A program made the translations under genes and the position numbers. 64,000 nucleotides of DNA from Polaribacter huanghezhanensis (lineage in GTDB: Bacteria; Bacteroidota; Bacteroidia; Flavobacteriales; Flavobacteriaceae): the NCBI RefSeq assembly GCF_030444335.1, contig NZ_CP128595.1, positions 1,736,001-1,800,000 of the forward strand, written 5' to 3'. Within the stretch, counting starts at the first letter, position 1; the number at the start of each line of letters is the position of its first letter. The notes beneath the pieces were generated by a model, which saw only the letters and a program-made list of their open reading frames with translations, ran no database searches and had not been told where the DNA came from. Positions 1 through 64,000 of the stretch are shown in pieces.

Positions 1-912
1 ACTGCAACTAGAAATGAAGACTTCTTAGAGCATTTATTTGTAGGTACAAATCATCAATACATGTTGTTCTTTACTCAAAAAGGAAAAGTGTTTTGGATGC
101 GAGTTTACGAAATTCCCGAAGGTGGTAAAAATACCAAAGGAAGAGCAATGCAAAACTTGATCAATATAGAACAAGACGATAAAGTTAAAGCATTCTTGGT
201 AACTCAAGATTTAAAAGACGAAGATTACATCAATAATAATTATATCATAATGGCCACTAAAAAAGGTCAGGTTAAAAAAACATCTTTAGAGCAATATTCT
301 CGTCCAAGAACAAACGGAATTAATGCAATTACCATTAAAGAGGGTGATGAATTGCTAGAAGCGAAATTGACAAACGGAGAAAGTCAAGTAATGTTAGCTT
401 TAAAATCAGGAAAAGCAATTCGTTTCGAAGAAAGTAAAACTCGCCCAATGGGAAGAACAGCTTCTGGAGTTAGAGGAATTACGTTGCAACATGAAAATGA
501 TGAAGTTATTGGAATGGTTGCAGTGAATGATGATGAAAGTAATATTTTAGTAGTTTCTGAAAAAGGATATGGTAAAAGATCTAATTTAGAAGATTACAGA
601 ATTACCAATAGAGGAGGAAAAGGTGTAAAAACTTTGAATATTACAGAAAAAACAGGAAATTTGGTGGCTATTAAGAATGTTACAGATGAAGATGATTTAA
701 TGATCATTAATAAATCTGGAATCACAATCAGAATGGCAGTCTCAGATTTACGTGTAATGGGAAGAGCAACTCAAGGAGTTAAACTAATTAACATTAAAGA
801 ATCTGATAGTATTGCTGCTGTAGCAAAAGTACAGCACGAAGACGAAGAGGAAATAGAAGAAAATGAAAATGGCACAGAAGTTGACAATACCACAGCCGAA
901 AGTCAAGAATAA
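1..912 (+). CDS. gyrA: DNA gyrase subunit A, C-terminal part (5' end outside window)
   Basis: The reading frame is open from base 1, so this is the 3' portion of a longer gene; the first in-frame ATG at 61 is internal. The 303 visible residues are the six-bladed beta-pinwheel that wraps DNA in the gyrase A subunit. Blade repeats carry the family signatures GRAMQNLI, GRTASGVRGI, NRGGKGVKTL (the GyrA-box position) and GRATQGVKLI. The protein ends in an acidic tail (DEEEIEENENGTEVD), usual for GyrA. The N-terminal catalytic tyrosine domain lies outside the window. ParC is the alternative, but the RGGKGV blade favours gyrase A. Confidence 0.95.
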   Translation, partial: TATRNEDFLEHLFVGTNHQYMLFFTQKGKVFWMRVYEIPEGGKNTKGRAMQNLINIEQDDKVKAFLVTQDLKDEDYINNNYIIMATKKGQVKKTSLEQYSRPRTNGINAITIKEGDELLEAKLTNGESQVMLALKSGKAIRFEESKTRPMGRTASGVRGITLQHENDEVIGMVAVNDDESNILVVSEKGYGKRSNLEDYRITNRGGKGVKTLNITEKTGNLVAIKNVTDEDDLMIINKSGITIRMAVSDLRVMGRATQGVKLINIKESDSIAAVAKVQHEDEEEIEENENGTEVDNTTAESQE

Positions 913-939
913 AAAAAAGGACGATTAAAATTATTTAGA

Positions 940-2184
940 ATGAAAAAACAAGTATTATTAGTAGCGTTAGGGTTGTTTACAGTGACAGCTTTTTCGCAAA
1001 AAAATGAATTAAAAGCAGCAGAAAAAGCTATAAAAAAGCAAGATTTTACAGGTGCTGTTACAGCAATTAATTCAGCAGAAGGATTAATAGCAAATGCAGA
1101 TGCTAAACTAAAATCTAAATTTTACTTTTTAAAAGGTCAAGCTTTTGGCGGTAAAAAAGATTTTGCTACGGCAGCAAAAGCATATAGTGATTTATTTGCT
1201 TTTGAAAAATCTATTGGTAAAGAACGTTATTCAGACAATGCTATTCCTTTATTAAATGCTTTAAAAGATGAAGTAAATAAAAGAGCGTTTGCACTTCATG
1301 ACGCTAAAAATTATAAAGAAGCTGGAAAAGCATTTTATCTAAGATACACATTAGATAAAAAAGATACTTTGTATCTAGCTAATGCAGCTCAGTTAGCTTT
1401 ACAGGCGGAAGATTTAGATAATGCTTATAACTACTATAATCAGCTAAAAGATTTAGGGTATACAGGTGTTAAAAAAGAGTATGGCGCAATTGATAAAGAA
1501 TCAAATAAAAAAATTCTTTTTAATTCTAAAGAAGAAATGAATCTGATGATGAAATCTGGTAGATACATCAATAATTCCATTACAAATACACCATCAAAAA
1601 GAAATGATGTTTTAAAAAACTTAGTATCTATTTTATCAAAGCAAAAAAAGTTTAAAGAAGCAATTGGTTTAATACAACAATTACGTAAGCAAGAACCAGG
1701 TAATTTGCAATTATTATTAACAGAAGCATTTATTTATAACGATCTTAATCAACCTGAAAAGTTTGCAGCATTAATGAAAGAAGCTACAGAGAAAGATCCA
1801 ACAAATCCAGATTTATATTTTAATATTGGAATTGTAAATTACAATGCTAAGAATATTGAAGAAGCTGAAGAATATTTTACGAAAGCCGTGGCAATTAAAG
1901 CAGATTATCCTAAAGGAAATTGGATGTTAGCAAACACGTTATTATTAAAAGACGGAGATTTAGTAACTAAAATGAATGCTTTACCAATGTCAGATGTAAA
2001 AAACTACGAAAAGTATCAAGCTAAACGTAAAAAATTATTTAATAAAGTTTTACCAATTTTGTTAAAAGCAGATAAAGCCGAAAGAACAGCAACAAGTGTT
2101 AGAATGCTTATAGGAGTTTATGAGCAATTAGAAATGTCTGATAAAGCTTCTGAATTAAGAAAAGTATTGGATACACTAGAGTAA
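940..2184 (+). CDS. Secreted tetratricopeptide-repeat protein
   Basis: The 414-aa product starts with a signal peptide (KKQVLLVALGLFTVTAFSQ), so it is exported, probably to the periplasm. The rest is helical and repetitive. TPR-like pairs are clearest at about residues 235-325, where alanine/tyrosine spacing such as NIEEAEEYFTKAVAIKADYP is seen. TPR arrays bind other proteins; the partner cannot be read from sequence. It begins 27 bp after gyrA on the same strand and ends at a strong terminator, so it is probably the last gene of the gyrA transcript, an arrangement known in flavobacteria. Function beyond scaffolding is unknown. Confidence 0.85.
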   Translation: MKKQVLLVALGLFTVTAFSQKNELKAAEKAIKKQDFTGAVTAINSAEGLIANADAKLKSKFYFLKGQAFGGKKDFATAAKAYSDLFAFEKSIGKERYSDNAIPLLNALKDEVNKRAFALHDAKNYKEAGKAFYLRYTLDKKDTLYLANAAQLALQAEDLDNAYNYYNQLKDLGYTGVKKEYGAIDKESNKKILFNSKEEMNLMMKSGRYINNSITNTPSKRNDVLKNLVSILSKQKKFKEAIGLIQQLRKQEPGNLQLLLTEAFIYNDLNQPEKFAALMKEATEKDPTNPDLYFNIGIVNYNAKNIEEAEEYFTKAVAIKADYPKGNWMLANTLLLKDGDLVTKMNALPMSDVKNYEKYQAKRKKLFNKVLPILLKADKAERTATSVRMLIGVYEQLEMSDKASELRKVLDTLE

Positions 2185-2203
2185 ATTTTAACTAAATCAA
2201 ATA

Positions 2204-2234
2204 AAAAAACCGAAACAATTGTTTCGGTTTTTTT
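2204..2234. terminator. Bidirectional intrinsic terminator
   Basis: An inverted repeat AAAAAACCGAAAC / GTTTCGGTTTTTT with a short AATT centre lies between the converging TPR gene and NlpC/P60 gene. It has an A-run on one side and a T-run on the other, so it can end transcription from both directions. Confidence 0.9.
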
Positions 2235-2237
2235 GTG

Positions 2238-3008
2238 TTAAATAATTTTTTTAATTACTCTCAGTTTGTGTGTGTGCTTATTCAAATCTACGTTGTAAAC
2301 TCCGCTATGATCTAATCGGTCTATTCTAACTTTTCCGTGCGCATGAATAATATAATTATCTTTCATGATAATCCCTACATGTGTAATAATTCCTTCATTA
2401 TCATCAAAAAAAGCCAAATCTCCAGGTTCGCTTTCTTCGATAAAACTTAGCACTTCTCCTTGAGTTGCTTGTTCTTTTGCGCTTCGTAATAATTGATAAC
2501 CGCAAAGTTTATAAACCATTTGTGTAAAACCAGAACTGTCAACTCCAAAAGGTGTTTTTCCTCCCCAAAAGTGTGGCGTATTTAAAAACAAGAAAGCTGT
2601 TTTTAAAATATATTCTTTCTCTAATTTTTTATTGATAATAGCACCTTCATACGAATATTCTTTCGCGCCGATAAATGTTTTTTTATTACTAAAAAAAGGC
2701 AATGTTGCTCCAATAGATATTGTAGATAAACTTCCATTTTCTTCGGTGATAAAATCGATAAGTTCACCTGATAAAGTTGCTTTAGAATTAGACAATTCTA
2801 AGTACGTTTCTTCTTCAATTTCTTCAAACTGCTTATTGTCAATAAAACCTTCGCAAGAATCAAAATGAATTCGAATTTTGCTCCAGTTTCTTCTTTTTTC
2901 TAACACTTTAAAATGCTCGCCAAAAAGGACTTGAGAAACCATTTCAGATTCATCTGAAGCCTCAATTCTTAAAGGAACAATACTTAAGTTACAAATGCCA
3001 AAATACAT
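2238..3008 (-). CDS. SH3-like plus NlpC/P60 protein with Ser in place of the catalytic Cys
   Basis: The 256-aa protein has an N-terminal bacterial SH3-like region (about 1-65) followed by an NlpC/P60 domain (about 130-256). Family members cut peptidoglycan stem peptides (gamma-D-Glu-diaminopimelate bond) with a Cys-His-His triad. The signature here reads WGGKTPFGVDSSGFTQMVYK: residue 158, the expected catalytic Cys of the D-C-S-G-F motif, is Ser (codon AGT at 2535-2537, one base from TGT). The His region (ITHVGIIM) and the following HAHG are intact. No signal peptide is obvious. It may be a binding-only or altered hydrolase, or carry a base error. It converges on the TPR gene. Confidence 0.85.
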   Translation of the reverse strand: MYFGICNLSIVPLRIEASDESEMVSQVLFGEHFKVLEKRRNWSKIRIHFDSCEGFIDNKQFEEIEEETYLELSNSKATLSGELIDFITEENGSLSTISIGATLPFFSNKKTFIGAKEYSYEGAIINKKLEKEYILKTAFLFLNTPHFWGGKTPFGVDSSGFTQMVYKLCGYQLLRSAKEQATQGEVLSFIEESEPGDLAFFDDNEGIITHVGIIMKDNYIIHAHGKVRIDRLDHSGVYNVDLNKHTHKLRVIKKII

Positions 3009-3018
3009 TGAATAATTA

Positions 3019-3378
3019 TTAATTATTATTTATTTGATTGTAAATTGTTTTTCTTGAGGCAACAAAAATTGATGTTAATTCTTTGGCTTCAGAGAGTGAT
3101 ATGTTAGCTCTTTCTTTTGTTAGAAATTGTCTTTTGACTAAAAACTCAATCCAAAAAATACTTTCATCTGCTTCTTCGATAACAATGCTTAGTTTGGCTA
3201 CAAAAGCCTTTTTTGATTGCCCTAAACAAGCAGCTCTATAATTTGCAGCAACAGAAGTACTACATCTAATTAATTGACCTTTAATATGATTTCCTAAATA
3301 AGTATTTGGCAGTTCTAGAGCTAAATCTACTGTGTTGTGAGCAAAAGTTTTAGTTCTTAGTAACAACTGTTCTTTCAT
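3019..3378 (-). CDS. Four-helix-bundle protein (23S rRNA intervening-sequence type)
   Basis: The 119-aa product matches the small four-helix-bundle family first seen encoded in 23S rRNA intervening sequences: an N-terminal TKTFAHNTVDLALELP helix, the conserved IKGQLIRCSTSVAANYRAA segment and SKKAFVAKLSIVIEEADESIFWI. Chromosomal copies are common, often scattered, and of unknown function; members form pentamers. It sits 10 bp from the NlpC/P60 start and 36 bp from the thiolase gene, between very AT-rich flanks (3009-3035 and 3379-3411). That spacing resembles insertion between older neighbours, but no target duplication is clear. Confidence 0.85.
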   Translation of the reverse strand: MKEQLLLRTKTFAHNTVDLALELPNTYLGNHIKGQLIRCSTSVAANYRAACLGQSKKAFVAKLSIVIEEADESIFWIEFLVKRQFLTKERANISLSEAKELTSIFVASRKTIYNQINNN

Positions 3379-3414
3379 AGGAAAAATAAAAAATAATCAA
3401 TAATAATTTAAAAC

Positions 3415-4590
3415 TTAAATAGATTCAATGACCATTGCGCTTGCGCCACCGCCGCCGTTACAAATTGCCGCAGCACCAATTTTTGCATTGTTTTGCTTTA
3501 AAACAGAAGTTAAAGCAATAATAATTCTTGCTCCAGAAACTCCTAAAGGATGTCCCAAAGAAACTGCTCCACCATTTACATTTACTTTGTCAGAAGACAA
3601 TCCCAAAATTTTCATATTTGCTAAACCTACAACAGCAAATGCTTCGTTTAACTCAAAATAATCTACATCATTTATTTCAATTCCCGCTTTTGCTAATGCT
3701 TTAGGCAATGCTTTTGCTGGCGCAGTTGTAAACCATTTTGGTTCGTGTGCTGCATCTGCATAGCCTTTAATTTTTGCAAGCGGAGTAAGATGTAATTCTT
3801 TTGCTTTTTCTGCCGACATTAAAACCAACGCTGCTCCACCATCATTTATTGTAGATGCATTTGCGGCAGTAACTGTTCCTTCTTTTGAAAAAGCTGCTCG
3901 TAAAGCAGGAATTTTTTCCATTTTTACGTTTTTGTATTCTTCATCTTCAGAAAAAATAATTGGTTCTCCACGACGTTGAGGAATTTCAACAGGAACAACT
4001 TCATCTGCATATTTTCCTTCTTTCCACGCATTTGCAGAACGATGGTAAGATTCTATCGCAAAAGCATCTTGATCTTCTCTAGAAAAATGATATTCTGTTG
4101 CGCATTCATCAGCACAAACTCCCATTGCAACTTTTTCGTAAGCATCAACCAAGCCATCTTTTTGCATTCCGTCTTCCATAGTAATTGGCCCAAATTTAGA
4201 ACCATTTCTTGCGTGTTGGTAATGTGGAATCATACTCATGTTTTCCATTCCACCAGCGACTACAATTTCTGCATCACCCAAAGCAATAGTTTGAGCTGCC
4301 AACATTATAGATTTCATTCCAGAAGAACACACTTTGTTAACGGTTGTACAAGGAACTGTGTTTGGAATTCCTGCAAAAATGGCTGCTTGCCTCGCTGGAG
4401 CTTGACCTAATCCGGCAGAAACAACATTTCCCATAAATACTTCTTCTACCAATTCTGGATTTAAATTGATTTTATCTAAAGCACCTTTTATGGCAACAGC
4501 ACCTAATTTTGGAGCAGGAATAGAAGATAAACTTCCCATAAAACTACCAATTGGAGTTCTTGCTACCGATACAATTACTACTTCTTTCAT
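3415..4590 (-). CDS. Acetyl-CoA C-acyltransferase (thiolase)
   Basis: A full-length 391-aa thiolase. The nucleophilic Cys88 lies in NKVCSSGMKS, the His motif is GGAVSLGHPLGVSGAR, and the second catalytic Cys377 is in AICNGGGGAS. The enzyme either condenses two acetyl-CoA to acetoacetyl-CoA or cleaves 3-ketoacyl-CoA. Length and motif spacing fit the biosynthetic acetyl-CoA acetyltransferase subgroup at least as well as the beta-oxidation type, so no symbol is given. It has no fatty-acid-oxidation neighbours here. A TAnnTTTG box lies upstream at 4633-4640. Confidence 0.93.
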   Translation of the reverse strand: MKEVVIVSVARTPIGSFMGSLSSIPAPKLGAVAIKGALDKINLNPELVEEVFMGNVVSAGLGQAPARQAAIFAGIPNTVPCTTVNKVCSSGMKSIMLAAQTIALGDAEIVVAGGMENMSMIPHYQHARNGSKFGPITMEDGMQKDGLVDAYEKVAMGVCADECATEYHFSREDQDAFAIESYHRSANAWKEGKYADEVVPVEIPQRRGEPIIFSEDEEYKNVKMEKIPALRAAFSKEGTVTAANASTINDGGAALVLMSAEKAKELHLTPLAKIKGYADAAHEPKWFTTAPAKALPKALAKAGIEINDVDYFELNEAFAVVGLANMKILGLSSDKVNVNGGAVSLGHPLGVSGARIIIALTSVLKQNNAKIGAAAICNGGGGASAMVIESI

Positions 4591-4632
4591 ATCTATATAT
4601 CTTAAATGTTTTGTACATTACTATGTGTATTG

Positions 4633-4640
4633 CAAAAATA
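4633..4640 (-). promoter_or_regulatory. Candidate -7 box for the thiolase gene
   Basis: On the minus strand the sequence TATTTTTG matches the Bacteroidota -7 consensus TAnnTTTG, 42 nt before the thiolase ATG. No TTG at the -33 position was seen, so support is partial. Confidence 0.4.
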
Positions 4641-4711
4641 ACTATTTTATTGTGAGCAGTAAAATATAAGGAGACCATTTCTTACACAAAGAATAAAGTT
4701 AAATCTAATTT

Positions 4712-4741
4712 TTGATGAAGAAACTATTTAAAGTAAGTTTG
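4712..4741 (+). promoter_or_regulatory. Promoter of the 7TM-HD phosphodiesterase gene
   Basis: TTG at 4712-4714, a 19-nt spacer and TAAGTTTG at 4734-4741 match the Bacteroidota vegetative promoter (TTG, about 19, TAnnTTTG). The start codon follows 32 nt after the -7 box. Confidence 0.65.
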
Positions 4742-4773
4742 TAAATATATTCTAAGCAGCTAAAAGTAAACAA

Positions 4774-6837
4774 ATGAGTAATTTTATTAATAAAGTGTAT
4801 AAAAACAATGCGATAGTTTATAAAGTATTGTTGTTTTTAATAGCTGTAGTTTCTATTGTGTATTTGTTTCCTAAAGGAGGGCAATTTAAATATGATTTTA
4901 GCAAAGGAAAACCTTGGCAATACGATAATTTATATGCAACTTTTGATTTTTCGATTCAAAAAAGCGATGAAGAAATCAATCAAGAAAAACAAGAAATTAC
5001 CAGAAATAATAAATATTATTTTGAATACAGTAACGAAACGGTCTTAGCTGTTAAAACAGCATTTACAACTAAAATCAATTATATTCAAACGAATGACTCT
5101 ATTGATCATCAACAAATGTTGAGATTGATATCAATAGGAAATTTTGTGATTGACGAGGTTTATAAATTTGGTTTTTTAGATGAAGCAAGTCAAGGAAAAA
5201 TTTTTAATGAAAATGATATTATTTACCTGCGTAATAATAATGTTGTAAAAGAAGTTGCTTATAATAAGTTGCTGGTTTATAAAGAAGTATTGCAATTAAT
5301 TACAAAAAATATTGGTAAATCTCCTTTAAGCTATTCAGAAAATGAATTGTTAAATACCTTATTAGAAGTGTTAAAACCAAATGTTAGTTTTGATGCTGGC
5401 TTTACACAAAAAGCGTTAGAAGAATCGTTTAAAAACATTTCATTTACAAGAGGTTTAGTAACATCTGGCGAACTAATTATTTTAAAAGGAGATATTGTAG
5501 AAGGACGAAAATTAGCTGTTTTAAACTCCTTAAAAAAAGAATCAGAATCTAAAGTTTGGACAGAATCAAATTATTTATGGATTGTCTGTGGCTATACAAT
5601 TTTAGTATCCTTAGCTTTATTAATGTTGTTACTTTTCTTAAAAAAATCTCGATTAGAAATTTACAAAAACAATAATAAAGTAACATTTATCTTTTTTAAT
5701 GTTTTCTTAATGATTTTAATACAAACGCTTGTTATTAAATACAATTCTGATTACTTATATATTGTTCCGTTAAGTATCTTACCAATCGTTTTAAAAGCCT
5801 TTTTTGATGCCAGATTAGGATTGTTTGCACACGTACTAACGGTGTTGTTGTTAGGTTTTATTGTGCCAAATAGTTTTGAGTTTATCTATTTGCATATTAT
5901 TGCAGGAATGGTAACAATTTTAACGGTTTCTGATCTTTACAAAAGAGCAGGATTGTTTATTTCAATTGGACAAATTACCTTAATTTATATGATTACTTAT
6001 TTTGCGTTTTCAATTATAAAAGAAGGAAATGCATCTCAAATTAATTGGTATTATTTTATGCTGTTTTCTGCAAACGGATTGTTATCATTTTTATCGTTGT
6101 TCTTTATTTATATGTATGAAAAAATCTTCGGATTGGTTTCTGATGTAACTTTATTAGAATTATCAAACACAAACACAAAATTACTGAGAGAATTAAACGA
6201 AAAAGCTCCAGGAACATTTCAACACTCAATGCAAGTTGCAAGTTTGGCTGAAGCTGCAGCAAATGAAATTGGAGCAAATTCGATGTTGGTAAGAACGGGT
6301 GCATTGTATCACGATATTGGTAAAATGTTAAATCCGATGTATTTTATTGAAAATCAATCTACAGGTGTTAATCCACATAATGATTTATCACCAAGAGACA
6401 GTGCCTATTTAATCATCAACCATGTGATAAAAGGAATTGAATTAGCAAAAGAGCATCGTTTACCAGACAGAATTATAGATTTTATAAGAACACATCACGG
6501 AACCAGTTTGGTGTATTATTTTTATAAAAAAGAGCAAGAATTGTTTCCTGAAGAAACCGTTGATATTAAAAAGTTTCAATATCCAGGTCCAATTCCCTTT
6601 TCAAAAGAAACCGCAATCTTAATGATTTGTGATGCTTCAGAAGCAGCTGCAAAGAGCATTAAAAATCCAACTGCACAAGCTATAGAAACATTAATAGATA
6701 AGATTGTAGAAAAACAAAAATCTGATAATCAATTTATTAATTCTGATATTACTTTTAGAGAAATAGAAAAGATAAAAAAAGTTGTAAAAAAGAAATTGAT
6801 GAATATGTATCACTTGCGAATTGAATATCCAGATTAG
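4774..6837 (+). CDS. 7TM-HD membrane phosphodiesterase (PgpH-like, probable c-di-AMP hydrolase)
   Basis: The 687-aa membrane protein begins with one membrane segment (about 14-33), followed by an extracytoplasmic 7TMR-HDED-type domain (about 35-265), seven hydrophobic segments (about 270-460), and a cytoplasmic HD domain (about 475-680). The metal-binding His513-Asp514 pair sits in GALYHDIGKM; further HD ligands are in HVIKGIELAKEH and RTHHGTSLVYYF. Characterised PgpH proteins of this architecture hydrolyse the second messenger c-di-AMP; that role is inferred here. It has its own promoter and is followed by the tRNA cluster. Confidence 0.9.
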   Translation: MSNFINKVYKNNAIVYKVLLFLIAVVSIVYLFPKGGQFKYDFSKGKPWQYDNLYATFDFSIQKSDEEINQEKQEITRNNKYYFEYSNETVLAVKTAFTTKINYIQTNDSIDHQQMLRLISIGNFVIDEVYKFGFLDEASQGKIFNENDIIYLRNNNVVKEVAYNKLLVYKEVLQLITKNIGKSPLSYSENELLNTLLEVLKPNVSFDAGFTQKALEESFKNISFTRGLVTSGELIILKGDIVEGRKLAVLNSLKKESESKVWTESNYLWIVCGYTILVSLALLMLLLFLKKSRLEIYKNNNKVTFIFFNVFLMILIQTLVIKYNSDYLYIVPLSILPIVLKAFFDARLGLFAHVLTVLLLGFIVPNSFEFIYLHIIAGMVTILTVSDLYKRAGLFISIGQITLIYMITYFAFSIIKEGNASQINWYYFMLFSANGLLSFLSLFFIYMYEKIFGLVSDVTLLELSNTNTKLLRELNEKAPGTFQHSMQVASLAEAAANEIGANSMLVRTGALYHDIGKMLNPMYFIENQSTGVNPHNDLSPRDSAYLIINHVIKGIELAKEHRLPDRIIDFIRTHHGTSLVYYFYKKEQELFPEETVDIKKFQYPGPIPFSKETAILMICDASEAAAKSIKNPTAQAIETLIDKIVEKQKSDNQFINSDITFREIEKIKKVVKKKLMNMYHLRIEYPD

Positions 6838-6871
6838 ACGATAAACTTTAAGAAAAAAACCTAAAAAAAGG

Positions 6872-6902
6872 TTGTAAAATTACATTTGTAGTATTACATT
6901 TG
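6872..6902 (+). promoter_or_regulatory. Promoter of the tRNA cluster
   Basis: TTG at 6872-6874, a 20-nt spacer and TACATTTG at 6895-6902 match the Bacteroidota promoter. The first tRNA starts at 6940. A second TTACATTTG, ten bases upstream of the box, may be an alternative or a small duplication. Confidence 0.65.
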
Positions 6903-6939
6903 CACTCGCAATTTTTAATTAATACTTAAGTATTGTTAA

Positions 6940-7023
6940 GGAGAGGTGCCAGAGTGGTAATGGAGCAGATTGCTAATCTGTCGACGGGTAACTGTCGCCA
7001 GGGTTCGAGTCCCTGTCTCTCCG
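6940..7023 (+). tRNA. tRNA-Ser (anticodon GCT)
   Basis: A class II tRNA of 84 nt with an extra arm. The acceptor GGAGAGG pairs with TCTCTCC, the anticodon stem GCAGA/TCTGT encloses loop TTGCTAA (anticodon GCT, reading AGC/AGT), the long variable arm is CGAC...GTCG, and the T-arm contains GGTTCGAGTCC. The discriminator is G and CCA is not encoded. Confidence 0.97.
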
Positions 7024-7034
7024 CAAAATTTTGC

Positions 7035-7049
7035 AAACTCGGGGTGTAG
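7035..7049 (+). pseudogene. Fragment of a tRNA-Pro 5' end
   Basis: The 15 bases AAACTCGGGGTGTAG are repeated exactly at 7139-7153, where they form the upstream flank, acceptor strand and start of the D-arm of the intact tRNA-Pro. Here the sequence diverges after the D-arm start, so this is a remnant of a second tRNA-Pro copy. Confidence 0.6.
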
Positions 7050-7143
7050 TTCCGCATTAAAGCGACATAAACTACGCTCAGAGAATAAAAGAGTGTAAAA
7101 AGAGCTTTTAGATTTTTAAAATCATATAGAATTCTTTGAAACT

Positions 7144-7218
7144 CGGGGTGTAGCGTAGCCCGGTCATCGCGCCTCGTTTGGGACGAGGAGGTCGCAGGTT
7201 CGAATCCTGCCACCCCGA
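7144..7218 (+). tRNA. tRNA-Pro (anticodon TGG)
   Basis: 75 nt. The acceptor CGGGGTG pairs with CACCCCG, the anticodon stem CCTCG/CGAGG encloses TTTGGGA (anticodon TGG), and the T-arm is GCAGGTTCGAATCCTGC. The discriminator is A and CCA is not encoded. Partial copies of its two ends flank it. Confidence 0.97.
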
Positions 7219-7331
7219 CAAATAAAAAGTGGAGTTTTTGTAGAAAGTGTACTTTCTTAAGAAAACGGAGAAGTTTATTTCAATTAAAGTCTACCTTTAA
7301 TTTGCAACAAACCCTTCAGGATCAACAAAGT

Positions 7332-7350
7332 TAATCTTGCCATCCCGACA
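7332..7350 (+). pseudogene. Fragment of a tRNA-Pro 3' end
   Basis: TAATCTTGCCATCCCGACA closely matches the last bases of the intact tRNA-Pro plus its 3' flank (GAATCCTGCCACCCCGACA at 7202-7220), with only a few changes. No pairing 5' half precedes it. It is either a decayed tRNA copy or a scar from an exchange at a tRNA 3' end. Confidence 0.55.
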
Positions 7351-7377
7351 TAGTTGTCGTAGCAACTAAAAAACTAC

Positions 7378-7451
7378 GGGCTCTTAGCTCAGCTGGATAG
7401 AGCACCTCCCTTCTAAGGAGGCGGTCGAAGGTTCGAATCCTTCAGGGCTCA
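7378..7451 (+). tRNA. tRNA-Arg (anticodon TCT)
   Basis: 74 nt. The acceptor GGGCTCT pairs with AGGGCTC (two G-T pairs), the D-arm is AGCTCAGCTGGATAGAGC, the anticodon stem CCTCC/GGAGG encloses CTTCTAA (anticodon TCT, reading AGA), and the T-arm is GAAGGTTCGAATCCTTC. The discriminator is A and CCA is not encoded. Confidence 0.97.
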
Positions 7452-7454
7452 CTT

Positions 7455-7489
7455 AAAGCTTCACAGAAATGTGAGGCTTTTTTGTTTTT
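7455..7489 (+). terminator. Terminator of the tRNA cluster
   Basis: An 11-bp stem AAAGCTTCACA / TGTGAGGCTTT with a GAAA tetraloop (7466-7469) is followed by a T-rich run (7481-7489). It separates the tRNA transcript from the polyamine operon. Confidence 0.9.
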
Positions 7490-7532
7490 CTAAATTTTTT
7501 TTCATTTTTCTTTTTTATTTCAAAAAATAAAT

Positions 7533-7540
7533 TACATTTG
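7533..7540 (+). promoter_or_regulatory. Candidate -7 box of the polyamine operon
   Basis: TACATTTG fits TAnnTTTG exactly; the -33 region is T-rich without a clear TTG. Starting about 6 nt downstream would give a leader of roughly 260 nt before the arginine decarboxylase ATG. Confidence 0.5.
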
Positions 7541-7545
7541 AGAAC

Positions 7546-7807
7546 TTTTTAGTAAGTAAAATGTTATATTTTTCTTATTTCGTGAGTACTTATTCTTGGG
7601 AAGAAAATAAGTATTTAGCATTTTGGAAATGCGTCGAAAAAATTATGGTTTTTCCCAATTCTCTTTTAAATATACAGCAGTTTTCTAAACTGCACGTTGT
7701 GTATTTAAACATAAGACAGTGATACTTTTTTTTAACGAGGTTATCTCTTATCTTAGCATTAGATGCTAATTTGATAGGTTAATTGTATAATTTTTTTAAA
7801 AAAGTAA
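7546..7807 (+). promoter_or_regulatory. Long structured 5' leader of the polyamine operon (candidate riboswitch or attenuator)
   Basis: Three strong hairpins are visible. Hairpin 1: TACTTATT (7587-7594) with AATAAGTA (7606-7613), plus an inner CTT/AAG around loop GGG. Hairpin 2: TTTAAATATACA (7665-7676) with TGTGTATTTAAA (7698-7709), continued by GCAGTTT/AAACTGC around TCT, with a 4-nt bulge. Hairpin 3: CTTATC (7747-7752) with GATAGG (7773-7778), continued by TTAGCAT/ATGCTAA around TAG. In addition TTGGGAAGAA (7596-7605), covering the hairpin-1 loop, can pair with 7649-7658, giving a pseudoknot or a mutually exclusive fold. An eight-T run lies at 7726-7733. I do not recognise a known riboswitch class here. 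Confidence 0.5.
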
Positions 7808-9205
7808 ATGAACACTAAATACACAGATTTAATAGAACAAACTTTCGATTTTCCTCAAGAGGAATTTCGCACCGAAAACAACAACTTGTTTTTTCATGAT
7901 ATTGATTTAGCAAAGTTGGTTGAACAATATGGAACGCCTTTAAAATTCACATACCTACCAAAAGTATCTGAGAACATAAAAAGGGCTCAAAATTGGTTTC
8001 AATCTTCTATGAAAAAGTACAACTATAAAGGAGATTACTTTTATAGTTATTGTACTAAAAGTTCGCATTTTAAATTTATTCTAGACGAAGCTTTAACAAA
8101 CAATATTCATATAGAAACTTCGTCTGCTTTTGATTTAGATATTATTAAAAATCTAAAAGCTGAAGGAAAAATAAAAGACGATACTTTTATCATTTGTAAT
8201 GGCTTTAAACGAAATGAATACATAGAAAACATTGGAGAGTTGATAAATTCTAACCATAAAAATTGCATTCCGATTATTGATAATTATGAAGAACTTCCAT
8301 TGCTTCAAGAACAAACAGCTAAAAAGTTTAAAGTCGGAATTAGAATTGCATCCGAAGAAGAACCAAAATTTGAATTCTACACAAGTAGATTGGGAATAGG
8401 TTATAAAAATATTGTATCATTTTACGAAAGAGAAATAGCTGATAATCCGCAGGTAGAACTTAAAATGTTACACTTTTTTATCAATACAGGAATTAGAGAT
8501 AATGCATATTATTGGAACGAATTGTTAAAATGTATCAGCGTTTACATCAGATTAAAAAAGGCTTGTCCTACTTTAGATAGTTTAAATATTGGTGGCGGAT
8601 TTCCAATTAAAAATTCGCTAAATTTTGATTATGATTATCAATATATGATTGATGAAATTATCAACCAAATAAACGAAGCGTGTAAAAATGCAGAAGTAGA
8701 TGTGCCTAATATTTTTACAGAATTTGGTAGCTTTACTGTCGGCGAAGCTGGCGGAGCAATTTATGAAGTCTTGTATCAAAAGAAACAAAATGACAGAGAG
8801 CGTTGGAATATGATAAATTCATCATTTATTACAACATTGCCAGATTCTTGGGCAATTAATAAGCGGTTTATTATGTTGCCAATTAATAAATGGAACAGAC
8901 AATATGAACGTGTTTTATTAGGTGGTTTAACCTGTGATAGCGATGATTATTACAATTCTGAACAACACGTAAATGCTATTTATTTGCCTATTTATGAAAA
9001 AGAAAAACCTTTGTATATTGGTTTTTTTAACACAGGCGCTTATCAAGAATCTATTGGTGGTTTTGGTGGTTTGCAACATTGTTTAATTCCGCACCCAAAA
9101 CACCTATTAATAAACAAAGATTGTAAAGGAAACATTACAACCAAAGTATTTAAAGAACAACAAAAAAGTAAAGAATTATTATCAATATTAGGATATGAAA
9201 ACTAG
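7808..9205 (+). CDS. speA: Arginine decarboxylase, PLP fold type III
   Basis: The 465-aa protein has the alanine-racemase-type barrel and C-terminal beta domain of the ornithine/diaminopimelate/arginine decarboxylase superfamily. The PLP lysine is probably Lys84 in YSYCTKSSHFKF; the glycine-rich phosphate site is LNIGGGFPIKNS. It is much shorter than enterobacterial SpeA (about 650 aa) but similar to the enzymes annotated as arginine decarboxylase in flavobacteria. It should convert arginine to agmatine in the cytoplasm. The next gene, agmatinase, overlaps its end by 11 bp, which supports arginine as substrate and translational coupling. Expression is probably controlled by the structured leader. 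Confidence 0.85.
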   Translation: MNTKYTDLIEQTFDFPQEEFRTENNNLFFHDIDLAKLVEQYGTPLKFTYLPKVSENIKRAQNWFQSSMKKYNYKGDYFYSYCTKSSHFKFILDEALTNNIHIETSSAFDLDIIKNLKAEGKIKDDTFIICNGFKRNEYIENIGELINSNHKNCIPIIDNYEELPLLQEQTAKKFKVGIRIASEEEPKFEFYTSRLGIGYKNIVSFYEREIADNPQVELKMLHFFINTGIRDNAYYWNELLKCISVYIRLKKACPTLDSLNIGGGFPIKNSLNFDYDYQYMIDEIINQINEACKNAEVDVPNIFTEFGSFTVGEAGGAIYEVLYQKKQNDRERWNMINSSFITTLPDSWAINKRFIMLPINKWNRQYERVLLGGLTCDSDDYYNSEQHVNAIYLPIYEKEKPLYIGFFNTGAYQESIGGFGGLQHCLIPHPKHLLINKDCKGNITTKVFKEQQKSKELLSILGYEN

Positions 9206-10142
9206 TAAAACATACGCAGGAATTCATGAAAACTATTCAAAAATAGAACAATCAAAAATTGTTTTAATTCCAGTTCCTTATGATGGAACAAGTACATGGC
9301 AAAAAGGGGCTGATAAAGGACCAGAAGCGTTTTTAAATGCTTCAGAAAACATGGAATTGTATGATATCGAAACCGATTCTGAAGTATACAAAGAAGGTAT
9401 TTTCTTAGCAGATGCAATTACCGAAAATTCATCGCCAGAGGCGATGGTAAATGCAGTGCATCAAACAACGAAAGAGTACATTAATAAAAATAAATTTGTA
9501 ACACTTTTTGGTGGAGAACATTCAATTTCTATTGGTACAATAAGAGCATTTAATGAGTGTTTTGACAATTTATCTGTTTTGCATATTGATGCGCATGCAG
9601 ATTTACGTAAAGAATACGAAGGTTCTTCTTGCAATCACGCTTGTGCGGTTTATGAAGCAAATCAAACTACAAATTTGGTGCAAGTTGGAATTAGAAGTAT
9701 GGATATTTCTGAAAAAAGAGTAATGAATTTGGACAAAGTTTTTTTTGCACACGATATGGTGGTAAATGAAGATTGGATGGACGACGTGATCGACCAATTA
9801 ACGAGTAATGTGTTTATTACGTTTGATTTAGACGCGTTAGATGCATCCTTAATGCCATCAACAGGAACTCCAGAACCTGGCGGATTGTTTTATTACGAAA
9901 CCTTAGAGTTTTTAAAGAAAGTGTTTGAAGAAAAAAATGTGGTTGGTTTTGATATGGTTGAATTGTGTCCGAATGAAAATGAAAAATCTTCAGATTTTTT
10001 AGCTGCAAAATTGTATTATAAAATGTTGAGTTATAAATTTATGTCTAATGATGATACTTATGACACAGATGATTCAGTAAATTCTGATAATCCGTTTAGT
10101 AAATTATCAAAATTTAAAAATGATAACGATAATGATTTTTAG
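9195..10142 (+). CDS. speB: Agmatinase (arginase/ureohydrolase family)
   Basis: The 315-aa ureohydrolase has the binuclear manganese ligands His109 (GGEHSIS), Asp132, His134 and Asp136 (HIDAHADLR), and Asp211 and Asp213 (TFDLDALDAS). It should hydrolyse agmatine to putrescine and urea. Arginase or formimidoglutamase are alternatives within the family, but position directly after the arginine decarboxylase, with overlapping reading frames, points to agmatinase. The C-terminal tail (about 285-315) is Asp/Asn/Ser-rich and low in complexity. Confidence 0.9.
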   Translation: MKTSKTYAGIHENYSKIEQSKIVLIPVPYDGTSTWQKGADKGPEAFLNASENMELYDIETDSEVYKEGIFLADAITENSSPEAMVNAVHQTTKEYINKNKFVTLFGGEHSISIGTIRAFNECFDNLSVLHIDAHADLRKEYEGSSCNHACAVYEANQTTNLVQVGIRSMDISEKRVMNLDKVFFAHDMVVNEDWMDDVIDQLTSNVFITFDLDALDASLMPSTGTPEPGGLFYYETLEFLKKVFEEKNVVGFDMVELCPNENEKSSDFLAAKLYYKMLSYKFMSNDDTYDTDDSVNSDNPFSKLSKFKNDNDNDF

Positions 10143-10151
10143 ATTTTAGAA

Positions 10152-11681
10152 ATGATTCAAAATATAGAAAACATAGAACTGCAATTTTTAACGCTTGATG
10201 ATTATAAAGCGTTAAAAAAAGCAATGATTGAAGCGTATGCAACAATGCCAGATTCGTATTGGAGAGAATCTCAAATAAAAGCATTAATTGATAAATTTCC
10301 AAAAGGACAAGTGGTTATTAAAATTAATGGAGAATTGGCTGGTTGTGCTTTATCTATTGTGGTAGACTATGATAGTTTTGATGATAAACATACCTATGAA
10401 GATATTACAGGCAAATATACGTTTGATACACACAAAGAAGACGGCGATGTTTTATACGGAATTGATGTTTTTATAAAAGCAGAATACAGAGGTTTGCGTT
10501 TGGGAAGAAGGTTGTACGATTACAGAAAAGAGCTTGCAGAAAAATTAAATTTAAGAGGCATTGCTTTTGGAGGAAGAATTCCGAATTACCATAAATTTGA
10601 GACAACTTTATCACCCAAAGAATATATCGAAAAAGTAAAGCGCAAAGAAATTCACGATCCAGTTTTAAATTTTCAGATTTCAAACGATTTTCATCCAACA
10701 AAAATTTTAAATGGCTATTTAGAAGGTGATGAGAAATCGGGGGAATTTGCAGTTTTGCTAGAATGGGATAATATTTACTACAAGAAAAAATCTAAAAAAG
10801 CAGCGACTAAAAAAACGGTGGTTCGCTTAGGGTTAATTCAGTGGCAAATGCGTTTGTATAAAGATTTGGAGGAATTAATGCAACAAGCAGAATATTTTGT
10901 GGATGCTGTTTCTGCCTATCGTTCTGATTTTGCGTTGTTTCCAGAGTTTTTTAATGCGCCATTAATGGCTGATAATAATCATTTACCAGAATCTGAAGCG
11001 ATAAGAGAATTGGCAAAATACACGCCAAAAATTGTACAGAAATTTTCTGAGTTGGCAATTACGTACAACATCAATATTATTACTGGAAGCATGCCAGAGC
11101 TTAAAGGAGAGTTGTTGTATAATGTGGGTTATATCTGCAAAAGAGACGGAACAACAGATCGTTATGAAAAACTACATGTAACTCCAGATGAAGCAAAAGT
11201 TTGGGGTATGCAAGGCGGAAATGAACTGAAAACTTTTGATACTGATTGTGGTAAAATTGGCGTGCTAATTTGTTACGATTCTGAGTTTCCTGAATTGAGT
11301 AGATTGTTGGCTGATGAAGGCATGGATATTTTATTTATTCCGTTTTTAACAGATACACAAAACGGTTATTCTAGAGTGCGTCATTGTGCGCAAGCTAGAG
11401 CCATAGAAAACGAATGTTATGTAGCCATTGCGGGTAGTGTTGGCAATTTGCCAAAAGTAAATAATATGGATATTCAGTATGCACAATCGATGGTTTTTAC
11501 ACCCTGTGATTTTTCGTTTCCAGCAAACGGAATTAAGGCGGAAGCAACCACAAATACTGAAATGATATTAATTGCTGATGTTGATTTAAATTTACTAAAA
11601 GATTTAAATCAGTTTGGTAGCGTACGAAATTTAAAAGATAGAAGAACAGATATCTTTGAAGTAAAAAAACTTAAAAAATAA
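10152..11681 (+). CDS. GNAT acetyltransferase fused to a carbon-nitrogen hydrolase
   Basis: The 509-aa fusion has an N-terminal GNAT domain (about 1-200; acetyl-CoA loop region EYRGLRLGRRLYDYRKEL) and a C-terminal nitrilase-superfamily domain (about 222-505). The hydrolase triad is intact: Glu265 in FPEFFNAP, Lys340 in RYEKLHVTPDE, Cys374 in VLICYDSEFPE. RimI-like/nitrilase fusions form a recognised branch of the superfamily whose substrate is not settled. It starts 9 bp after agmatinase and 11 bp before the deoxyhypusine-synthase-like gene, so it probably acts on a polyamine or an acylated or carbamoylated intermediate; that is inference. Confidence 0.9.
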   Translation: MIQNIENIELQFLTLDDYKALKKAMIEAYATMPDSYWRESQIKALIDKFPKGQVVIKINGELAGCALSIVVDYDSFDDKHTYEDITGKYTFDTHKEDGDVLYGIDVFIKAEYRGLRLGRRLYDYRKELAEKLNLRGIAFGGRIPNYHKFETTLSPKEYIEKVKRKEIHDPVLNFQISNDFHPTKILNGYLEGDEKSGEFAVLLEWDNIYYKKKSKKAATKKTVVRLGLIQWQMRLYKDLEELMQQAEYFVDAVSAYRSDFALFPEFFNAPLMADNNHLPESEAIRELAKYTPKIVQKFSELAITYNINIITGSMPELKGELLYNVGYICKRDGTTDRYEKLHVTPDEAKVWGMQGGNELKTFDTDCGKIGVLICYDSEFPELSRLLADEGMDILFIPFLTDTQNGYSRVRHCAQARAIENECYVAIAGSVGNLPKVNNMDIQYAQSMVFTPCDFSFPANGIKAEATTNTEMILIADVDLNLLKDLNQFGSVRNLKDRRTDIFEVKKLKK

Positions 11682-11692
11682 TTATTATTAAA

Positions 11693-12661
11693 ATGAATAA
11701 ACCAATTACAAATTTTATTGAAAAATATTTTTTGCATTTTAATGCGGCATCTTTGGTTGATGCGGCAAAAGGATATGAAACACAATTAAATCAAGGTTCT
11801 AAAATGTTAGTTTCTTTAGCAGGAGCGATGAGTACAGCAGAATTAGGAAAGATTTTTGCAGAAATGATTCGTCAAGATAAAGTACATATCATTTCTTGTA
11901 CGGGTGCAAATTTAGAAGAAGATGTTATGAACTTGGTAGCACATTCTCATTATAAACGTGTTCCTAATTACAGAGATTTAACTCCGCAAGACGAGTGGGA
12001 TTTATTAGAAAAAGGATTGAATAGAGTTACCGATACGTGCATTCCAGAAGAAGAAGCGTTTAGAAGAATTCAAAAGCATATTGTAAAAATTTGGAAAGAA
12101 GCAGAAGCAAATGGAGAACGTTATTTGCCACATGAATACATGTATAAATTGTTACTTTCTGGAGTTTTAGAAGAGTATTATGAAATCGATATTAAAAATT
12201 CTTGGATGTACGCAGCAGCAGAAAAGAACCTTCCAATTATTGTTCCTGGCTGGGAAGATTCCACGATGGGAAACATCTTTGCATCTTATGTAATGAAAGG
12301 AGAATTAAAAGCTTCTACCATGAAATCTGGAATTGAATACATGACATTTTTGGCAGATTGGTACACAAATAATTCAGCAAACGGAATTGGATTTTTTCAA
12401 ATTGGTGGAGGAATTGCAGGAGATTTTCCAATCTGTGTAGTGCCAATGTTATATCAAGATATGGAAAGACCAGAAACGCCATTTTGGAGTTATTTCTGTC
12501 AGATTTCTGATTCAACTACAAGTTATGGTTCGTATTCTGGAGCAGTTCCGAACGAGAAAATTACTTGGGGAAAATTAGATATTGACACACCAAAATTTAT
12601 TATAGAAAGTGATGCGACTATTGTTGCACCGTTAATTTTTGCTTATTTATTAGAAATGTAA
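11693..12661 (+). CDS. Deoxyhypusine-synthase-like protein (probable homospermidine synthase)
   Basis: The 322-aa protein belongs to the deoxyhypusine synthase family: NAD-binding segments (SLAGAMSTAELG, SCTGANLEEDVMNL), FFQIGGGIAGDFPI, and the catalytic lysine in ITWGKLD (Lys294), the position of the lysine that forms the enzyme-imine intermediate. Bacteria lack the eIF5A hypusine substrate; bacterial members transfer an aminobutyl group between polyamines. With arginine decarboxylase and agmatinase immediately upstream, and homospermidine reported as a major polyamine in flavobacteria, homospermidine synthesis from putrescine is the likely role. It is the last enzyme gene of the operon. Confidence 0.82.
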   Translation: MNKPITNFIEKYFLHFNAASLVDAAKGYETQLNQGSKMLVSLAGAMSTAELGKIFAEMIRQDKVHIISCTGANLEEDVMNLVAHSHYKRVPNYRDLTPQDEWDLLEKGLNRVTDTCIPEEEAFRRIQKHIVKIWKEAEANGERYLPHEYMYKLLLSGVLEEYYEIDIKNSWMYAAAEKNLPIIVPGWEDSTMGNIFASYVMKGELKASTMKSGIEYMTFLADWYTNNSANGIGFFQIGGGIAGDFPICVVPMLYQDMERPETPFWSYFCQISDSTTSYGSYSGAVPNEKITWGKLDIDTPKFIIESDATIVAPLIFAYLLEM

Positions 12662-12668
12662 ATTAAAA

Positions 12669-12688
12669 ATGTTATTTAAAAATAACAT
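12669..12688 (+). other. Intergenic hairpin
   Basis: A perfect inverted repeat ATGTTATTT / AAATAACAT with a 2-nt centre lies just after the deoxyhypusine-synthase-like gene. It has no following T-run, so it is more likely an mRNA processing or stability element than a terminator. Confidence 0.5.
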
Positions 12689-12709
12689 AGAATAAAAAAA
12701 CAAATTAAA

Positions 12710-12997
12710 ATGAAACGAGTAATTGTAGACTACGCAAAACTAACCACAGACATATTAGATATGTTAGTAGAAAAATATCCTGATGGATATGATTATTCTG
12801 ATGTAATTTCTTTTAAGAACGCTAAAGGAGAAACCATTAAAGCGGTTGAAGTAAAAACAGAGGATACTATTTATCTTGTAAAAATTAGCTCTAAATTAGA
12901 ACAAACAATGGAAGATTATGCAGAAGATGAAGATTCTTTTGAAGAAGAAGATTTTGAATTGAATGATGACATTGAAGAAAGTACAGATGATTTTTAA
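12710..12997 (+). CDS. Small acidic conserved hypothetical protein
   Basis: A 95-aa protein with a folded-looking first half (about 1-65, alternating hydrophobic pattern VIVDYAKLTTDILDMLVEKY and AVEVKTEDTIYLVKIS) and a strongly acidic tail (about 66-95, mainly D and E). I recognise no domain. It lies 48 bp after the deoxyhypusine-synthase-like gene, behind a hairpin, and 12 bp before the VOC gene. It could be part of the polyamine transcript; an acidic protein could bind cationic polyamines, but that is only a thought. Confidence 0.75.
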   Translation: MKRVIVDYAKLTTDILDMLVEKYPDGYDYSDVISFKNAKGETIKAVEVKTEDTIYLVKISSKLEQTMEDYAEDEDSFEEEDFELNDDIEESTDDF

Positions 12998-13009
12998 AAC
13001 ATTTATATT

Positions 13010-13420
13010 ATGAATTCATTATTTCATTTATCGTTGCCGTGTAAAGGAATTGAAAGTACGAAGAACTTTTATGTAAATATTCTTGGCGCAAATTTAGGTA
13101 GAAACACAAATCAATGGTTAGATATTGATTTGTACAACCATCAGATCACTTTTACAAAATCTGGAGATTTTAATTTTGCTTTTAAAAATTATAAGTTCGA
13201 AGGCACCATTTTACCTTCTTTTCATTTTGGCGTTATTTTATCTAAAGAAACTTGGACGAATCTTTATGAAAAATTGATTACATCAAAAACGATCTATATC
13301 GAGAAAACATCATTTTTAAAAGATAAAAATGGTGAACATATTTCATTTTTTGTTAAAGATCCAAACGGTTACGTTGTAGAGTTTAAGCATTTTATAAAAC
13401 AAGAAACCATTTTTTCTTAA
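13010..13420 (+). CDS. VOC (glyoxalase/dioxygenase fold) family protein
   Basis: A single 136-aa VOC domain with two beta-alpha-beta-beta-beta modules: FHLSLPCKGIESTKNFYVNIL at the N-terminus and a C-terminal FFVKDPNGYVVEFKHF with the usual metal-ligand Glu. The substrate is not predictable. A clear paralogue lies at 32643-33062 with the same layout. It ends at a strong terminator and may be the last gene of the transcript that starts with the polyamine genes. Confidence 0.88.
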   Translation: MNSLFHLSLPCKGIESTKNFYVNILGANLGRNTNQWLDIDLYNHQITFTKSGDFNFAFKNYKFEGTILPSFHFGVILSKETWTNLYEKLITSKTIYIEKTSFLKDKNGEHISFFVKDPNGYVVEFKHFIKQETIFS

Positions 13421-13425
13421 TAAAG

Positions 13426-13453
13426 AAGCCTTACAATTTTTGTAAGGCTTTTT
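13426..13453 (+). terminator. Intrinsic terminator after the VOC gene
   Basis: A 10-bp stem AAGCCTTACA (13426-13435) / TGTAAGGCTT (13441-13450) is followed by a T-run. Confidence 0.9.
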
Positions 13454-13502
13454 AGTTTTTACAACTTCACTTTTCTTATTTTTATCATCTATAATATTCA
13501 AA

Positions 13503-14330
13503 ATGGTAAAACGAATCTTACTTTTTCTACTGATCTTCCTTATAAGTACTATAGGGTATTATTTCTTTTCTGGTACAGAGACAGCAAACAACTCTAGTCT
13601 AGAACAAGAACCAAAAAGCAGAGATTCAATAGTACATGTTACACCTATTTATGTAAATTTTTTACTTCCTGCATCAACTAAAAATCAACAAGTAAATCAC
13701 CTAAAATATAGTTTTTCTTATAGCGAAAAAGATGAACAAGCAGAATGGGTTGCTTATAAATTGTTTAAAAATTCGGTAAATAATTCTATCAAGAGGAGAA
13801 ATAAATTCAGAGAAGATGTAAAAGTGACAACAGGTTCAGCTACTTTAAATGATTACAGAAATTCTGGATATGACAGAGGACATTTAGCGCCAGCAAAAGC
13901 AATGTCTTTTAATGATATTACAATGAGCGAAAGTTTTTTCATGAGTAATATGAGTCCGCAAAAACCATCATTTAATAGAGGGATTTGGAAAAAATTAGAA
14001 GAAAAAGTAAGAAGTTGGATTTTAATCAGCGATTCTTTATATGTGGTTACTGGTCCAGCTTTAGAAAACCCGTTAGGAAAAATAGGAGAGAACCAAGTTA
14101 CAGTTCCTCGATATTATTACAAATCTATTATTCGATTTAATGAGGATAAACTATTTGGAATCGGATTTTTACTGAAAAACGAAAAATCAAATAATGATGT
14201 AGTAACCTTCAGTGTTTCTATTGATAGCATTGAAAAAGTTACAGGATTAGATTTTTTTCATCAACTCGATAATACGATTCAAAATCAGCTTGAAAGCAAT
14301 TCAAACTACCAATTATTTCTACAAAAATAA
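13503..14330 (+). CDS. DNA/RNA non-specific endonuclease, membrane-anchored or secreted
   Basis: The 275-aa protein begins with a hydrophobic segment (about 4-22) that acts as signal or anchor, so the enzyme works outside the cytoplasm. The beta-beta-alpha-metal nuclease domain carries the NUC1 signature YDRGHLAPA with catalytic His127 and, downstream, the magnesium-ligand motif SNMSPQ. Family members degrade single- and double-stranded DNA and RNA, typically for nutrient scavenging. Both sides have terminators, so it is transcribed alone. Confidence 0.92.
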   Translation: MVKRILLFLLIFLISTIGYYFFSGTETANNSSLEQEPKSRDSIVHVTPIYVNFLLPASTKNQQVNHLKYSFSYSEKDEQAEWVAYKLFKNSVNNSIKRRNKFREDVKVTTGSATLNDYRNSGYDRGHLAPAKAMSFNDITMSESFFMSNMSPQKPSFNRGIWKKLEEKVRSWILISDSLYVVTGPALENPLGKIGENQVTVPRYYYKSIIRFNEDKLFGIGFLLKNEKSNNDVVTFSVSIDSIEKVTGLDFFHQLDNTIQNQLESNSNYQLFLQK

Positions 14331-14354
14331 AGCTCGTTTTTTAAAACGAGCTTT
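14329..14354. terminator. Bidirectional terminator between convergent genes
   Basis: A 12-bp perfect stem AAAGCTCGTTTT / AAAACGAGCTTT with a 2-nt centre starts within the endonuclease stop codon and precedes the convergent dipeptidase gene. Confidence 0.8.
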
Positions 14355-14378
14355 ACATTATTTTATATAGAAAAAGGG

Positions 14379-15692
14379 TTAAACTTCTTCTCCATTTTGA
14401 ATTTTCTGAGCAACTTCTTGCACTTTATCTAAAACTCTTAATAAGTTTCCTCCCCATAGTTTTGCAATTTCTGCTTCTGTATAACCTCTTTTTACCAATT
14501 CTAAAGTAACGTTAAATGTTTCTGATGCATCGTTCCATCCTTCAACACCGCCACCACCATCAAAATCAGAACTGATTCCAACATGGTCAATTCCAATTTT
14601 ATTTACCATATAATCAATATGATCAACAAAATCAGAAACGTTTACTGGATCAAATTTATCAGAATTTTCAGCCATCTTTTCTTTAGCTAATTTTCTAATT
14701 TTCATGTATTGCTCATAATAGGCTTCTTGCGCTTTTTCGTCTAATTTTCTTGCATCAGCTCTAGAGATTATGTTAACTCCTTGCTCTTTGGCAATTTCTT
14801 CTATAAAAGCAGTTGCCTCTTTATTATAGGCATCATTTTTTTCTGTATTTACGTATGCGTTAAATGCAACAGTTTGTACAACACCACCGTTTTCTTTGAT
14901 CCATTCTAATTGCTCATCATCTAAATTTCTACTGTGATTACACAAAGCTCTTGCAGAAGAATGTGAAGCTATAATGGGCGCTTTTGATAAACGAATTATA
15001 TCTTTCATAGAAGATTTTGCTGGATGAGAAACATCAATCATAATGCCCCATTTATTCATTTCTTTAATAACTTCTTCTCCTAAAGGACTTACGCCACCAT
15101 ACAACCATTTGTCATCTTTCTCTCCGGTGTTAGAATCACACAATTGACTATGACCATTATGAGATAAAGACATATATCTTGCTCCTAAATCGTAAAATTC
15201 TTTGACTCTTTTAATATCTTTTCCAATTGGATAGCCATTTTCGACACCAATCATTGCAACTTTTTTACCTGAAGCATAAATTCTTCTAGCATCAGCAGAA
15301 GTAAGTGCTAATTCTATTTTATCTGGAGCAATTTCTTCGGTAAGTTTATGAATAGCTGTAAATTTTGAAATAGCATTTTTATACGCTTTGTCAAATCCTT
15401 CATCTGTTAAATCCCCTTGACCAGTATACACAATAAACCAAGAAACATCTAAACCACCTGCTATCATTTTAGGAAGATTTACTTGGTTTCCTAAATCTTG
15501 TGTGTAATTTTTTTCAGTAGTAAAATTATTGACATTAATATCATTATGTGTATCAACAGTCATAACCCTTTCATGTATACCTTTTGCTTTTGTTAATAAT
15601 TCTGCCGCTAGTGTTTTGTTATCTTTTTTTGTTTCTGTTTTACAAGAAACAATTAGTAGAAGTGATGCAACTAAAAGTTTAAAATTTTTCAT
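14379..15692 (-). CDS. Membrane dipeptidase, peptidase family M19 (lipoprotein)
   Basis: The 437-aa protein has a lipoprotein signal ending in LIVSC (Cys17), so it is anchored in an envelope membrane. The M19 zinc dipeptidase domain shows VDTHNDINV (first zinc ligands), MIDVSHPAKSS, IASHSSARALCNHSRNL and the C-terminal HVGISSDFDGGGG. Family members hydrolyse dipeptides, including some D-residue substrates. A 50-residue segment around 290-340 is more charged than the core and may be a lid. It is transcribed singly. Confidence 0.93.
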   Translation of the reverse strand: MKNFKLLVASLLLIVSCKTETKKDNKTLAAELLTKAKGIHERVMTVDTHNDINVNNFTTEKNYTQDLGNQVNLPKMIAGGLDVSWFIVYTGQGDLTDEGFDKAYKNAISKFTAIHKLTEEIAPDKIELALTSADARRIYASGKKVAMIGVENGYPIGKDIKRVKEFYDLGARYMSLSHNGHSQLCDSNTGEKDDKWLYGGVSPLGEEVIKEMNKWGIMIDVSHPAKSSMKDIIRLSKAPIIASHSSARALCNHSRNLDDEQLEWIKENGGVVQTVAFNAYVNTEKNDAYNKEATAFIEEIAKEQGVNIISRADARKLDEKAQEAYYEQYMKIRKLAKEKMAENSDKFDPVNVSDFVDHIDYMVNKIGIDHVGISSDFDGGGGVEGWNDASETFNVTLELVKRGYTEAEIAKLWGGNLLRVLDKVQEVAQKIQNGEEV

Positions 15693-15761
15693 TGGAAAAT
15701 TGATTTAGGTTCATGTAATTTAATAAGTGATAAATATAAAGATAGAATTTTGAAAAATAAG

Positions 15762-17309
15762 CTATTTAGCGGTTAAAAAACTAAGCCTGTAATTTAACCC
15801 AAAATTAAAACTGGTACTATTTAAACTGCCACCTCTGGCTTTTACTTTACCAACCGAAGTTTTAAAACTCAATTTATTAGTTAGTTGATAATGAAATCCG
15901 ATGCTTGGTTTTATAATTAATCCTTGCCCTGTACTAATGTCTCCACCACCAGCTGCTCCGGCTAAAACTTGTGTAAAAAGGTGAATTTTATTATTTAGAA
16001 TCGGATTGCTTTGAAACCCAACTCCAACAATTCCTTCTGCATAGGCACCCGCATTTCCGAAATTAGCAAAAGAAGTATGACCCGCCAAATACATGTTTTT
16101 ACTTAAAAACATATTTACTTGCAGTGCAATTTGATATAAATTTTCTGTTGGTTGTAACATTCTTTGAGCATTAAAATACATTTCTTGCCCGATAGAAACA
16201 TCAATTCCTTTGAATTTTGCAGAAGTATAATACCTATTGTTTTTTTGTTTGATTCCTTGTTGATTTGCATAATATTTTAATCCAAAACCAAATGTAGAAC
16301 TGGTGAAATGTTGATTTGGATTTAGTAAATATCCTTTATTGATTGAGATATAAACACCATTAAATAATTTTTGTTCTAGAGAAATATCAGGATAAATTAA
16401 AACACCACCACCAGAATCTAAACCGCCGCCTCCGCCAGCTCCAATTGCAAATTTTGTTAAAATATTGGTCCTGTTTTTATTCATAGAAAAATGATAACCA
16501 GCACCAATAAATAAATCCATATATCCGCCTTGAATCCCATGAAAAGCACCATCAGCTTTAAAATAAGCAAACCAATTATTGGTAAAATAAGAAGCAATTT
16601 CAAATCCAGCTAAATGAATAGTTTCCCCTTTTAAAGAAGTGAAATCTGTTAATTGAGAATCTCCATATGGACTTAGATTATCTACATGTATTAACACAGA
16701 AATTCGTTTTGAAAACTGATTCCATTTAGAAGTTTTTAATTTTTCTATAGAAAAAGATGTTTCTTTATTTTTAAAAGTAGCATACTCAAAAGATAAAGGA
16801 ATTTGAACTCCAAATCTAAATTGATTGCTAGTTATATTTCCTTTGTCAAAGAAATTGACAGCACTATAACCAAACGTTGTTGAGAGTTTTTTGAACTGAT
16901 ACCCTAAATTTATATGTGGTAATATAAAGGCACCACCACCATCAGGAGCACCAGCTCCACCACCGCCACCAAAATGAAAACCAGCATCAAAAAATAAATT
17001 TTTAGAAATATTTTTTTTAATTCCAAGATTAACTCCGAGCGTAAATAATCCGCCACGTTGCCCATTTACAGAACCATAAAAACCTAAACCAGCATATATC
17101 GATTTGTTTAATAATAAGTTATAATGAATTCCGACTAAACCCATATTTATTTCTGGATTTCCATCTTCATCATTTGGCATTTTCACAGAAATATAATCCA
17201 AATTAGCAAACCCATTTTGAGTAAATTTCGTTGGAATGCTTTCTTTTTCTTGAGAAAAAAGCACTTGCGAATAGACACAAATCAATAAGAAAATAACAAT
17301 TCTTTTCAT
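15762..17309 (-). CDS. Secreted beta-barrel-like protein with three glycine-rich modules
   Basis: The 515-aa product has a signal peptide (about 1-19) and alternating beta-strand patterns typical of outer-membrane proteins, but no recognised family. Three related modules are visible, each with a glycine-rich loop followed by a strand pair: GGGGGAGAPDGGGAFILPHI (about 114-133), GAGGGGGLDSGGGVLIYPDI (about 288-307) and GAAGGGDISTGQGLIIKPSI (about 452-471). Module C-termini share a SxxFxFGxxxxY pattern. The start is 5 bp after the fdhD stop, so it may be co-transcribed with the formate dehydrogenase genes, although no link in function is evident. Confidence 0.7.
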   Translation of the reverse strand: MKRIVIFLLICVYSQVLFSQEKESIPTKFTQNGFANLDYISVKMPNDEDGNPEINMGLVGIHYNLLLNKSIYAGLGFYGSVNGQRGGLFTLGVNLGIKKNISKNLFFDAGFHFGGGGGAGAPDGGGAFILPHINLGYQFKKLSTTFGYSAVNFFDKGNITSNQFRFGVQIPLSFEYATFKNKETSFSIEKLKTSKWNQFSKRISVLIHVDNLSPYGDSQLTDFTSLKGETIHLAGFEIASYFTNNWFAYFKADGAFHGIQGGYMDLFIGAGYHFSMNKNRTNILTKFAIGAGGGGGLDSGGGVLIYPDISLEQKLFNGVYISINKGYLLNPNQHFTSSTFGFGLKYYANQQGIKQKNNRYYTSAKFKGIDVSIGQEMYFNAQRMLQPTENLYQIALQVNMFLSKNMYLAGHTSFANFGNAGAYAEGIVGVGFQSNPILNNKIHLFTQVLAGAAGGGDISTGQGLIIKPSIGFHYQLTNKLSFKTSVGKVKARGGSLNSTSFNFGLNYRLSFLTAK

Positions 17310-17314
17310 TTGAA

Positions 17315-18130
17315 TTAGTTAACTTTTATTGGGTTTGCATAAATAGTCATTTTATTTGTTCTGCTAAAACCAATTAAGCAAATTCCAAATTCTTTTGCAT
17401 AATCTATTGCCAAGCTAGAACAGGCAGAAACCGCAACGATAATCCCGATTTTTGCAAAAAAAGCTTTTGAAACAATTTCGTAAGAAACTCTACCACTCAC
17501 TAACATGCAATATGCGTAAGGTAATTTGTTGGTTTGAATTAGTTCCCCCACAACTTTATCAACCGCATTATGACGGCCAATATCTTCTTTTAAAGAAAGG
17601 ATTTCGTAGTTTTTATTAAAAATTGCCGCAGCATGACTTCCGCCAGTTTCTTTAAACGTATTTTGTAAAGAAGTCATTTTTTTTGACATTTCCTTAATTT
17701 CATCCGAAGAAAATAATTGGTTGCTTTTTAAAGCCTTTCCTTTTAATTCGATGTCATCCAATTCTTGCTTTCCGCAGATTCCACAAGACGAAACCGACAA
17801 TAAGGTGCGTTTATTTAAGTAGCCTTTCCCTAATTTTTCTTTTGGAATATTGGTGTTTATAATCGAAAACCCGTTGCTTTCTTCTTTGATAATTTCAAAA
17901 ATTAAATTATCTTTTCCTTTGTAAATATCTTCTGCGTACAACAAACCTCTTATCAACTCAAAATCATTACCAGGAGTTCTCATCACCACCGTATAAGATT
18001 CTTTATTTATGTTGATTTGCAAAGCAGCTTCTACAACGATTCCGTCAGAAACTTTAGTACGTTTTTCGTTTGAAACTAGAATTCCATCGTACTTGAAAAA
18101 GGATTTATTTTTTAAATTAAATTCGCTCAA
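17315..18130 (-). CDS. fdhD: Formate dehydrogenase accessory sulfurtransferase FdhD
   Basis: The 271-aa protein is FdhD, which passes sulfur from a cysteine desulfurase to the molybdenum cofactor so that formate dehydrogenase becomes active. The CxxC sulfur-transfer motif is Cys116-Cys119 in SSCGICGKQ; the GGSHAAAIF and EDIGRHNAVDKVVG motifs follow. It overlaps the 3' end of the formate dehydrogenase alpha gene by 14 bp, which indicates one transcript and coupled translation. Confidence 0.96.
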   Translation of the reverse strand: MSEFNLKNKSFFKYDGILVSNEKRTKVSDGIVVEAALQININKESYTVVMRTPGNDFELIRGLLYAEDIYKGKDNLIFEIIKEESNGFSIINTNIPKEKLGKGYLNKRTLLSVSSCGICGKQELDDIELKGKALKSNQLFSSDEIKEMSKKMTSLQNTFKETGGSHAAAIFNKNYEILSLKEDIGRHNAVDKVVGELIQTNKLPYAYCMLVSGRVSYEIVSKAFFAKIGIIVAVSACSSLAIDYAKEFGICLIGFSRTNKMTIYANPIKVN

Positions 18131-20831
18131 AATCTACTGCTACAACTTTATATTCTGGTGTCATGGTTTCTTTATCGCCAACACTTCCTGTAATAATATT
18201 GATAAATACTTCTGGTTGATGAAAAGTTGTTCTTAACACACCTCGTTTTACATTTTTAGAATATTTAATCGGAATTTCTACACTTCCTCTATCAGAAAAT
18301 ATACGAACCGTTTCGTTGTCTTCAATTCCTTTTCTAATCGCATCTTTTGGATGCACTTCTAACACGTCTTTTGCTAATATTTTTTGATTATCGGTTCTAC
18401 GTGTCATCGTCCCAGAATTGTAATGTTCCAATTCTCTTCCTGTTGTTAAGATAAAAGGGAATTTTTTTCCGTGTGATACAATTTCTGGTGATTCTTCAAA
18501 ATCAAAATGATGGAATGTTCCGATTCCTTTTTTAAAGGCTCCATCAATATGCAACATTTTTGTGTCGGTTCCATCTTCTTTAATTGGCCATTGCAAACCA
18601 TTTTCTCCCAAACGTTCCCAAGATAAACCTTTCATAAACGGAATTACATCTGCAATTTCTTCAATTACTTTTGCGGCATCATAGGTTAAGCCTGTTGGTT
18701 GATTGTATCCCAAACGACTCATCATATCAATAATAATTTGTCCGTCTGGTTTTGTGTTTCCAATTGGGTCAATTACTTTATTGACACGTTGTACTCGTCT
18801 TTCTCCGTTTGTAAATGTTCCGTTTTTTTCAAAATAAGAAGAAGCAGGTAAAATAACATCCGCCATTTCTGTAGTAGCTGTCATAAATAATTCTTGAACT
18901 ACAATCAAATCTACATTTTCAAATGCTTTGATACTGTGATTGGTGTTTGGGTCCGTCATAATGGTATCTTCTCCCATAATGTACAAAGCTTTAATTTTTC
19001 CATCAATTGCTGCATCTAGCATTTCTGGAATCTTTAAACCATTGGTAATTGGCATTTTTTCAATTCCATATTTATCTGCATAATATTGTTGAATGTCTAA
19101 TTTAGTAACATCCAAATAACCAGCCCCTTGATGTGGTTGAACGCCCATATCTGCAGCTCCTTGTACATTATTTTGTCCACGAAGCGGATTTAGTCCAACG
19201 CCGCTTTTACCAATATTACCTGTCATCATTGCTAAGTTAGAAAGCAGCATTACCGTTTTGCTTCCTTGAAAATGCTCAGTCACTCCCAATCCATGAAATT
19301 CCATAGCTCTTTCTGCTTTTGCATATGCGTGAGCAGCGCTACGAACCAACTCTTTATCAACTCCGGTAAGCGTCGAAAGTTCGTCCATATTTAAGCTCTC
19401 TACATGAGATTTGAACTCCTCGTACTTTTCTGTGTGTAATTCTATAAAATTGGAATCAACCAAATTGTCTTTTACAATATAATGTGCCAACATGTTTAAA
19501 ATTGCCACATTAGTTCCAGGTCTAATTTGTAAATGATAATCTGCCAATTCGGCTAATTTTGTTCTGATAGGATCCACCACAATTGAAGTAACTCCTTTCA
19601 TAAACGCTTGTTTGATTTTTGCACCAGTAACTGGATGTCCTTTTATCGGATTTGCACCAAACATAAAAATGGCGTCGGCTTGTTTTAAATCTTCAACAGA
19701 ATTTGTTGCAGCTCCAGTTCCGAATGATTGTTGCATTCCCCAAGCAGTAGGAGCGTGGCAAACACGTGCACAACCATCAATATTATTGGTTCCAACAGCA
19801 ACACGAATCATTTTTTGCATCAAATAATTCTCTTCATTGGTTGCTCTTGATGATGAAATTCCGCCAATTGAATCTGCTCCGTATTTATTCTTGATGTCAA
19901 TTAATCTAGTTGTAATATAATCATAGGCTTCGTCCCAAGTTACTTCTTCAAACTTTCCATTTTTCTTAATCATTGGTTCGCGCAAACGTTCTGGATGATT
20001 GTAAAACTCAAATGCAAAACGTCCTTTTAAACAAGTATGTCCTTCGTTTACTTCGGCAGTTTCTGGAGCTTGAATTCCTTTGATTTCTCCATCAATTACC
20101 GAAACTTCTAACTGACAACCAACGCCACAATACGTACACGTTGTTCTAACAGTTTTATCCGCAATTAAGGTTTTTGTTTCGTATTTATCTGTCAATGCTT
20201 CTGTTGGACAGGTTTGTACACAAGCTCCACAAGAAACACAAGCCGATTCATCAAAAGACGTGTCAAATCCTTTGATAATATTGGTTGCAAAACCACGACC
20301 AGACATTCCTAAAATCATTTCTCCTTGAATTTCTTCACAGGCTCTTACGCAACGAAAACAGTTGATGCATTGCGATAAATCTGATTTGATATACGGATGC
20401 GCTCTGTCTTCTTCAATATTTAAATGAGTTGATCCTTCGGGGTAACGAACATTCGGAATTCCGATTTGAGCAATGGTTTCTTGAAAAGGTGTTGCTTTTT
20501 TGTTTTCTGGCGGAAAGACTTTATCAGAGGGATAATCAGTTAAGACCAATTCCACAATATTTTTACGAAGACGCTTCATTTTATCGGTATTGTGATAAAT
20601 GTATACACCTTCTCCGATTGGCGTATGACAAGAAGCCATCGTTTTTGTGATGCCATCTTTTTCTCTTGCAACTTCGACAGAACAAACTCTACAAGAACCA
20701 AAATTCTCTAAACGATCATCTTGACACATGGTTGGAATTGCGTCTTTATTGCTTTCAATTCTTCTTACAAACTCTAAAATAGTTTCTCCAGAATAGAATT
20801 CGTGTGCTATGTTGTTTATAAATGCTTTCAT
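18117..20831 (-). CDS. Formate dehydrogenase alpha subunit (molybdopterin, Cys type)
   Basis: The 904-aa protein resembles cytoplasmic NAD-dependent formate dehydrogenases. Domains in order: N-terminal [2Fe-2S] ferredoxin (Cys36, 47, 50, 68), a double [4Fe-4S] domain (Cys155/158/161/165 and 198/201/204/208), a [4Fe-4S] site at the start of the molybdopterin domain (Cys232/235/239/267), and the Mo-bis-MGD region to the end. The metal-ligand residue is Cys358 followed by His359 (CARVCHAPT), so it is not a selenoprotein. It should oxidise formate to CO2 and pass electrons to the NuoEF-like subunit encoded upstream. No Tat signal is present. Confidence 0.95.
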   Translation of the reverse strand: MKAFINNIAHEFYSGETILEFVRRIESNKDAIPTMCQDDRLENFGSCRVCSVEVAREKDGITKTMASCHTPIGEGVYIYHNTDKMKRLRKNIVELVLTDYPSDKVFPPENKKATPFQETIAQIGIPNVRYPEGSTHLNIEEDRAHPYIKSDLSQCINCFRCVRACEEIQGEMILGMSGRGFATNIIKGFDTSFDESACVSCGACVQTCPTEALTDKYETKTLIADKTVRTTCTYCGVGCQLEVSVIDGEIKGIQAPETAEVNEGHTCLKGRFAFEFYNHPERLREPMIKKNGKFEEVTWDEAYDYITTRLIDIKNKYGADSIGGISSSRATNEENYLMQKMIRVAVGTNNIDGCARVCHAPTAWGMQQSFGTGAATNSVEDLKQADAIFMFGANPIKGHPVTGAKIKQAFMKGVTSIVVDPIRTKLAELADYHLQIRPGTNVAILNMLAHYIVKDNLVDSNFIELHTEKYEEFKSHVESLNMDELSTLTGVDKELVRSAAHAYAKAERAMEFHGLGVTEHFQGSKTVMLLSNLAMMTGNIGKSGVGLNPLRGQNNVQGAADMGVQPHQGAGYLDVTKLDIQQYYADKYGIEKMPITNGLKIPEMLDAAIDGKIKALYIMGEDTIMTDPNTNHSIKAFENVDLIVVQELFMTATTEMADVILPASSYFEKNGTFTNGERRVQRVNKVIDPIGNTKPDGQIIIDMMSRLGYNQPTGLTYDAAKVIEEIADVIPFMKGLSWERLGENGLQWPIKEDGTDTKMLHIDGAFKKGIGTFHHFDFEESPEIVSHGKKFPFILTTGRELEHYNSGTMTRRTDNQKILAKDVLEVHPKDAIRKGIEDNETVRIFSDRGSVEIPIKYSKNVKRGVLRTTFHQPEVFINIITGSVGDKETMTPEYKVVAVDFERI

Positions 20832-20843
20832 ACTTTTTTCTTT

Positions 20844-20982
20844 TCACTAAGACTCATAAAGATTCTCAGAGTTACACAAAGGATTTTTTACATTTTTTAG
20901 TTTCTTTTTTTTCTTCTTCTTCTTCTTCTTCTTCTTCTTCTTCTTTGTGAATCTTCGCGATTCTTTGAGCAACTTTGTGAAA
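20844..20982. repeat. Palindromic repeat unit R1
   Basis: A forward arm CACTAAGACTCATAAAGATT... (20846-20881) and an inverted, diverged arm CTTTGTGAATCTTCGCGATT... (20943-20982) form a long imperfect hairpin in the gap between the alpha-subunit gene and the GxxExxY gene. The arms are built from CACAAAG-like heptads. A further half arm (TTACACTAAGTTCTTACAAAG) is at 20994-21014, next to the GxxExxY stop. Confidence 0.7.
20911..20943. repeat. (TTC)11 microsatellite
   Basis: Eleven perfect TTC units lie in the loop of palindromic unit R1. They are outside any gene, so a change in unit number would not shift a reading frame but could change spacing in the alpha-subunit leader (start codon at 20831). 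Confidence 0.9.
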
Positions 20983-21016
20983 TGATTTATTTTTACACTA
21001 AGTTCTTACAAAGTTT

Positions 21017-21388
21017 TTATAATATAAATCTTTTGATACCTTCTTTTAATAATTTAACATTAAAATTCAATAATAATCCCAATTTATAGTTTCCTAATTT
21101 CATGTAAGTTAATATTTGTGCTGTGTGAACATCTGTTAAAAACTCTACTGTTTTAAGTTCTATAACTACTTTATTTTCAATTAGCAAATCTATCCTATAC
21201 CCATGATCTAATTTTATTTCTTTGTAAACAATTGGCAAAGCTTTTTCTTTTTCAACTGTTAATCCTTCATTTATCAATTCATAATATAAACATTCTTGAT
21301 ATGCTGATTCTAATAAGCCTGGACCAAGTGTTCTGTGAACTTCAATTGCTTTTCCAAGTATTATTTTTGATATTTCATTTTCTGACAT
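21017..21388 (-). CDS. GxxExxY protein, PD-(D/E)XK nuclease-like fold
   Basis: The 123-aa protein has the defining GLLESAY motif (Gly24, Glu27, Tyr30). It also carries the elements of a PD-(D/E)XK nuclease core: Asp67, then Glu77-x-Lys79 in YRIDLLIENKVVIELKT, then Gln91-x3-Tyr95 in AQILTYM, a QxxxY arrangement like that of RecB-type nucleases. The family is widespread in Bacteroidota and its role is unproven. The gene lies between the two formate dehydrogenase subunit genes, with palindromic repeat units on both sides, so it looks like part of an inserted element rather than of the operon. Confidence 0.88.
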   Translation of the reverse strand: MSENEISKIILGKAIEVHRTLGPGLLESAYQECLYYELINEGLTVEKEKALPIVYKEIKLDHGYRIDLLIENKVVIELKTVEFLTDVHTAQILTYMKLGNYKLGLLLNFNVKLLKEGIKRFIL

Positions 21389-21420
21389 TTTTTCTTTTTC
21401 ATTTAGTAATTTTTTAATCT

Positions 21421-21521
21421 TACACTAAGATTCACAAAGACTCTCAGAGTTACACAAAGATTTTTTATATTTCTTTTTCTTTGAGAACCTTCATGGTTTT
21501 CTTAGTGGAACTTAGTGAAAT
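21421..21521. repeat. Palindromic repeat unit R2
   Basis: The forward arm TACACTAAGATTCACAAAGA... (21421-21460) and the inverted arm CTTTGAGAACCTTCATGGTT... (21479-21521) are related to R1 and R3. The forward arms of R1, R2 and R3 share the core TCTCAGAGTTACA. The unit lies just upstream of the GxxExxY start. Confidence 0.75.
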
Positions 21522-21530
21522 AATTATATT

Positions 21531-21653
21531 CTTACACAAAGTTTCACAAAGACTCTCAGAGTTACAAAGAATTTATTATATTTTTATTCTTTTATTCTTT
21601 CATTCTTTTCTTCTTTGTGAGTCTTCGTGTTTCTTTGTGAAACCTTGTGAAAT
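21531..21653. repeat. Palindromic repeat unit R3
   Basis: The forward arm CTTACACAAAGTTTCACAAA... (21531-21569) and the inverted arm CTTTGTGAGTCTTCGTGTTT... (21613-21653) form an imperfect hairpin. It ends only 11 bp from the stop codon of the formate dehydrogenase beta gene and probably also affects that gene's 3' end. Confidence 0.75.
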
Positions 21654-21664
21654 ATTTTTATGTA

Positions 21665-23299
21665 TTAAGAAAAATATCCTTTTAACTCCTCTTGAAAATA
21701 CTGCAATGCGTTTTTAACTGGTAACGGAATTCCACCTCCCAAAGCACATAAAGAACCAATTTCTAGGGTTTCTAATAAGTCATCAAACAATTCACGATTG
21801 ATTTTATAATCAGAAGTTTGTGCTTTTTGCAACATTTCCATTCCTCTATGTGAACCAATTCTACATGGATAACATTTTCCACAAGATTCATCCGCAGTAA
21901 ATTCCATTAAATGTTCTAAAAACTGAATCATTGGAAAATCAACAGGAATCGAAACAAAACTTGCGTGTCCTAATAAAAACCCATTGGTATTTAACGATTC
22001 AAAATCTAAGGTCAACTCTTTAATTTTATGCATGGGTACAATTCCACCAAGCGGACCACCAATTTGCAATCCTTTTATTTCCGATTTAAATCCGCCACCA
22101 AACTCATCAAAAATAGTTTGTAAAGGAGTTCCCATTTCTATTTCATACATTCCTGGTGTATTGAAAAAACTATCCAACGAAACTAATTTTGTCCCTGTAG
22201 ATTGTCCTTTGCCTAAAGCAGCATACGCTTCTCCGCCGTTTTCTAAAATCCAATGAATATTTGCAAAAGTTTCTACATTACTTAAAACGGTTGGCTTTCC
22301 GTACAATCCATATTGTGCTGGATAAGGTGGGCGAACACGAACTTCTGGTCGTAAACCTTCAATTGAACTTAAAAGTGCCGTTTCTTCTCCACAAACATAA
22401 GAACCTTGTCCGCGAATGATTTTAAATCTAAAATCACCAATTAAATTTTTGTCTTTAATTTCCTGAATTGCTTCATCAACAGTTCTAATAGAATCTGGAT
22501 ATTCTCCACGAATGTACAAAACGCCTGTATTTGCACCAACTGTTAAACCAGCCATGTACATTCCGAACAACACTTTGTGCGGTTGATGTTCCATTAAGTA
22601 CATATCAGAATACGCTCCAGGATCGCCTTCATCCGCATTACAAACAATGTATTTTTGTGTGTCACCCTGAGCGGAGCCGATGGGTTCTTTTATAACGGCA
22701 TCTAACTTGAACCAAAACGGAAAACCAGCTCCACCACGACCTCTTAAATTCGAGGTTTTTAATTGCTGAATTGTATTTTGTGGATTATTATGTTTTTCTG
22801 CCAATTGATAAAAAGCAGCAACATCACCCATTTTTGAAGTTAAAATTGGAGTTGTATTGGAAGCTACTTTATAACTGTTTTCTTGATATTCTTTTTTACT
22901 GATGATCTCTGCTACTTCTTCAGACGATGAAGCATTATATGTTTTACCATCGTACATAAATGCATTATTTGTGTGGCAACGACCCACACAAGCCGCATGA
23001 CCGATTTCTTCTGAATTAAAGTGTGTTTCTAAGTTTTTGTTCAGATTGTTCTGAGAATTCGCAACCATACATGCAGTTCCAGAGCACACATGTACTTTTT
23101 TGTTTTTATTGGCTTCTCTGGTAAAATCGTAAAAAGTACTTGTTCCTAAAACGACAGAATCATCAATCATAAAACGCTTTGCAAGCTCTTGCAATTCTTC
23201 TTTAGAGTTTGTTTTTTGTGAAGAGATTGAGATGTTTTCAAAAAGATTGTCATCCAATTCTTTTCTAGATGATAATGTTCTAATATTTTTATTTGCCAT
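21665..23299 (-). CDS. Formate dehydrogenase beta subunit, NuoE-NuoF-like fusion
   Basis: The 544-aa protein joins a thioredoxin-like NuoE-type [2Fe-2S] domain (Cys72, Cys77, Cys104, Cys108) to a NuoF-type diaphorase (NADH/FMN motif LRGRGGAGFPFWFK, about 185-198, and C-terminal [4Fe-4S] motif ESCGKCYPCRIG). It should pass electrons from the alpha subunit to NAD+. Residues about 204-215 (KEPIGSAQGDTQ) are an extra segment encoded by a dispersed repeat, just before the conserved NADEGDPGAYSD. The alpha gene is 833 bp downstream, beyond the GxxExxY element, wider than expected for partners. Confidence 0.93.
   Translation of the reverse strand: MANKNIRTLSSRKELDDNLFENISISSQKTNSKEELQELAKRFMIDDSVVLGTSTFYDFTREANKNKKVHVCSGTACMVANSQNNLNKNLETHFNSEEIGHAACVGRCHTNNAFMYDGKTYNASSSEEVAEIISKKEYQENSYKVASNTTPILTSKMGDVAAFYQLAEKHNNPQNTIQQLKTSNLRGRGGAGFPFWFKLDAVIKEPIGSAQGDTQKYIVCNADEGDPGAYSDMYLMEHQPHKVLFGMYMAGLTVGANTGVLYIRGEYPDSIRTVDEAIQEIKDKNLIGDFRFKIIRGQGSYVCGEETALLSSIEGLRPEVRVRPPYPAQYGLYGKPTVLSNVETFANIHWILENGGEAYAALGKGQSTGTKLVSLDSFFNTPGMYEIEMGTPLQTIFDEFGGGFKSEIKGLQIGGPLGGIVPMHKIKELTLDFESLNTNGFLLGHASFVSIPVDFPMIQFLEHLMEFTADESCGKCYPCRIGSHRGMEMLQKAQTSDYKINRELFDDLLETLEIGSLCALGGGIPLPVKNALQYFQEELKGYFS
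22660..22686. repeat. Dispersed repeat inserted in-frame in the beta-subunit gene
   Basis: TGTCACCCTGAGCGGAGCCG plus the following ATGGGTT is a copy of the dispersed CTGAGCGNAGTCGA repeat family that is otherwise intergenic here (for example 41970-42028 and 53382-53433). On the coding strand it reads as EPIGSAQGDT with the frame kept. Confidence 0.75.
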
Positions 23300-23394
23300 A
23301 CTTCTATATATAAAAGTCTAAATTTAATAAAATATTACAACTAAGAAGAATCCTAAACTACTTTTATGTGTAGTTTTAGTATTGAGTTTTTGGA

Positions 23395-23426
23395 AATAAA
23401 AAAGCCTTGAAAAAATTCAAGGCTTT
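23395..23426 (-). terminator. Intrinsic terminator, minus strand
   Basis: The perfect stem AAAGCCTTGAA / TTCAAGGCTTT (23401-23411 and 23416-23426) has a 4-nt loop. On the minus strand it is followed by TTTATTTCC. It stops transcription arriving from the methyltransferase gene or from the candidate promoter at 23496-23503. Confidence 0.8.
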
Positions 23427-23503
23427 CAGCATGTTTTATACCCCTAAAAATAAAACATACCGTTTATTGTAAATTATGATAAACATAACCTATTGCAAAT
23501 ATA
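23395..23503 (-). ncRNA. Candidate small RNA or attenuated leader upstream of the formate dehydrogenase genes
   Basis: On the minus strand, TATATTTG (23496-23503) matches the -7 consensus. It is followed by a 9-bp hairpin ATGTTTTAT/ATAAAACAT around TTTTAGGGGT (23431-23458) and then by an intrinsic terminator with an 11-bp stem AAAGCCTTGAA/TTCAAGGCTTT and a T-rich tail (23395-23426). That would give a transcript of about 95 nt. It may be a free-standing RNA, an attenuator for the beta-subunit gene starting at 23299, or the 3' end of the methyltransferase transcript. No -33 TTG was found. Confidence 0.4.
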
Positions 23504-23576
23504 ACGATTAAACTATCTTCATATTTGTTAGCTGCTCATTTTGAGCGAAAAGCAATGTTTTTTAGGTAAAAAATTG

Positions 23577-24755
23577 TTAAAAAACCTGTGAACAAACGAG
23601 TACTTTTAAACGTTCGTTTTTTAAGGTTGTAAAAAATAAATACTGAGAACCGCCGTCTTTAATTTTTATTTTTTTTCTGATTTGTGCAACAGTTTCTGGA
23701 AAATTTCTAGTCGTTATATTTGCCTTATTTTCTTTTAAATATTTTTTAATTTCTTTTTTATTGTACTGACAACTATTTTCAACCAAAAAAGTTCTTCCTG
23801 GGAATTCAATTAAATTATCTGAAGTATATAAATGAGAATGTGGATGTAATTTTTCTAGATTTAATTGAAGGCTTATTTCGTGAAATCCGCCTGATTTTAA
23901 AATGGCAGCATTGGGCTCGTATACATATTTTTTTGGTTCAGAATATTCTGATATATTGTTTTTAATATATTGAAAATCAAATATTTGAATAGTATTTCTA
24001 CTGTAATTGATTGTTTTAATTTGAATGCTTTCTTTGTAGTATTTTTCCAATACAAAGAGCAATTCTTTTACTTCATTTGCAACAGCAACAACGTGAATTT
24101 CTTTTACAAAATCTAATTCATCTATCGTTTTTGAAATGTCTAAAATCGGTGAATTCTTAATCAATATGTTATTTGATTTAGAAAAGAATAAGGTTAGATT
24201 CTCAGGAACGTTTGGTAAACAGTCTTTTAACAAAAAAACTTTTTTATCTACAGAATCTCGCCTTGAAGGATCGATATATATCCAATCGTATTTTTCAGAA
24301 GCATTTTTTAAATAGTCAATTCCGTCTCCAGAAATTAGTTGAATTTCATCAATTTTTAATTGTTGATAATTGTTGTTAACAATTGTTGATAAGTTTGCAT
24401 CTAATTCACAGTGAATTACTTCACTTGTTTTTTTAGCAAAATAATATGCATCTACACCAAAACCTCCCGTAATATCAATGACTGAATCTCCCGTAATTAT
24501 TGATGATTTGTACTTTGCGGTAACTTCAGAAGAGGTTTGTTCTATATTGACTTTTGCTGGATAATAGATGTTTTTTGTTTCGAACCAAATTGGTAGTTTT
24601 TTCTCACATTTCTTCTTAGAAACGATTTGTGTTGCCAATTCTTGAACAGAAACAGATTTAAACGGACTTCCTTTAAATAACAATTTAGAAATATTGGTAT
24701 TTAAATTGTCACTAATAAATTGTTGTACGTCTGGATGTAAAATAGCTGGATTCAA
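23577..24755 (-). CDS. Class I SAM-dependent methyltransferase with THUMP-like domain
   Basis: The 392-aa protein has an N-terminal helical region, a Rossmann methyltransferase domain (SAM motif I SVIDITGGFGVDAYYFAK at about 91-108; acidic YIDPSRRDS at about 155-163) and a C-terminal THUMP-like domain with PNAAILKSGGFHEISLQL. Proteins of this layout are widespread in Bacteroidota and are thought to act on RNA; the target is unknown. It ends 13 bp before the AI-2E-family transporter start codon read from the other side, so the two are probably one transcript, with the transporter first. Confidence 0.85.
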   Translation of the reverse strand: MNPAILHPDVQQFISDNLNTNISKLLFKGSPFKSVSVQELATQIVSKKKCEKKLPIWFETKNIYYPAKVNIEQTSSEVTAKYKSSIITGDSVIDITGGFGVDAYYFAKKTSEVIHCELDANLSTIVNNNYQQLKIDEIQLISGDGIDYLKNASEKYDWIYIDPSRRDSVDKKVFLLKDCLPNVPENLTLFFSKSNNILIKNSPILDISKTIDELDFVKEIHVVAVANEVKELLFVLEKYYKESIQIKTINYSRNTIQIFDFQYIKNNISEYSEPKKYVYEPNAAILKSGGFHEISLQLNLEKLHPHSHLYTSDNLIEFPGRTFLVENSCQYNKKEIKKYLKENKANITTRNFPETVAQIRKKIKIKDGGSQYLFFTTLKNERLKVLVCSQVF

Positions 24756-24768
24756 AAAAACAAGATTT

Positions 24769-25851
24769 TTAAATATCTTTTGTCAATGATTTGACAATCT
24801 TATTATCGGCTAAAAACTCTTTTAAAATCACTTTTATCGCTGTATATAAAGGCACAGCAGTAATCATTCCAACAACACCAAATAACAATCCTCCAATAAT
24901 AATAATTAAGAAAATTTCTAACGGATGCGATTTAGTGGTTTTAGAAAATATAATTGGCTGACTGAAGAAGTTATCTACTATTTGTGCAATAAAATAACCA
25001 ATCATTACATACAACGTTGTTGGTAAAATTTCTGTTTGAAAATCTTGACCTAAATTACTAGACATGGATAATAAGAACATAATTACGGCACCAATCATTG
25101 GTCCGATGTATGGAATTAAATTTAACAACGCACACAAAAATGCAATGACCACCGCATTTTTAATTCCGAAAATTAACAGGGTTATTGTATAGAGAACAAA
25201 TAGAATTGAGATTTGCAGCACCAAACCGATAAAATATCTAGATAGTAAATTGTTGATGGTTTCTGTTGATTTTGAAAATTTGTTTTCACTCTTACTAGGT
25301 AAAATGGTAAGAATTGCATTCATTAATAATTGACTGTCTTTCATAAAGAAAAAAGAAATAAACAACACAGAAAATAAGCCAACACTTAAAGACCCTAAGG
25401 CACTTACAACAGAATTTAATAAATTTGGAATCGCTTGAAAACTAGATAAAAAATCAACATTTTTTAATTTTGATACTAAATTAATGTCTCTAGAAGCAAA
25501 ATAATTGTTTACTTGATTGATGACATCCTGTAAGTTTTGCAATAATTTATCTGTATGTAACAAAGACAAACTTTCTCCTTGTTCTATTACTAACGGAATA
25601 AACATTCTGATAATTCCGACAAGAAAACTCACTAAAATCACCATAGTTGTTATTACGGCGACGGTGTTTGGAAGCTTCAATCTTCGTTTTAAAAAACGAA
25701 TGATTGGTCTAGCTATTAAAGAGATTACAGCTGCAATAATTACATAAACAATGACAGACTGTATTAAATATAAAAAATAGAGTAGTAGTGCAATTCCTAA
25801 AATAATTGCAACCGCTTTTAAGATTCCGTTTGAGATATTTTTCGAATTCAT
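24769..25851 (-). CDS. AI-2E family transporter (PerM-like permease)
   Basis: The 360-aa integral membrane protein has about eight hydrophobic segments. The family pattern is an N-terminal pair (about 12-45), a third segment at about 62-84, a soluble stretch (about 85-145), then a C-terminal group with the conserved LIPYIGPMIGA (about 243-253) and FSQPIIFSKTTKSHPLEIFL. Family members export small molecules or ions; autoinducer-2 transport is shown only for a few, so the substrate is open. Confidence 0.9.
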   Translation of the reverse strand: MNSKNISNGILKAVAIILGIALLLYFLYLIQSVIVYVIIAAVISLIARPIIRFLKRRLKLPNTVAVITTMVILVSFLVGIIRMFIPLVIEQGESLSLLHTDKLLQNLQDVINQVNNYFASRDINLVSKLKNVDFLSSFQAIPNLLNSVVSALGSLSVGLFSVLFISFFFMKDSQLLMNAILTILPSKSENKFSKSTETINNLLSRYFIGLVLQISILFVLYTITLLIFGIKNAVVIAFLCALLNLIPYIGPMIGAVIMFLLSMSSNLGQDFQTEILPTTLYVMIGYFIAQIVDNFFSQPIIFSKTTKSHPLEIFLIIIIGGLLFGVVGMITAVPLYTAIKVILKEFLADNKIVKSLTKDI

Positions 25852-25867
25852 ATTGTAAAGATACCTT

Positions 25868-27145
25868 TTAATTAAATGCTTTTACATCTCCCATACTCAA
25901 TTTTCCGCCGCTAGAAAAGGTATGGTTTTTTGGTAATAAAGTTCCTGATTCAGTAGTAAACCAATCATCCCAAGTTGCAGGAACTTGATCCATTTTCATG
26001 CTTGGTACTGTCATTAAAAATTGTATTGGTAAAAAAGCATCATTGACAATCCAAATATAAGAATCTCCAGGCGTTGAGCCACCAGTGGTGTATTTTACTT
26101 TTAAAGCCTCTTTTCCATCGATATTTACAATGTTTCTAATAATTCCATTTTCAAAAAGTTTGTGGGGTGCAACGAGCCAAAAATTGTCGTTATTAAAAAT
26201 AGCTTCTGCTTTTTTTACAATTTCATTTTTGTTTTCTGTGCTTTCTTTTTCGTCAATAAAAACGGTGCTTTTTTCTATGTTATTTGTGTGTAAAATCACT
26301 TTATTATTATCCCAACTAACTTCTACAATATGTTTTTGTTTATCCCATTTAAAAAAGCGTTTTCCTCTAAAACTCCATTCGATGTAGCGTGTTTTTTTAT
26401 ACGCTTCGTGCTTAATTGTTTTTAGAATTTTATGCGCCAATGCATCTGCTTTTGGATTTGATGCTTTTACATCTCCCATCTTTAATTCTACTCCAAACAA
26501 ACTCATTTTGTGTTTTATGGGTAATTGAAATCCTGCTGCTGTTGTTTTCCAATCGCTCCAAGAAGCTTCAATTCCGCCAATCGGAATACTACTTGTCCAC
26601 ATTTTAAAACTTGTCGGAAAACCTTCTTCATTTAAGATCCATAAATAAGAATCTCCAGGCGTTGATCCGCCAGAAGTGTATGTAATTAACAAAGCATCTT
26701 TTTCGTTGTGTTTTACAATGCTTCTTTCTACGCCAGTATCAAAAACTTTAAACGGAGCCACCAACCAAAAACTATCATTATTAAAATAATTGGTTGCTTG
26801 TTGAATTAATTGCTGATTTTCGGTGTTGATATCTGAAACAAATACTACAGATTTTTCTGGTTGTTTTGTGTGTAAAATCACCTTGTTTTTATCCCAAGAA
26901 ACTTCAACAATATTTTCAGATTTATACCATTTGTAAAAATGTTTCCCTCTAAACCTCCATTCTAAAACTTCTGTGTTTTTATACGCTTCGTAGTTTAAAG
27001 CTTTCATCATTTTTGTAGCCAAAGCTTCTGCTTTTTCACTTTTAATTCCGGTAGGTAAACTTTCATTATTTGCTACATAAAAAATGGCACCAACTATAAT
27101 TAGCAGCGCCAAAATTAATCCTATTGCTTTTAAAATTTTTTTCAT
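25868..27145 (-). CDS. Membrane-anchored protein with a tandemly duplicated unknown domain
   Basis: The 425-aa protein has an N-terminal membrane anchor or signal (about 4-26) and two copies of one domain of about 195 residues (about 38-230 and 232-424). Matching landmarks in each copy are FRGKHFYKW / FRGKRFFKW, NKVILHTKQ / NKVILHTNN, FWLVAPFKVFD / FWLVAPHKLFE, GGSTPGDSYLWI / GGSTPGDSYIWI and MGDVKASN / MGDVKAFN. I recognise no named family. The beta-rich pattern and envelope signal recall lipid-binding LolA-like folds, and distantly the lipoprotein at 60620. It is transcribed from the minus strand before the transporter. Confidence 0.7.
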   Translation of the reverse strand: MKKILKAIGLILALLIIVGAIFYVANNESLPTGIKSEKAEALATKMMKALNYEAYKNTEVLEWRFRGKHFYKWYKSENIVEVSWDKNKVILHTKQPEKSVVFVSDINTENQQLIQQATNYFNNDSFWLVAPFKVFDTGVERSIVKHNEKDALLITYTSGGSTPGDSYLWILNEEGFPTSFKMWTSSIPIGGIEASWSDWKTTAAGFQLPIKHKMSLFGVELKMGDVKASNPKADALAHKILKTIKHEAYKKTRYIEWSFRGKRFFKWDKQKHIVEVSWDNNKVILHTNNIEKSTVFIDEKESTENKNEIVKKAEAIFNNDNFWLVAPHKLFENGIIRNIVNIDGKEALKVKYTTGGSTPGDSYIWIVNDAFLPIQFLMTVPSMKMDQVPATWDDWFTTESGTLLPKNHTFSSGGKLSMGDVKAFN

Positions 27146-27180
27146 TTTGATTATAACTTGCTTAGAAAGCTAATTTACCA

Positions 27181-27840
27181 TTATTTATTTGCATTATAGT
27201 AATCCAAAATATGTTTTGGTATTTCCATGTCTTTTGGCAAGTCTTTATCTGGAATTGGGTATTCTGCTGTTTGTTTTAGTGGCATTAATCCAGCCCAAAT
27301 TGGCAAACCAATATCTTCCTTCTCATCCACAACACCAACATCTCTAATTTTTGCGGCAGCAGTTTCTATAGTAAATTCTACCACTAAAGTTCTATCAAAT
27401 TCTTCTTGATTCATTTCTCTAACTCCGTCCCAACGACCAGGCATCATATGGTCCATAAAACATAATAAAGCAGCTTCTTTTTCTGCTTTTTCTTCAATTT
27501 TTTTAACAGGACCAAATAACGTTGCAGATCTGTAATTTACAGAATGATGAAATCCAGAACGCGCTAAAACCAACGCATCTAAATGCATCACAGTCATGCT
27601 CATTTCTTTGGCTTCTAATAATGATAGTAACATTCTGTTTGCTTGCGAACCGTGTAAATAAATTTTATTCTCTTTTCTTCCGTAAGCCATCGGAATTGAA
27701 ATTGCTTTTCCTTCAAAAACATAACTTACAAAGCCAATAAATCCCGCATCTAAAATGGTGTTGATTTTCTCAACATCATAGGTTGCTCTAATCTGACCTC
27801 GCTTTACACGATTTAGTTTTGATTTAGAATACTCTTTCAT
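27181..27840 (-). CDS. Pyridoxamine 5'-phosphate oxidase-like FMN-binding split-barrel protein
   Basis: The 219-aa protein matches the NimA/PPOX-like split beta-barrel: a VKRGQIRATYDVEKINTILD start, the segment IPMAYGRKENKIYLHGSQANRML and DALVLARSGFHHSVNYRSATLFG. Members bind FMN or F420 and reduce varied substrates, or are antioxidant proteins; the substrate is unknown here. It is 2 bp from the DinB-family gene on the same strand, so the pair is co-transcribed. Confidence 0.85.
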   Translation of the reverse strand: MKEYSKSKLNRVKRGQIRATYDVEKINTILDAGFIGFVSYVFEGKAISIPMAYGRKENKIYLHGSQANRMLLSLLEAKEMSMTVMHLDALVLARSGFHHSVNYRSATLFGPVKKIEEKAEKEAALLCFMDHMMPGRWDGVREMNQEEFDRTLVVEFTIETAAAKIRDVGVVDEKEDIGLPIWAGLMPLKQTAEYPIPDKDLPKDMEIPKHILDYYNANK

Positions 27841-27842
27841 TT

Positions 27843-28361
27843 TTATAAGTAACGTTCTTTAATGATGTTTGTATGATGTATGTCATGTCCTAAAACGATA
27901 TATGCAGCAGCTCTAGCACTCACAATTCCTCCATTTGCATTGCCAACAAAGCTCAAATTTTTTTCTGATAAACTTTTAAGTAATGAAATAAAATTATTTC
28001 TGTTTAATGAGAACTCTTCAAGAATTTGTTCTTTCGTTTTTGAATTTGCTTCAGACGGAATTACATATTCATCTTGGTCATATCCAGCTAATTCGGTTTT
28101 GTCGTTTCTAGCAATTCTAAAACATCTGTACATAAATACACGTTCTGTGTCAATTAAATGTTGAAGCACTTCAATAATGCTCCATTTTTCTGGTTGATAA
28201 CGATAGGTTAGTTTTTCATCTGGAATGGCATTGATGAAATCTTCCATCATTTTTTTGCCTTTATAATAACCATCAATTAATTCTGTATTATCATCTAGCA
28301 AACCAATATAATTTGCGTAATATTCGTTGTATTCTTCTTGTTTTATGTCAGATTTTATCAT
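27843..28361 (-). CDS. DinB family protein
   Basis: The 172-aa four-helix protein fits the DinB/YfiT metalloenzyme fold: WSIIEVLQHLIDTERVFMYR and the C-terminal ARAAAYIVLGHDIHHTNIIKERY supply the usual His ligands. Members act as thiol or other transferases, for example on bacillithiol, but function cannot be fixed from sequence. It is the first gene of a two-gene unit with the split-barrel protein. Confidence 0.85.
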   Translation of the reverse strand: MIKSDIKQEEYNEYYANYIGLLDDNTELIDGYYKGKKMMEDFINAIPDEKLTYRYQPEKWSIIEVLQHLIDTERVFMYRCFRIARNDKTELAGYDQDEYVIPSEANSKTKEQILEEFSLNRNNFISLLKSLSEKNLSFVGNANGGIVSARAAAYIVLGHDIHHTNIIKERYL

Positions 28362-28426
28362 GATTGTTTTTTTAGAGTCTCAAAATTGCAGATTTACAAA
28401 GACATATCAAAAGTATTTTTTGATTA

Positions 28427-29293
28427 TTAATTTTTACTTGGAAAAATCTTCCTAAATTTTTTAGGCAATTCTTTTGTGATTGAAATCTTTTCTTGCGTAA
28501 AAGGATGTGTAAATTCTAAGGAAGAAGCGTGTAAATACAAACCATTTCCTTTTAAAATTAATTCGTTATTTCCGTATTCTTTGTCGCCCAAAATCTGATT
28601 CCCAAATACTGATAAATGAATTCTTAATTGATGTTTTCTCCCCGTTTTTGGAGATAATTTTACCAAGTTTAAAAAGTCAAATCGTTTTGAAATAACGGTT
28701 TCTACAACTTCAAAAAGAGTTTCCGATGCTTTGTTTTCAATTGGGCTGTTAATGTTACCCAATGATTTCATTTTGCCAATACAAACGGCGTAATATGTTT
28801 TTTGAATTTCTTTATTTTCAAACAGTTTGCTCAATATATGTATGGACGAACTTGTTTTTCCGATTAACAGAACTCCAGATGTTGGGTAATCTAATCTGTG
28901 AATGGGTTGTGGTTTTACGGCGTCAATTTGAGCACTTTTTTGTAGATTTTGTGTCAATGCGTTGGCAATGGTTACAAATTTATTTCCGCTCACTAAAATT
29001 CCAGCTGGTTTATAGATAATGGCTAAATAATCATCTTCAAACAACACTTCTAACGGAAGCTCTAATCGTTTATATTCAGTTTCACTTTCTGCGGAAAACA
29101 ATTCGATAGTTTCTCCTCCGCAAATAAAAAGTGCGGTAGAAGCCAACTTTCCGTTTACAAAAACTAGTTCTTTTTTGATGGCTTTTTTAATTCCAGATTT
29201 GGTCGGAATGGTATTGAAAATTCCAACTGCATATTCTTGTAACCGAATGGGTTGTTCTACTTGAATTGCTGTGTGAGTTTCTATGATTTTCAA
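28427..29293 (-). CDS. RluA family RNA pseudouridine synthase
   Basis: The 288-aa protein has a short N-terminal S4-like region (about 15-70) and an RluA catalytic domain with HRLDYPTSGVLL, in which Asp135 is the catalytic aspartate, followed by KTYYAVCIGK and TGRKHQLRIHL. It isomerises uridines in rRNA or tRNA; the target position is not predictable. It lies downstream of the large S41 protease gene, separated by a terminator. Confidence 0.92.
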   Translation of the reverse strand: MKIIETHTAIQVEQPIRLQEYAVGIFNTIPTKSGIKKAIKKELVFVNGKLASTALFICGGETIELFSAESETEYKRLELPLEVLFEDDYLAIIYKPAGILVSGNKFVTIANALTQNLQKSAQIDAVKPQPIHRLDYPTSGVLLIGKTSSSIHILSKLFENKEIQKTYYAVCIGKMKSLGNINSPIENKASETLFEVVETVISKRFDFLNLVKLSPKTGRKHQLRIHLSVFGNQILGDKEYGNNELILKGNGLYLHASSLEFTHPFTQEKISITKELPKKFRKIFPSKN

Positions 29294-29294
29294 G

Positions 29295-29327
29295 ATTAAA
29301 AAATGTATTCCCGCTTTCGCGGGAATA
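29295..29327 (-). terminator. Terminator of the tricorn-like protease gene
   Basis: On the minus strand a 9-bp stem TATTCCCGC / GCGGGAATA encloses a GAAA tetraloop and is followed by CATTTTTTAATC. The stem is unusually GC-rich for this window. Confidence 0.75.
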
Positions 29328-29338
29328 GTATTTACTGT

Positions 29339-32300
29339 TTAGTTATCTTTTTTATACCCTTTTGGTCTTTTAGAGCGAATAGGAGCTTTAGGCTCAGGTT
29401 TTAATTGGAATTCGTTTCCTTTTAACAAACGCAATGCTTCTTTTACCGCGGCTTGTAATTGAGGGTCATTTCCTTGTAAAACGCTTTTAGGGTCTTGAAT
29501 TACTTCAATATCTGGGGCAACTCCATCACCTTCAACAGCCCATTTTCCATCAACATCAAAGAATCCACCACGCGGAGCAACCATTCTTCCTCCATCAATA
29601 AAACTAGGTGTATCCCAAGTTCCAACTAATCCACCCCAAGTTCTTGTGCCAACTATAGGGCCTAATTTTTTTACTTTAAACATGTATGGTAGTAAATCTC
29701 CTCCAGAACCTGCACGTTCGTTAATGATCATCACTTTTGGTCCCCAAATACCTGCCATTGGAGTAGTCCATGGCCTATGGTCATTTGCTTTACTATTGAA
29801 ATATCCAACAACTTCTCTAGACATAATATCGATCATATAATCTGCAGCAGATCCGCCACCATTATTACGTTCGTCAATTATAACCCCTTTTTTATCCTGT
29901 TGAGAAAAATAATAACGATTAAACGATGTAAATCCACCACCACCAGTATTTGGAACATATACATAGGCTAGTTTACCCTTAGAAAGTTGGTCAACTTTTC
30001 TTCTATTTCCTTCTATCCAATCTATAGTTCTTAAACCTCTTTCACTGGAAACCGGTTTTATTAAAACAGTTTTTGCGCCAACAGATGATGGTTTCGAGTT
30101 CACTTTAATATAAATTTCTCTTCCTGCAGTTTGTTCTAACAATTGATAAGGATTCATATTAGATGTTAATGTAATTCCATTGATTTCTAATAAATAATCT
30201 CCAACATTTACATTCGTTCCTGGTAAGCCTAAGGGGCTATAAATATTAGGGTTCCAGCGCTCTCCTTTATAAATTTTTGCAAAACGATATTTTCCTTTAC
30301 TCTTTTCAAAATCTGCACCCAAAAGTCCAACAGGAACTCTTTTTATATTTGGTAAATCTCCCCCAGAAACATAGGAATGTCCGATGGCAATTTCACCACT
30401 CATAATATCTACAACATAGTTCAAATCGGTTCTGTGTCTTACATGATCTATCCAGGGTGAATACCATTTGTAAACATCATCCCAAGGTGCACCATGAGTA
30501 TTGTCTACATATAAGAAATCACGCATATATCTCCACCCTTCTTTAAAGATTTGATGAGCCTCAGCTTTTGGATCTACTTTTATTTTTATATTAGTTTTCA
30601 ATCCGTCTTTACCTGGTTTCGTGGGTGATTTACTACTCACCAAACTCCAACTTCCACTTTTAGAAAGTAAGATTGAGTTTCTATCTTCGGAAGCCACCAT
30701 TGACGAAACCCCTTTAGCAAATTCGGTTGCTTTTTCTTTAGCAACATCATAACTATAGACAGTTAACCCAGGAGCATTTGGAACATTTTCAGCCACAAAA
30801 ACTGTATTCTTAGGTCCCTTCATTAATGCGGCATAATTCCTAGCAGGTAATTTTAAAACCACAGCTCTCTCAAACAATCCATTCTCATCTATTGTAACGA
30901 CAATATCTTTTTTGTCTTTTGAAGCGTCTTTCTTTTTCTTTTCTTCTTCATCGGTTTGTGGCAAGTTAGGCGATTTGTCTGCAGAATTTAATACGACGGC
31001 ATATAAACTTCTAGTGACACTCGAGTCAAAAGAACTCATATCTAACCAACCCGATTGTAATCCGTAATCTGTACTTGCTAAAGTATAAATATATTTACCC
31101 GATGCGTCCCAAACTGGACTAATAGCATCTGCAATTGGATCTGTAATTTGAATTGTTTTTTTAGTGCTTATTTGATACGCATAAATAGACTTAAAATGAC
31201 TGTCGTTTTGCTTTGCATAAGCAATCCAATCGCTATCTGGAGACCATTTTGGATTCATGGATCTATCTGGATGAGCATACCTATCTGTTGCAGCCTTAAT
31301 TGTTTTTTTTGTTTCTAAATTTAATATCCAAATATTAAAATCTGTATCTGTATATGCGATGTGTTTTCCATCTGGTGACCAATCCGGTCTGAAATAAAAC
31401 GTAGGGTTTGGAATCTTAATTGATGTTTGATTTGCTCCGTTTTGATCAGCTATTACCAATTGATATTCTCCACTTTTATCAGAAAACCATGCTACTTGAT
31501 CTCCTTTTGGTGACCAAATTGGTGAACGATCTGCAATTCCTGAAGAATTGGAGATGTTTCTCCATGTTCCATTTTCTTTTGGAACGGTAAATATTTCACC
31601 TCTGAGTTCAAAAATGGCTCTCTTTCCATTTGGAGAAACATTTGCATTTGTAAGGTTCCTTCCTGTGGCATTCACCCAACGTGGACGCGCATAATTTAAA
31701 TCACCTTTTACACTAATGTTAAGTTGAGTTGATTTTCCTGTCGTTGGATTTAATAGATGAAGATATCCAGCTTGTTCGTATACGATTCCGTTTGAATTTG
31801 CATCCAAGTTCTTTACGTCAAACTTTTTATGAAATGTAATCTGTTTTTCTTGACTCGTTTTAATGTCGTAAGACCAAATGTTACTGGTGTAATCTCTTTC
31901 AGAAATGTAGTAAACAACTTCATTATGCCAAACAGGATTCACATGTCTCTCACCATCTTTTTGTGGAGTCCTGATTAATTTTTTCGTTTTTAAATCTACG
32001 ATCCAAATTGGCATTGCTTGTCCACCACGATAATTTCTCCATTCTGCATCCCAACTAGTAATAGGAGTATAGGCTACATATTTTCCATCTTCAGAAATTT
32101 CTCCATAAGCTGCTCTTGGAATATCGAATTTTTCTGGCATTCCACCTTCCGTAGAGATGGTATAAAATTTACTAGTTTGTGTTGGTTTCGATTCTCTTCC
32201 AGAACGAAATAAAATTTTTCCATCTGGAGTCCATCCTTGTACAAAATCACCTGTTGGATGATAGGTCAATCGTTTTGGCTCTCCACCATCAGAAGGAACT

Positions 32301-32563
32301 ACAAAAACATCTGTGTTTCCATCGTATTGCGCTGTAAAAGCAATCATTTTTCCGTCTTTGGAAAAATGAGGTTCGGATTCGTAACCATCATCACTGGTCA
32401 ATCTTATGGCATCACCGCCATTAAGAGAAGCTTTCCATAGGTCGTTGGCGTAAACAAATACAACATCTGTTTTAGAAAGTGTAGGTTGTCTTAATAAACG
32501 TGTTCCTTGTGAAAAACCTACATAGGTAATCAACAAGGCAATAAAAGAAAGAAAATTTTTCAT
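29339..32563 (-). CDS. Tricorn-like S41 family protease with beta-propellers and PDZ domain
   Basis: The start is placed at 32563, because the next segment (MKNFLSFIALLITYVGFSQG) is a clear signal peptide; an upstream in-frame ATG at 32611 would bury it. About 1074 residues follow: a WD40/PD40-type propeller region with repeated SPDGKxIAYT motifs (about 25-480), a second propeller-like region, a PDZ domain (about 790-850) and a C-terminal S41 protease domain with IDERNNGGGSAADYM and NERAGSGGDLLPYMF, where the Ser of GSGGD is probably the nucleophile. A charged linker (EEEKKKKDASKDKKD) lies near residue 545. It degrades peptides in the periplasm. Confidence 0.92.
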   Translation of the reverse strand: MKNFLSFIALLITYVGFSQGTRLLRQPTLSKTDVVFVYANDLWKASLNGGDAIRLTSDDGYESEPHFSKDGKMIAFTAQYDGNTDVFVVPSDGGEPKRLTYHPTGDFVQGWTPDGKILFRSGRESKPTQTSKFYTISTEGGMPEKFDIPRAAYGEISEDGKYVAYTPITSWDAEWRNYRGGQAMPIWIVDLKTKKLIRTPQKDGERHVNPVWHNEVVYYISERDYTSNIWSYDIKTSQEKQITFHKKFDVKNLDANSNGIVYEQAGYLHLLNPTTGKSTQLNISVKGDLNYARPRWVNATGRNLTNANVSPNGKRAIFELRGEIFTVPKENGTWRNISNSSGIADRSPIWSPKGDQVAWFSDKSGEYQLVIADQNGANQTSIKIPNPTFYFRPDWSPDGKHIAYTDTDFNIWILNLETKKTIKAATDRYAHPDRSMNPKWSPDSDWIAYAKQNDSHFKSIYAYQISTKKTIQITDPIADAISPVWDASGKYIYTLASTDYGLQSGWLDMSSFDSSVTRSLYAVVLNSADKSPNLPQTDEEEKKKKDASKDKKDIVVTIDENGLFERAVVLKLPARNYAALMKGPKNTVFVAENVPNAPGLTVYSYDVAKEKATEFAKGVSSMVASEDRNSILLSKSGSWSLVSSKSPTKPGKDGLKTNIKIKVDPKAEAHQIFKEGWRYMRDFLYVDNTHGAPWDDVYKWYSPWIDHVRHRTDLNYVVDIMSGEIAIGHSYVSGGDLPNIKRVPVGLLGADFEKSKGKYRFAKIYKGERWNPNIYSPLGLPGTNVNVGDYLLEINGITLTSNMNPYQLLEQTAGREIYIKVNSKPSSVGAKTVLIKPVSSERGLRTIDWIEGNRRKVDQLSKGKLAYVYVPNTGGGGFTSFNRYYFSQQDKKGVIIDERNNGGGSAADYMIDIMSREVVGYFNSKANDHRPWTTPMAGIWGPKVMIINERAGSGGDLLPYMFKVKKLGPIVGTRTWGGLVGTWDTPSFIDGGRMVAPRGGFFDVDGKWAVEGDGVAPDIEVIQDPKSVLQGNDPQLQAAVKEALRLLKGNEFQLKPEPKAPIRSKRPKGYKKDN

Positions 32564-32642
32564 CGGAAGTTGTTTAGTTGAATTTATAAAACTTAAAGAT
32601 AAAGAATTCAAAACGAAGACTCAAAAGTTATTTTTACCTTAC

Positions 32643-33062
32643 CTATTTTGCAAATAACTGACTCATGTCTTTAAAAGCTTTAAACTCTAAGGCATTATTT
32701 TCTGGATCTGTAAAAAACATCGTTGCTTGTTCGCCTACTTTTCCTTGGAATCTGATCGTTGGTTCAATTACAAATTGTATTTTTTCTGCTTTTAATCTTT
32801 TTGATAAATTTTGCCAATCATCCCACGTTAAAACCACCCCAAAATGCGGAACAGGAACGTCGTGTCCGTCAACAGGATTTGTAATAGATTCTTCATTGTA
32901 AATTCCGTCTTTTTGATGAATGACCAATTGATGTCCGAAGAAATTAAAATCTACCCAAGATTTAGAACTTCTTCCTTCTGTACATTGTAAAACGTCTCTG
33001 TAAAATGTTCTACACAATTCTAAATTTGTAACAGGAATTGCTAAGTGAAATGGTTGGATCAT
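32643..33062 (-). CDS. VOC family protein, paralogue of the one at 13010
   Basis: The 139-aa VOC domain protein has the N-terminal module [21 protein letters not shown] and the C-terminal metal-ligand strand [16 protein letters not shown]. It shares its layout and many residues with the 136-aa protein at 13010, so the two are paralogues. The substrate is unknown. Its upstream region contains short tandem repeats (33075-33155). Confidence 0.88.
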
Positions 33063-33074
33063 TGTTTTAGTATT

Positions 33075-33155
33075 AAAGGTTCAAAGGTTCAAAGGTTCAA
33101 AGTGGCAAAGTTGTAAATTGATGATTGTTCACTGTTAATTGATAATTGTTCACTG
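33075..33155. repeat. Short tandem and direct repeats upstream of the VOC gene
   Basis: AAAGGTTC is repeated three times (33075-33098), followed by the degenerate AAAGTGGCAAAG. Next come two near-identical 15-mers, GATGATTGTTCACTG (33120-33134) and GATAATTGTTCACTG (33141-33155), 21 nt apart. Related TTAATTGATAACT text is found at 50050-50086. Confidence 0.75.
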
Positions 33156-33157
33156 AA

Positions 33158-34843
33158 TTAAAACCCAACAGCTGCATCATCTCCACGTGGATCAGCACCA
33201 CCTTCTAATTTTCCGTTTGGCAATACTAAAATAGCATCAACACGACCAATAATTAAGGAGTTTCTTTCTATGATTTCGTATCCAAGTTTCTTTAAATTTA
33301 CTTTGGTAATGCTATCAAATCCGTTTGGTTCCATTCTAATATTGTCTGGCATCCATTGATGATGAAAACGTGCTTTGTTTACAGATTCTTGCATTCCCAT
33401 ATCATATTCTACCACATTTAAAATATTTTGTAAAACCGAAGTTATTATTGTTGATCCTCCAGGAGTTCCAACCACCATTTTCAATTTTCCGTCTTTTTCT
33501 ACAATGGTTGGAGTCATAGAACTCAACATTCTTTTTTCTGGCGCAATTGCGTTTGCAGAAGATCCTAATAAACCGTACACATTTGGTACACCTGGTTTTG
33601 CAGAAAAATCGTCCATTTCATTATTTAAGAAAAATCCTGCACCTTTTACCAACACTTTAGAGCCGTAACCTGTATTTAATGTTGTGGTTACAGAAACAGC
33701 ATTTCCGTCTTTATCTACAATAGAATAATGTGTGGTTTCATTACTTTCATATCCTAAAACATTTCCATGAGAAACGTCTGAAGATTTTGTTGCTTTGTCC
33801 CACGAAAAAGTACTCATTCTTTCTTTGATATATTTTGGAGCGGTTAAACTATCAATTGGCACATTTACAAAATCAATATCACCTAAAAAATGTGCTCTGT
33901 CTGCATACGATCTTCGTTCTGCTTCTGTTAATAATTGAATGTATTTTGTTGAGTTGTGTTTGATGTTTGATAAATCATACGGCTCAATCGATTTTAAAAT
34001 TTGCGCCAAACAAATTCCGCCACTTGCTGGTAATGTCATCGATGTGATTTTGTATCCTTTGTAATCAAAAACAATGGGTTTACGCCAAATAGCTTTGTAA
34101 CTTTCCAAATCTTTGTGTGTAATAATTCCGCCCAATTCTTTTTGGTAATCCACAATCAAATCAGCTGTTTTTCCTTTGTAAAATCCATCTCTACCGTTGT
34201 CTCTAATACGTTCTAAAGTTTGCGCCAATTCTTCTTGTTGCAACAAATCTCCTTCTTTCCATTCCTTATCAAATAAAATTTTATAATTGTTTGCTTTTTC
34301 AAAACGTTTGCGAGTTCCGTTTAATGCATTTGCTTGATTTTTAGTTACTTTAAATCCGTTTCTTGCTAAATCGATTGCTGGTTGAACCAACTCTTTAAAA
34401 GGCAAACTTCCATATTTCTTATATACTTCTACAATTCCGGCAACAGAACCAGGAACGCCAGAAGAATGAACTCCAAAACTACTTTTACCGGGAATTACAT
34501 TCCCTTCCTTATCTAAATACATATCTCGACTTGCAGTTAACGGAGCTTTTTCTCTAAAATCTAAGGCGCCAGATTTTCCATCATGATGACGAAAAACCAT
34601 AAATCCGCCACCGCCAATATTTCCTGCAACAGGATACACAACTGCTAAAGCTAATTGTGTTGCAATCATTGCGTCATACGCATTTCCGCCTTTTTTTAAA
34701 ATGTCAGAACCAATTTGAGACGCTTCAACTCTGGCAGAAACTACCATCGCTTGATCAGCAATTAATCCGACAACTTTATTTTCTTTGGTAGTACAATTTG
34801 CTAATAGGATTGCAATGAATACTAGTGAAAGTAATTTTTTCAT
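33158..34843 (-). CDS. ggt: Gamma-glutamyltransferase (lipoprotein)
   Basis: The start is set at 34843, giving MKKLLSLVFIAILLANC, a lipoprotein signal with Cys17; the longer frame from 34897 would hide it. About 561 residues follow. The autoprocessing and nucleophilic threonine is Thr370 in ETTHYSIVDKDGNAVSVTTT, and the GGSTII motif is present in the small subunit. The enzyme hydrolyses or transfers the gamma-glutamyl group of glutathione in the envelope. Its ATG overlaps the stop of the upstream gene by four bases (34840-34843), so translation is coupled. Confidence 0.95.
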   Translation of the reverse strand: MKKLLSLVFIAILLANCTTKENKVVGLIADQAMVVSARVEASQIGSDILKKGGNAYDAMIATQLALAVVYPVAGNIGGGGFMVFRHHDGKSGALDFREKAPLTASRDMYLDKEGNVIPGKSSFGVHSSGVPGSVAGIVEVYKKYGSLPFKELVQPAIDLARNGFKVTKNQANALNGTRKRFEKANNYKILFDKEWKEGDLLQQEELAQTLERIRDNGRDGFYKGKTADLIVDYQKELGGIITHKDLESYKAIWRKPIVFDYKGYKITSMTLPASGGICLAQILKSIEPYDLSNIKHNSTKYIQLLTEAERRSYADRAHFLGDIDFVNVPIDSLTAPKYIKERMSTFSWDKATKSSDVSHGNVLGYESNETTHYSIVDKDGNAVSVTTTLNTGYGSKVLVKGAGFFLNNEMDDFSAKPGVPNVYGLLGSSANAIAPEKRMLSSMTPTIVEKDGKLKMVVGTPGGSTIITSVLQNILNVVEYDMGMQESVNKARFHHQWMPDNIRMEPNGFDSITKVNLKKLGYEIIERNSLIIGRVDAILVLPNGKLEGGADPRGDDAAVGF

Positions 34844-35445
34844 GATGTATTTGATGTTTGATTGAGTTCTTTTAGTTTTTGTTTGGAAAAGATACATAAA
34901 TCTTCAAAGAAAAGTGTAAAATCTTCTTCAAATTCTTTGTGTAAATTTTGTAAATCTTCTATTGCCAAATGCATTTGAGATTTTTGTTTGGTTCGGTTGT
35001 TCATTCCGTTTAGCACTTTCTCAATTCCTTCTAAATATTGATAATTGTACAACCAATTGTGTGCTACCATAAAAGGCAATACGTGTTGTGTTTTTTTTGG
35101 AAGAATTTCAAAGTTGTCTTGCAACAAATCATAAAAAGATTGCACAAAAGTAGCTAACGGAATATCTGAATAGTTTGACCAGTTTTTTGCCAAATAATGA
35201 TCGTAAAAAATATCGATAATTACGCCTTTGTAATGTCTGTACCTTGGATGCAATCTGCGTTTGCTTTTGCGTACAATTTTATGTGCATCGGTAAAGGTGT
35301 CTATTTCTCTGTGGAATAAAATTCCTTTTTGAATCTCTGGATGCAAATGGGTAAAATTATTTCCAGGAATATGATCTGCAATAAAATTACCAATTAAAAT
35401 ATTGGTATTATTTTCTGATAAATATAAGTGTGCTAAAAAATTCAA
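34840..35445 (-). CDS. ACP phosphodiesterase (AcpH/DUF479 family)
   Basis: The 201-aa protein has the family opening MNFLAHLYLSENNTNILIGNFIADHIPG and the HD-like motif FHREIDTFTDAH, followed by RHYKGVIIDIFYDHYLAKNW. AcpH removes 4'-phosphopantetheine from acyl carrier protein. It shares ATGA with the gamma-glutamyltransferase start, so the two form an operon. Confidence 0.88.
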   Translation of the reverse strand: MNFLAHLYLSENNTNILIGNFIADHIPGNNFTHLHPEIQKGILFHREIDTFTDAHKIVRKSKRRLHPRYRHYKGVIIDIFYDHYLAKNWSNYSDIPLATFVQSFYDLLQDNFEILPKKTQHVLPFMVAHNWLYNYQYLEGIEKVLNGMNNRTKQKSQMHLAIEDLQNLHKEFEEDFTLFFEDLCIFSKQKLKELNQTSNTS

Positions 35446-35563
35446 CTATTATGTTTTGAAGTTAAAAGTAAACAAAAAAAGGTGTAATATTTCTGTTGAG
35501 TGTTTTTTATCTGTAACTTATTGATATGACATTAAGTATGACAAAAACGCCTTTTTATTTTAT

Positions 35564-35583
35564 TATTTTAGATATCTAAAATA
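35564..35583. promoter_or_regulatory. 20-bp perfect palindrome, operator-like
   Basis: TATTTTAGATATCTAAAATA is a perfect dyad in the 441-bp gap between the ACP phosphodiesterase and the orphan 410-aa gene. It is 119 bp upstream of the former gene's start codon and has no flanking T-run, so a protein-binding site is more likely than a terminator. Confidence 0.5.
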
Positions 35584-35691
35584 AAAACTGCCAATATGAC
35601 TTTTTTAAGAAAAAATTAACTAAAACTTTGTGTAATTATGATAAAATTAACATTTGGCATAGAGATTGACAAAATTATTATAGAAAATAAA

Positions 35692-35760
35692 AAAAGTTCT
35701 AACCTCCACAGAAAGAACTTTTATTTATTGTAAAGTGGGAATAGAAAAGGATACCACTTT
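35692..35760 (+). other. Two hairpins upstream of the orphan gene
   Basis: AAAAGTTCT (35692-35700) pairs with AGAACTTTT (35714-35722). AAAGTGG (35732-35738) pairs with CCACTTT (35754-35760). The first has A- and T-rich flanks and could be a bidirectional terminator. The remaining gap to 35886 holds no small gene that I can support. Confidence 0.55.
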
Positions 35761-35886
35761 TAGTTTGAGCCAGCGAATATATCCCTAAATTTTCTTCTAG
35801 CAAAATTTTTCACTTCCTTTCTCGGTTTTAACTGATTGTCTACCGTTGTTTAATAAAGCGACAGTCAAAGGTAAAATATAATAAAT

Positions 35887-37119
35887 ATGCCTATAATAGA
35901 AAGAATCTCGTGTAGAGATTTTCCTTTAGAAGATGAAGGAGTAAAAGTAAAAGATGTTCTCAAGTTAATTGAGAAAACAGGTTTTGAAGAAGAACTTTTT
36001 AAAGTTTTTGATTTAGAGTCAATTAAAAATGAATTTATAGAAGTTCCGGGAGCTTCAACATTGGTTCATGCTATTTTGAATATAGAAAATAGATTAAAAA
36101 AAATTGACATTACTGCTCAATTAAAAGATGTGAAAACGGTTGGTTTTACAGACGAAAATCAAGCTTTACTTGAAATTGCTAATATTGAGAATGAAGAATT
36201 ATTAAAACTCTTTAGAAAAGATTTAATTGATTTTGAAACAACATATTCTGTTAAAGCTGATTACTTTAATCAACTTTATGATATGAATAAGTATTTGTCT
36301 TTTTTACTCAACAAAGAGTACAGGGATATTGTCAATAATAACATTGATATGTTAGAAGAGAAAAATAAAGAAAATGAAGATGAAAAAGTCTTTAAAACTG
36401 TCATCGATAATAAAAAAAATAGATACGTTAGAGCTATAGTGTCTAAAAGATATAAAGATTATAACATACCGTTCTCTGTTTTTGTTACTTTAATCCAGTT
36501 GCATAGCTTAAATAAAAATAAAAACCTCAGTTTTTCTGTTTCGAAATTTAGCTTAACTGATTCTGAAATCAGAGTAGAATTTAAAAATGAAAAAGAATAT
36601 GATTTTTTTGACAAATCAAAAGTCTCGTTTTCTTTAGTTTTAACGAATGATGAAATTAAAAGAGATGCTGTTAAGTTAAAAGGATTATTTTCTATAAATT
36701 TTGATGATGTTAATGCTTATTTGAATCCTAATGAAGGTAATACAAACATTATGTCATTTAAGCATGGAGTTAAAGTAGATAACGTAAAACAAAAGTTATC
36801 ATCTTTAGGTTTTGATATTCTTGAATTTGTTAATGGCACTTTGGATGATTTAAAATTTGTAAAGAGAGTTAATACTTCAACGACTATATTAGAAATACAA
36901 GACAGGTTAATTCAAAAAGTGGATAATGCCAGGGATAAAAATTTTCTACCATTAAAAGAAGAAGTTAAAAAAAGGCTTTTACTTAAGAAAGTTGATAATT
37001 TATTTGATTTATTATCCTTAGTTGATAAAGTAGATGAGGTATTTAGTGATGAATATATTCAAGCACAAGATTACTGGAGGTATAAAGTTTATCAAACATT
37101 AGTGAAAAGAGGTAAATAA
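35887..37119 (+). CDS. Orphan protein of unknown function, weakly DUF932-like
   Basis: The 410-aa soluble protein has no signal peptide or membrane segment. I do not recognise it securely. The middle (about 170-285) has a pattern reminiscent of DUF932, a phage and plasmid family: NRYVRAIVSKRYKDYN, then a beta-rich stretch, then VSFSLVLTNDEI. The N-terminal third is acidic and helical, and the C-terminal third is lysine-rich and helical. It stands alone between the ggt operon and dnaN, with hairpins upstream and a terminator 21 bp downstream, in a very AT-rich context. This suggests an acquired accessory gene. Confidence 0.75.
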   Translation: MPIIERISCRDFPLEDEGVKVKDVLKLIEKTGFEEELFKVFDLESIKNEFIEVPGASTLVHAILNIENRLKKIDITAQLKDVKTVGFTDENQALLEIANIENEELLKLFRKDLIDFETTYSVKADYFNQLYDMNKYLSFLLNKEYRDIVNNNIDMLEEKNKENEDEKVFKTVIDNKKNRYVRAIVSKRYKDYNIPFSVFVTLIQLHSLNKNKNLSFSVSKFSLTDSEIRVEFKNEKEYDFFDKSKVSFSLVLTNDEIKRDAVKLKGLFSINFDDVNAYLNPNEGNTNIMSFKHGVKVDNVKQKLSSLGFDILEFVNGTLDDLKFVKRVNTSTTILEIQDRLIQKVDNARDKNFLPLKEEVKKRLLLKKVDNLFDLLSLVDKVDEVFSDEYIQAQDYWRYKVYQTLVKRGK

Positions 37120-37140
37120 TTTTTGGTATCTATTAAAACA

Positions 37141-37167
37141 AAAACCACAACTTTTTAGTTGTGGTTT
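37141..37167. terminator. Bidirectional terminator, copy 1
   Basis: The stem AAAACCACAAC / GTTGTGGTTT encloses loop TTTTTA, with an A-run before and T-run after. The identical 27-base sequence recurs at 37422-37448. This copy ends the orphan 410-aa gene and also the small gene read from the opposite strand. Confidence 0.9.
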
Positions 37168-37190
37168 ATTTTTAAAAAAGAAGATATAAA

Positions 37191-37337
37191 TTATCTACAT
37201 CCATTTTTTGCACATGTAATTTTTTCATTAGAATCAACCCAATGACTTGGTTGTTCATTAGTGTTGAATCCACAAGCTGTTGTTCCTCCTTTAGAACCTC
37301 TGTGGACTTCGTTTGTTGGTTTGTGTTTTACTGCCAT
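37191..37337 (-). CDS. Small 48-aa cysteine-containing protein
   Basis: The ATG at 37337 opens a 48-codon frame ending with TAA at 37191. The product begins MAVKHKPTNEVHRGSKGGTT and continues ACGFNTNEQPSHWVDSNEKI to the end at Arg48. Cys22, His32, Cys42 and Cys47 are spaced like a small zinc-binding site (C-x9-H-x9-C-x4-C). A promoter-like element is upstream at 37365-37392, and identical terminators lie on both sides. No family is recognised. Ordered composition, an own promoter and terminator support a real gene. Confidence 0.65.
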   Translation of the reverse strand: MAVKHKPTNEVHRGSKGGTTACGFNTNEQPSHWVDSNEKITCAKNGCR

Positions 37338-37364
37338 AACATTTTTTTTAAATTAATACTATCG

Positions 37365-37392
37365 TAAAGTTAATCAATAAATCTGTTTCCAA
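37365..37392 (-). promoter_or_regulatory. Promoter of the 48-aa gene
   Basis: On the minus strand TTG (37390-37392), a 17-nt spacer and TAACTTTA (37365-37372) approximate TTG-n-TAnnTTTG; the last base of the -7 box differs. The ATG is 27 nt beyond the box. Confidence 0.45.
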
Positions 37393-37421
37393 AAAATTGA
37401 CTATCAATTATTTATCAACAA

Positions 37422-37449
37422 AAAACCACAACTTTTTAGTTGTGGTTTT
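37422..37449. terminator. Bidirectional terminator, copy 2
   Basis: AAAACCACAAC / GTTGTGGTTTT with loop TTTTTA is identical over 27 bases to copy 1. It stands behind the promoter of the small gene, so it shields the gene from transcription coming from dnaN. Confidence 0.85.
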
Positions 37450-37460
37450 AAATAGTATTT

Positions 37461-37705
37461 GTGAGATATCTCGATAAGTTCGATATGACATTCGTTTTGT
37501 CATTTTGAGCCTGCCTGTTCGGTAGACAGGCGAAATAAAATGAAGTCGAAAAATCTACAAAATGAGATTCCTCCGTTTCAGTCGGAATGACAGTATAGTT
37601 AATTGAACGAAGGGGGTTATTAAAAAAAAGCACCGTAATTAAACGATGCTTTTAAATAGTATAAGTGAGATTGCCACTCCCGAGTAATCGGGATCGCAAT
37701 GACAG
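37461..37705. repeat. Cluster of dispersed palindromic repeats
   Basis: Degenerate units of a family that ends in TCGGAATGACAG or GATCGCAATGACAG lie between the small gene and dnaN. An inner hairpin GCCTGCCTGTTCGGTAGACAGGC is at 37509-37531, and CCCGAGTAATCGGGA near 37679-37693. Such units are common between flavobacterial genes. An apparent reading frame across them (37448-37633) is not a gene. Confidence 0.7.
37622..37652 (-). terminator. Terminator of dnaN
   Basis: On the minus strand AAAGCATCG / CGGTGCTTT with an 8-nt loop is followed by eight T. It lies about 85 nt after the dnaN stop codon. Confidence 0.8.
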
Positions 37706-37737
37706 TCTTTATTCTCTTTTCTAAAAAGTCTCTATTC

Positions 37738-38856
37738 TTATGAATTCAACATCACTGGCATTACCAACATCGTAACTTGTTCTCCTTCGTCTGTTCCGTC
37801 AATTGGTGTTAAGATTCCGGCTCTGTTTGGTAAAGACATTTCTATCAATACATCGTTAGCGTTTAAGTTGTTTAACATTTCGCTTAAAAAACGAGAGTTA
37901 AAGCCTATTTGCATGTCGTCTCCTTGATAATCACAAGACAAACGTTCGTCTGCTTTGTTTGCGTAATCTAAATCTTCTGCAGAAATGTTTAATTCTGTTC
38001 CTGCCATTTTTAACCTGATTTGATGTGTAGTTTTACTAGAAAAAATAGAAACTCTACGAACAGAATTTAAAAATGATGCTCTATCAACTGTTAATTTATT
38101 TGGATTTTCCTTCGGAATTACCGCTTCGTAATTTGGATATTTTCCGTCGATCAAACGACAAACCAATACAAAATTATCAAAAGTAAACTTTGCATTTGAG
38201 TTGTTGTATTCTATAGAAACATCGCTTTCAGAACCGCTTAAAATTCCTTTTAATAAGTTCAATGGTTTTTTTGGCATGATGAATTCTGCACTTTCATTTG
38301 CAGTAACATCAGTTCTTGTATATTTTACTAATTTATGTGCATCGGTTGCAACAAATGTTAAACTTTCGGGACTAAACTGAAAAAACACTCCGCTCATTAC
38401 CGGACGTAAATCATCGTTACCAGCAGCAAAAATGGTTTTAGAAATTGCGTTTGCTAAAATAGCAGACGGAATTACAGTGGTGCTTGGTGCAGCTAAAGAA
38501 ACGGCTTTAGGAAATTCTTCTCCGCTAAAAAATGCCATGTCGTATTTTCCTTGATCAGAACTAATTTCAATAGCGCTTTCTCCTTCAGTTTTAAACGTTA
38601 ACGGCTGATCTGGAAATGTTTTTAAGGTGTCTAATAACAAACGCGCAGAAACGGCAATAGAACCTTTAGAATCAGATTCTACTTCTACAACAGCACTCAT
38701 CGTTGTTTCTAAATCTGATGCAGAAATTTTTAATTCGTTTTTTGATAATTCAAATAAGAAATTATCTAAAATTGGTAATGTATTATTGCTATTGATTACG
38801 CCTCCAAGTACTTGAAGTTGTTTTAATAATTGCGAGCTAGATACTATAAATTTCAT
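37738..38856 (-). CDS. dnaN: DNA polymerase III subunit beta (sliding clamp)
   Basis: The 372-aa protein is a complete beta clamp with three clamp domains of about 120 residues. Landmarks are the MKFIVSSSQLLKQLQVLGGVI start, RLLLDTLKTFPDQPL, the segment FVATDAHKLVKYTRT and the C-terminal LVMPVMLNS. The clamp dimer encircles DNA and tethers polymerase III and repair enzymes. dnaA and recF are not adjacent, as is common in Bacteroidota. A hairpin TCCGTTT/AAACGGA (38903-38920) lies in its 5' region. Confidence 0.97.
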   Translation of the reverse strand: MKFIVSSSQLLKQLQVLGGVINSNNTLPILDNFLFELSKNELKISASDLETTMSAVVEVESDSKGSIAVSARLLLDTLKTFPDQPLTFKTEGESAIEISSDQGKYDMAFFSGEEFPKAVSLAAPSTTVIPSAILANAISKTIFAAGNDDLRPVMSGVFFQFSPESLTFVATDAHKLVKYTRTDVTANESAEFIMPKKPLNLLKGILSGSESDVSIEYNNSNAKFTFDNFVLVCRLIDGKYPNYEAVIPKENPNKLTVDRASFLNSVRRVSIFSSKTTHQIRLKMAGTELNISAEDLDYANKADERLSCDYQGDDMQIGFNSRFLSEMLNNLNANDVLIEMSLPNRAGILTPIDGTDEGEQVTMLVMPVMLNS

Positions 38857-39431
38857 TGATTTTGTTTTTTTAGGTGAAGACTAAAAGTCAAACACTTCAC
38901 ACTCCGTTTTTCAAAACGGATATGAACTACAAATATATTCTAAATAAGTGATTTTAAAAATATTTTTATCAACAGTTTTTAAGATCAACACAAACGGTTA
39001 AGACAAAAGAAACGAGACCGCTTGGCTGTTAGATTTTAGGACTTCTTTTTTATGATTTTTTGTTATTCTAAACAAATAGGTTTTCCTTAAAAAGAGTATT
39101 TTTTAGTTGAATGATTCTCCTTTAGTTACAATCAAGTCTTGTGTCTTGCTTCTTTATTCTTGTTTCTTTAAATTAAAGATGATATACTCAAATAAAATGC
39201 ATCAATAAAAGAAACGTTATAATTATGTTAATGCTTTTTTATGAACGCATACCAAAACATATATATACTATATTTGTTTTGACTACTTTTTGTTAAAAAA
39301 ATAATTTAGTGTCTCCTTGAGCATTATTGAGAATTGAAATATATTTTAATTTGAAGATAAAAGCGCAGCTTGCGAGAGGTTTTCTTTAGGTCTCGACTGC
39401 GCTCGACCAGACATTTTTTATACATGATTAT
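38857..39431. other. 575-bp intergenic region between dnaN and the PIG-L gene
   Basis: It holds the dnaN 5' region with a small hairpin (38903-38920) and, near the PIG-L gene, a diverged pair of arms of the dispersed repeat family: TGTCTCCTTGAGCATTATTG... at 39310-39332 and TCTCGACTGCGCTCGACCAG plus ACA at 39391-39413. The second arm is identical to one at 42006-42028. I found no small gene or RNA in it. Confidence 0.6.
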
Positions 39432-41963
39432 ATGAAAAAAAGAATTCTTATTCTATTTCCTTTTTTGTTTTTGTTTATATCAATTCACGCTCAAAAACCA
39501 CAAAAATTATCTTCAAATCAGATTTATGAAAAGATTCAGAAATTAAATTTTTTAGGATCTGCCTTATATATTGCTGCGCATCCAGATGATGAAAACACAC
39601 GATTAATTTCCTATTTGGCAAATCACGAAAAAGCGAGAACAGGGTATTTGTCTTTAACGCGTGGCGATGGCGGTCAGAATTTAATCGGTCCAGAAATTAG
39701 AGAATTGTTAGGATTGATTAGAACAGAAGAATTATTAGCTGCCAGAAGAATTGACGGTGGAGAACAATTTTTTACCAGAGCAAACGATTTTGGGTATTCT
39801 AAAAACCCAAAAGAAACGCTAGAGTTTTGGGAAAAAGACAAAGTGTTAAGCGATGTTGTTTGGGCAATTAGAACTTTTAAACCAGATGTAATTATCAACA
39901 GATTTAATCATAGAACTCCAGGAACAACACACGGGCATCACACAACTTCGGCAATGTTAAGTGTAGCGGCTTTTGATTTGGCAAATGATGCAACAAAATA
40001 CCCAAATCAATTAAAATATACAGAAACTTGGCAGCCAAAACGCTTGTTTTTTAATACATCTTCTTGGTTTTATAATAATCAAAAGGATTTTGAAAAAGCA
40101 ACAAAAGGAAAATTGACATCTTTTGATGTTGGTGTGTATTATCCGTTAAAAGGATTGTCGAATAACGAAATTGCTGCGTTGGCAAGTAGCCAACATTTGT
40201 GCCAAGGTTTTGGTCGATTAACAACTCGTGGAACGCAATTTGAATATCTTGAATTTTTAAAAGGCGATAAACCTAAAGACACTAAAGATATTTTCTCAGG
40301 AATTAATACCACTTGGAATCGCATCAAAGGCGGCGGAGAAATTGGTGCAATTTTGTATGATGTAGAAAAGAATTTCGATTTTTCAAATCCGTCGAAACAT
40401 TTACCAGCATTATTAAATGCCTATGATAAAATTCAGTTGTTAGAAGATGCGCATTGGAGAGAAATCAAACTCAAACAAATCAAAGAAATTATAGAAGCTG
40501 CTGCCGGTTTGTATTTAGAAGTTTCTGCAACCAATTCTAGCACAACGCCAAACGGAGAAGTTACGTTAAAAGTTGAAGCTTTAAATAGAAGCGATATCAC
40601 AACTTTTTTTGATAGTTATCGCATTAAAGAAAATAGAGTTGCCATCGTACGATCGCCAGAAAAACAGTTAGAAAATAATGTTCGTGTAAATATTACCGAT
40701 AAAATACAATTAAAAAACAAACCCTATTCAGATCCGTATTGGTTGCAAGAAAAAGGAACATTGGGAATGTACACGGTAAAAAATCAGTTGTTAATTGGTA
40801 AACCCGAATCTGATAGACCTTTACAAGTTGAATTCAATTTAAATATTTGGGAACACAACATTTCATTTACAAAAAATGTGGTGTACAGATATTCTAGAAG
40901 TGATGTTGGAGAAATTTATGAACCTTTTGAAGTATTGCCAGAAGTTACTACAAAATTAAGCAACAAGGTGCTTATTTTTTCTGATAATTCTCCGCAAAAA
41001 GTAGCAGTTTTAGTAAGAGCAGGAACAAAAAACGTACGTGGTTTTGTAAGCTTGGAAGTTCCAGCTAATTGGACAATTTTCCCGAACCAGATTCCGTTTT
41101 CTATTGCTCAAAAAGGCGATAATGTAACGGTAGATTTTATGGTAACGCCGCCGGTAAATCAATCAGAAGGGATTTTAAAAAGTATCGCAACTATTGATGG
41201 TAAAATATACAATAAAGAATTAATCGAAATCAATTATAACCACATTCCGAAACAATCAGTCTTATTAAATTCTGAAGCGAAAGTTGTTCGATTAAATATA
41301 CAGAAAAACGGAAATTATATTGGTTATATTACTGGCGCTGGCGATGAAATTCCAGAAAGTTTACGCCAAATAGGATATACAGTAATACCGATTGATCCAA
41401 ATGAAATCAACGAAGAAAATCTGCATAAATTTGATGCTATTGTTTTAGGAGTTAGAGCCTATAATACTGTTGACGCATTAAAGTTTAAGCAAAAATTCTT
41501 GCTAGATTATGTAGAAAAAGGCGGAAATATGATTGTGCAATACAATACAGCAGGACGGGGCGGAATTGATGTTGGTGCGCCATTTAAATTGCATATTTCT
41601 AGAGATCGAGTGACCGATGAAACTGCCAAAGTTAGTTTGTTGGCAAAAAATCATTCTCTGTTGAATTTTCCAAATAAAATAGAAGCGTCAGATTTTGATG
41701 GTTGGGTGCAAGAACGCGGATTGTATTTCCCAGACGAATGGAGTAAACAATTTACACCCATTTTATCGATGCATGATAAAGATGAACCAGCAAGAAATGG
41801 AAGTTTGTTAGTGGCAAAACATGGAAAAGGACATTATATTTACACAGGATTAAGCTTTTTTAGAGAATTACCAGCGGGTGTTTCTGGAGCGTATAAACTC
41901 TTTGCAAATATGTTGTCTATAGGAAAAGAGAACATACAAAAGCAAACAGAAATAAAAGAATAG
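39432..41963 (+). CDS. Secreted PIG-L family deacetylase
   Basis: The 843-aa protein has a signal peptide (about 1-20) and an N-terminal PIG-L/LmbE zinc deacetylase domain: the AAHPDDENTRLISYLA zinc motif near residue 49, RTEELLAARRI, and HGHHTTSAMLS supplying the third ligand. A beta-rich middle and a C-terminal ThuA/GATase-like region (about 625-835, DAIVLGVRAYNTVDAL and GHYIYTGLSFFRELPAG) follow. Family members remove N-acetyl groups from amino sugars; this large version probably acts on extracellular glycans. Copies of the dispersed repeat flank the gene on both sides. Confidence 0.88.
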   Translation: MKKRILILFPFLFLFISIHAQKPQKLSSNQIYEKIQKLNFLGSALYIAAHPDDENTRLISYLANHEKARTGYLSLTRGDGGQNLIGPEIRELLGLIRTEELLAARRIDGGEQFFTRANDFGYSKNPKETLEFWEKDKVLSDVVWAIRTFKPDVIINRFNHRTPGTTHGHHTTSAMLSVAAFDLANDATKYPNQLKYTETWQPKRLFFNTSSWFYNNQKDFEKATKGKLTSFDVGVYYPLKGLSNNEIAALASSQHLCQGFGRLTTRGTQFEYLEFLKGDKPKDTKDIFSGINTTWNRIKGGGEIGAILYDVEKNFDFSNPSKHLPALLNAYDKIQLLEDAHWREIKLKQIKEIIEAAAGLYLEVSATNSSTTPNGEVTLKVEALNRSDITTFFDSYRIKENRVAIVRSPEKQLENNVRVNITDKIQLKNKPYSDPYWLQEKGTLGMYTVKNQLLIGKPESDRPLQVEFNLNIWEHNISFTKNVVYRYSRSDVGEIYEPFEVLPEVTTKLSNKVLIFSDNSPQKVAVLVRAGTKNVRGFVSLEVPANWTIFPNQIPFSIAQKGDNVTVDFMVTPPVNQSEGILKSIATIDGKIYNKELIEINYNHIPKQSVLLNSEAKVVRLNIQKNGNYIGYITGAGDEIPESLRQIGYTVIPIDPNEINEENLHKFDAIVLGVRAYNTVDALKFKQKFLLDYVEKGGNMIVQYNTAGRGGIDVGAPFKLHISRDRVTDETAKVSLLAKNHSLLNFPNKIEASDFDGWVQERGLYFPDEWSKQFTPILSMHDKDEPARNGSLLVAKHGKGHYIYTGLSFFRELPAGVSGAYKLFANMLSIGKENIQKQTEIKE

Positions 41964-41969
41964 TTAGAG

Positions 41970-42028
41970 TGTCTCTTCGAGCGCAGTAGAGAAGTTTAAA
42001 ATAGGTCTCGACTGCGCTCGACCAGACA
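41970..42028. repeat. Dispersed inverted repeat
   Basis: Arms TGTCTCTTCGAGCGCAGTAG plus AGA (41970-41992) and TCTCGACTGCGCTCGACCAG plus ACA (42006-42028) match over 20 of 23 positions when inverted. It lies between the PIG-L gene and the small membrane protein gene. Confidence 0.8.
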
Positions 42029-42043
42029 AAATAATATAAGAAT

Positions 42044-42154
42044 ATGAATCAGCAAGAAAAACGTCCTTGGAAAAAAATATACAGTGTTGTGTTGATTGCC
42101 AACTTTGTATATATCATTCTATTTTATTTTATCACTACTTATTTTTCAAATTAA
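42044..42154 (+). CDS. Small 36-aa membrane protein upstream of the symporter
   Basis: The ATG at 42044 opens 36 codons ending in TAA at 42152-42154. The product has a charged head (NQQEKRPWKKIY) and a single hydrophobic span of about 20 residues (SVVLIANFVYIILFYFIT). It is only 11 bp before the sodium:solute symporter start. Small one-span partner proteins occur next to several symporter families; an accessory role is inference. Confidence 0.65.
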   Translation: MNQQEKRPWKKIYSVVLIANFVYIILFYFITTYFSN

Positions 42155-42165
42155 GCACATAAACT

Positions 42166-43839
42166 ATGGAAATTTTAGACTGGATTGTACTTTCTATAAC
42201 TTTATTATTTATTGTGATTTTTGGTGCTTATAAAACAAGAAAAAACACAAGCGTACAAGATTATATAAAAGGAGGAAACGACACAAAATGGTGGACAATT
42301 GGAGTGTCTGTAATGGCAACTCAAGCAAGTGCAATCACTTTCTTATCAACTCCTGGACAAGCATTTCATAGCGGAATGGGATTTGTACAATTTTATTTCG
42401 GTTTGCCAATTGCAATGGTAATTATTTGCTTGGTTTTTATTCCGATTTATCACCGATTAAAAGTCTATACAGCGTACGAATATTTAGAAGGACGCTTCGA
42501 TTTAAAAACAAGAACTTTAGCCGCCATTTTATTTTTAATTCAACGTGGATTGGCAGCCGGAATTACCATTTTTGCTCCGGCAATTATTTTGTCTGCTGTG
42601 TTGGGTTGGGATTTGGTTTCCTTAAATATTATCATCGGAGTTTTGGTGATTATTTACACAGTTTCTGGCGGAACAAAAGCGGTAAATGTGACACAAAAGC
42701 AACAGATGTTTATCATTTTTATTGGAATGTTTGTTGCCTTTTTTATGATCATTGACAAATTACCACAAGATATTTCTTTTACAAAAGCTTTGGATATTGC
42801 AGGTGCAAGCGGAAAAATGAAAGTACTCGATTTTTCGTTTGATTTATCAAATAGATATACAGTTTGGACAGGTTTTTTGGGTGGAACTTTTTTAATGTTG
42901 TCTTATTTTGGTACAGATCAAAGTCAAGTACAACGGTATTTGTCTGGAAAATCAGTAAGAGAAAGTCAGTTAGGATTGTTGTTTAATGGTTTGTTAAAAG
43001 TACCAATGCAATTTTTTATTCTGTTAGTTGGTGTGATGGTTTTTGTATTTTATCAATTTAATGCAGCGCCGTTAAATTTTAATCCGAAAGCAAATGAAGC
43101 GGTTATCAATTCTAAATATGCTGCTGAATATGCTTCGTTAGAAAATCAATACAAAAAGATTGAGAACGATAAAAAAGCATTGGTTTTAGATGGAGTTCAA
43201 GCCAGTGATAAAATTAAAATTAAAGAATTAGAGGTTAAGAGTGTAGCAATTAAAGAACAAGCAAAAGGTGTTATTCATAAAGCAGATGCTTCGGTAGAAA
43301 CCAATGATAAAGATTACGTTTTTATTCATTTTATTTTAAACAATTTACCAAGAGGATTAATTGGTTTGTTATTGGCGGTGATTTTATCTGCGGCAATGTC
43401 ATCAACAGCATCAGAATTAAATGCGTTGGCAAGTACAACTGCAATCGATTTATACAAGCGAAATGTAAAAGAAGAAAAATCTGATGAGCATTATGTAAAA
43501 GCTTCAAAGTGGTTTACGTTAGGTTGGGGAATTCTCGCCATTTTAGTAGCGTGTGTTGCCAATTTGTTTGATAATTTAATTCAGTTGGTAAATATTATTG
43601 GTTCTATTTTTTACGGAAACGTTTTGGGAATATTTTTATTGGCATTTTTCATCAAATTTGTAAAAGGAAACGCCGTATTTATTGCTGCTTTGATAACACA
43701 AGCAATTATTATCGGTGTGTTTTTACTAGATTGGTTGCCATATTTATGGTTAAATTTATTGGGTTGTGTTTTGGTGATGGGAATCGCAATTCTTATACAA
43801 ACTACTCAAAAAAATAAAATGGATGTAGTTACAGTTTAA
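42166..43839 (+). CDS. Sodium:solute symporter family protein
   Basis: The 557-aa protein has about 13-14 hydrophobic segments of the SSS fold, opening with LDWIVLSITLLFIVIFGAYKTRK and including GGTKAVNVTQKQQM. A hydrophilic, helical insert of about 80 residues (about 305-385, rich in Lys and Glu) sits between later membrane segments; a similar loop is known in Bacteroidota members. It imports a solute with Na+; sugar, sialic acid or myo-inositol-type substrates are possible. Its upstream neighbours are the 36-aa membrane protein and a deacetylase that acts on amino sugars. Confidence 0.9.
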   Translation: MEILDWIVLSITLLFIVIFGAYKTRKNTSVQDYIKGGNDTKWWTIGVSVMATQASAITFLSTPGQAFHSGMGFVQFYFGLPIAMVIICLVFIPIYHRLKVYTAYEYLEGRFDLKTRTLAAILFLIQRGLAAGITIFAPAIILSAVLGWDLVSLNIIIGVLVIIYTVSGGTKAVNVTQKQQMFIIFIGMFVAFFMIIDKLPQDISFTKALDIAGASGKMKVLDFSFDLSNRYTVWTGFLGGTFLMLSYFGTDQSQVQRYLSGKSVRESQLGLLFNGLLKVPMQFFILLVGVMVFVFYQFNAAPLNFNPKANEAVINSKYAAEYASLENQYKKIENDKKALVLDGVQASDKIKIKELEVKSVAIKEQAKGVIHKADASVETNDKDYVFIHFILNNLPRGLIGLLLAVILSAAMSSTASELNALASTTAIDLYKRNVKEEKSDEHYVKASKWFTLGWGILAILVACVANLFDNLIQLVNIIGSIFYGNVLGIFLLAFFIKFVKGNAVFIAALITQAIIIGVFLLDWLPYLWLNLLGCVLVMGIAILIQTTQKNKMDVVTV

Positions 43840-43849
43840 AATGATACAA

Positions 43850-45052
43850 CTATTCCGTCATTCTAAATTTAATGACAAAAGAAGACAGAATTGTGATCAT
43901 TCCGATGGAAATAATTGCATCTTCAATTCCCCAAACATCAGCAATGATTCCTGATAAAATAGCGCCAATTGCATAGCCTAAATCGCGCCATAATCTGAAA
44001 ACACCAATGCTTTCTGCGCGTTGTGTTGGAGTAGTTGTTGCAGCAATTGCGGATAAAAATGTTGGATACACCAACGCAGTTCCAAATCCTAAAATAGCAG
44101 CAATAAAAACCAAACTTAAAAAATTGGTTGTGTACACGATAAAAATAATTGCAATTCCTTGCAATAACATTCCCCAAAACAACATCTTCTTTTTAGAATA
44201 AAGGTCAGACATTTTTCCTGTAAATAATTGTCCGATTCCCCAAACAGAAGGATACACAGCGGCAACAATTCCAATGCTTTTGGTGTCGAATTGCAAACTG
44301 ATTAACAAAATGGGCAATAAACCCCAAATCATTCCATCATTTAAATTATTCACCAAACCAGCTTGCGTAATTGCGCTTAAATTTTTATTCTTAAAAGTGG
44401 TTTCTAAAAACACATTATCTAACTTTTTTGTGGTATCTATTTTTTGTTCTTGATTCACAAATTTTCGCGTGTCTTTTACAAACAAAATAGATAGCAATAA
44501 TCCAACAATAGAAATTCCAATTCCGATATAAAAAGGATATGGAGTTATGCCGTATTTCTGCGCTACAATTCCGGTTAAAAATGCCACAATTCCGACTGCA
44601 AAATAACCAGCAAATTCGTTAATTCCCATTGCCAAACCTCGGTCTTTTTCGCCGACCAAATCAATCTTCATAACCACAGTACTGCTCCAAGTTAATCCTT
44701 GATTGATTCCCAATAAAATATTGGCAAAAATCACCCAATTCCAATGTGCAGCATTCATCAAAATAAAAGGAATGGGAATTGCGAACAACCAACCTAAAAT
44801 CAATAAGTTTTTTCGTCCGTATTTGTTGGCTAATTTTCCTGTAAAATAATTGGTAATTGCTTTAGTAATTCCGAATGCAATAATAAAAGAAAGAATGGCC
44901 GTTTTAGAAGCGATGCCAAACTCGAGTTCTGCAAATTTTGGAAAAATGCTGCGTTCTAAACCAACCATTCCGCCCACAAATGCATTGACAATTACCAAAA
45001 TGGTAAACTGAACCCAATTTTCTTTTAATCCTAGTGTTGGTTTTTTGTTCAT
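43850..45052 (-). CDS. Major facilitator superfamily transporter
   Basis: A 400-aa protein with 12 predicted membrane segments and the MFS loop motif GKLANKYGRKNLL between segments 2 and 3, repeated in diverged form as GKMSDLYSKKKML in the second half. The start codon overlaps the stop of the upstream GNAT-like gene by four bases, so the three genes 47039 to 43850 form one transcript. The substrate is unknown. Confidence 0.88.
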   Translation of the reverse strand: MNKKPTLGLKENWVQFTILVIVNAFVGGMVGLERSIFPKFAELEFGIASKTAILSFIIAFGITKAITNYFTGKLANKYGRKNLLILGWLFAIPIPFILMNAAHWNWVIFANILLGINQGLTWSSTVVMKIDLVGEKDRGLAMGINEFAGYFAVGIVAFLTGIVAQKYGITPYPFYIGIGISIVGLLLSILFVKDTRKFVNQEQKIDTTKKLDNVFLETTFKNKNLSAITQAGLVNNLNDGMIWGLLPILLISLQFDTKSIGIVAAVYPSVWGIGQLFTGKMSDLYSKKKMLFWGMLLQGIAIIFIVYTTNFLSLVFIAAILGFGTALVYPTFLSAIAATTTPTQRAESIGVFRLWRDLGYAIGAILSGIIADVWGIEDAIISIGMITILSSFVIKFRMTE

Positions 45053-46167
45053 AAAGCTTTTTCGAAAATTCGATATTTTTTGTAAATTTCATGATTCATG
45101 CGTTCGTAAGTTGAGCGCATTTGTGTATTTTCTTCCATTGTTAAATGACTGTCCATCACTTTTAAATTTCCTTTTCTGGCAGCATCAAATAAAGCAACTG
45201 CCATTAAAGCATCCAAACCAAAATTTCGAATATTTTGTTTTACACAACCCAATAACATATCTAGTTGTATTGCGGTTTTTAACGCTTTTAAAATATGGAT
45301 AAATCCGAAAGGTAACAATCTTCCGTTGGCTTTTTTAAAACCTTTACTGATGTTTGGCATTGCTACAACAAATGCAACCACAACATCATTTTTATCTTTT
45401 ACCAGTTTGATGTAATTCGGATTTAACAAGGGTAAAAAACGATCAGAAAATTCTTTTGCTTCTCTATCATCTAAAGGCGCAAACCCGTAAATATCTGTAT
45501 ACGTTTCGTTGATTAAATCGAAGACTGTTTTTACATAAGGTTTTATTTCTGATGATTTTGTAAACGCTACAATTTTAAAACCTCTAGATTGTACGCGTTC
45601 TGCAATTTTAAGATAGATTTCCGGTGTTTTTTCTTCTAATTGAATTCGATATTGAAACAAATCGATTTTCTTTTGATAGCCATTCCTTTCTGTGTGAGAA
45701 ATCATGTATTCAAAACTACAATTGGTAACCATTACTGTCATCGGATCTTCAAATCCTTCCAATAAAAAACCTTGCGGATCTTTATCAGAAAAACCTAACG
45801 GACCCACAATGTTGTCCATGTTTTTTTCTTTTCCCCAAATTTCAATGGCTTCAAGTAACTTGTCAAAAACTTCGGCGTCATCATAACATTCTAAATAACA
45901 AAAGCGAGCATTTTTTTCATTATTTCCGGTGTTGTAAGCGTGATTGATAATTCCCATAATTCGCCCAACAACTTCATTGTTTTTAGTTGCTAAATACATG
46001 ATGGTATCGCAATGTTCAAAAGAATGATTTTTCTTTTTATCAAACACTTTAAATTCATCTGTGACTAATGGTGGCAACCATTCTTTGTGGTTTTTATGAA
46101 TTTTATAAGGTAGTTTTATAAAGGTTCTTAAATCTTTATAGTTTGTAACTTCTCTAAGATGAATCAT
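45049..46167 (-). CDS. GNAT-superfamily-like protein of unknown substrate
   Basis: A 372-aa soluble protein. The N-terminal half has a degenerate acetyltransferase-like fold (YKIHKNHKEWLPPL, TKNNEVVGRIMGIIN), and a second GNAT-like half includes VVAFVVAMPNISKGFKKANGRLL. Similar proteins in Bacteroidota are annotated only as N-acetyltransferase-like. It overlaps the genes on both sides by four bases, between PAP2 phosphatase (upstream) and MFS transporter (downstream); a shared role in lipid or metabolite modification is inference. Confidence 0.75.
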   Translation of the reverse strand: MIHLREVTNYKDLRTFIKLPYKIHKNHKEWLPPLVTDEFKVFDKKKNHSFEHCDTIMYLATKNNEVVGRIMGIINHAYNTGNNEKNARFCYLECYDDAEVFDKLLEAIEIWGKEKNMDNIVGPLGFSDKDPQGFLLEGFEDPMTVMVTNCSFEYMISHTERNGYQKKIDLFQYRIQLEEKTPEIYLKIAERVQSRGFKIVAFTKSSEIKPYVKTVFDLINETYTDIYGFAPLDDREAKEFSDRFLPLLNPNYIKLVKDKNDVVVAFVVAMPNISKGFKKANGRLLPFGFIHILKALKTAIQLDMLLGCVKQNIRNFGLDALMAVALFDAARKGNLKVMDSHLTMEENTQMRSTYERMNHEIYKKYRIFEKAL

Positions 46168-47039
46168 AAATTTAGTTTGTAAAGATTCTTTTTTTTGAAT
46201 TGATAATGATACGTAAAATCTGCCAAATACAAGATAATTGGTGCAATTAAAAAACCAGCAATTGTATCAACAGCATAATGTGCTTTTATGTAAACAGTTG
46301 ATAAAATTAAAAGGAAAGTTATAGGTAAACAGATTTTAAAAAATAACGGCAAGGTTTTTCTAGCTATTAACAAAATTACTACGGTAACACCAACATGTGA
46401 ACTCGGAAAAGCACCCGTTGGTTGTTCTGCATTAGCTTGAATTATATGCATTATTTTTTGAAAAATAAAGCCGTTTGTTGGAACAGCTCTTTCTGATATA
46501 TCGAAATAAAATTGTGGTCCTGCAGAAGGAAATAATGCGAAAATAAAATAGAAGCATAATAACGAGAAAGTGACTTTATATATGCTTTCAATGAATGATT
46601 TTTTTCTTTTAAAATACATGATAAGTACAAATCCTAAAATGATAAAATAAAATGAAAAATACCCGAAATACATTAATTCTGTAACAAATGAATTTGAGAA
46701 ATATTTTACAAATTCTAGACTTGGCTGAAAACCAAAAATCCACTCATCTAATTGAATGAATAATGGATCTAAATTATTAAAAAATAGTTTGTTGTAATGT
46801 ACCGTTTCTGTGTAAAAATAACCTGCAAATAAAACTGGATAGCTATTTCTAAACAATGTAAATAATGCAGATTTCACAATCGGATTTAAAAAAATAAAAC
46901 CCAAACTTATTGCAGAAATAATTCCTCTAATTACTAATAATTCAGCTACATTTTCGGTTTGATTCCAAGAGCAAACTAATAAAATGCTTGTAATTAAAAG
47001 AAAACCTAAAAAAAGGAAATCTATGCGTTTTAGTTTCAT
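46164..47039 (-). CDS. PAP2 family membrane phosphatase
   Basis: A 291-aa protein with about six membrane segments. The PAP2 signature is present: GAFPSSHVGVTVVILL (second motif, catalytic His) and KAHYAVDTIAGFL (third motif). The first motif (usually KxxxxxxRP) is not obvious, which suggests the Aur1/Ipt1-like inositolphosphotransferase subgroup. It acts on a lipid phosphate in the membrane. It is the first gene of an overlapping three-gene unit. Confidence 0.85.
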   Translation of the reverse strand: MKLKRIDFLFLGFLLITSILLVCSWNQTENVAELLVIRGIISAISLGFIFLNPIVKSALFTLFRNSYPVLFAGYFYTETVHYNKLFFNNLDPLFIQLDEWIFGFQPSLEFVKYFSNSFVTELMYFGYFSFYFIILGFVLIMYFKRKKSFIESIYKVTFSLLCFYFIFALFPSAGPQFYFDISERAVPTNGFIFQKIMHIIQANAEQPTGAFPSSHVGVTVVILLIARKTLPLFFKICLPITFLLILSTVYIKAHYAVDTIAGFLIAPIILYLADFTYHYQFKKKNLYKLNL

Positions 47040-47136
47040 TTATTTTTTTTAATGTCTAGAAAAATATTTTTTACAAAAAGGGATATTTATTATTTCAATA
47101 AATATACTAAAACAAGCAAGTAAAAGTTTATACTCT

Positions 47137-48777
47137 TTAATAATATTTTTTTTTTCTTAAATAATTAAAAATAACACCAAAAATAGCTAACAAAACTAAA
47201 GGTAAAACAACATTAAAAAACTGCCAGAAAGAACGTTCTTCAAAAGCTTTTTGTTTGTTCAATAGATTAATTTTAAGTGATTTATTTCTTAGGTTGATTA
47301 AGCCATCATCATCTAATAAATAATCTACTGCATTTAATAAAAACTCTTTGTTTCCAAAGGTTTCTTGTGTCCACTTATCGGTTGATAAATCGTAGGGCTG
47401 GTTTTTTAAAACTTGATTTTTTGCGATATCTCCATCAGCAATTACAACCATTTTATTCGGAGTACTTTCCTTTTTATAAAGCGATGTTTTAAAAGGTTTA
47501 ATTCGGTCTTTATAAGCAGATTTAAAATCGCCTTCTAACAACACGGCAGTTAATTGTTTTCCGCTTTTATATTCGTTTGGATTTTGGTTATTAGCAATGC
47601 TTTTTAATTCTACAAAATTTGGTGTTCCCATTTTTGCAGATAATAATGATGTTGCTAATAAAGGCGTTTTTTTAATATTGTTTTTTAACGTGTCAATTTG
47701 AGTTGTAAACTGTAAACGAACTGGACGAATATTTTTTGTAATCGGATGATTTGGATTTCCGTTTACCAACGGATGAAAATCCCAAGGTAAATATTGAAAC
47801 TGCGTTTTGTTGCCAACATTTCCGGTTGCTAACGGAATTTTAGCAGCATACATATCTTTAATAATTGTGGTGTTAATTCTCACTCCGTACGCAAATAATA
47901 AATCGGTTAAATTTAAATCTCTTGGATACGCAAGCATTTTTCCTGTTTGCAATAAACTGTCTTGATCTGCTTGCACATTGTCAATCATCCACAATGTTTT
48001 TCCGCCATTTGTAATAAATTGATCGAGCGTTAATTTTTCATTATCAGAAAATTTAATGGTTGGTTTTGCAATAATTGCCAAATCGAAACTCGTTAAATCT
48101 TTTAATGTTTTTTGTGGATTTGTCAACACAGAATCCAACGTAAATTTCGCCAAACTATATTTGGATGCAACGTCTTTTAGAAAGCTATATACATAAATAT
48201 CTTCTAATTCTCCATTTCCAGAGATAACAGCGATTTTTTGTTTACTTTTTCGGTTGATGTTTTTAATGGCACTGGCGAAAGAAAATTCTAAGTTTTCAAC
48301 CGCGTTTTGCAATTGTTCGTCTTGTGAATTTGCGTTAGAACTCGGCAATAAATTTACCAAATTGGTTTTATTTTGATAGGAAATTTCTGCCCAAGGAAAT
48401 ATAATTGCTTCCGATAATTTCCCGTCTTCTTCAACAGTTAATCTACTTGGAGTCAATCCTTTTTTGATTAATTCTTCTCTAAACGTATCTGGATTGATAA
48501 ACTGAATTCTAATATTAGAATTTACCGCTCTTAATTCTTCTAAAAACTGTTTTGTTTCAATTTGTAAACGCTTAAATTCCGCAGGAAAATCACCTTCTAA
48601 ATACACTTTTACATTTAAAACATTGTCAACAGAATGTACAATAGATTTTGTTGTGTTTGTAAGCGTGTAGCGTTTGTCTTGCGTTAAATCGAAACGTTTG
48701 TAATATTGATTTCCGAAGAAGTTTATCAACAGTAAACCAAGTACTAATTTTGCGATAAATTTTAAATTCTTAGACAT
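47137..48777 (-). CDS. gldG: Gliding-motility ABC transporter substrate-binding protein GldG
   Basis: The 546-aa protein has one N-terminal membrane segment (about 5-24, with the motif LGLLLINFFGNQYYKRFDLT), a large periplasmic ABC-type uncharacterised-transporter domain (about 25-515) with YTLTNTTKSI and WMIDNVQ segments, and a C-terminal membrane segment near 520-540. GldG works with GldF and the GldA ATPase in gliding motility of flavobacteria. It overlaps gldF by 8 bp. gldA is not adjacent. Confidence 0.95.
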   Translation of the reverse strand: MSKNLKFIAKLVLGLLLINFFGNQYYKRFDLTQDKRYTLTNTTKSIVHSVDNVLNVKVYLEGDFPAEFKRLQIETKQFLEELRAVNSNIRIQFINPDTFREELIKKGLTPSRLTVEEDGKLSEAIIFPWAEISYQNKTNLVNLLPSSNANSQDEQLQNAVENLEFSFASAIKNINRKSKQKIAVISGNGELEDIYVYSFLKDVASKYSLAKFTLDSVLTNPQKTLKDLTSFDLAIIAKPTIKFSDNEKLTLDQFITNGGKTLWMIDNVQADQDSLLQTGKMLAYPRDLNLTDLLFAYGVRINTTIIKDMYAAKIPLATGNVGNKTQFQYLPWDFHPLVNGNPNHPITKNIRPVRLQFTTQIDTLKNNIKKTPLLATSLLSAKMGTPNFVELKSIANNQNPNEYKSGKQLTAVLLEGDFKSAYKDRIKPFKTSLYKKESTPNKMVVIADGDIAKNQVLKNQPYDLSTDKWTQETFGNKEFLLNAVDYLLDDDGLINLRNKSLKINLLNKQKAFEERSFWQFFNVVLPLVLLAIFGVIFNYLRKKKYY

Positions 48778-49489
48778 TACGTAACTGATTTTTAGTTAGT
48801 AATAAAAAGAAAACGCTGACAGAAATAAAGTACAAAACATCTCTGGTGTCAATCACTCCGCGACTGATACTTTTAAAATGTTCGTTGATTCCTAATAACT
48901 GAATGGTATAACTATTGGATGGAAAGATTCCTGCAATGGCATCAAATCCGTAGAATAAAAAGAACGTGATAAAAACGCCTAAAATAAATGCTACAATTTG
49001 ATTTTTAGAAAATGTTGAGGTAAATAATCCAACAGAAGTGTAGGTTGCGGCTAAAAATAACAAACCAATGTACGAACCAATGGTGCTTCCTAAATCGATA
49101 TTTCCAACTGGATTTCCTAACTGAATAATTGTATACACATAGGTCAATGTTGGCGCTAAAGCAACCACAATTAATAGGAGCGAAGCAGTAAATTTGCCCA
49201 ATACAATTTGCCAATCAGAAATTGGTTTTGTTCGCAGTGTTTCTATGGTTCCTGCATTTAATTCGTCGGCAAAACTTTTCATTGTTATTGCCGGAATTAA
49301 GAATAATAAAATCCAAGGTGCTAATAAAAAGAAGCTATTTAAATCTGCAAAACCAGCATTTAAAATATTGGTATCGTCTTTAAAAACCCATAAAAACAAT
49401 CCGTTTACCAACAAGAAAACTCCGATTACTAAATAAGCAATTGGCGAAGCAAAAAATAAATTGAATTCTTTTCTAAGGATTGGAAACAT
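48770..49489 (-). CDS. gldF: Gliding-motility ABC transporter permease GldF
   Basis: A 239-aa ABC-2-type permease with about six membrane segments, opening with MFPILRKEFNLFFASPIAYL and containing TMKSFADELNAGTIETLRTKPI, the conserved cytoplasmic coupling region. It forms the membrane channel with GldG and GldA. It is the first gene of the gldFG pair and starts 1 bp after the end of the GNAT gene, so that gene may belong to the same transcript. Confidence 0.95.
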   Translation of the reverse strand: MFPILRKEFNLFFASPIAYLVIGVFLLVNGLFLWVFKDDTNILNAGFADLNSFFLLAPWILLFLIPAITMKSFADELNAGTIETLRTKPISDWQIVLGKFTASLLLIVVALAPTLTYVYTIIQLGNPVGNIDLGSTIGSYIGLLFLAATYTSVGLFTSTFSKNQIVAFILGVFITFFLFYGFDAIAGIFPSNSYTIQLLGINEHFKSISRGVIDTRDVLYFISVSVFFLLLTKNQLRNV

Positions 49490-49490
49490 A

Positions 49491-50027
49491 TTATTGATTT
49501 ATTTCGAGACGAAAAATACGATTATTTTCAAAACCTTCATCTCTTCTTTTTGGTTGAAAAACAAAATGGTGTTTCTCTAACAACGCAATTGATGCTTTAT
49601 TATTTTGATGCGTAAATGCTTCTATTATTTTTAATTGCAAGGTAGCTTTTCCAAACTTTAAAACGACTTGCATCGCTTCATTCATAAAACCTTTTCGATG
49701 AAATGTTGGATGTAATTCGTACCCAATTTCTGCATAATTATCATCCAACGAAATTTTATGAAATACAATTGTTCCGATCACTTGGTTGGTTTCGTTGAGT
49801 TCCATTGTCCAAAAAATACGATTTTCTTTTTTAAATTCTTGCTGACAAACAGCAATAAACTCAGTTGCTTCTTCAGTATTTTTAGGTGTTTTTCTAGTGA
49901 TTAATTTGTTGATTTCTGTATTAGATCTCAGTTTAAAAACAGCATCAGCATCATCATCATTTAATTGTCTTAACAACAATCGTTCTGTGTTTATTTCTGG
50001 AAAATCTGTAAAAGAAAATGACTTCAT
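49491..50027 (-). CDS. GNAT family N-acetyltransferase (RimJ/RimL type)
   Basis: A 178-aa protein with the typical INTERLLLRQLNDDDADAVFKLR opening and acetyl-CoA-binding region ELHPTFHRKGFMNEAMQVVLKFG. RimJ-like enzymes acetylate N-termini or small amines; the substrate is unknown. It is directly upstream of gldF. Confidence 0.88.
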   Translation of the reverse strand: MKSFSFTDFPEINTERLLLRQLNDDDADAVFKLRSNTEINKLITRKTPKNTEEATEFIAVCQQEFKKENRIFWTMELNETNQVIGTIVFHKISLDDNYAEIGYELHPTFHRKGFMNEAMQVVLKFGKATLQLKIIEAFTHQNNKASIALLEKHHFVFQPKRRDEGFENNRIFRLEINQ

Positions 50028-50086
50028 TAATAACTGTTCATTCTTAATTGATAACTAATAACTGAAAATAGATAACTGATAATTGT

Positions 50087-50383
50087 TTACGGTAAACTCA
50101 TCGTTTTATCAACACTCCACGCCTCTGGTTTTGTATTAAATAAAGCTTTGGTTTTTGCCCAAACGACTTTAAACAACTCAGAATTTCTGTAATTCTCTAA
50201 ATCTTGTTCGGTTTCCCAATAACTATACGTAAAGAAAATACTTGGATCCTTTTTATCGCGATACAATTCTAATAATTGACAACCGTTATTGCTTCTTATT
50301 TTTTCTTTTTTGCTTTCAAAAATCTCTAAAAATACCGTTACATTTTCTTCGTGAAACCCCATTTTTACAATTCTAACAAACAT
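50087..50383 (-). CDS. Antibiotic-biosynthesis-monooxygenase (ABM) domain protein
   Basis: A 98-aa single-domain protein with the ferredoxin-like ABM fold: MFVRIVKMGFHEENVTVFLE, CQLLELYRDKKDPSIFFTYSYWETEQDLENYR. Members are heme-degrading or quinol monooxygenases or have no known substrate. It is 17 bp after the SAM-adenosyltransferase gene start region on the same strand, so they are probably co-transcribed. The 60-bp gap to the GNAT gene is made of TAACTGATAATTG-like repeats. Confidence 0.82.
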   Translation of the reverse strand: MFVRIVKMGFHEENVTVFLEIFESKKEKIRSNNGCQLLELYRDKKDPSIFFTYSYWETEQDLENYRNSELFKVVWAKTKALFNTKPEAWSVDKTMSLP

Positions 50384-50399
50384 TTTTATTTTTTGAAAA

Positions 50400-51230
50400 T
50401 TAATAAAATTCTACCATTACAGTATCTCTGTAATCTAAACCTAACAAAGAAGAAGCGCCACCAACGCTATTTAAATTACTTCTGTAAATAGCAATTTCTA
50501 AAAATCCGGCTGAATTAAAAATAGCTAATCTTTCACCATCATAATGATTTCTATTTTCATCAATTTCGTAATTGACAATATCATTGTATTTATTGTTGAT
50601 TTTATCAAAAGTATAACGTCTTGCAATTACTCTGTGATTTCTTCCTTTGCCAATTTCTGTAAAAAGTTTTTCGCTAATATTGCTGATGACATTTCCGTAG
50701 TTATCAATATAAATGACGCTTCCAATAATCTGAGTTTCATTTGAATTGATTTTAGGCTGAATTTCAGTCATTTTTTTATAGGTCTGAATCTCTTTTCCGA
50801 TGACGCCTAAACTTCCGCCACGAGCGATAAAACAAGCAACTTGAACAAAAACATCTAACACAGGGAAACTACTTTCTACACGATCGTGAATGTTGATTTC
50901 TACAATTTGTGTTGGATTGATTTCTGAAGCAATCATAGAAATGATTCCGTTGTCTGGACAAATAAAATAATGATTGTCTAGTAAAATTGCAATGTGTTTG
51001 TTTTCTGGACTCAACTCCGCATCTACACCCACAATATGAATGCTTTTATCAGGAAAACTTTTATAAGAATTTTTTAAAATATACGCAGTTTCTGTAATGC
51101 TAAACGGAGTAATTTCGTGGGTAATGTCTACAATTCTAGCATCGGGCAATTCTGAGTAGATCGCACCTTTTACAGCACCTACAAAATGATCTTTAGTTCC
51201 GAAATCTGTTGTTAAAGTTATTAAAGACAT
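50400..51230 (-). CDS. S-adenosyl-L-methionine hydroxide adenosyltransferase family protein
   Basis: The 276-aa protein matches the DUF62/SAM hydroxide adenosyltransferase family, related to fluorinase and chlorinase. It has LTTDFGTKDHFVGAVKGAIY with Asp9, VGVDAELSPENKHIAI, and the second-domain pattern GSVIYIDNYGNVISNI. It converts SAM and water to adenosine and methionine; halide use is unlikely for this branch but cannot be excluded without structure. A TAnnTTTG box (TAGCTTTG at 51281-51288, minus strand) lies upstream. Confidence 0.9.
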   Translation of the reverse strand: MSLITLTTDFGTKDHFVGAVKGAIYSELPDARIVDITHEITPFSITETAYILKNSYKSFPDKSIHIVGVDAELSPENKHIAILLDNHYFICPDNGIISMIASEINPTQIVEINIHDRVESSFPVLDVFVQVACFIARGGSLGVIGKEIQTYKKMTEIQPKINSNETQIIGSVIYIDNYGNVISNISEKLFTEIGKGRNHRVIARRYTFDKINNKYNDIVNYEIDENRNHYDGERLAIFNSAGFLEIAIYRSNLNSVGGASSLLGLDYRDTVMVEFY

Positions 51231-51280
51231 GTAAAAATCACCTGTTGATTAGTTGTTTAAAAAAACATAAAAATTTTACA

Positions 51281-51288
51281 CAAAGCTA
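51281..51288 (-). promoter_or_regulatory. Candidate -7 box of the SAM adenosyltransferase gene
   Basis: TAGCTTTG on the minus strand fits TAnnTTTG, 50 nt before the ATG at 51230. No matching TTG at -33 was seen. Confidence 0.4.
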
Positions 51289-51407
51289 ATCAATTCTAAT
51301 TTTTTATCCGTAATTTTCTTGTATAAAAAGTAGATAGATTTTATCTCATTTTATTTTATGTAATTAATTTCAATTCACAGATTGTTAACCTATTAAAATA
51401 GAATCAT

Positions 51408-52355
51408 TTGACAGAAAGAATTATTGAGCTAACAGACATCAATCCAAAAGATTTTTTTGGAACTCAAAACAGCACCATTGCACAATTAAAAAAACACTTC
51501 CCAAAAATAAAAATTGTTGCTAGAGGAAATAATCTAAAAATTTACGGAGAATCAGATATTCTAGACGAATTCGAAAAACGGATGGAAATGCTGATGAAGT
51601 ATTTTAACAAATACAACAAACTAGACGAAAACAGTATTGAGCGCATTTTAACTTCTACAGGAAAAGAAGAAAGAACAGACGCTGCTGCAAAAGAAGTTTT
51701 GGTGCACGGAGTAAATGGTAAATTGATAAAAGCTCAAACAGAGAATCAACGCAAAATGGTTTCTTTGATGCAAAAAAACGACATGCTTTTTGCTGTTGGT
51801 CCAGCTGGAACAGGAAAAACATATACTGCAGTTGCATTGGCTGTAAAAGCGTTGAAAGAAAAAGAAGTACGTAGAATTATTTTAACAAGACCAGCGGTAG
51901 AATCTGGTGAGAATTTAGGTTTTTTACCTGGAGATTTAAAAGAAAAATTAGATCCGTATATGCAACCTTTATACGATGCTTTACGCGATATGCTTCCGCA
52001 TGAAAGATTAGAATCGTATTTAGAAAAAGGAGTCATTCAAATAGCACCATTAGCATTTATGCGCGGAAGAACATTAGACAATGCGTTTGTTATTTTAGAC
52101 GAAGCGCAAAATACAACGCACAATCAAATGAAAATGTTTTTAACCAGAATGGGAAAACATGCTAAGTTTGTGATTAATGGAGATCCTGGGCAAATAGATT
52201 TACCAAGAAGACAAGTTTCTGGTTTAAAAGAATCGTTGTTGGCATTAAAAGATATTGAAGGAATTGCGCAAGTGTATTTAGATGATAAAGATGTAATTCG
52301 TCATCGATTGGTAAAAAGTATTATAAAAGCGTATAAAAGCATAGAAACTGAATAG
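51408..52355 (+). CDS. PhoH family ATPase
   Basis: A 315-aa protein with an N-terminal KH-like part (about 1-100) and a PhoH ATPase domain with Walker A GPAGTGKT (131-138), Walker B AFVILDEAQN and KFVINGDPGQIDLP. PhoH-like proteins are linked to RNA metabolism and phosphate-stress responses. The start is a TTG codon at 51408; this gives the normal family N-terminus TERIIELTDINPKDFFG, and no ATG precedes it in frame. The gene is divergent from the SAM adenosyltransferase gene. Confidence 0.9.
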   Translation: MTERIIELTDINPKDFFGTQNSTIAQLKKHFPKIKIVARGNNLKIYGESDILDEFEKRMEMLMKYFNKYNKLDENSIERILTSTGKEERTDAAAKEVLVHGVNGKLIKAQTENQRKMVSLMQKNDMLFAVGPAGTGKTYTAVALAVKALKEKEVRRIILTRPAVESGENLGFLPGDLKEKLDPYMQPLYDALRDMLPHERLESYLEKGVIQIAPLAFMRGRTLDNAFVILDEAQNTTHNQMKMFLTRMGKHAKFVINGDPGQIDLPRRQVSGLKESLLALKDIEGIAQVYLDDKDVIRHRLVKSIIKAYKSIETE

Positions 52356-52362
52356 TTTTTTG

Positions 52363-52393
52363 TTGTTCATAAAAAGTCTTTAGTTTACTTTTG
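52363..52393 (+). promoter_or_regulatory. Promoter of purC
   Basis: TTG (52363-52365), a 20-nt spacer and TACTTTTG (52386-52393) fit the Bacteroidota promoter exactly. The -7 box covers the in-frame TTG at 52391, so that codon cannot be the start of translation from this promoter. Confidence 0.75.
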
Positions 52394-52417
52394 CAGGCAA
52401 CAACAATACCACAATTA

Positions 52418-53365
52418 ATGAATACAATTAACGAAACCAACTTTAATTTTCCGAAACAGAAATCTGTTTACAAAGGAAAAGTTAGAGAAGTTTATAATAT
52501 AAATGACGAAGTATTGGTCATGATTGCTTCCGATAGATTGTCAGCTTTTGATGTCATTCTTCCACGTCAAATTCCGTTTAAAGGACAAATTTTAAATCAG
52601 ATTGCAACAAAAATGATGCACGAAACTGCTGATATTGTTCCAAATTGGTTGGTAGCAACTCCAGATGAAAACGTTGCCATTGGTCATTTGTGTGAGCCAT
52701 TTAAAGTAGAAATGGTCATTCGAGGTTATTTATCTGGTCATGCAGCTAGAGAATACAAAGCAGGAAAAAGAATGCTTTGCGGAGTAGCAATGCCAGAAGG
52801 AATGAAAGAAAATGACAAATTTCCAACGCCAATTATTACACCATCAACAAAAGCAGAAAATGGCGAGCACGACGAAGACATTTCTCGTGAAAACATTTTA
52901 GCCAACAATATTGTTTCTGAAGAAGATTATTTGGTTTTAGAAGATTATACCCGTAAATTGTTTGCCAGAGGAACAGAAATTGCTGCAAAACGCGGTTTAA
53001 TTTTGGTAGATACCAAATACGAATTTGGTAAAACAAAAGAGGGTAAAATTGTGTTGATTGATGAAATTCACACGCCAGATTCTTCTCGTTATTTTTATGC
53101 TGACGGATATGAAGAGCGTCAAGAAAAAGGAGAAAATCAAAAACAATTATCAAAAGAATTTGTGCGTCAGTGGTTGATAGAAAATGGATTTCAAGGAAAA
53201 GACGGACAGCAAATTCCAGCAATGTCTGATGAAAAAATTATAGAAATATCAAATAGATATATAGAATTGTATGAGCAAATTACAGGCGAAAAATTTGTAA
53301 AAGCAACTACAGAAAATGTATTAGAAAGAATTCATAAAAATGTAACGGAGTTTTTAACTGCGTAA
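52418..53365 (+). CDS. purC: Phosphoribosylaminoimidazole-succinocarboxamide synthase (SAICAR synthetase)
   Basis: The ATG at 52418 is chosen because the promoter's -7 box ends at 52393; the frame is open further upstream. The 315-aa enzyme has the SAICAR synthetase motifs [13 protein letters not shown] (nucleotide loop), [40 protein letters not shown] and [28 protein letters not shown]. It ligates aspartate to CAIR in purine synthesis. The length is longer than the E. coli enzyme (about 237 aa) but normal for the larger bacterial and fungal-like type. Confidence 0.96.
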
Positions 53366-53381
53366 TTAAAAAATAAAAACC

Positions 53382-53433
53382 TCTCGACTCCGCTCGAGGA
53401 GACATTTATTTGTCAGTTCAAGCGGAGTCGAGA
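53382..53433. repeat. Dispersed inverted repeat between purC and fabV
   Basis: TCTCGACTCCGCT (53382-53394) and AGCGGAGTCGAGA (53421-53433) are a perfect 13-bp inverted pair. The inner GACA/TGTC also pairs, around a TTTATT centre. It belongs to the same family as 41970-42028 and could act as a terminator-like element or processing site. Confidence 0.8.
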
Positions 53434-53463
53434 ACTACTTAAAAATATTAAAAACAACTAATT

Positions 53464-54651
53464 ATGATTATAGAACCAAGAACAAGAGGATTTATTTGTT
53501 TAACAGCACATCCAACAGGTTGTGAGCAAAACGTAATCAATCAAATAGCATATGTAAAATCTAAAGGAGCAATCAGTGGGGCAAAAAAAGTGTTGGTAAT
53601 TGGTTCTTCAACAGGATTTGGATTGGCGTCTAGAATTTCTAGTGCTTTTGGATCTGATGCGGCAACCATTGGTGTGTATTTTGATAAACCTTCATCACCA
53701 GGAAAAACTGGTTCTGCTGGTTATTACAATACAGCAGCTTTTGAAAAACACGCTCATAAAGCAGGTTTGTATGCAAAAAGTATTAACGGTGATGCATTTT
53801 CAAATGAAATCAAACGTCAAACTTTAGACATGATCAAAAAAGATTTAGGTCAAATTGATTTGGTAATTTACAGTTTGGCTTCACCCGTAAGAACGCATCC
53901 AGATACTGGAGTTCGTTACAAATCGGTTTTAAAACCAATTGGCGGAGTTTTTTCTAATAAAACAGTAGATTTTCATACAGGAAATGTAACTGAAATTTCG
54001 ATCAATCCAGCAGAAGGAGATGATATTGCAAACACCGTTGCAGTAATGGGCGGCGAAGATTGGAAAATGTGGATGGACGCATTAAAAAATGAAAACTTAT
54101 TATCTGAAGGAGCAACAACAGTTGCGTATTCTTATATTGGACCGAAACTTACTGAAGCAGTTTATAGAAAAGGAACCATTGGTGCGGCAAAAGATCATTT
54201 AGAAGCTACCGCTTTTACAATTTCTGATGATTTAAAATCAATTGGAGGAAAAGCATACGTTTCTGTAAATAAAGCTTTGGTTACACAAGCAAGTTCTGCA
54301 ATTCCTGTAATTCCGTTATACATTTCTTTACTGTATAAAATCATGAAAGAAAAAGGTACTCATGAAGGATGTATCGAACAAATTCAACGTTTGTACAGCG
54401 AACGTTTGTTTGGCGGAGATTTAGCTTTAGATGCAAAAGGTAGAATTAGAATTGACGATTTAGAAATGCGCGAAGATGTGCAAGCTGAAGTTGCTAAATT
54501 ATGGGAAACTGCTTCTACAGAAAATTTATCTGAAATAGGAGATTTAGAAGGCTATAGCAATGACTTTTTTAATTTATTCGGATTTAAAGTTGAGGGTGTA
54601 GATTACGATGCAGATGTAAACGAAATGGTAGAAATTCCGAGTGAACATTAA
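53464..54651 (+). CDS. fabV: Enoyl-ACP/trans-2-enoyl-CoA reductase FabV
   Basis: A full-length 395-aa FabV/TER enzyme: PRTRGFICLTAHPTGCEQNV start, NADH-binding GSSTGFGLASRISSAFG, and the Tyr-x8-Lys active site YRKGTIGAAK. It reduces enoyl thioesters with NADH in fatty-acid synthesis, and this type is usually insensitive to triclosan. The stop codon is immediately followed by the ATG of the next gene. Confidence 0.96.
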   Translation: MIIEPRTRGFICLTAHPTGCEQNVINQIAYVKSKGAISGAKKVLVIGSSTGFGLASRISSAFGSDAATIGVYFDKPSSPGKTGSAGYYNTAAFEKHAHKAGLYAKSINGDAFSNEIKRQTLDMIKKDLGQIDLVIYSLASPVRTHPDTGVRYKSVLKPIGGVFSNKTVDFHTGNVTEISINPAEGDDIANTVAVMGGEDWKMWMDALKNENLLSEGATTVAYSYIGPKLTEAVYRKGTIGAAKDHLEATAFTISDDLKSIGGKAYVSVNKALVTQASSAIPVIPLYISLLYKIMKEKGTHEGCIEQIQRLYSERLFGGDLALDAKGRIRIDDLEMREDVQAEVAKLWETASTENLSEIGDLEGYSNDFFNLFGFKVEGVDYDADVNEMVEIPSEH

Positions 54652-55452
54652 ATGTTAAGGAATTATAAACTCATATCATTTTTAATTATTTTTCTTTTTA
54701 ATGGAACTCTTTTTGCACAAAAAAGTGATGCAGAAAAAGTAACTGTAAAAGTGCTGAGTTTTAATATTTTGCATGGAGCAACCACCAACGGAAGTTTTGA
54801 TTTAGACATTATTGCCAACGTAATTAAAAAAGCAGATGCCGATTTTGTTTCGTTACAAGAGGTAGATTTTAAAACCAACAGAGCAAAAAAATACGATTTG
54901 CCAACAGAGTTGGGTTTTCGTACAAAAATGGCATCAATTTTTGGCAGAGCAATGTATTATGATGGCGGAGAATATGGAGAAGGAATTTTATCTAAATATT
55001 CTTTTTTATCAACCAGAAATGTTGCGTTACCATTTACAAAAGGAAATGAACCAAGAGCTGCTTTAGAAATTACAACGGTGTTGAAATCTGGCGATACTAT
55101 TTCGTTTATTGGAACACATTTAGATCATTTAAAAGAAGATACAGATCGCGTTTCGCAAGCAAAAGCAATTAATAAAGCTTTTTCTAAGAATAAATTTCCA
55201 ACAATTTTATCGGGTGATTTAAACGATACACCAAATAGTAAAACCATCAATATTTTAGAATCTTTTTGGAAAGCTTCTTATCATAAAGCAAATCCGTTAT
55301 TGACTTTTCCTTCTGATAAACCAGTAAAAAAGATTGATTACGTGCTATATTATCCAAAGAATAAATGGAAAGTTTTATCAAAAGAAACTGTTTGCGATAT
55401 AATTGCTTCTGATCATTGTGCGTATTTGGTGACTTTAGAATTACAGAAATAG
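54652..55452 (+). CDS. Secreted endonuclease/exonuclease/phosphatase family protein
   Basis: A 266-aa protein with an N-terminal signal (about 1-22, LISFLIIFLFNGTLFAQ) and an EEP metal-hydrolase domain: LSFNILHGATT, LQEVDFKTNRA (metal Glu), FIGTHLDHL, LSGDLNDTP and the terminal ASDHCAYLVT (catalytic His). Such secreted members are often phosphodiesterases or sphingomyelinase-like enzymes; the substrate is unknown. It starts with no gap after fabV and ends with no gap before the next gene. Confidence 0.9.
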   Translation: MLRNYKLISFLIIFLFNGTLFAQKSDAEKVTVKVLSFNILHGATTNGSFDLDIIANVIKKADADFVSLQEVDFKTNRAKKYDLPTELGFRTKMASIFGRAMYYDGGEYGEGILSKYSFLSTRNVALPFTKGNEPRAALEITTVLKSGDTISFIGTHLDHLKEDTDRVSQAKAINKAFSKNKFPTILSGDLNDTPNSKTINILESFWKASYHKANPLLTFPSDKPVKKIDYVLYYPKNKWKVLSKETVCDIIASDHCAYLVTLELQK

Positions 55453-55929
55453 ATGAAAGCAGTAACGGTAAAAAAAATTAAAGACGAATTGAGTTATAAA
55501 AACTCAAAAGAGTTGATTGATTTGTGTTTGCGATTATCAAAATTTAAAAAGGAAAATAAAGAATTACTGACGTATTTATTGTTCGAATCTTCTAACGAAG
55601 AATTGTATATAGAAAGTGTAAAAGAACAAATGGACGATTTGTTTGAGCAGATTAACATCAACAGTTATTTCTACATCAGAAAAAGCGTTCGTAAAATTTT
55701 AACGCTGACAAAAAAGTTTATTCGGTATTCTCAAAAAAAAGAAACAGAAGTAGAATTATTGATTTACTTCTGTCAGAAATTAAAGAATTTTAAGCCTTCA
55801 ATAAAAAATAGTGTTCGTTTGCAAAATGTGTATCACCGACAAGTTGAAAGTATTCAAAAAACAGTAAAAACCTTACACGAAGATTTACAGTACGATTATC
55901 AGCAAGAAATAGAAGAATTATTTTCTTAA
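55453..55929 (+). CDS. Conserved hypothetical helical protein (DUF6155-like)
   Basis: A 158-aa, entirely helical and lysine-rich protein without signal or membrane segment. It has TVKKIKDELSYKNSKELIDLCLRLSKFKKENKELLTYLL, which fits a family I associate with DUF6155 in Bacteroidota (the family name is from memory). Function is unknown. Its ATG follows the preceding TAG without spacing, so translation is probably coupled. It converges on the TauE-like gene and overlaps its stop by four bases. Confidence 0.78.
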   Translation: MKAVTVKKIKDELSYKNSKELIDLCLRLSKFKKENKELLTYLLFESSNEELYIESVKEQMDDLFEQININSYFYIRKSVRKILTLTKKFIRYSQKKETEVELLIYFCQKLKNFKPSIKNSVRLQNVYHRQVESIQKTVKTLHEDLQYDYQQEIEELFS

Positions 55930-56705
55930 AACAAATATTTCAACAATATTCTTATACTTACAAAGGCAATCAATATAGCGGTTGCCTTTTTTAATTGAAT
56001 TGGTTGTAAGAATTTAGAACTAAACCTGCTTCCAATTTGCCCGCCAATAAAAACGGTAATAAGTAAAACCGTTGTTAGATTCCAATCTATCATAAACTCC
56101 GGATTTAAATATTGTCCACCCAAACCAGCTATAGAATTTACCAAAATAAACAAACTTGCTGTTGCGGCAATTTTTTTTGGCGTGTCCCAATTTGTTAAAT
56201 GCAATAATGGCGCTAAGAAAATGCCACCGCCAATGCCGACCATTCCAGAAATAAAACCGATAGATCCGCCGTAACCAGCATTTTTAGACAGTTTTAATTG
56301 TGTTGTTTTTTCTTCGGATGCCACAATTTTTTTAGAAATCCACATCGTAATTGCTGCAAATAACAATGTAAAACCTAGTAAAATAAAGAAGAATGTTTGG
56401 CTAATTTTTAAATATCCACCAATAAAAGCAAACGGAATACTACATAAAACAAGCGGAATTACCTTTTTAAAATTGTATGTTTTTTGTTGATGAAAATAAA
56501 AAACGTTTCCTATAACAACTACAATATTACACAACAAAGCCGTTGCTCTAATTTGTGTAAAAGCCAAACCTGTTAATGCCAACACCGCTAAATAACTTGA
56601 TCCGCCACCAAAACCGACTGAAGAATACAATACGGCAATGGTAAAAAAAAGTAAAATAACAGGCCAATTTGTATTTATAACAGATAAAACATCTTGAAAA
56701 TTCAT
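55926..56705 (-). CDS. Sulfite exporter TauE/SafE family protein
   Basis: The start is placed at 56705 (MNFQDVLSVINTNWPVILLF), the normal family N-terminus; an in-frame ATG at 56756 would add 17 poorly fitting residues and lie 2 bp from the divergent acs start. About 259 residues with eight membrane segments and the family's duplicated pattern GGGSSYLAVLALTGL and GFISGMVGIGGGIFLAPLLHL. A TAnnTTTG box (56710-56717, minus strand) lies right before this start, which would make the mRNA nearly leaderless. It exports sulfite or an organosulfonate, or another small anion. Confidence 0.88.
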   Translation of the reverse strand: MNFQDVLSVINTNWPVILLFFTIAVLYSSVGFGGGSSYLAVLALTGLAFTQIRATALLCNIVVVIGNVFYFHQQKTYNFKKVIPLVLCSIPFAFIGGYLKISQTFFFILLGFTLLFAAITMWISKKIVASEEKTTQLKLSKNAGYGGSIGFISGMVGIGGGIFLAPLLHLTNWDTPKKIAATASLFILVNSIAGLGGQYLNPEFMIDWNLTTVLLITVFIGGQIGSRFSSKFLQPIQLKKATAILIAFVSIRILLKYLF

Positions 56706-56758
56706 AAAGCAAATATAATTTTCTATTTTTAGAATGTCTAAGAATAAATAAAACAATA

Positions 56759-58666
56759 ATGAGTAATTACCACATCAAGCATTTAGAAGAATATTACCAA
56801 GTGTATCGTAAATCGATTCGCGAGCCAGAAGCCTTTTGGGAAGAAATCGCTGAAGAACATTTTTTATGGAGAAAAAAATGGGATACCGTTTTAAGTTGGG
56901 ATTTTTCTAAACCAGAAGTCAAATGGTTTGAAGGAGCAAAATTAAACATTACAGAAAATTGTATTGACAGACATTTAGCAACTCGTGGAGATAAAACGGC
57001 AATTATTTTTGAGCCAAACAATCCAGATGAAGCAGCAGAACACATCAGTTATAGACAATTGTTTGAACGCGTAAATCAGTTTGCAAATGTGCTAAAAAGT
57101 CAAGGTGTGCAAAAAGGCGATCGCGTTTGTATTTACGTTCCAATGATTCCAGAATTGGCAATTGCAACGTTGGCTTGTGCACGAATCGGTGCCATACATT
57201 CGGTTGTTTTTGCAGGGTTTTCATCCAAAGCATTATCAACAAGAATTAATGATTGCGATTGTAAAATGGTAATTACTGCTGATGGATCTTATCGTGGCGC
57301 AAAAACAATCGACTTAAAAGGAATTGTAGATGAAGCATTAGAAAGTTGTCCTGGAGTAGAAAATGTGTTGGTTGCAAAACGGATTAATTCTGATATTTTT
57401 ATGAAAGAAGGAAGAGATTTTTGGTTGCAACCTTTATTAGATAATGCATCAACAGAAGGAAAAGCAGAAGTGATGGATGCAGAAGATCCGTTATTTATTT
57501 TATACACTTCTGGTTCTACGGGCAAACCAAAAGGAATGGTGCATACTACTGCTGGTTATATGGTGTACACGGCATATACATTTAAAAATGCATTTCAATA
57601 TAAAGAAAACGACGTGTATTGGTGTACTGCAGATATTGGTTGGATTACTGGACATTCTTATATTGTTTATGGTCCGTTAGCAAATGGCGCAACAACGGTT
57701 TTATTTGAAGGGGTTCCGCATTATCCAGATTTTGGACGTTTTTGGCAAATTATAGAAAAACATAAAGTAAATCAGTTTTATACAGCGCCAACAGCAATTA
57801 GAGCCTTGGCAAAACAAGGAACAGAATTGTTAGACAAGTGCGATTTATCATCATTAAAAGTGTTAGGTTCTGTTGGAGAACCCATCAACGAAGAAGCCTG
57901 GCATTGGTATAATGATAATGTTGGTAAAAAGAAAAGTCCGATTATAGATTCTTGGTGGCAAACAGAAACTGGCGGAATTATGATTACTCCGATTCCGTAT
58001 GTAACGCCAACAAAACCAACCTACGCAACATTGCCTTTTATTGGAATTCAACCAGCTATAATGGATGGAAATGGCGATGAATTAAAAGGGAATCAAGTTG
58101 ATGGACGTTTGTGTATCAAATTTCCGTGGCCAAGTATTGCAAGAACTATTTGGGGAAACCATCAACGTTATAAAGAAACGTATTTTTCAGCTTTTGATAA
58201 TATGTATTTTACGGGTGATGGCGCTTTGCGTGACGAAGTTGGTTATTACAGAATTACCGGTAGAGTAGATGATGTTATTATTGTTTCTGGACATAATCTA
58301 GGAACTGCACCAATAGAAGACGCCATAAATGAACATCCTGCGGTAGCAGAAAGTGCTATTGTTGGTTTTCCGCATGATGTAAAAGGAAATGCACTGTACG
58401 GTTATGTGATTTTAAAAGATGTTGGAGAATCTAGAGATCACGATAATTTACGAAAAGAAATCAATCAAATAATTACAGAACATATTGGTCCGATTGCAAA
58501 ATTAGATAAGATTCAGTTTACTGAAGGATTGCCAAAAACACGTTCAGGAAAAATAATGCGTAGAATTTTACGAAAAATAGCGCATAATGAAATGGATAAT
58601 TTAGGCGATATTTCTACCTTATTAAATCCGGATGTGGTGCAAAGTATTATTGATCATAGATTGTAA
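56759..58666 (+). CDS. acs: Acetate-CoA ligase (acetyl-CoA synthetase)
   Basis: A complete 635-aa AMP-forming enzyme. Landmarks are YTSGSTGKPKGMVHTTAGYM (P-loop), SWWQTETGGIMITPIP, YFTGDGALRDEVGYY, and PKTRSGKIMRRILRKIA with the catalytic lysine near residue 605. It activates acetate to acetyl-CoA. Acs Lys residues in this motif are often regulated by acetylation in other bacteria; no regulator is nearby. The gene ends at a perfect palindromic terminator. Confidence 0.96.
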   Translation: MSNYHIKHLEEYYQVYRKSIREPEAFWEEIAEEHFLWRKKWDTVLSWDFSKPEVKWFEGAKLNITENCIDRHLATRGDKTAIIFEPNNPDEAAEHISYRQLFERVNQFANVLKSQGVQKGDRVCIYVPMIPELAIATLACARIGAIHSVVFAGFSSKALSTRINDCDCKMVITADGSYRGAKTIDLKGIVDEALESCPGVENVLVAKRINSDIFMKEGRDFWLQPLLDNASTEGKAEVMDAEDPLFILYTSGSTGKPKGMVHTTAGYMVYTAYTFKNAFQYKENDVYWCTADIGWITGHSYIVYGPLANGATTVLFEGVPHYPDFGRFWQIIEKHKVNQFYTAPTAIRALAKQGTELLDKCDLSSLKVLGSVGEPINEEAWHWYNDNVGKKKSPIIDSWWQTETGGIMITPIPYVTPTKPTYATLPFIGIQPAIMDGNGDELKGNQVDGRLCIKFPWPSIARTIWGNHQRYKETYFSAFDNMYFTGDGALRDEVGYYRITGRVDDVIIVSGHNLGTAPIEDAINEHPAVAESAIVGFPHDVKGNALYGYVILKDVGESRDHDNLRKEINQIITEHIGPIAKLDKIQFTEGLPKTRSGKIMRRILRKIAHNEMDNLGDISTLLNPDVVQSIIDHRL

Positions 58667-58670
58667 AAAT

Positions 58671-58710
58671 TGCAAATAAAAAGCTCCTTTAAAGGAGCTT
58701 TTTATTTGCA
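58671..58710. terminator. 40-bp perfect palindromic terminator after acs
   Basis: TGCAAATAAAAAGCTCCTTT is followed directly by its exact inverted copy (58691-58710). The core AAAAAGCTCCTTTAAAGGAG with the following CTTTTT is an intrinsic terminator usable in both directions; the outer TGCAAAT/ATTTGCA extends it to a full 20-bp arm. Confidence 0.9.
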
Positions 58711-58802
58711 ATACATAAATTTTGTTATTCTGTCATGTTGATAGTTCGTGGCATATCATTTGACAAATAAGAGCATACACTTTAAGAAAAGAAAAAACAT
58801 CC

Positions 58803-60569
58803 ATGAAAGAATATAGCAATTCATCAAAAAATAAAAAGAAACCAAAAGTTTCTATCGGAAAAGCATTTAAAACAATTATTTGGCCAAAGCGTAAAGTGGT
58901 TTTTATTGGGTTGATTTTAATTGTAATAAGTCGATTGTCAAGTTTGGTATTGCCTTGGAAAAGTAAAGCCTTATTAGATAATGTCATTCCGAATAAAGAT
59001 TACAATGAGTTATACAATTTGTTGTTTATAGTCGGAATTGCAATTTTAGTGCAAGCGATTACTTCTTTTTTATTGACACGAATTTTAAGCGTGCAAGCGC
59101 AATATCTAATTTCAGAATTAAGAGCGCAAGTGCAAAAGAAAGTATTGTCTTTACCTATCAGTTTTTTTGATAACACAAAATCTGGGGCTTTAGTTTCTCG
59201 TATTATGAGTGATGTAGAGGGAGTTCGAAATTTAATAGGAACAGGATTGGTGCAGTTGGTTGGCGGAACAATTACTGCAATAATTTCGATGGTTTTGTTA
59301 ATTAGAATAAGTCCGTCTATGACATTTTTTGTATTGATTCCTGTTGCAATATTTGGTTTAGTAGCCTTAAAAGCATTTAAATATATCAGACCCATATTTA
59401 GAAACAGAGGCGTGATTAATGCAGAAGTAAATGGAAGGTTAATTGAAACATTATCAGGAGTTAGAGTGATTAAAGCATTTAATGCAGAACAGCAAGAAAA
59501 TGAAACTTTTGAAAAAGGAGTAGATCTGTTGTTTCAAAATGTAAAGAAAAGTTTAACAGCAACGGCAATTATGACAAGTTCATCCACTTTTTTGTTAGGA
59601 ATTGCATCTACTGGAATTATGGGAATCGGAGGATATAAAATTATGACAGGAGAATTAACTGTTGGAGATTTTTTATCATTTACATTATTATTAGGGTTTA
59701 TGATTGCGCCAATTGTGCAAATGAGTAATATCGGAAGTCAATTAACAGAAGCCTTAGCAGGTTTAGATCGAACCGAAGAACTAATGAATATGGAAGCGGA
59801 AGAAGATGATGATGACAGAACAATTCAGTTAGAAACTATTGAAGGAGAATTGGTTTTTGATGATGTTTCTTTTTCGTATGAAGAAGGAAAAGAAGTATTA
59901 AATGATATTAGTTTTGTTGTTCCAAAAGGAACGGTTACAGCATTGGTTGGAAGTTCTGGTTCAGGAAAATCAACTATTGCAGGTTTGTCAGCGACGTTTT
60001 TAAATCCAAAATCTGGTAAAATTACAATTGATAATAAAGATATTTCTAAAGTAAAATTAAGTAGTTATCGAAAACATTTAGGAGTTGTTTTACAAGACGA
60101 ATTTTTGTTTGAAGGAACTATTAGAGAAAATATTTTATTTCCGAGACCAAATGCAACAGAAGAGGAGCTGCAAAATGCTGTAAAAGCAGCGTATGTGAAT
60201 GAATTTACAGATCGTTTTGAAGATGGATTAGATACTTTAATCGGAGAAAGAGGCGTCAAACTTTCTGGAGGACAACGTCAGCGTTTGGCAATTGCAAGAG
60301 CCATATTAGCGAATCCGAAAATCATTATTTTAGATGAAGCAACTTCTAGTTTAGACACAGAAAGTGAAGCCTTGATTCAGAAAAGTTTATCAGAATTGAT
60401 AAAAGATAGAACCACAATTGTGATTGCACACAGATTAAGTACCATTAAACAAGCAGATCAAATTTTAGTAGTAGAATCAGGATCGATTGTTGAGCGAGGT
60501 ACGCATGACGAATTGATAAAAAAAGAAGGAAGATATTTTGAATTGTATACCTATCAATCGAAAATTTAA
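58803..60569 (+). CDS. ABC exporter, MsbA-like (fused membrane and ATPase domains)
   Basis: The 588-aa protein has a charged N-terminus, six membrane segments (about 38-330) and an ATPase domain: Walker A GSSGSGKST, Q-loop VVLQDEFLFEGTIRENI, signature LSGGQRQRLAIARAIL, Walker B IIILDEATSSLD and switch IAHRLST. It works as a homodimer exporting lipids, LPS core or drugs. The acidic EAEEDDDDR linker precedes the ATPase. It is followed by a lipoprotein gene 50 bp downstream. Confidence 0.93.
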   Translation: MKEYSNSSKNKKKPKVSIGKAFKTIIWPKRKVVFIGLILIVISRLSSLVLPWKSKALLDNVIPNKDYNELYNLLFIVGIAILVQAITSFLLTRILSVQAQYLISELRAQVQKKVLSLPISFFDNTKSGALVSRIMSDVEGVRNLIGTGLVQLVGGTITAIISMVLLIRISPSMTFFVLIPVAIFGLVALKAFKYIRPIFRNRGVINAEVNGRLIETLSGVRVIKAFNAEQQENETFEKGVDLLFQNVKKSLTATAIMTSSSTFLLGIASTGIMGIGGYKIMTGELTVGDFLSFTLLLGFMIAPIVQMSNIGSQLTEALAGLDRTEELMNMEAEEDDDDRTIQLETIEGELVFDDVSFSYEEGKEVLNDISFVVPKGTVTALVGSSGSGKSTIAGLSATFLNPKSGKITIDNKDISKVKLSSYRKHLGVVLQDEFLFEGTIRENILFPRPNATEEELQNAVKAAYVNEFTDRFEDGLDTLIGERGVKLSGGQRQRLAIARAILANPKIIILDEATSSLDTESEALIQKSLSELIKDRTTIVIAHRLSTIKQADQILVVESGSIVERGTHDELIKKEGRYFELYTYQSKI

Positions 60570-60619
60570 AATTGTAAGCATTTATTTATATTTTCGACTT
60601 TGATTTAAAACCATAACTT

Positions 60620-61363
60620 ATGAAAAAAATACTCTTATTATTTGTTCTAGCAGCAATTTCAATTTCATGTAAAAATGAAGAAAAGAAAGAAACTAAAAAA
60701 GAAAATTTCCCAAATGAATTAGCGAAAGTATTTGAAAAACATGGCGGAATTGAAGCTTGGAAAAAAGCAAAAACATTGTCATTTAACAAAGGAGATGAGG
60801 TTTATACAACAGATTTGCAATCTCGTAAAATAGTTGTTAAAGCACCAAATTACTCGCTTGGGTTTGATGGAAAAGAAGTTTGGTTATCTCAAAAAGATTC
60901 TACTGCATTTAAAGGAAATAAAAATTTTTATTACAATTTGTATTTCTATTTTTATGCAATGCCTTTTGTGTTGGCTGATGACGGAATTATGTACGAAAAA
61001 ACAACAGATTTAGTTTTTGATGGTGTAAGTTATCCAGGATTTAAAATTTCGTACAAAGCAAATATTGGTTCATCACCAGATGATAATTATCTTATTTATT
61101 ACAACAAAGATTCTTATCAAATGGAATGGCTTGCGTATACTGTAACATTTAATTCAAAAAAACCATCAGAAAAATATAGCATCATTCGATATAACGATTG
61201 GAATTCTGTAAGCAGTTTGTTGTTGCCAAAATCGATAACTTGGTACAATCAAGATAGTATTGGCGCACCAACTGAGCCTAAAAGAGCAGCTACAGAATTT
61301 ACGTTACCGCTAATTAGCGATACAAAAATATCAGATTCTTTTTTCGAAAAGCCTACAAAATAG
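60620..61363 (+). CDS. Lipoprotein of unknown function (DUF6503-like)
   Basis: The 247-aa protein has a lipoprotein signal ending at Cys17 (LAAISISC), then a lysine/glutamate-rich linker and a beta-rich domain with HGGIEAWKKAKTLSFNKG, GFDGKEVWLS and LLPKSITWYNQDSIG. This matches a Bacteroidota family I associate with DUF6503 (from memory). The fold recalls LolA-like lipid binders. Its end overlaps the convergent Nudix gene by 11 bp. Confidence 0.8.
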   Translation: MKKILLLFVLAAISISCKNEEKKETKKENFPNELAKVFEKHGGIEAWKKAKTLSFNKGDEVYTTDLQSRKIVVKAPNYSLGFDGKEVWLSQKDSTAFKGNKNFYYNLYFYFYAMPFVLADDGIMYEKTTDLVFDGVSYPGFKISYKANIGSSPDDNYLIYYNKDSYQMEWLAYTVTFNSKKPSEKYSIIRYNDWNSVSSLLLPKSITWYNQDSIGAPTEPKRAATEFTLPLISDTKISDSFFEKPTK

Positions 61364-61892
61364 CGTTGATTTTATCATATATAAAATCATAATAATATCT
61401 AAAATTAGGCACCATAAAACGTCCATGTTTTGTGGTGTCTTTTAATATGGAAACATCAAATAGTTGGATGTCATCAACTTCTTCAATTTGCATTGTTAAT
61501 TCTGGCAAGTCTTTAGTTAGTTTACACAAAAAAAGATGTTTAAACTCGTTGTCTAAGATTCCGTTTGGATGTACGATTTCGTCTTTTCTTAATCCAATTT
61601 TTGTCAAATCAGCTTCAGAAATTGTCAAACCAATTTCTTCTTTTACTTCTCTAATAGCTGCATTTTCTATTTTTTCTCCAGCAGCAACATGTCCAGCAAC
61701 AGAAACATCCCAAAGATTTGGAAACACTTTTTTTACGGAAGCTCTTTTTTGAAGTAGAATTTTATGATCATCTGTATAGAACCAAACATGCACAGTTGCG
61801 TGATACAATCCTTTTTGATGCGCTTCAGATTTTAAAGCCGTTTTTCCGGTTGATTTTCCGTCAGAAGTTAAAATATCTACGAGTTCGTCCAA
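61353..61892 (-). CDS. Nudix hydrolase
   Basis: A 179-aa protein with a complete Nudix box, GHVAAGEKIENAAIREVKEE followed by IGL, and the GDP-mannose/IPP-isomerase-like feature ATVHVWFYTDDHKILLQKR. It may be an isopentenyl-diphosphate isomerase-like or general nucleoside diphosphate-linked hydrolase. It lies 9 bp downstream of the class V aminotransferase-like gene on the same strand. Confidence 0.92.
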   Translation of the reverse strand: MDELVDILTSDGKSTGKTALKSEAHQKGLYHATVHVWFYTDDHKILLQKRASVKKVFPNLWDVSVAGHVAAGEKIENAAIREVKEEIGLTISEADLTKIGLRKDEIVHPNGILDNEFKHLFLCKLTKDLPELTMQIEEVDDIQLFDVSILKDTTKHGRFMVPNFRYYYDFIYDKINAIL

Positions 61893-61901
61893 AATAGATT
61901 T

Positions 61902-63053
61902 TTATAAAGCTGCTAAAATACAATCAGACAAAACCTTTAAATCTTTTGAAGTATTGAATAAGTGACACGAAACTCTAATGTAGTTTCCTCTAAAAGAAAC
62001 GAACACATTGTTTTTAGAAAGGGTTTCTTTTAATTTGGCCTTATTAATTTTTTCAGGAATTTCTACGCCAAATAAATGATGTGCTCTATCATCAAAATTT
62101 TCAATAATACAACCTTTCTCTTTTAAAACATCAACAAAATCAGAAGTAATTCCTTTACAATATTCTTGAATTGCTTTTGGTGTCCATTCAATAATCTGTT
62201 CAAGAGCAGCAATTTGCATTTTCACATAAATAAAACTAGCGTGTTCTCCTACAGAATATCTGTTTGCTAGTGCTTTGTATCTCGGTTCGTAATTTACTAA
62301 ATCACTTAAGTTTTCGCTATTAAAACGATTCGACCAATTTTCTTCAATAGGTTCACCATCGTCAAAATATGCTCCAAAATATGCGTAACCACAACCGTAA
62401 GGACCAAATAGCCATTTGTAACCAGCACAAATTAATGCATCTGGCTGAATCTCTTTGATAGAGAATTCCATTGCGCCAACAGATTGACTTCCATCTACAA
62501 TTAAAAGCGCATTGTGTTCTGTAGTCTTTTTTCTGATTGCTTTTAAATCGAATATGGTTCCGTTTGTCCAATGAATATTTCCTAGTGCAATAAAAGCTGT
62601 GTTGTCATTGATGGAGTTTAAAATTGCTTCATTCCAACGTTTGCCTTTATTCTCTTGCATTGTTGGTTGTTGTACAATTTTTAGTAGTGCATCATGTTTT
62701 TTAGCCAATTTTTCCCAAACATAATAATTGCTAGGAAATTGCTCTTCGATAAGCACAATTTCATCGCCTTTATTTAATTTAATATTATTTGCAACGGTTG
62801 ATAATCCGTAAGAAACAGAAGGAATCGTTGCGATTCTATTATAATCATCGGCATCAATAAGTTGCGCAAATAATTTTTTAAGGGTAATAACTGGATTAAA
62901 AAAATCTGTAACCGGAATTAAATACGGTTTGCTTTTTTCTTTAAGAGCCTTCATTCCTGCTTCTTCAACAGATTTAAAAGAAGCAGAAAGGCTAGCGGTG
63001 TTTAAGTAATGAATTCCTTCTGGAATGTCAAACAGATGTTTTTGATTTTTCAT
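61902..63053 (-). CDS. Aminotransferase class V-fold PLP-dependent enzyme
   Basis: A 383-aa protein of the cysteine desulfurase/isopenicillin-epimerase-like group. The PLP lysine is Lys213 in LICAGYKWLFGPYG; LLIVDGSQSVGA provides Asp187 and Gln190. No cysteine-rich desulfurase loop typical of IscS/SufS is seen near the C-terminus, so it is more like the CsdA-unrelated class V enzymes whose substrates are unknown. It is co-directional with the Nudix gene. Confidence 0.88.
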   Translation of the reverse strand: MKNQKHLFDIPEGIHYLNTASLSASFKSVEEAGMKALKEKSKPYLIPVTDFFNPVITLKKLFAQLIDADDYNRIATIPSVSYGLSTVANNIKLNKGDEIVLIEEQFPSNYYVWEKLAKKHDALLKIVQQPTMQENKGKRWNEAILNSINDNTAFIALGNIHWTNGTIFDLKAIRKKTTEHNALLIVDGSQSVGAMEFSIKEIQPDALICAGYKWLFGPYGCGYAYFGAYFDDGEPIEENWSNRFNSENLSDLVNYEPRYKALANRYSVGEHASFIYVKMQIAALEQIIEWTPKAIQEYCKGITSDFVDVLKEKGCIIENFDDRAHHLFGVEIPEKINKAKLKETLSKNNVFVSFRGNYIRVSCHLFNTSKDLKVLSDCILAAL

Positions 63054-63100
63054 TATTAAAAATTTAGTTAATCATTTAGAAAAGAGTTTTAAAAACGATT

Positions 63101-63157
63101 GAGAAATCTCATGATCCTAACTTAAAACCTTGAGATTTCTCTTATCGTCGAAATGAC
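63101..63157. repeat. Dispersed repeat upstream of the class V enzyme
   Basis: GAGAAATCTCA (63101-63111) and TGAGATTTCTC (63131-63141) form an 11-bp inverted pair with a 19-nt centre. The trailing CGTCGAAATGACA resembles the tail of the repeats at 37461-37705. Confidence 0.65.
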
Positions 63158-63212
63158 ATGAATTTTTAAAATATTTTGTAAAAAAAATCCGTGAATTCGT
63201 GGCTTTTATTTA

Positions 63213-64000
63213 TTACTCAAAATAAGAGAATGTTTCTCCGTCTTTTATTTTCAATAAGGTTTCATAAATCATTTTAATTACATTTTCTACATCATCTCTA
63301 TGCACCATTTCTACAGTTGTGTGCATGTAACGTAGCGGTAAAGAAATCAATGCAGATGCAACTCCGCCGTTACTATACGCAAACGCATCTGTATCTGTTC
63401 CTGTTGCTCTAGAAAGTGCAGAACGTTGAAACGGAATCTTGTTTTCTTCTGCAGTTTCTGTAATTAAATCACGCAATTTTTGTTGTACTGCTGGAGCATA
63501 GGCAATAACAGGACCTTTTCCTAATTGTAAATAACCTGCTTTTTTAACATCAATCATTGGAGTAGTGGTGTCGTGTGTAACATCAGTAACAATTGCTACA
63601 TTTGGTTTGATGCGTTGTGTAATCATTTCCGCTCCACGCAAACCAATTTCTTCTTGAACAGAATTGGTTATGTATAATCCAAAAGGCAATGTTTTTTTAT
63701 TTTCTTTCAATAAACGAGCCACTTCTGCAATCATAAATCCGCCCATTCTATTATCTAATGCTCTACAAACAAATTTATCTCCGTTTAAAATATGAAATTC
63801 ATCTGGATACGTAATTACACAACCAACGTGAATTCCTAATGCTTCCACTTCTTTTCTTGTAGCACAACCTGTATCGATAAAAATATTTTCTGGCTTCGGA
63901 GTTTCTTCTTTTGCTTTGTCTCTTGTGTGGATTGCTGGCCAGCCAAAAACGCCTTTTACGATGCCATTTTTAGTATGAATATTTACAATTTTACTTGGCG
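63213..64000 (-). CDS. M42 family metallopeptidase, C-terminal part (5' end outside window)
   Basis: The frame is open to base 64000, so the gene continues beyond the window; the GTG at 63848 is internal. The visible 262 residues carry M42 aminopeptidase motifs: NIFIDTGC, CRALDNRMGGF (bridging Asp), SVQEEIGLRGAEM (Glu pair), VTDVTHDTTT (metal Asp) and YMHTTVEMVHRDD (metal His). M42 enzymes are large oligomeric aminopeptidases, often glutamyl-specific. The first metal His lies outside the window. Confidence 0.93.
   Translation of the reverse strand, partial: PSKIVNIHTKNGIVKGVFGWPAIHTRDKAKEETPKPENIFIDTGCATRKEVEALGIHVGCVITYPDEFHILNGDKFVCRALDNRMGGFMIAEVARLLKENKKTLPFGLYITNSVQEEIGLRGAEMITQRIKPNVAIVTDVTHDTTTPMIDVKKAGYLQLGKGPVIAYAPAVQQKLRDLITETAEENKIPFQRSALSRATGTDTDAFAYSNGGVASALISLPLRYMHTTVEMVHRDDVENVIKMIYETLLKIKDGETFSYFE

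Follow-up and report, generated by a model that had tools for sequence, protein, structure and literature searches.

The window, that is the whole stretch of 64,000 nucleotides from the genome of Polaribacter huanghezhanensis that was analysed, contains two codirectional genes for formate dehydrogenase subunits which are separated by an insert holding a small gene of the GxxExxY family among palindromic repeat units (Table 1). This gene is the single open reading frame of at least 90 amino acids in the insert, where it matches PF13366 alone and where no transposase gene was found, while the insert is flanked by protein genes and no rRNA match was obtained at E ≤ 5 between positions 20400 and 22200.

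Table 1. Features of the insert and its neighbouring genes, with positions in the window
Feature	Position	Strand	Description
Formate dehydrogenase molybdopterin subunit	18117-20831	-	Downstream neighbour, codirectional
Whole insert between formate dehydrogenase subunit genes	20832-21664		833 nt
Unit R1	20845-20979		Downstream of the GxxExxY gene; two four-word arms round a CTT-run loop
R1, left arm			CACTAAG 20845, CATAAAG 20855, CTCAGAG 20865, CACAAAG 20875
R1, right arm			CTTTGTG 20943, CTTCGCG 20953, CTTTGAG 20963, CTTTGTG 20973
Half-arm beside the GxxExxY stop codon	20996-21013		CACTAAG and TACAAAG; by eye
GxxExxY protein gene	21017-21388	-	123 aa; assigned to the PD-(D/E)XK superfamily (TIGR04256, PF13366)
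Unit R2	21423-21517		Upstream of the GxxExxY gene
R2, arms			CACTAAG, CACAAAG, CTCAGAG, CACAAAG / loop / CTTTGAG, CTTCATG, CTTAGTG, CTTAGTG
Unit R3	21535-21649		Upstream of R2
R3, arms			CACAAAG, CACAAAG, CTCAGAG, TACAAAG / loop / CTTTGTG, CTTCGTG, CTTTGTG, CCTTGTG
Formate dehydrogenase beta-type subunit	21665-23299	-	Nuo51 and 2Fe-2S domains; upstream neighbour, codirectional

In profile searches, the product of the small gene scores 150.2 bits with TIGR04256 (cut-off 35), which places it in the GxxExxY family, and 146.7 bits with PF13366 (PDDEXK_3; cut-off 22); these are the sole matches at E ≤ 0.001, with no HUH/Y1 tyrosine transposase among them. The PD-(D/E)XK elements Asp67, Glu77 and Lys79 and the motif Gln91-x3-Tyr95, which a preliminary description of this DNA had pointed out, were read correctly, as D67, E77, K79, Q91 and Y95 are kept in 130, 130, 131, 129 and 131, respectively, of 131 aligned relatives, the D/E/K set being incomplete in L143 and L363. 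Conservation of the GxxExxY motif itself is partly by construction, because 35 of the aligned proteins, from outside the bacterial family, were chosen by the pattern of this motif; the catalytic residues fall outside it. The fold is predicted with a pLDDT of 95.8 and a pTM of 0.88, and its nearest solved fold as retrieved by Foldseek is SSO0001 (PDB 4ic1, E 1.1e-3), with lambda exonuclease next. VIA placed SSO0001 first as well (Z 9.9, 100 aligned residues, 4.4 Å), followed by restriction nucleases, and gave Z 6-7 for Hjc resolvases, whereby values below 8 may reflect just a common arrangement; a search of the PDB by sequence produced no convincing relative (best E 0.36). SSO0001 is presumably a Cas4, a nuclease with an iron-sulphur cluster, and Q-x3-Y is a mark of the RecB/Cas4 group. 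By its D...ExK residues and its predicted restriction-nuclease-like core, the window protein is a member of the PD-(D/E)XK superfamily. A second GxxExxY gene of the same genome (L005, G000:C1:2583835-2584134) has CTATGTG-type words on either side, and in the alignment its product is not one of the two proteins that lack D/E/K.

The three related inverted-repeat units previously noticed are present, two of them on the upstream and the third on the downstream side of the gene, and one extra half-arm accompanies them. Judged by eye, four of the six arms keep a pitch of exactly 10 bp between heptad words, the exceptions being the right arm of R2 (10, 12, 10) and the left arm of R3 (10, 10, 8). The loop of R1 holds about 10 CTT triplets in a run (20913-20942). 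A genome search for the core of the units, as had been proposed, retrieved TCTCAGAGTTACA three times in the single-contig genome of 2.59 Mb, all occurrences lying within the window module, and the long matches to a 101-base unit query were just R1, R2 and R3. Among 399 open reading frames called mechanically in 20 stretches plus the window, the gene has the highest inverted-word flank signal (z 10.5). As local hairpins compared with shuffled sequences, R3 reaches z -4.67 and R2 a weak z of -2.24, with R1 not above the shuffles (z 0.21). The whole module (20838-21660) folded as one RNA gives z -5.32 against just 20 shuffles, in a predicted structure in which the upstream words pair with the downstream words and the gene lies in the loop. 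Rfam returned just sub-threshold, implausible matches to microRNAs and snoRNAs.

That the formate dehydrogenase subunit genes are normally adjacent and have been split by the insert is borne out by relatives. The beta-type subunit is encoded in 3 of 58 genomes of the genus, the window's included, and in the two congeners, G057 and G011 (L073, L074), the gap between the subunit genes is by eye 4 and 6 nt versus 833 nt in the window. Among 29 further loci of the bacterial family, 26 are adjacent (≤65 nt; L203, L204 and L219 were read by eye, the motif of the script having failed), two are uninformative (L199, L202) and one, in G338, carries the same insert, which shows that not all relatives have the split order as their ancestral state. 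At this same junction, G338 has a GxxExxY gene with CTCTGTG-type words on either side, the product of which is the sister of the window protein in a maximum-likelihood tree (support 99/90), and in G248 the 64-nt gap of an adjacent locus holds leftover words, so that empty, words-only and gene-bearing states of the site exist. The inserts in the window's genome (G000) and G338 may go back to one old insertion later lost elsewhere, or one of the two may have received it with the operon. By eye, empty and filled sites are too diverged to tell a target-site duplication.

A GxxExxY match occurs in 24 of the 58 genus genomes (22 above the cut-off), and clades of the gene occupy recurrent sites, namely between hemL and hemE, between genes for methionine aminopeptidase and a methyltransferase-like protein and at ABC transporter genes (names according to the translations), frequently with a word array on either side. 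When the 110 nt upstream of the gene are confronted with the 110 nt downstream, pairing at z<-4 is observed in 14 of 26 genus loci (parsed out of 28; median -4.06) versus 3 of 319 control open reading frames, which were called mechanically in four genomes of the genus (median 0.05). In the bacterial family 41 of 96 loci reach this level, and in 82 of the 96 the locus's own flanks pair better than mismatched flanks do on average, whereby the 69 family pairing loci are not a random sample, as 29 were delivered by the search and 40 taken roughly from the best scores downward, with weaker-scoring matches left out, L033 dropped for a broken frame and L035 and L036 left out as below the cut-off. The 55 loci above z -4 count against a partnership of nuclease and repeat, as do L432 and L433, where both arrays face the same way. 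In other phyla, pairing at z<-4 was found in 10 of 24 parsed loci (30 tried). At L341 and L348, CACAGAG-x(1-2)-CACAGAG-x2-CACAGAG (with CACTGAG as one word in L341) comes before the gene and CTCTGTG-x2-CTCTGTG-x(1-2)-CTCTGTG-GTGAA after it.

Inverted flanks of this kind could also function in RNA, in a manner resembling the intervening sequence of 23S rRNA, with arms that pair in the polycistronic transcript, the gene in the loop and an insert that is tolerated or cut out (e.g. by RNase III), while the gene would spread otherwise and the protein act on RNA or on element copying. Such an RNA-level element, which is considered unlikely, gains from the orientation of the GxxExxY gene, as in 82 of 94 loci of the bacterial family it runs in the same direction as its two neighbours, versus 192 of 341 control open reading frames called mechanically in four genus genomes; this bias counts against a DNA-level element, since such an element need not show it. 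The position of the arms, often directly between the stop and start codons of the neighbours, and the RNA fold of the whole window module point in the same direction, as do four-helix (S23/IVS-type) genes, 22 of 23 of which likewise share the orientation of their neighbours and which frequently lie between repeated words. A precedent, in the accessible part of its description, is the Coxiella intervening sequence, an insert which holds an open reading frame and is bounded by terminal inverted repeats (PMC4990558). Gene-less arrays are nevertheless common and their orientation is near baseline, with codirectional neighbours at 15 of 27 arrays in the family and 51 of 83 in mixed phyla where both neighbours were called; furthermore, the arms show no clear complementarity in their spacer letters, and the arrays of L432 and L433 are direct instead of inverted.

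Genes for four-helix bundle proteins (TIGR02436), found in 48 of the 58 genus genomes (L042-L071, L075-L094), are a second small-gene family with similar flank architecture, often situated between locus-specific repeated words inverted across the gene; words are strongly repeated at 8 of 23 of these genes, and duplex z<-4 is reached at 6 of 50. A first flank statistic on 7-mer pairs, later set aside, separated these genes partly (8 of 23 versus 14 of 374 other open reading frames at z>5 by either measure).

The general repeat signal is a heptad array of the type CTYYGYG/CRCRRAG, which was searched for as three CTYTGYG heptads in the bacterial family and three CTYYGYG heptads in Planctomycetota (the phylum of G397), the gaps of 1-3 nt being set by these search patterns. 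Arrays were detected in 33 of 299 family genomes, with one match for the reversed pattern, and a GxxExxY gene (E ≤ 1e-15) is present in 30 of the 33 versus 80 of the 299 overall (p 1.7e-16, kinship ignored). The remaining three array-bearing genomes are without a TIGR04256 match, G139 and G305 having a carrier congener in the sample, and 50 of the 80 carriers, the window's genome included, are without an array by the pattern used. The sole kinship-controlled test, which is small, compared 27 genera represented by one carrier and one non-carrier; arrays are more numerous in the carrier in 6 of them, equal in number in 21 (19 at zero) and in no genus more numerous in the non-carrier (one-sided p 0.016). 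The gene is found in 95 of 199 Planctomycetota genomes, specifically in 72 of 84 array-bearing genomes versus 23 of 115 others (p 2.9e-21, kinship ignored), array-bearing being defined by at least 3 matches and by more than three times as many matches as the reversed control gives; array thresholds, like the word classes used below, were set after inspection of the data. With thresholds of 1, 5 and 10, carriers make up 77 of 105, 67 of 78 and 61 of 68 array-bearing genomes (p 6e-15, 5e-19 and 8e-19), and array number correlates with gene copies (Spearman 0.66). In total, 4282 array matches (95 in the reversed control) fall to the 95 carriers and 336 (33 in the reversed control) to the 104 non-carriers, with 601 in the richest single genome (reversed control 14), while 12 of the 84 array-bearing genomes are without a TIGR04256 match. 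Together with the flank pairing, co-occurrence in these two samples makes an association of gene and arrays across genomes well supported, as the preliminary description had anticipated, and the link that it drew between GxxExxY genes and CACAAAG repeats in Bacteroidota proved right and applies to other phyla too.

A scan of public genomes recovered at least 118 array stretches, among Planctomycetes, Acidobacteria, Chloroflexi, Cyanobacteria (Scytonema), Verrucomicrobia, Bacteroidota, Proteobacteria and ANME archaea. At the 80 array loci drawn from these stretches and examined, the gene was present in only 2, most arrays being far from it; in the genomes concerned it is present somewhere in 37 of 50 (of 75 genomes), including ANME-2, and 13 of 50 are without a TIGR04256 match, a proportion without matched background that is not counted as a test. 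Arrays are not all intergenic, as 1 of 33 in the family, 29 of 127 in mixed phyla and 5 of 10 in Planctomycetota fall inside open reading frames of at least 110 aa, which may include spurious frames or chance matches. Heptad-array regions at L177, L186, L187 and L190 also have runs of other words, e.g. CAGTCTTCAGTAGG, TTTGGAATTTGG and CTCACTGA.

The distance of most examined arrays from the gene and the existence of array-bearing genomes without it would also be expected if the arrays were a dispersed repeat in their own right, mobilised by some other enzyme, e.g. an HUH transposase of the RAYT/TIRYT type, and the GxxExxY gene were a passenger or landed preferentially in arrays. Tyrosine transposases flanked by terminal inverted repeats (TIRs), with families of TIR repeats, are indeed known, Acidobacteria included, from the accessible portions of PMC3733652. 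This explanation, to which little probability is assigned, has to contend with the correlation of array number with gene copies, with flank pairing that reaches subfamilies with other words and with word types that track the clade of the GxxExxY protein, including at a site that is common to two clades. Words were grouped into classes A (CTYBGYG; 49 loci), B (ATYYGYG; 34 loci) and C (CTATGTS; 5 loci), with 8 loci unassigned. Placed as labels on the maximum-likelihood protein tree, they require 8 changes versus a shuffled mean of 38.8, with 0 of 200 shuffles as low, whereby the tree is built on 129 columns with unsettled bootstrap and flagged long branches, and near-copies cluster with any label. 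A single site with 33 loci, the gap between the methionine aminopeptidase-like and methyltransferase-like genes (context (0,1), e.g. L022, L027; names from the translations), is occupied by words of class A at 18 loci and of class B at the other 15, and the proteins at this site form two clades, of GPGLL and GKGF type. As one site hosts both classes, word type goes with the protein, not with the site.

With respect to the gene-less copies, opposite arms not more than 120 nt apart form 30 pairs in gene-like order (loops of 13-100 nt) and 7 inside-out pairs (12-35 nt). Several of the gene-less hairpins end in CACC...GGTG, ends which also bound gene-bearing loci such as L341 and L347, and the three nucleotides after the arm are GTT in 57 and GTG in 39 of 247 arms. 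Since the strict arm pattern round family genes gave just 4 pairs, solo hairpins were used for a mirror test of 37 pairs in gene-like order, collected with a slightly looser pattern. Agreement within versus between loci was 0.83 versus 0.67 for the variable heptad letters, 0.89 versus 0.48 for spacer length and 0.71 versus 0.45 for the four outer bases, whereas the spacer letters do not clearly mirror each other (0.44 versus 0.35, z 1.4). This pattern favours heptads in fixed register, of a kind suited to reading by a protein, over an unbroken stem. In the Planctomycetota genome G511, a copy family of about 230 bp (L392-L405) has heptad arrays inside longer terminal inverted repeats; among 13 copies compared, 9 share the interior and both ends with unrelated flanks beyond, and L394, L396, L401 and L404 are partial. 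Seven of the nine solo elements fetched from G081 are inside-out with short loops.

A further alternative is that the arrays are host sites (for recombination, termination or self-marking) that are read by the nuclease as a host or defence protein. It can draw on the strong conservation of the catalytic residues and on the nearest folds, SSO0001, then lambda exonuclease and other nucleases, as well as on the rarity of the family on mobile replicons, as a tblastn search with the window protein, which may miss distant members, matched 8 of 72,556 plasmid records and 0 of 50,697 phage records. A host function is however very improbable, given the patchy distribution of the gene (24 of 58 genus genomes, 22 above the cut-off; 80 of 299 in the family), the copy family with shared interior and unrelated flanks, and the position of the gene between sites of its own, within an insert that relatives lack. 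The few plasmid matches, the best of which has among its neighbours thrA and radA, both of a chromosomal kind, and the zero phage matches suggest that the family probably spreads for the most part inside genomes and by inheritance.

Cumulatively, the co-occurring gene and arrays suggest a little-noticed selfish repeat family with its own nuclease. Of the mobile or selfish repeat family originally envisaged, the dispersed gene-less copies are an observation, while mobilisation of the arrays by the nuclease is what we infer. It is on balance probable that nuclease and repeat form a partnership that works like REP/RAYT, with a Cas4/RecB-like PD-(D/E)XK nuclease in the place of the HUH transposase. 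The cognate sites of the GxxExxY protein would be arrays of three to four heptads (CTYYGYG with clade-specific variants), about one helical turn apart, the arms of which the protein may bind in register, possibly when exposed as single strands or hairpins. By nicking or trimming of the arms, array-bounded pieces could be copied or moved to new sites, a piece with the gene being a putative complete element and a piece without it a putative miniature element. R1-R3 in the window would then be local copies of the arms of the gene, with the formate dehydrogenase genes probably a landing site only. A wider proposal, somewhat short of an even chance and thus put forward tentatively, extends this partnership to mobile repeats across phyla, driven by a single small Cas4/RecB-like GxxExxY nuclease that has heptad arrays, spaced at about helical pitch, as its recognition sites. 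Elements with the gene would lie between arms, gene-less copies would number up to hundreds in one genome, and the class would span numerous bacterial phyla as well as at least one archaeon (ANME-2), its words co-evolving with the nuclease; it would be an equivalent of REP/RAYT with an unrelated enzyme at its core.

GxxExxY proteins, which were found in 24 of 58 genus and 95 of 199 sampled Planctomycetota genomes, are covered by curated models but bear a generic name. In the open-licence literature, no description of an association of GxxExxY with repeat arrays was found, and the publications retrieved name GxxExxY, in their accessible portions, just in passing; in one of them, as far as its available text goes, a GxxExxY domain was called by one pipeline where another tool saw cas4 (PMC8934634). 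The link to a specific, countable DNA repeat provides a testable substrate for the family, and the match between words and clades a natural specificity series for biochemistry. If the proposal is true, a class of dispersed arrays is explained, and an enzyme that has no kinship with RAYTs is able to maintain REP-like repeat populations.

The closest parallel among known systems is provided by REP sequences and REPINs with their RAYTs (REPtrons), for which the comparison draws on the accessible portions of PMC3116915 and PMC3733652. There too, repeats flank an enzyme gene, gene-less inverted doublets are dispersed between genes, pairing is repeat-specific and several phyla are involved. RAYTs, however, belong to the tyrosine transposases, carry an HUH domain and go with palindromes tagged by GTAG (PMC3733652). 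An enzyme gene flanked by repeats together with dispersed gene-less copies was found for the GxxExxY family at large, while in the window's own genome the R1-R3 units are confined to this locus and the array pattern gives no match. The repeats in this work are heptad arrays and go with a PD-(D/E)XK protein; because this protein is without an HUH-family match, the system is REP/RAYT-like but not a member. TIRtrons, in the part of PMC3733652 that is available, resemble it by a transposase gene (TIRYT) between TIRs and by moderately abundant TIR-only repeat families, but have an HUH transposase, whereas protein superfamily and repeat build are different here. The 23S rRNA intervening sequence with its S23/four-helix protein shares a small open reading frame in an insert with terminal inverted repeats forming a stem, as the accessible text of PMC4990558 describes, and an open reading frame in the loop of a terminal stem was found in the window by predicted fold (20 shuffles); in contrast, the insert described here lies outside rRNA, encodes an unrelated nuclease-fold protein and has counterparts in gene-less arrays dispersed in genomes. 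With Cas4/RecB nucleases such as SSO0001 and with lambda exonuclease, finally, the GxxExxY protein has the PD-(D/E)XK fold and the Q-x3-Y motif in common, but it differs from them in being a protein of about 123 aa that is found with repeat arrays.
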